The notes under the pieces were generated by a model. That model searched no databases, was not told where the DNA came from, and was given only the letters and a program-made list of their open reading frames with translations. Below are positions 1 to 15,233 of a stretch of 15,233 bases of DNA, piece after piece. The DNA is from a bacterium (GTDB lineage: Bacteria; UBP7; UBA6624), in assembly GCA_002716355.1 (NCBI GenBank), contig PBAU01000015.1, positions 1-15,233 on the forward strand, given 5' to 3'. Position numbers and translations under genes: made by a program. How positions within the stretch are numbered: the stretch's first letter is position 1; every line of letters starts with the position of its first letter.

Positions 1-56
1 GGTAGTTTGTATTTAAAATCAACTACATTACCTGAATAAAATAACAAGGAGTATTT

Positions 57-872
57 ATGGATCTGGCAACCATAATCGGATTAATTAGTGGAACAGCATT
101 AATTCTATTTTCAATGTTTTTAGAAGCAACAAAAAGCAGTATATCTATGTTGAAATTTTGGAGCCCATCAAGTATTATGATTGTTTTAGGTGGAACATTA
201 GCAGCAACATCAGTTGCTTTTAGATTAAAAGAGGTGGCGCGTGTTATTTCTATTATTAAATATGCATTTATTAAGCCTAAGTTTGTGCTGCATGAATTAG
301 TACAAGCTATTATTGAGTTAGCAGAGGCTAATCGTAAAGGACCTGCAGAATTAGAAAAAGAAATTCCAAACATTAAATATCCATTTTTACAAGATGGAGT
401 GCAATTTATTACTCAAGGAATCAAGCTAGATGAGTTGCGAGAAATTTTAGAAGAAAGAGAAGCTTTTAGATATAAAAGAGAATTACACGAATCTGAACTT
501 ATGAAAACAATGGGAATTTATGCACCAGCATTTGGTATGGTTGGAACTTTAATTGGTTTGGTGATTATGTTGTTTGGTATGGGTGGCAACGATAGTGGCG
601 GCGGAGGCGCAGGAGGCATTGGAAGCATTGGTCCAGCTATGGGTGTTGCATTAATTACAACCTTTTATGGGGCTATTTTAGCTAATTTAATTTTTAATCC
701 TTTTGCAGAAAAAATTAAATCTCGTAATAAAGAAAACGTACAAGCTTTTAAAATTATTATTGAAGGTGTTTGCATGCTACATCAAAAGAAACATTACTTT
801 GATGTAAAAGATAAATTAACTTCTTATATCCCAACCGAAGACCGTTTAAAATATTTTAAAGATGATGAATAA
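57..872 (+). CDS. MotA-like stator subunit of an ion-driven motor
   Basis: Inner-membrane stator subunit of the MotA/PomA family, which with MotB forms an ion channel that drives rotation. The 271 residues fit MotA length and layout: two N-terminal membrane segments (about 3-22 and 38-56), a large cytoplasmic loop (about 57-150), and two C-terminal membrane segments (about 154-174 and 192-213). The two prolines important for MotA function (E. coli P173 and P222) align with P157 in YAPAFGMVGTLIGLV and P193 in GPAMGVALITTFYGA. In the loop, NRKGPAELE aligns with the E. coli R90-E98 segment that touches FliG; the glutamate is kept as E100, while the R90 position is Asn with Arg next to it. An unusual glycine-rich stretch (176-192) lies between the last two helices. 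AAGGAG at 46-51, five bases upstream, supports the start. It is first gene of the operon and overlaps the MotB-like gene. MotA family rather than ExbB/TolQ is clear from length, loop and partner; the flagellar role is not established. Confidence 0.9.
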   Translation: MDLATIIGLISGTALILFSMFLEATKSSISMLKFWSPSSIMIVLGGTLAATSVAFRLKEVARVISIIKYAFIKPKFVLHELVQAIIELAEANRKGPAELEKEIPNIKYPFLQDGVQFITQGIKLDELREILEEREAFRYKRELHESELMKTMGIYAPAFGMVGTLIGLVIMLFGMGGNDSGGGGAGGIGSIGPAMGVALITTFYGAILANLIFNPFAEKIKSRNKENVQAFKIIIEGVCMLHQKKHYFDVKDKLTSYIPTEDRLKYFKDDE

Positions 873-1578
873 ACAAGAATTAGACCAATTTGAAGATGAA
901 ATAAGAGGGAGTATTAAAGAAGAGCAGTCATGGATGATGACATATGCAGACATGATGACACTTTTATTTGCTTTTTTTGTTCTTCTTTTTTCTATGTCAA
1001 CAATAGATCCAGTAAAAATATCCCAACTTATGGATGGAATGGGAGATCAACCAGAATTAAAATCATTTAATGAGATAACCAAAGAGTTTGAAGACATATT
1101 AGAAGAACTAAATATTGAGAATCAAGCAAAAGTTTCTAGGGATCCAAGAGGCGTTACATTAGAAATTGATGGAGATATTTGTTTTGAATCAGCAAGCACT
1201 CAGCTACATGAAACATTAATCCGAGTATTAGATTTAGCCGCAAAGAAAGTATTAAGTCAGGCAGATGATCCAAGACTGATTACTGTAGAGGGGCATACTG
1301 ATGCAGATCAAATTCCAAAGGAATTAAGAAAGTTTTTTCCAACAAATTGGGAATTATCTGCTGCAAGAGCTTCAAAAGTTGTAAATTATTTGATTGATAT
1401 TGGTGTAAATTCTGGTAAATTACAGGCATCTGGATATGCCGATAGATGGCCTGCAAGTTTATCTTGGTATGATGTTCGAAGCGGTAAAGTCAATAATGCT
1501 GTTATTGCAGAAAATAATAAAACCGAGGAACAAAAAAAAATAAATCGCAGAATCAAAATTGTTTTTAGTAAAAATTAA
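862..1578 (+). CDS. MotB-like stator subunit with OmpA peptidoglycan-binding domain
   Basis: Partner of the MotA-like protein and peptidoglycan anchor of the stator. A short cytoplasmic N-terminus leads into one membrane helix (about 24-46) with the signature WMMTYADMMTLLFAFFVLLF. D30 matches the essential ion-carrying aspartate of MotB (E. coli D32). After a linker of about 85 residues, an OmpA/MotB C-terminal domain (about 95-238) carries VEGHTD (142-147), NWELSAARA (162-170) and the closing NRRIKI (228-233). At 238 residues it is on the short side for MotB because the linker is compact. The reading frame overlaps the end of the MotA-like gene by 11 bases, with tandem ATG codons at 862 and 865 and no clear ribosome site, so translational coupling is likely. 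The periplasmic domain argues for a wall-anchored stator, unlike ExbD or TolR. Whether the ion is H+ or Na+ cannot be told from the sequence. Confidence 0.92.
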   Translation: MMNKQELDQFEDEIRGSIKEEQSWMMTYADMMTLLFAFFVLLFSMSTIDPVKISQLMDGMGDQPELKSFNEITKEFEDILEELNIENQAKVSRDPRGVTLEIDGDICFESASTQLHETLIRVLDLAAKKVLSQADDPRLITVEGHTDADQIPKELRKFFPTNWELSAARASKVVNYLIDIGVNSGKLQASGYADRWPASLSWYDVRSGKVNNAVIAENNKTEEQKKINRRIKIVFSKN

Positions 1579-1595
1579 ACTTATTGGGAGAATGA

Positions 1596-2903
1596 ATGAA
1601 CCAAAAATTTAAAACAATTATAAATAAAACATTCTTTGTATGTTTGTTTTTGAGTATTGCTCTAATGCAAAATGCAGAATTAATAACCCAAAAAATTAAT
1701 GTAGAAAATGCTATTAGAGATAAAGTGAATGTAACATTAAATAAATTATTAGATCAATCACAGTATGTAATTATCGTGAATGCAAGAATGGATGTTAAGG
1801 CATTTTCAATGAATGATAATTCTACATCTAGTCAGCAGCAAACTAGAAACTATTATAGTCCTATCCCTGGTTTACTACCAACAGTACCACAGAATATTAA
1901 AAAATCAACAGGAACAACTTATCAGTATTCTTCTGATAAATATTTATTATATGGCTTAGATATTGCAATTTATTTAGACGAATCAACAGCAACAGGTTCA
2001 ATGAAACAAAACATTATTCGTTTAGTAAATGATGCAATTCCAGAATTAGTTGATTGTGAAGATTGTATACGATTTGAAACTATGAGCATGAATAACTCAA
2101 CCAGTTCAAGCTATCAAGATTTATTAAATAGAATTGAAACATTAGAACAAGAAAGAAGAGATGCCGAAGCTCAATTGATTAATTGGAAGTTTGACCAATT
2201 AGAAAGTCAGTTACTTATTGCGCAACAAAGAGAAAGATCTCGAGAAATTGCAGATTCGGCGAGATTGGCTAATTTACAAAAAATTGAATTAGAATATAGA
2301 AAAAAACAAGATTCTTTATATGTTTTAACATCAATCAATTTAAATGAAGCAATTAAAGGAAGAATTCAATCTGAATCAGATTTAAATGATAAATTAATTG
2401 ATATTATTAAAAGCGGTATGGACTCCAATGCAGATAGCGATATTATTGGAGGAGGTACTGATTCAGATATTGATAGGTCTAAATCAAATAATGCAGGATT
2501 ATTAATGTGGATTGGCTTTGCAGTTATTGTCTTGTTATTAGGTACATTAATATTAATGGTTATGAAAAATAAACAGCCAGTTTATTTAAAGCCTAAAAAT
2601 TCAAATAAACAGCCCGAATCTTCTGGTTCAGAATCTAATCAAAAACAAAATTTTGATGCCACTCAATCAACAGTTGTACCACCAACTCAAACTACAAGTT
2701 CTGATTCTTTAGATTTAACAGCAACTAGCGCAAATGAAGATGGAGATGTGATGAGATCAGAATTAAAGTCTTTACGTCAATCTGCTGTAGCAATGAGCGT
2801 AAGTCAGAAAGATGGAGCAAATCAAATTGTAAAAGATTGGTTAGATAGTTCTAATGAAGATGGAAATAGTTCAGATGAACAATCTGATGATAAGAAGAGT
2901 TAA
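1596..2903 (+). CDS. FliF-like (MS-ring-like) membrane protein with periplasmic coiled coil
   Basis: No close family is recognised on sight, but the layout resembles a shortened FliF, the ring protein that carries FliG. Seen directly: an N-terminal hydrophobic segment (about 12-25), a periplasmic part, a second membrane helix (about 301-323) and a 110-residue polar cytoplasmic tail. Residues 34-66 (helix, then YVIIVNARMDV), a proline/serine-rich loop (70-115), and 117-164 (LLYGLDIAIYLD, a helix, then IRFETMSM) follow the order of the split ring-building domain 3 of FliF. The tail segment GANQIVKDWL (407-416) resembles the C-terminal FliG-binding motif of FliF, and a FliG-like gene comes next. 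Unlike FliF (usually over 500 residues), ring-building domains 1 and 2 are missing, and a charged coiled coil (about 173-245) sits between the ring domain and the second membrane helix. CEDC at 154-157 could form a periplasmic disulfide. GGGAG at 1586-1590 sets the start. The first hydrophobic segment could also be a signal peptide. Confidence 0.6.
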   Translation: MNQKFKTIINKTFFVCLFLSIALMQNAELITQKINVENAIRDKVNVTLNKLLDQSQYVIIVNARMDVKAFSMNDNSTSSQQQTRNYYSPIPGLLPTVPQNIKKSTGTTYQYSSDKYLLYGLDIAIYLDESTATGSMKQNIIRLVNDAIPELVDCEDCIRFETMSMNNSTSSSYQDLLNRIETLEQERRDAEAQLINWKFDQLESQLLIAQQRERSREIADSARLANLQKIELEYRKKQDSLYVLTSINLNEAIKGRIQSESDLNDKLIDIIKSGMDSNADSDIIGGGTDSDIDRSKSNNAGLLMWIGFAVIVLLLGTLILMVMKNKQPVYLKPKNSNKQPESSGSESNQKQNFDATQSTVVPPTQTTSSDSLDLTATSANEDGDVMRSELKSLRQSAVAMSVSQKDGANQIVKDWLDSSNEDGNSSDEQSDDKKS

Positions 2904-2929
2904 TATATTATAAGGATAAAATAATTATT

Positions 2930-3865
2930 ATGGGAAATGATTTAATAGATACTTTAGCAGGATTAGATAAATCAGCAATTTTATTTCAAGTTTTAGGTGA
3001 GTCTTTAGCCTTAACTATGTTTCAAAGTTTATCTGAGAGCGAAGTTTTAAAAATTAGAGTACGCTCTAAAGAGTTGAAAAATATTCCTTTTGATATTAAG
3101 CAGGCAGTTCTTGAAGAATTTTATTTCAAGATGATGACTCAAAAATATAGACAAGTAAGCAAGTCAAATAAGCTGTTTTCTTTTTTAGATGAATTAAATG
3201 ATGAACAAATATTTTATTTAACTAATACTGAATCTGCAAAAGTTATAGCCCTAACTCTTGATCAGCTATCAGAAGAAAGAAAAATAAAAATTCTTAATCG
3301 TTTTAATGCAAGCATTAAACATAATATTATTATTGAATTTGCCCAACTAAATGAAATTCCCCTAGAAGGTGTTGTGAATATTGCGCATGAATTAAAAAAG
3401 AAAATATCTTTTATACCCGGACCAAAGGAATTTAGTAGAGGAGGAGCACAAAGTATTGCTGCTTTACTGAATCAAATGAGCATTGAAGAATCAGAACAAT
3501 ATTTAAGCCAAATTGAACAAGATGATCCAGAACTTTATTCTAAAGTAAAAAAATACTTTTTATCTTTTGAGGATTTGTTAGATATGCCTGATCATTTAAT
3601 GCAAATATTTTGGAAAAATCCTGATGCAACAGATGTAGATACATTAGCTCAAGCATTAAAAGGCTTTGATCAAGACGTTGTTGATAGGATATTGTCATAT
3701 TTGCCTACAAGAAAACAAAAAATGTATACACCTATCACAACACCATTATCAAAGCGAGATGCAGAAGGCGCACAACAATCTATTATGAAAGTCGCAAAAG
3801 AAATGTCTAAAAACAAAGAATTAAACCTTGATGATATTTTATCAGAAACAGAAATGATAGATTAG
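2930..3865 (+). CDS. FliG-like rotor (switch) protein
   Basis: Cytoplasmic protein resembling FliG, which couples the MS ring to the stator. At 311 residues it is slightly shorter than typical FliG (about 330-345). The N-terminal domain starts with LDKSAILFQVLGESLALTMF (12-31), matching the FliG opening that binds FliF. A middle armadillo-like domain spans about 90-158, a GG hinge lies at 171-172, and the C-terminal domain follows (GGAQSIAALLNQMS, then YFLSFEDLLDMPD in place of the MFXF region, then ALKGFDQ and the torque helix). By hand alignment to E. coli FliG, K244 and R261 match K264 and R281, but the acidic pair D288/D289 is replaced by P268/I269. The EHPQ motif used for FliM binding reads TESAK (100-104). 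This fits a FliG working without a normal C-ring. It is 26 bases after the FliF-like gene, is last in the operon, and is followed by a terminator. A weak AAGGA lies 13 bases upstream of the start. Confidence 0.8.
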   Translation: MGNDLIDTLAGLDKSAILFQVLGESLALTMFQSLSESEVLKIRVRSKELKNIPFDIKQAVLEEFYFKMMTQKYRQVSKSNKLFSFLDELNDEQIFYLTNTESAKVIALTLDQLSEERKIKILNRFNASIKHNIIIEFAQLNEIPLEGVVNIAHELKKKISFIPGPKEFSRGGAQSIAALLNQMSIEESEQYLSQIEQDDPELYSKVKKYFLSFEDLLDMPDHLMQIFWKNPDATDVDTLAQALKGFDQDVVDRILSYLPTRKQKMYTPITTPLSKRDAEGAQQSIMKVAKEMSKNKELNLDDILSETEMID

Positions 3866-3893
3866 AATTGAATTTAAAAATAAGTTTTCATAT

Positions 3894-3926
3894 AAAAAAA
3901 ACCTCTTTTATGAAGAGGTTTTTTTA
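3894..3926. terminator. Bidirectional intrinsic terminator
   Basis: CCTCTT (3902-3907) pairs with AAGAGG (3913-3918) around a five-base loop, and the stem is lengthened by A-tract/T-tract pairing (3895-3901 with 3919-3925) to about 13 base pairs. The T run on either strand allows termination in both directions. It lies between the 3' ends of the convergent FliG-like and dockerin genes, so it probably ends both transcripts. Confidence 0.88.
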
Positions 3927-3957
3927 TATCCAATAAATTATATAATAATTTTATTAA

Positions 3958-5478
3958 TTATCCTAAAATCATATTAATCATGGCAACGACATCTAAAACA
4001 TTTATAACACCATCTTCATTTAAATCTGAGCAAGCATTATAATTATCTTCACAGTCAGCACACAGTATAATATTAATTGTTAGAACGACATCTAGAACAT
4101 TTAATACTCCATCTGCATTTGCATCCCCATATAATTGACCACATTCATCGCCAGATCCACCAAGATCTAAGTCTAGGGTTACAAATTGTCCACTACCATC
4201 GCTAAATATAAATTCGGCAGCATTACCACCACCAATTGTTGCGCTAAATGTTACACCTTCTTCATATGCATGTCCATCAGGCGTCATAATAAAAACCATA
4301 TCTTCTACCATAACTTCATGAGCTGTTGCTAAATTATTTTCAGCATCTGTATATAAAACAGAAACTATACCTGTTTCAGTATCATATGTTGGGTTTGTAA
4401 GAGAGGGTAAAGAGTTGTCATTTTGCGATTGAGTAGACATAACCAATACCCCAAGATCTGACGTATCTAAAATATTAGTTGAAATATCTAAACCACTAAG
4501 GCCCGCCTCAACTGTAGTACCAACTAAAGCAACCCCATTTAAGGAATTAGGCCAAACTCCCCAATCAGCATCATTAGTAATAATTGATAGTAAAGATGAA
4601 GCTTGAAAATTATTACCAGCAGTTGAATAACTAAAATTCTCACTTAAAACCTCAAATCCTCCAACTTCTCCTGTTGTTAAATCACCATCAATTTTATAAA
4701 TTGCAGGATAAAGCTGACCAAAACCGCCATCACCCCAAGCATATGCATAGGCAACAGGGTTTTCAGCCTCTGGATTTACTATTGCAATAGAATATAAATT
4801 CCATGGTCCAAAAAAAGACCCAGAATCACAGCAAGATCCAGATAATCCTAATGAAGCAAATAATTTATCATCACTATATGTTGCTTTTATATTAACTATA
4901 TCTTGGCTAGCACTAGTTTCTCCAGATTCATCAGTTACTAATGTAGTATATAAATTATTTGCTGGAGGCCATTGGTTATTTTCATTATATGGAGATTGTG
5001 AAACGGTAATTTGACCAAAATCAAGCCCAAGGGAGTTAGAATCAATAGAACCTTGTAAGTACCAATCAACATTATCGCCACCATTTGTTGTAGTTGTTGC
5101 GCCCCATGTACTTTCATATCCCTCTTCATTTATAGGATTTACATTTGAATTTTCTATCCAGCTTTGTTGATTATCAGTAGAAACAAAAACACTTGCAGAT
5201 GTACTTTCAGCTTGTATTAGCGAATCTGATAAATCTGCATGAGTTGTAAAGTTAACTGCTGGAGCTGAAGAACATAAATTTTCTAATAATTCTTCTCTAA
5301 CATTTGGCATAACTTGGTTAACTGCATTTTTTGCAACCATTGCTCGCTCCCAAATAAGTTGAGCGGCTTCCTTATGAATTTGTTCCCATTGTTGAGCAGT
5401 GGGCTGTTGATAATTATTATTAAAACCCAGCGAGCTTAAAATCCATAAAAAACTAAAAATTTTCATACATGTATACAT
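3958..5478 (-). CDS. Secreted protein with C-terminal dockerin-type repeat pair
   Basis: Predicted exported protein of 506 residues and unknown function. A hydrophobic N-terminus (about 5-19, MKIFSFLWILSSLGF) acts as a signal peptide. A helical, Gln/Ala-rich segment (about 22-70) follows, then a long acidic, Ser/Asn/Gly-rich and probably beta-rich body (about 75-440) with no family I recognise. The C-terminus has two dockerin type I-like calcium loops, DANADGVLNVLD (452-463) and DLNEDGVINVLD (485-496). Both have Asp/Asn at loop positions 1, 3, 5, 9 and 12 and are followed by a hydrophobic helix ending in NIIL or NMIL. Paired cysteines (CADC, CSD) lie between them. Such C-terminal repeats are frequent on secreted proteins of marine FCB bacteria outside cellulosomes, where they may be sorting or assembly modules; that role is inference. 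The gene is convergent with the motor operon and shares its terminator. The first ATG is preferred over the one four codons later because GAGG lies at the right distance. Confidence 0.8.
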   Translation of the reverse strand: MYTCMKIFSFLWILSSLGFNNNYQQPTAQQWEQIHKEAAQLIWERAMVAKNAVNQVMPNVREELLENLCSSAPAVNFTTHADLSDSLIQAESTSASVFVSTDNQQSWIENSNVNPINEEGYESTWGATTTTNGGDNVDWYLQGSIDSNSLGLDFGQITVSQSPYNENNQWPPANNLYTTLVTDESGETSASQDIVNIKATYSDDKLFASLGLSGSCCDSGSFFGPWNLYSIAIVNPEAENPVAYAYAWGDGGFGQLYPAIYKIDGDLTTGEVGGFEVLSENFSYSTAGNNFQASSLLSIITNDADWGVWPNSLNGVALVGTTVEAGLSGLDISTNILDTSDLGVLVMSTQSQNDNSLPSLTNPTYDTETGIVSVLYTDAENNLATAHEVMVEDMVFIMTPDGHAYEEGVTFSATIGGGNAAEFIFSDGSGQFVTLDLDLGGSGDECGQLYGDANADGVLNVLDVVLTINIILCADCEDNYNACSDLNEDGVINVLDVVAMINMILG

Positions 5479-5486
5479 TATAAGTA

Positions 5487-5490
5487 CCTC
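5487..5490 (-). promoter_or_regulatory. Ribosome binding site of the dockerin gene
   Basis: GAGG on the minus strand ends eight bases before the ATG at 5476-5478. The alternative in-frame ATG at 5464-5466 would be 20 bases away, too far for this site, so the site favours the upstream start. Confidence 0.55.
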
Positions 5491-5520
5491 ATTAATTATT
5501 TTGCGTAGGAAATATAATAC

Positions 5521-5526
5521 ATTATA
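5521..5526 (-). promoter_or_regulatory. Possible -10 element upstream of the dockerin gene
   Basis: A perfect TATAAT on the minus strand lies about 43 bases before the dockerin start, in the 84-base gap after the ppdK stop codon. No convincing -35 hexamer is found 16-18 bases upstream, and the region is very AT-rich, so chance occurrence is plausible. If real, the dockerin gene has its own promoter rather than depending on ppdK read-through. Confidence 0.3.
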
Positions 5527-5562
5527 ACATAAAATCTATATATAAAAATATTACAAATTGTA

Positions 5563-8223
5563 TTAAGCAATTTGAGCTAAAGTTAGATATGCAATTGGCA
5601 CTCTAAATGGAGAACAGCTTACATAATGAACGCCAGCATTATATAAAAACTTAATTGATTCTGGATCACCGCCATGCTCTCCACATATTCCAAGTTTAAT
5701 TTTTTTATTAGAAGATTTTGACTTTTTAATAGCAATTTTAATTAATTCACCAACACCTTCAGCATCTAAAACTTGGAAAGGATCTTGTTTAATAATTTTT
5801 TGACTAATATATTCAGGCATAAATGTACCAATATCATCTCTAGAAAAACCAAAAGTGGTTTGAGTTAAATCATTGGTTCCAAAAGAAATAAAATCTGCCA
5901 ATTTAGCAATTTTATCTGCGATTAAACATGCACGAGGCAATTCAATCATAGTACCAATTTTAATATTCAATTTTTGTAATGAGTATTGATTAATAATATT
6001 CGTGATTAAATTTTTTTGTTGTATAAATTCTCCTATACTCCCAACTAAAGGAATCATAATTTCAGGGTGTGGCTTGAAGCCCTCTTTAAGTAATTGTTTC
6101 GCGGCTTGTACTATTGCCGTTGTTTGCATTTGAGTGATTTCTGGATATGTAATAGCTAGTCTACATCCACGATGTCCAAGCATTGGATTTGATTCATGTA
6201 AGGTATGTATCTTAGCATGTAGCTGTTTATAGCTAATATTGAAATCATTAGCTAAATCCTGAATTTGTGATTTTGTTGTAGGCAAAAATTCATGCAGAGG
6301 CGGATCTAATAATCTAATAGTAACAGGCTTACCATTCATTGTTTTTAAAATATTATAAAAATCATTTTTTTGAAAGGGTAATAATTTCATTATGGCTTTT
6401 TTTCTATCTTCCAAAGAATTGGCTATAATCATTTTTCTAATTTCTTTAATTCTCTGAGGATCAAAAAACATATGTTCTGTACGGCATAAACCAATTCCTG
6501 TTGCTCCAAGTTCATATGCTTTTTTTGCATCTTGAGGAGAATCAGCATTAGTACGCACATTAATTTTTGCTTCGGATTTACTAATGGACAATAAATTATT
6601 AAATAGCTTATTTTTAGATATTTGTGGTTGAATTAAAGGCAACTGTCCATTATATACATGACCGGTTGTTCCATTTAATGTTATCCAGTCACCTTCTTTA
6701 ATTATCCTATTACCTACCTTAAATAATTTATTTTTTTCATTAATTTCAATATCATTACAGCCTACAATACAGCATTTACCCCATCCTCTTGCAACTAATG
6801 CTGCATGGGAAGTCATTCCACCGCGCGATGTAAGAATTGCTTTTGCGGCATACATGCCATGCACATCCTCAGGGGAGGTTTCTTTTCTTACTAAAATCAC
6901 ATTTTTACCTTCATTATATAATTGCTCAGCTGTATTAGGATGAAACACGATTTCTCCAGTAGCTGAACCAGGTCCAGCCGGTAGGCCTGATGCAATAGGA
7001 TTCATATTGTTTATTTCTTGCGGATTAATAGTTGGTAAAAGTATTTCATTAATATGTGAAGGAGAAATTTTAGCTAATAATTGTTTTTTTGAATGTAGTT
7101 TTTCTTTATACATATCTAATGCTATTTTAATTGCAGCGGTACCATTTCTTTTACCTGTTCTAGTTTGCAGTAGCCACAGTTTTCCTTCTTCAATAGTAAA
7201 TTCTAAATCTTGCATTTCTTTATAATGCAATTCCAAGTTCTTTTGAATTTCATCTAATTCTTTATATAGTTTTGGAAATTGAGATTTAAGATCATGTTTT
7301 GAATTATCAATAATTGGCAAAGGAGTTCGAATACCAGCAACAACATCTTCTCCTTGAGCATTTTTTAGCCATTCTCCAAAAAATTTTTTTTCTCCCGTAG
7401 AAGGATTTCTAGTAAATGCAACACCTGTAGCTGATGTATTTCCCATATTACCAAAAACCATACATTGAACATTTACGGCCGTACCCCAATCATCTGGGAT
7501 ATTTTCTATTTTTCTATAATCAATAGCTCGTTTCCCATTCCATGATTGAAAAACTGCATTAATAGCACCCCATAACTGCTCATAAGGATCCTGAGGAAAA
7601 TTTTGCTTAAACTTACTCTTAATTTTTTTTTGATATAAATTACATAAATTAATTAGTTGAGAGTCTGTTAAATCACTATCCCTTTTATAGCTATATTGAT
7701 ATTTTAACTTTTCTAATAAGAGATCTAATTCTTCTCTAATGCTATCATTGGTTGTTGAATAAAGAGGATTTGATTTTTCCATAACTACATCAGCATACAT
7801 CATTAATAATCTTCTATATGAATCATAAACAAATTGAGCATTATCAGTTTTTTGAACAAGACCGCGCAGAGTATCATCATTTAGTCCAATGTTAAGTACA
7901 GTTTCCATCATACCAGGCATTGATTGACGAGCTCCAGAGCGCACAGAAAACAATAAAGGATTTTTATGACATCCAAATTTTTTATTCATATATTGTTCAA
8001 TTTTTAGTATTGCAGAATTAAGCTGTTTTTTAAATCCAGATGGAAATTTTTTATGTTTCATATAAAAAGTACAAACCTCCGTACTGATAGTAAAGCCTGG
8101 AGGCACAGGAATTCCTAAATTTGTCATTTCAGCTAAATTTGCACCCTTCCCTCCTAATGTATGATTCATTAATGCAGAGCCTTCTGCGCTTCCATTTATA
8201 AATGTATAGATATATTTTTTCAT
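5563..8223 (-). CDS. ppdK: Pyruvate, phosphate dikinase
   Basis: Cytoplasmic enzyme that reversibly converts pyruvate, ATP and phosphate to phosphoenolpyruvate, AMP and pyrophosphate, serving gluconeogenesis or PPi-linked glycolysis. At 886 residues it has full family length (about 875-890). The N-terminal ATP-grasp domain shows LGGKGANLAEMTNLGIPVPPGF (about 23-44, read in parts), FSVRSGARQSMPGMM (92-106) and TGVAFTRNPSTGEK (266-279). The swivelling phosphohistidine domain contains LTSRGGMTSHAALVARGWGK with catalytic H473. The C-terminal barrel carries TGIGLCRTEHMFF, MLGHRGCRLAITYPEI, SFGTNDLTQTTFGFSRDD and CGEHGGDP, whose C847 is the expected acid/base for the pyruvate enol. All key residues I know are intact. 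A single minus-strand gene, it is separated from the divergent spoVG-sdh operon by 171 bases. No strong ribosome site precedes the ATG. It is told apart from PEP synthase and PTS enzyme I by its length and N-terminal signature. Confidence 0.98.
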   Translation of the reverse strand: MKKYIYTFINGSAEGSALMNHTLGGKGANLAEMTNLGIPVPPGFTISTEVCTFYMKHKKFPSGFKKQLNSAILKIEQYMNKKFGCHKNPLLFSVRSGARQSMPGMMETVLNIGLNDDTLRGLVQKTDNAQFVYDSYRRLLMMYADVVMEKSNPLYSTTNDSIREELDLLLEKLKYQYSYKRDSDLTDSQLINLCNLYQKKIKSKFKQNFPQDPYEQLWGAINAVFQSWNGKRAIDYRKIENIPDDWGTAVNVQCMVFGNMGNTSATGVAFTRNPSTGEKKFFGEWLKNAQGEDVVAGIRTPLPIIDNSKHDLKSQFPKLYKELDEIQKNLELHYKEMQDLEFTIEEGKLWLLQTRTGKRNGTAAIKIALDMYKEKLHSKKQLLAKISPSHINEILLPTINPQEINNMNPIASGLPAGPGSATGEIVFHPNTAEQLYNEGKNVILVRKETSPEDVHGMYAAKAILTSRGGMTSHAALVARGWGKCCIVGCNDIEINEKNKLFKVGNRIIKEGDWITLNGTTGHVYNGQLPLIQPQISKNKLFNNLLSISKSEAKINVRTNADSPQDAKKAYELGATGIGLCRTEHMFFDPQRIKEIRKMIIANSLEDRKKAIMKLLPFQKNDFYNILKTMNGKPVTIRLLDPPLHEFLPTTKSQIQDLANDFNISYKQLHAKIHTLHESNPMLGHRGCRLAITYPEITQMQTTAIVQAAKQLLKEGFKPHPEIMIPLVGSIGEFIQQKNLITNIINQYSLQKLNIKIGTMIELPRACLIADKIAKLADFISFGTNDLTQTTFGFSRDDIGTFMPEYISQKIIKQDPFQVLDAEGVGELIKIAIKKSKSSNKKIKLGICGEHGGDPESIKFLYNAGVHYVSCSPFRVPIAYLTLAQIA

Positions 8224-8394
8224 ATTAATCCAGTAATATTACACTAAATTCAATGTATTAATATATTTGAAAATTATGATATAACTCTACAATGAAATTA
8301 TTTGTATAAACTTGGTAGGATTTGATTGTAATTACACCATAATTACATTAACTTATTATTGACACTACATTAATAAATTAACAAAACATCTAAT
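8224..8394. other. Divergent intergenic region between ppdK and the spoVG-like/sdh operon
   Basis: These 171 very AT-rich bases must hold start signals for transcription in both directions. Seen: a perfect 8-5-8 dyad (8327-8347); a TATATTTG at 8262-8269 on the plus strand that matches the Bacteroidetes -7 consensus TAnnTTTG but lacks a matching -33 element; and a TTGACA at 8359-8364 with no -10 element at proper distance. No RNA gene or small coding frame is evident. Confidence 0.6.
8327..8347. promoter_or_regulatory. Perfect inverted repeat, candidate operator
   Basis: TGTAATTA (8327-8334) and TAATTACA (8340-8347) are exact reverse complements separated by CACCA. The 21-base dyad lies 47 bases before the SpoVG-like start, in the divergent promoter region, as expected for a dimeric regulator's operator. 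It has neither a T-run nor a GC-rich stem, so it is not a terminator. In DNA this AT-rich, a chance dyad is possible. Confidence 0.35.
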
Positions 8395-8790
8395 ATGAAA
8401 ATAGAAAGAATGAATAAAGGAAGCTGGGGAAAAGTAAGAGCTTTTTTTGATTTAACGACTCAAGAAGGTTTTACTATTAAAGGTTTTAAAATTATAGAAG
8501 GGATTAATGGTTTGTTTGTTAGCATGCCAAGCCAAAAAGGTAATGATGAAGAATACTATGATACAATTTGGGTAGATTCTAAGCAATTGAGAGAAGATTT
8601 AAATGAATTAGCAATAAATCAATATAATCAATCTTCTAGCGATACATTATCACCGCCAACTTCAAATGAAAATTCAAGTGAAATGAATAGCACTCCTTCA
8701 ACAGGAGATAATTTATCAGATAATCAACCTGTTGAATCAGAAACTACTGCAGATACTCCAGCATTTTCTGATGATGATATTCCTTTTTAA
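8395..8790 (+). CDS. SpoVG-domain protein with SSB-like C-terminal DDDIPF tail
   Basis: Residues 1-77 match the SpoVG family: GFTIKGFKIIEGINGLFVSMPSQKG (about 25-49, read in parts) aligns with the SpoVG core [21 protein letters not shown], followed by EEYYDTIWV and a C-terminal helix ending in NELAINQY. SpoVG proteins of Firmicutes and Borrelia are small nucleic-acid-binding regulators, usually 85-100 residues. This one is 131 residues because of a disordered Ser/Thr/Asn/Pro/Glu-rich linker (about 78-123) and the terminal FSDDDIPF (124-131). That ending is nearly the same as the acidic tip of E. coli SSB, the docking site for DNA repair and replication proteins. A DNA-associated role recruiting SSB partners is inferred, not shown. 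The gene lies 12 bases ahead of sdhC in the same direction, so probably shares its transcript. No Shine-Dalgarno sequence precedes the ATG, which is common in Bacteroidetes-type genomes. True SSB is excluded because there is no OB-fold sequence. Confidence 0.82.
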   Translation: MKIERMNKGSWGKVRAFFDLTTQEGFTIKGFKIIEGINGLFVSMPSQKGNDEEYYDTIWVDSKQLREDLNELAINQYNQSSSDTLSPPTSNENSSEMNSTPSTGDNLSDNQPVESETTADTPAFSDDDIPF

Positions 8791-8802
8791 GATATATAAA
8801 GT

Positions 8803-9471
8803 ATGATGCAATTTTTATTTTCTTCTATAGGTAAAAAAATTCAGGTTGCTATCTCAGGTATTTTTTTATGTATTTTTTTAGTTTTTCATTTACTGAATAA
8901 TATCACATTGTTTTTTGGTCCAGCTGTATTTAATGCTATGGTTCATTTTTTAGAGAGTATTAAACCAATGATTAGAATTATGGAATTTGGTTTGTTATTT
9001 ATTCTCATCATGCATATAGGCAATGCTATAAAATTAACAATAGAAAATAAAGCTGCAAATCCTGTTAATTATAAACAATCACAATCTAACGATGTGAGCT
9101 CTTTAAATTCTCGGACTATGCTAATATCAGGCACTATAATCTTATTGTTTATTATTTTACATCTCAGCTATATATGGCTTAGCTATCAAACACACAATCC
9201 TAATAATCATAGTGAAACTTATTATGATATTTTGTTAAGAAACAAAATTGGGTTTTTAGGGCACAAATGGACGGCTTTATTTTATGTAATTGCCATTAGT
9301 ATTATTGCATTTCATTTACGCCATGGTTTTCAATCTGCATTAAAAACTTTGGGTTTTCTTCCTAATTCAAAAAATAATTTTTTATATAAAATTGCCTTTA
9401 TTTTTTGGGGAATAATACCTTTTGGTTTTATTGTTATTGTTTTATCAATTCAATTTGGAATTATTAATTAA
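8803..9471 (+). CDS. sdhC: Succinate dehydrogenase cytochrome b558 subunit
   Basis: Membrane anchor and di-heme subunit of complex II (succinate:quinone oxidoreductase), of the single-polypeptide b558 type found in Bacteroidetes and in Wolinella fumarate reductase. Its 222 residues hold five membrane segments (about 12-34, 57-77, 106-128, 155-175 and 195-219). One histidine in each of the first four (H29, H71, H120, H171) matches the expected axial ligands of two b-type hemes. The start [19 protein letters not shown] is typical of the family. No separate SdhD is needed or present. It opens the sdhCAB set and its stop codon is one base from the sdhA start codon. No ribosome site is evident, and tandem ATGs at 8803 and 8806 leave the exact start open by one codon. 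Confidence 0.93.
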
Positions 9472-9472
9472 T

Positions 9473-11383
9473 ATGAAATCACTGGATTCTAAAATACCCA
9501 ATGGAGATTTAGTTAGTAAATGGTCTCAGCACAAATTTAATTTAAATTTAGTTAATCCATCGAATAAAAAAAAATATACAGTGATTGTAGTTGGGACTGG
9601 TTTAGCTGGTGCATCCGCAGCTGCAACAATGGCAGAATTAGGATATAATGTTTTAGCTTTTTCATATCATGAATCACCGCGTAGAGCTCATAGCATTGCA
9701 GCACAAGGTGGAATTAATGCTGCTAAAAATTATCAAAATGATGGAGATAGTGTTTTTAGATTATTTTATGATACTATTAAAGGAGGCGATTATCGATCAA
9801 GGGAAGCCAATGTTTATCGTTTAGCAGAATTAAGTAGCAATATTATTGATCAATGTGCAGCACAGGGAGTTCCATTTGCTCGTGAATATGGAGGACACTT
9901 AGCAAATCGTTCATTTGGCGGAGCGCAAGTTTCTCGTACATTTTATGCTAGAGGACAAACAGGACAACAGCTACTTTTAGGAGCATATTCTGCCTTAATT
10001 AGGCAAATGAATTTAAAAACAGTCAAATTTTTTCCTAGACATGAAATGTTAGATTTGGTTACCATTGATGGGCATGCAAAAGGAATTATCGCAAGAAATT
10101 TATTAACGGGAGACATACAATCCTATCCAGCAAATGCAGTTGTATTAGCAACAGGAGGGTATGGAAATGTTTTTTACTTATCTACAAATGCGATGGCAAG
10201 CAATGTAACAGCTTCATGGCGTGCACATAAAAAAGGAGCATTATTTGCTAATCCTTGCTTTACACAAATTCATCCAACCTGCATACCTGTGAGTAGTAAT
10301 CATCAATCTAAATTAACATTAATGAGTGAAAGCTTAAGAAATGATGGGCGTGTATGGGTGCCAAAGAAAAAAAATGATTTAAGAGATCCCAATCAAATAT
10401 CAGAAGAAGAAAGAGATTATTATTTAGAACGACTTTATCCTTCTTTTGGGAATTTAGTCCCTAGAGATGTTGCATCTAGGAGAGCAAAAGAAATGTGTGA
10501 TAACGGCTTTGGTGTTGGCAATACAAGGTTAGCTGTATATCTAGACTTTAAAGATGTTATCGCCAAACAAGGTAAAAACTGGGTTGCTGAAAAATATGGT
10601 AATCTTTTTGATATGTATCATCAAATCACTGGAGAAAGTCCCTATGAAAAACCCATGATGATATATCCGGCAGTACACTATACTATGGGAGGATTATGGG
10701 TTGATTATAATTTAATGAGTAATATTCCAGGATTATATGTAACAGGTGAAGCAAATTTTTCAGATCATGGAGCAAATAGATTAGGAGCCAGTGCATTAAT
10801 GCAAGGTTTAGCTGATGGATATTTTATTTTGCCTTATACTATAGGAGATTATTTAGCTAAAGAATCATCAGCTTTAAATAGCACACATGAAGAGTATCAA
10901 AATGGAGTGCAATTTTGTAATGAACAAATTAAAAATATGCTTTCTATTAAAGGTAATAAAACTGTTGATGATTTACATAAAGAATTAGGAAAGATTATGT
11001 GGGATTATGTAGGCATGTCTAGAAATAAAAGCAATTTAGAGTTAGCCTTGAAACAGATTCCATCTATTAGAGAAGATTTTTGGAATAATGTTAATATTCC
11101 TGGAACTGGCAAAGAATTTAACCCAGAATTAGAAAAAGCAGGTCGCTTAGCAGATTTTATTGAGCTAGGGGAATTAATGGCAAAAGATGCGCTAAATAGA
11201 GAAGAATCGTGTGGCGGCCATTTTAGAGAAGAACATCAAACAGATGACAATGAAGCAAAAAGAAACGACGAAAATTATTCGTTTGTAGCTGCATGGGAAT
11301 ATGTTAAAGAAAAAGAATCAATTATGCATAAGGAACAATTAATATTTGAAAATGTAAAACTGGCAACCAGGAGCTATAAATAA
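9473..11383 (+). CDS. sdhA: Succinate dehydrogenase flavoprotein subunit
   Basis: Catalytic subunit oxidising succinate to fumarate with covalent FAD, on the cytoplasmic face of complex II. With the start at 9473 it has 636 residues, usual for the Bacteroidetes type. The FAD-binding motif [20 protein letters not shown] (39-58) is followed by [13 protein letters not shown], whose H73 is the flavin-linked histidine. Further family motifs are [20 protein letters not shown] with the active-site arginine, [12 protein letters not shown] and [20 protein letters not shown]. The frame stays open to an ATG at 9422 inside sdhC, but that extension would overlap the sdhC membrane helix codons and adds a hydrophobic segment foreign to this family, so 9473 is preferred. 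It ends in a TAATG overlap with sdhB. Fumarate reductase of the same fold cannot be excluded from sequence alone. Confidence 0.97.
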
Positions 11384-12117
11384 TGCAACTTACTTTAAAA
11401 ATTTGGAGGCAATCATCAGCAGAATCAACAGGATTTTTTGAAAAATATATAGTTGATAATGTAACTGCAGACATGTCCTTTTTTGAAATGCTTGATATGC
11501 TAAACAATGATTTAATTAAACAGAATAAATCTCCTATTGTTTTTGACCATGATTGTAGAGAGGGTATATGTGGAACATGTGGTTTGGTAATAAATGGTAG
11601 AGCTCACGGCCCTTTAAAAGGAGTTACTGCTTGTCAATTACATATGAGAACATTTAAAAATGGTGAAACCCTAACTGTAGAACCATGGAGAGCAAAGAGC
11701 TTCAAAGTAATTAAAGATTTAGCAGTTGATAGACAGGCATTTGATAAAATTATGGAAGCAGGAGGATATATTTCAGTTAAAACTGGAGGTGCTCCTGATG
11801 CAAATGCCATGCCTATTTTTAAAGAAAATGCAGATGAAGCATTTGATTCAGCTACTTGTATAGGATGTGGAGCATGTGTTGCTGCATGTAAAAACTCATC
11901 AGCGATGCTATTTGTAGGCGCAAAAGTTAATCAATATGCCCAATTACCTCAAGGACAAGTCGAACACTCTAAAAGAGTGAAAAATATGGTAGAAGCAATG
12001 GATAGTGCAGGATTTGGTAATTGTACAAATACTGGTGCATGTGAAGCGGAATGTCCTAAAGAAATTTCTATTAGTAATATTATTAAATTGAATAAAGAAT
12101 ATTTAAAATTTCATTAA
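11383..12117 (+). CDS. sdhB: Succinate dehydrogenase iron-sulfur subunit
   Basis: Electron-transfer subunit linking the SdhA flavin to the SdhC hemes and quinone. Its 244 residues contain all expected cluster ligands: [2Fe-2S] in [11 protein letters not shown] with C58, C63, C66 and then C84; and the C-terminal ferredoxin part with [13 protein letters not shown] (C159, C162, C165, C169) and [14 protein letters not shown] (C214, C220, C224) for the [4Fe-4S] and [3Fe-4S] centres. The start overlaps the sdhA stop by one base (TAATG), with AGGAG at 11369-11373 upstream, so translation is probably coupled. The gene ends only five bases from the end of the convergent tonB gene, and I see no hairpin terminator between them. 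Confidence 0.97.
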
Positions 12118-12122
12118 TCAAT

Positions 12123-12746
12123 TTATTGTAGTTTAAAAGAAACAGGAATATTAACCCAAACACCAATTCTCTTTCCCTGTTGTTTTGCAGGAATCCATCT
12201 AGATTTTTGAACAGCCTGTAATGCCATTTTATCTAAAGATTCAAATACTCCTTTAACCAGATAGCAATTTTTTGGTATTCCCTTTTTATTTATAAAAGCA
12301 GCAATAATAACCCTTCCTTCAATTCCTGCTTCTTTTGCTAGTTCAGGATATTCTACAAAGTCTTCCACTTTAAAACCAGGATATGGTTGAGGTTCAACCT
12401 CTCTTGCAATATATTCAAATTGCATGTTATTATTACCTGAGGGTGCTTCCCATTCATCAAAATCTTCTAAATCAGTGTCTTCAATTGTGATATCTTCATC
12501 AAAAAACTCATCTTCTGAAGCTACTGGAATTGAGGGGCGAGGCGGTGGCTCTGGTAATTTAATTTGTTCAGTTTGCGGAATATCAAATGTTTCAATTTCT
12601 TCTTGAATTGTTTTTTCAAATTTTTGAGCTTCACCAAGAAATCTTGGGAAAATATAAAAAATGATGGCAATTCCCATAATTACTCCTAGTGTAACTTCTC
12701 TAATACGTACAGGATAATGGTCTAATAGTGGATCTATTCTCATCAT
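12123..12746 (-). CDS. TonB-family energy transducer
   Basis: Transmits proton-motive force from ExbB/ExbD across the periplasm to outer-membrane receptors. The 207 residues show a short cytoplasmic N-terminus, one membrane helix (about 18-36), a Pro- and acid-rich periplasmic spacer (about 60-105, with PEPPPRP and a run of Glu/Asp), and a TonB C-terminal domain (about 128-207). That domain has EYPELAKEAGIEGRVIIAAF, the GIPKNCYLVKG segment, LDKMALQAVQKSRWIPAKQQG and VWVNIPVSFKLQ. The spacer is shorter and far more acidic than the Pro-Lys stretch of E. coli TonB. It is last in the S41/exbB/exbD/exbD/tonB run, four bases after the second exbD. No TonB-dependent receptor is in the window, so its substrate is unknown. 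Confidence 0.93.
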   Translation of the reverse strand: MMRIDPLLDHYPVRIREVTLGVIMGIAIIFYIFPRFLGEAQKFEKTIQEEIETFDIPQTEQIKLPEPPPRPSIPVASEDEFFDEDITIEDTDLEDFDEWEAPSGNNNMQFEYIAREVEPQPYPGFKVEDFVEYPELAKEAGIEGRVIIAAFINKKGIPKNCYLVKGVFESLDKMALQAVQKSRWIPAKQQGKRIGVWVNIPVSFKLQ

Positions 12747-12750
12747 AATT

Positions 12751-13161
12751 TTATTTTGATTGTGTTAAAGCTGAATAATTTAATTTTAAAGCCTGAGCCT
12801 GCCTAAGTTGAGTATGTATATCAGTTAATGTTTCCATAATACTGTTTTCATCAGACTTTAAGGAAACTGTTAATTTAGGATCTTTGGTAATTTTTAAATA
12901 CATTACTTCTCCTAAATCATTAATATTAATAATTTGATCATCTACTGATATCAACCCATCTTTAGTTGCCCATATATATGAAGTATGTCTTTTGCTTTCT
13001 AATTTTTCTATTGTTTGAGCTCTAGGCAATACGACTTCTAATCCTTCAAACTCACGCATTACAGTAGTAACCATAAAAAATATTAATAGCATGAAAATTA
13101 TATCAGGAAGAGATGATGTAGAAATTTCGTTACTTGTTTTATTTTTTCTATTTAATTTCAT
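12751..13161 (-). CDS. exbD: ExbD/TolR-family proton channel subunit (second copy)
   Basis: Inner-membrane partner of ExbB. The 136 residues have a basic cytoplasmic N-terminus, one membrane helix (about 18-36, SLPDIIFMLLIFFMVTTVM) with the channel aspartate at D20, and a periplasmic domain of about 100 residues. It is the second of two adjacent ExbD genes and differs clearly from its neighbour outside the membrane helix, so this is an old paralogous pair rather than a recent duplication. ExbD pairs are common in FCB-group TonB loci. It lies six bases after the first exbD. TolR cannot be strictly excluded, but the adjoining tonB favours ExbD. Confidence 0.9.
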   Translation of the reverse strand: MKLNRKNKTSNEISTSSLPDIIFMLLIFFMVTTVMREFEGLEVVLPRAQTIEKLESKRHTSYIWATKDGLISVDDQIININDLGEVMYLKITKDPKLTVSLKSDENSIMETLTDIHTQLRQAQALKLNYSALTQSK

Positions 13162-13167
13162 ATTTTA

Positions 13168-13569
13168 TCAATTAGGTGGATTTGCAATAGAAATTTTTGT
13201 TGCTCCAGCTTGCTTCAATTGGTCTAATACTTCGATATAGCTTTTATATTTTGTACGCTTATTAGTTAACACAGAAAAAATTACTTTTTTATTTGCTTTA
13301 ATTCTATCAATTGCCTTTCTTTTTATATCTTTAATTTGTGTTGGCTGATCATCTAATAATACTTTTCCACGGTCATTAATCAAAACATTCACAATATTAT
13401 TTTTATTAACCTCTAGTTCATTCCCTTCAGCAGGAAGAATTAAGCTTATTCCTTTATCAAGTGAAATTGTAGTTGTTACAAGAAAAAAGACTAATAACAA
13501 AAATGCTATATCAGACATTGAAGAAGAATTGACTTCTTGCATTGCGGCTCTTCTAGGTTTTGTGAGCAT
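13168..13569 (-). CDS. exbD: ExbD/TolR-family proton channel subunit (first copy)
   Basis: Single-span ExbD protein of 133 residues: a basic N-terminus (MLTKPRRAAM), a membrane helix (about 18-36, SMSDIAFLLLVFFLVTTTI) with the conserved aspartate at D20, and a periplasmic domain ending near 130 that includes VLINDRGKVLLDDQP and KTKYKSYIEVLDQLKQAGATKISIA-like family features. The ATG overlaps the exbB stop by one base (TAATG), so the two are probably made in a fixed ratio. With the second exbD it may form a heteromeric peripheral subunit in the ExbB pentamer channel; that arrangement is inference. Confidence 0.92.
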   Translation of the reverse strand: MLTKPRRAAMQEVNSSSMSDIAFLLLVFFLVTTTISLDKGISLILPAEGNELEVNKNNIVNVLINDRGKVLLDDQPTQIKDIKRKAIDRIKANKKVIFSVLTNKRTKYKSYIEVLDQLKQAGATKISIANPPN

Positions 13570-14180
13570 TATTTTTTCTTTGTATCTGCTATGCTTTGTA
13601 GTAACATAGATGTACTTTTTTGCATAGTAACAATTTGATTATCTATAATATACATAACAGCATTTTGTAATAGTTGAAGAATTACTGCTACTACTAGTCC
13701 AAAAGCCGTAGTTAATAATGCTACTGAAATACCACCCGCTACTACTGCAGGAGAGATATCATTGGCCATTTTAATATCATTAAATGCTTGAATCATTCCC
13801 CACACAGTTCCCAAAAATCCTAACATAGGCGCCGTTGCTATACATAATGATATCCATGTCATATTTTTTTCTAATGATGCCATTTCAATTGCACCAGATT
13901 GTTCTAAAGATTTTTCAGCCGCCTCTTCTCCTAAATGAGCACGGTCCAATGCATTGTAACATAAATTAGCGACAGGTCCAACTGCTCCATCACATTTATC
14001 TTTGGCCGCACTTACTCCAGAATCTTTAATAGTTTGAGCAATATCTTCAGCAAAATCTTCTTTTGTCGCCAATCCTTTTAATAGATGGTATAATCTTTCA
14101 CCAACAAATACAAAACCAATTATAAAAATAAATAATATTGGCCACATAAATCCGCCACCATCAATAAATAATTGTACCAT
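13569..14180 (-). CDS. exbB: ExbB/TolQ-family proton channel protein
   Basis: Core inner-membrane channel of the TonB energising complex. The 203 residues contain three membrane segments (about 11-31, 108-131 and 145-172). The family signatures are ATAPMLGFLGTVWGMIQAF (115-133) in the second and ISVALLTTAFGLVVAV (151-166) in the third. A cytoplasmic loop of about 75 residues lies between the first two segments. AGGAGA (14187-14192) six bases upstream supports the start. It leads the exbB-exbD-exbD-tonB run, after a 73-base gap from the S41 protease gene that may carry its own promoter. It is a distant relative of the MotA-like protein at the other end of the window, but shorter and with the ExbB topology. 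Confidence 0.94.
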   Translation of the reverse strand: MVQLFIDGGGFMWPILFIFIIGFVFVGERLYHLLKGLATKEDFAEDIAQTIKDSGVSAAKDKCDGAVGPVANLCYNALDRAHLGEEAAEKSLEQSGAIEMASLEKNMTWISLCIATAPMLGFLGTVWGMIQAFNDIKMANDISPAVVAGGISVALLTTAFGLVVAVILQLLQNAVMYIIDNQIVTMQKSTSMLLQSIADTKKK

Positions 14181-14202
14181 TAACTTTCTCCTTTTTTTCT
14201 AT

Positions 14203-14210
14203 CAAATCTA
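14203..14210 (-). promoter_or_regulatory. Possible FCB-type -7 promoter element for the exbB operon
   Basis: TAGATTTG on the minus strand matches the Bacteroidetes -7 consensus TAnnTTTG and lies 22 bases before the exbB start, in the 73-base gap after the S41 protease. No TTTG-like -33 element is seen at about 19-21 bases upstream, so support is weak. It also overlaps a weak 6-base inverted repeat (14204-14209 with 14221-14226). Confidence 0.25.
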
Positions 14211-14253
14211 TTTTAATTTAAGATTTATTGTTCTTTATTGAAAAACAAAAATT

Positions 14254-15233
14254 TTATTCTATTAAAGCCCGCGCCTGATCAAAATTTTCTAATGCAGATT
14301 GAAACTGGCTATCAATTTTTAAACGATTATAATATAAATAGTCTTTACCCCATAATTGAGATGATAATTCTGATTGTATTCTATTATTAATTATTGTCCA
14401 ATTCAATAACAAGCTATCTTCTGAATAGGTTAAGCTATATTCATCATCATTTTTAACTAATTGATTCAGCCAAACAAAGAATTTTTTTGATTTTAATTCA
14501 CTATTTAGAACAGTAGTATTAAATTGTTCAAAGTTAGCAAATTGATTGTATTGGTCTTTAATTTCTGTTGCATACTTAAATAAATATCTAGCAGGACTAA
14601 ATAATAATTTTTGAGAATCCTTTGTTAACGAAAAATTACTTTCTACAAAGATGTCTGGCGTGATACCCCCACCTCCATACACAGTACGTCCTTTTTTTGT
14701 TTTAAATTCAGGCTTATTATTATCGAGTGAATCACTGTGTTCTCTATTTTCTTTTTCTAAATCCATATAGTATTCATCAATTGCATCAAATGGACGCTGA
14801 ATAAGTCTACCTGATGGTGTATAATATTTTGCAACTGTAATACGTGCAGCTGCGCCATTTTCAAGCATATATTGTCGCTGAACTAATCCTTTACCAAAGC
14901 TTGTTTCTCCAATTACAATACCGCGATCTAAATCTTGTAACCCTCCTGCTATTATTTCGCTAGCGCTTGCAGAGGCACGATTAATTAATACTATAATAGG
15001 GAATTGCTTGTCTGTATAACGTTTTGTTGCAAAGTATACTTTATTAGCATTAGGAATTCTACCTTTTGTAAATAACAAAGTATCTTGCGAATTAACAAAT
15101 AAATCTAGTAGTTGCAATGCTTTATCCATTAAACCACCACCATTATTTCTTAAATCCAACACTAGTTGATTCATACCTATTGATTCTAATGAGTCAATTG
15201 ATGAGGAAATTTCTTTATATGTTTTATCCATAA
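14254..15233 (-). CDS. C-terminal processing protease, S41 family (5' end outside window)
   Basis: Periplasmic serine protease of the CtpA/Prc type, cut by the window edge; 325 C-terminal residues are visible, and the ATG at 15229-15231 is probably an internal methionine. Counting from it, the protease core shows LVLDLRNNGGGLMDKA (23-38), NRASASASEIIAGGLQDLDR with nucleophile S89, and GETSFGKGLVQ with the general base K114. The Ser-Lys spacing of 25 equals that of E. coli Prc (S452/K477). YYTPSGRLIQRP and GGGGITPDIFV are typical of the family. A helical C-terminal extension (about 200-325) follows, as in many Bacteroidetes members. The signal peptide and PDZ domain should lie beyond the window. 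It is co-directional with exbB; a link in function is not shown. Confidence 0.93.
   Translation of the reverse strand, partial: MDKTYKEISSSIDSLESIGMNQLVLDLRNNGGGLMDKALQLLDLFVNSQDTLLFTKGRIPNANKVYFATKRYTDKQFPIIVLINRASASASEIIAGGLQDLDRGIVIGETSFGKGLVQRQYMLENGAAARITVAKYYTPSGRLIQRPFDAIDEYYMDLEKENREHSDSLDNNKPEFKTKKGRTVYGGGGITPDIFVESNFSLTKDSQKLLFSPARYLFKYATEIKDQYNQFANFEQFNTTVLNSELKSKKFFVWLNQLVKNDDEYSLTYSEDSLLLNWTIINNRIQSELSSQLWGKDYLYYNRLKIDSQFQSALENFDQARALIE

Follow-up and report, generated by a model that had tools for sequence, protein, structure and literature searches.

We report an operon that probably encodes a flagellum-independent, ion-driven rotary motor working on the outer membrane. FliG and other rotor proteins are known from flagella. 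The operon codes for relatives of the stator proteins MotA and MotB, of the ring protein FliF (here a short form, mini-FliF) and of the rotor protein FliG. It is conserved and under purifying selection, it has an outer-membrane partner gene in related genomes, and key flagellar genes are absent from its genome and from 12 related carriers.

The window analysed here covers contig C15 of genome G000 (1.26 Mb, 16 contigs, 86.6% complete) from its first base to base 15,233. The four open reading frames lie head to tail on one strand (Table 1), tightly packed as the preliminary description had reported, and the MotA and MotB reading frames overlap by 11 bases. A terminator after the fourth gene, also claimed there, was recovered as a hairpin with a T run; it is usable on either strand, and a convergent gene comes next. 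The hairpin was not listed by a simple terminator scanner, probably because the stem absorbs A/T runs. Since the window begins at the contig edge, with 56 bases visible upstream of motA, the 5' part of the operon is probably missing. The four genes had been described as a self-contained unit, and this did not hold: in relatives the same operon has further genes upstream, which encode an outer-membrane beta-barrel/TPR protein, a lipoprotein and in many cases a TPR protein.

Table 1. Coordinates of the motor genes, their domains and the operon end in the window.
Feature	Position	Strand	Evidence
MotA-type stator subunit (A subunit of a 5:2 ion-driven motor)	57..872	+	Pfam MotA_ExbB (PF01618) 9e-22; MotP/PomA/MotA models
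MotB-type stator subunit: MotB plug/TM (Asp30) and OmpA-like peptidoglycan-binding domain	862..1578	+	Pfam MotB_plug (PF13677) 3.9e-18; OmpA (PF00691) 2e-14
Mini-FliF, 435 aa: predicted signal peptide, RBM3, coiled coil, single TM helix, FliG-binding-like tail	1596..2903	+	PF08345 in family; AlphaFold2 model with Foldseek/VIA; topology
RBM3-like domain of mini-FliF, residues ~30-165, alpha-beta-beta-alpha-beta	1683..2090	+	AlphaFold2 model; VIA
Predicted long helix/coiled coil of mini-FliF, residues 171-283, between RBM3 and TM helix	2106..2444	+	DSSP on model
Single transmembrane helix of mini-FliF, residues 302-320	2499..2555	+	Hydropathy 2.77
C-terminal helices of mini-FliF with conserved tail motif, resembling the FliG-binding tail of FliF	2742..2852	+	Alignment; model helices 383-401 and 405-419
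FliG-type rotor protein, N, M and C domains	2930..3865	+	Pfam; EHPQ (FliM-binding) lost, Lys264 equivalent kept
Intrinsic-terminator-like hairpin with T run, operon end	~3894..3925	+	Fold -14.3 kcal/mol

Two other proteins of the window were noted in passing. A SpoVG-like protein (8395-8790, +; NCBIfam 2e-13 over residues 2-84) lies ahead of the succinate dehydrogenase genes, and its long acidic tail closes with DDDIPF, a sequence similar to the C-terminal tip of single-stranded DNA-binding proteins. A dockerin-type-I-like repeat, GDxNxDGVLNVxDxVxxxNxIL, ends two unrelated-looking secreted proteins of G000, one in the window (3958-5478, -; Pfam Dockerin_1 4.6e-7) and one at locus L023 (606-1802, +); to our knowledge, the lineage is not known for cellulosomes.

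The stator proteins are of the flagellar type, and their Pfam matches exceed the gathering scores, in part by a wide margin. The NCBIfam models for MotP, PomA and MotA matched the window MotA at about 1e-50 to 1e-41, the ExbB model only at 0.05, which places it closer to MotA/PomA than to ExbB/TolQ. MotB had been said to hold an aspartate at position 30 and an OmpA domain, and both were found: Asp30 sits in the transmembrane segment within WMMTYADMMTLL, and the OmpA-type domain is of the peptidoglycan-binding kind, so that the flagellar-type stator features are all present. In a 2025 study, flagellar stators and generic ion transporters fall into separate groups (PMC12505986). The NCBIfam scores of MotA and FliG (fliG model, 8.5e-32) are recognisably flagellar-type yet under the equivalog cut-offs, and MotA, MotB and FliG are therefore regarded as divergent members of their families.

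The fourth protein was confirmed as a three-domain FliG, matching FliG_C (PF01706, 3.8e-18), FliG_N (PF14842, 1.8e-11) and FliG_M (PF14841, 8.1e-9) in Pfam, all above the gathering score. In all 30 family members aligned, the EHPQ motif is replaced, the E being kept and HPQ lost, in keeping with the absence of FliM. The charged torque residues of the C domain in E. coli FliG are K264, R281, D288/D289 and R297. In the family the Lys264 equivalent is kept, the Arg281 equivalent is K or R and the R297 equivalent is approximately K/R, and a four-residue gap has mostly removed the acidic pair. In flagellar FliG this acidic pair partners Arg90 of MotA; since it is mostly gone here, the coupling of torque may be weaker or of another kind. 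Maximum-likelihood analysis placed the 30 family FliGs in one clade (support 99/98) and 33 flagellar FliGs in a second (95/87). The latter took in the flagellar FliG of G056, a genome that also carries the family operon, and nesting of the family inside the flagellar FliGs of its own phylum was not seen in the tree. The tree is unrooted, and a 'pre-flagellar' origin is therefore not claimed from it.

The third protein required a family-level analysis. With the window mini-FliF alone, Pfam and NCBIfam gave chance matches only and no significant family, while 14 of the 19 family members matched YscJ_FliF_C (PF08345; best 4.2e-13), and the family profile had FliF as its top match in the PDB, weakly (4.9e-4). 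The AlphaFold2 model was of low confidence overall (pLDDT 58, pTM 0.23); it shows the RBM3-like domain, then a mostly confident helix at 171-248 and another to 283, followed further C-terminally by the TM helix and two C-terminal helices. A Foldseek search with this model, as had been suggested, ranked the S-ring (RBM3) of the MS-ring first with probability 0.99, and VIA aligned residues 22-165 on FliF 228-451 with Z of 8.2-9.1; for the top FliF chains Z was 8.5-9.1 (rmsd mostly 2.2-2.8, ~95-100 residues aligned). PrgK and EscJ were also among the rows. Unrelated OsmC-like proteins came next at Z 7-8, the RBM fold being common to other proteins, so that the sequence evidence matters too. On the profile and fold results together, the FliF relation proposed for this protein was upheld.

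Full FliF comprises RBM1-3 and two TM helices. By heuristic hydropathy prediction, mini-FliF has a signal-peptide-like N-terminus and one strong TM helix; RBM1, RBM2 and the N-terminal TM1 of full FliF were not found, and the predicted signal peptide is directly followed by RBM3. The linker before the TM helix measures 130-206 residues in all family members. As modelled, mini-FliF is a reduced FliF with an added coiled-coil stalk. The family alignment further revealed a conserved tail motif, SVVSMSVGQPxxATxIVKxWL, which resembles the FliG-binding tail of FliF; this motif and the natural fusions described below suggest the cytosolic tail as a putative FliG-binding segment.

In two genomes, G045 and G211, mini-FliF and FliG are one protein. 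Such RBM3-FliG fusions, of 553-740 aa, occur in other lineages, in genomes without FlhA except G211, and one carrier is labelled a Deltaproteobacteria MAG. Their neighbours are MotA and MotB at several loci, and lipoproteins or barrels with a similar C-terminal TPR at others. The fusions and their neighbours support the FliF-FliG pairing and a link to the outer membrane; TPRs are common, and the likeness between those of the fusion neighbours and of the operon's outer-membrane protein is suggestive only. Two further arrangements were observed at fusion loci. Between the fusion gene and motA, a protein of ~1,300 aa is encoded at L078 (1716-5627, -) and L079 (2225-6070, +), both in genomes without FlhA; it has no predicted TM helix, is apparently mostly coiled coil, and could be a cytoplasmic partner of the rotor. 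At L082 (4711-6150, -), two tandem MotB-type genes adjoin MotA and the FliF-FliG fusion, perhaps giving a heterodimeric MotB.

The spread of the operon was surveyed by scanning the collection with an alignment of this FliG type. The scan gave 23 loci, 21 of them labelled Candidatus Neomarinimicrobiota/Marinimicrobia, or FCB or marine bacteria that share the gene set. The best match came from isolate SP328 (76% protein identity), and from these labels the window is assigned to the SAR406 group. The survey of gene linkage proposed in the preliminary description found the order MotA-MotB-miniFliF-FliG kept in all 17 relatives that are complete from motA to fliG; in one of them, L042, mini-FliF is split into two ORFs. 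An outer-membrane-type protein is encoded directly upstream of motA in these 17 relatives (at L032 only its C-terminal part was detected), and upstream of it, where the contig reaches, lie a lipoprotein gene and often a TPR protein gene. The model of the outer-membrane protein has ~12 beta strands, a 77-residue helix and TPR (mean pLDDT 67), and its best matches are OmpG/OmpA-type barrels and TPRs; the polypeptide transporter FapF is also matched by the barrel.

The window lacks these upstream genes. In G000 they are visible only on contig C16 (L023, 7193-10224), where a lipoprotein gene and the outer-membrane protein gene stand beside a second motA at the contig end. This contig was considered as the missing 5' end of the window operon and rejected, its motA being a different copy (75% nucleotide identity); C16 either carries a paralogous operon or stems from a different strain.

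The FliG type was found in about 155 of the 245 genomes of one related phylum (rows with a best E of 7e-69 or lower, conservation being measured around G351), flagellated or not, and mostly as the sole FliG match. Some lineages of that phylum are without it, and it was not found in two relatives of the G000 family (62% and 78% complete) or in a scan of viral contigs. Between close pairs, dN/dS was 0.01-0.06 for MotA, MotB and FliG and 0.06-0.09 for mini-FliF; for the more distant pair of the window and L025 it was 0.09-0.10 and 0.29, respectively. With values far below 1, the operon is under purifying selection. SAR406/Neomarinimicrobiota carries a conserved motor gene set joined to outer-membrane proteins in many members without a flagellum.

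FlhA, FliM, FliN and a filament had been noted as missing beside the four genes, and a genome-wide search for flagellar genes agreed: FlhA (PF00771), FliM/FliN (FliMN_C, PF01052), flagellin (PF00669) and CheW had no match in G000, nor in any of 12 related genomes that carry all or part of the operon. PF00771 covers both the FlhA and the SctV families, and by the same search these 13 genomes have no injectisome-type export gate. FlhA was found in 10 of 26 genomes tested, with the control genomes and the flagellated relatives positive, and FliM/FliN and flagellin were detected in the flagellated relatives G056 and G351; the operon thus occurs both with and without a flagellum. As G000 is 86.6% complete, a missing gene is no proof for this genome alone, and the argument rests on the genome set. 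Neither a full flagellar regulon in G000 nor a third and fourth protein unrelated to FliF and FliG, the two outcomes that would have spoken against the original description, was obtained.

It might be argued that the operon is a remnant of a lost flagellum, the last flagellar genes of a shrinking genome and perhaps functionless. Most carriers without FlhA do have small genomes, and partial sets are usually explained by a loss that leaves remnants (PMC12199754). We nevertheless consider this very improbable: complete flagellated relatives hold the operon besides a separate canonical flagellar FliG and flagellar cluster, hence as a system of its own, which is more than a leftover of flagellar loss. 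In addition, the non-flagellar FliGs group in a separate clade, dN/dS is much lower than 1, and the operon comes with outer-membrane genes of its own and with a mini-FliF that has no RBM1/2.

An envelope-maintenance machine of the Tol-Pal kind is a less remote alternative, still unlikely in our judgement. Here MotAB would pull or twist the outer-membrane lipoprotein or barrel for integrity or division, and FliF and FliG would not turn but give static support, as a scaffold or counter-bearing. A constitutive housekeeping role is suggested by the lack of CheW and by the broad conservation within one phylum, and the outer-membrane barrel, lipoprotein and TPR protein of the operon would fit it; but MotA is far closer to flagellar-type MotA/PomA than to ExbB, MotB has its own peptidoglycan anchor, and FliG retains a C-terminal torque domain with the Lys264 equivalent, which a scaffold would not need. 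We rate as improbable, between these two, a MotAB-powered secretion or surface-assembly machine in which, as in injectisomes, a conduit across the envelope would be made of the RBM3 ring and the outer-membrane barrel. Rings of the T3SS are also built from RBM domains (PrgK and EscJ are among the structural matches) and the barrel matches include FapF. Against this, no FlhA-type export gate was found, mini-FliF is single-pass without RBM1/2, and the role of FliG and MotAB in known systems is torque rather than export.

Compared with known machines, the operon shares with the bacterial flagellar motor homologous MotA, MotB, FliG (N, M and C domains) and FliF RBM3 with a FliG-binding-like tail. 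It differs in that three defining flagellar features, FliM/FliN, FlhA and flagellin, were not found in G000; the parts are flagellar and the assembly is not a flagellum. It differs also in a mini-FliF that, in place of RBM1, RBM2 and the first TM helix, has a predicted signal peptide and a long coiled coil, in the loss of EHPQ from FliG, and in the outer-membrane barrel/TPR and lipoprotein genes within the operon.

By analogy of function, the motors GldLM of type IX secretion and AglRQS/Glt appear nearest. GldLM, which also drives Flavobacterium gliding, is found in a related superphylum; it is an ion-driven rotary motor of the inner membrane that works on proteins of the outer membrane. Neither FliG nor FliF is described for it, and GldL/GldM resemble MotAB without homology (2026 review, PMC13104615). 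In the Agl-Glt gliding motor of Myxococcus, a MotAB/TolQR-like stator (AglRQS) is coupled to envelope and outer-membrane proteins for surface movement, again with no FliG or FliF rotor described, and AglRS falls in the generic transporter clade, outside the flagellar stator clade (PMC12505986). Ton (ExbBD) and Tol-Pal are likewise 5:2 ion-driven motors that do mechanical work on outer-membrane proteins; unlike the operon, they have no rotor ring, and their A subunit is without the flagellar torque interface. G000 has a separate Ton-type motor, encoded by consecutive genes for ExbB, two ExbD-like proteins and a TonB protein (window 12123-14180, -).

For the rotary motor that we favour, the following arrangement is proposed. 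The MotA/MotB stators, anchored to peptidoglycan by the OmpA domain of MotB, would push a ring of FliG, and such a stator-driven ring is the step we hold with most confidence, as very likely. The ring would be held at the inner membrane by the single-pass mini-FliF, whose cytosolic tail would bind FliG. RBM3, the sole periplasmic ring domain, would be raised on a long coiled coil reaching far across the periplasm; the helix could span ~17 nm if continuous (113 residues at 0.15 nm). Rotation would then be passed to an outer-membrane complex of the beta-barrel protein with its periplasmic coiled coil and TPR, the lipoprotein and often the TPR protein, and we regard this coupling as likely, with less assurance than the ring itself. 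There is no sign of CheY-type switching, since CheW is missing from the non-flagellated carriers and the searches gave no FliM/FliN, filament or export gate. The output would be mechanical work on the outer membrane, for example the moving of a surface component; gliding or adhesin movement is plausible, and surface motility as the output is put forward tentatively, as a possibility we would not lean on.

The operon may represent a new class of trans-envelope rotary machine, in which FliG on a single-RBM mini-FliF, driven by MotAB, would turn or drag an outer-membrane barrel/TPR complex without a flagellum, with separate genes in Neomarinimicrobiota and FliF-FliG fusions elsewhere, and which may even descend from a stage before the flagellar export apparatus; to this reading we give somewhat less than even weight. 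No description of such a system was found in the literature searched, preprints and most subscription journals lying outside its scope. What rotor proteins without a filament do has been raised as a question (PMC12199754). As a concrete and conserved half motor that brings outer-membrane partners of its own and occurs in flagellated and non-flagellated genomes alike, the operon makes this question directly testable, and it bears on the origin of the flagellar motor. A widespread, uncultured ocean phylum would gain an unrecognised envelope machine.
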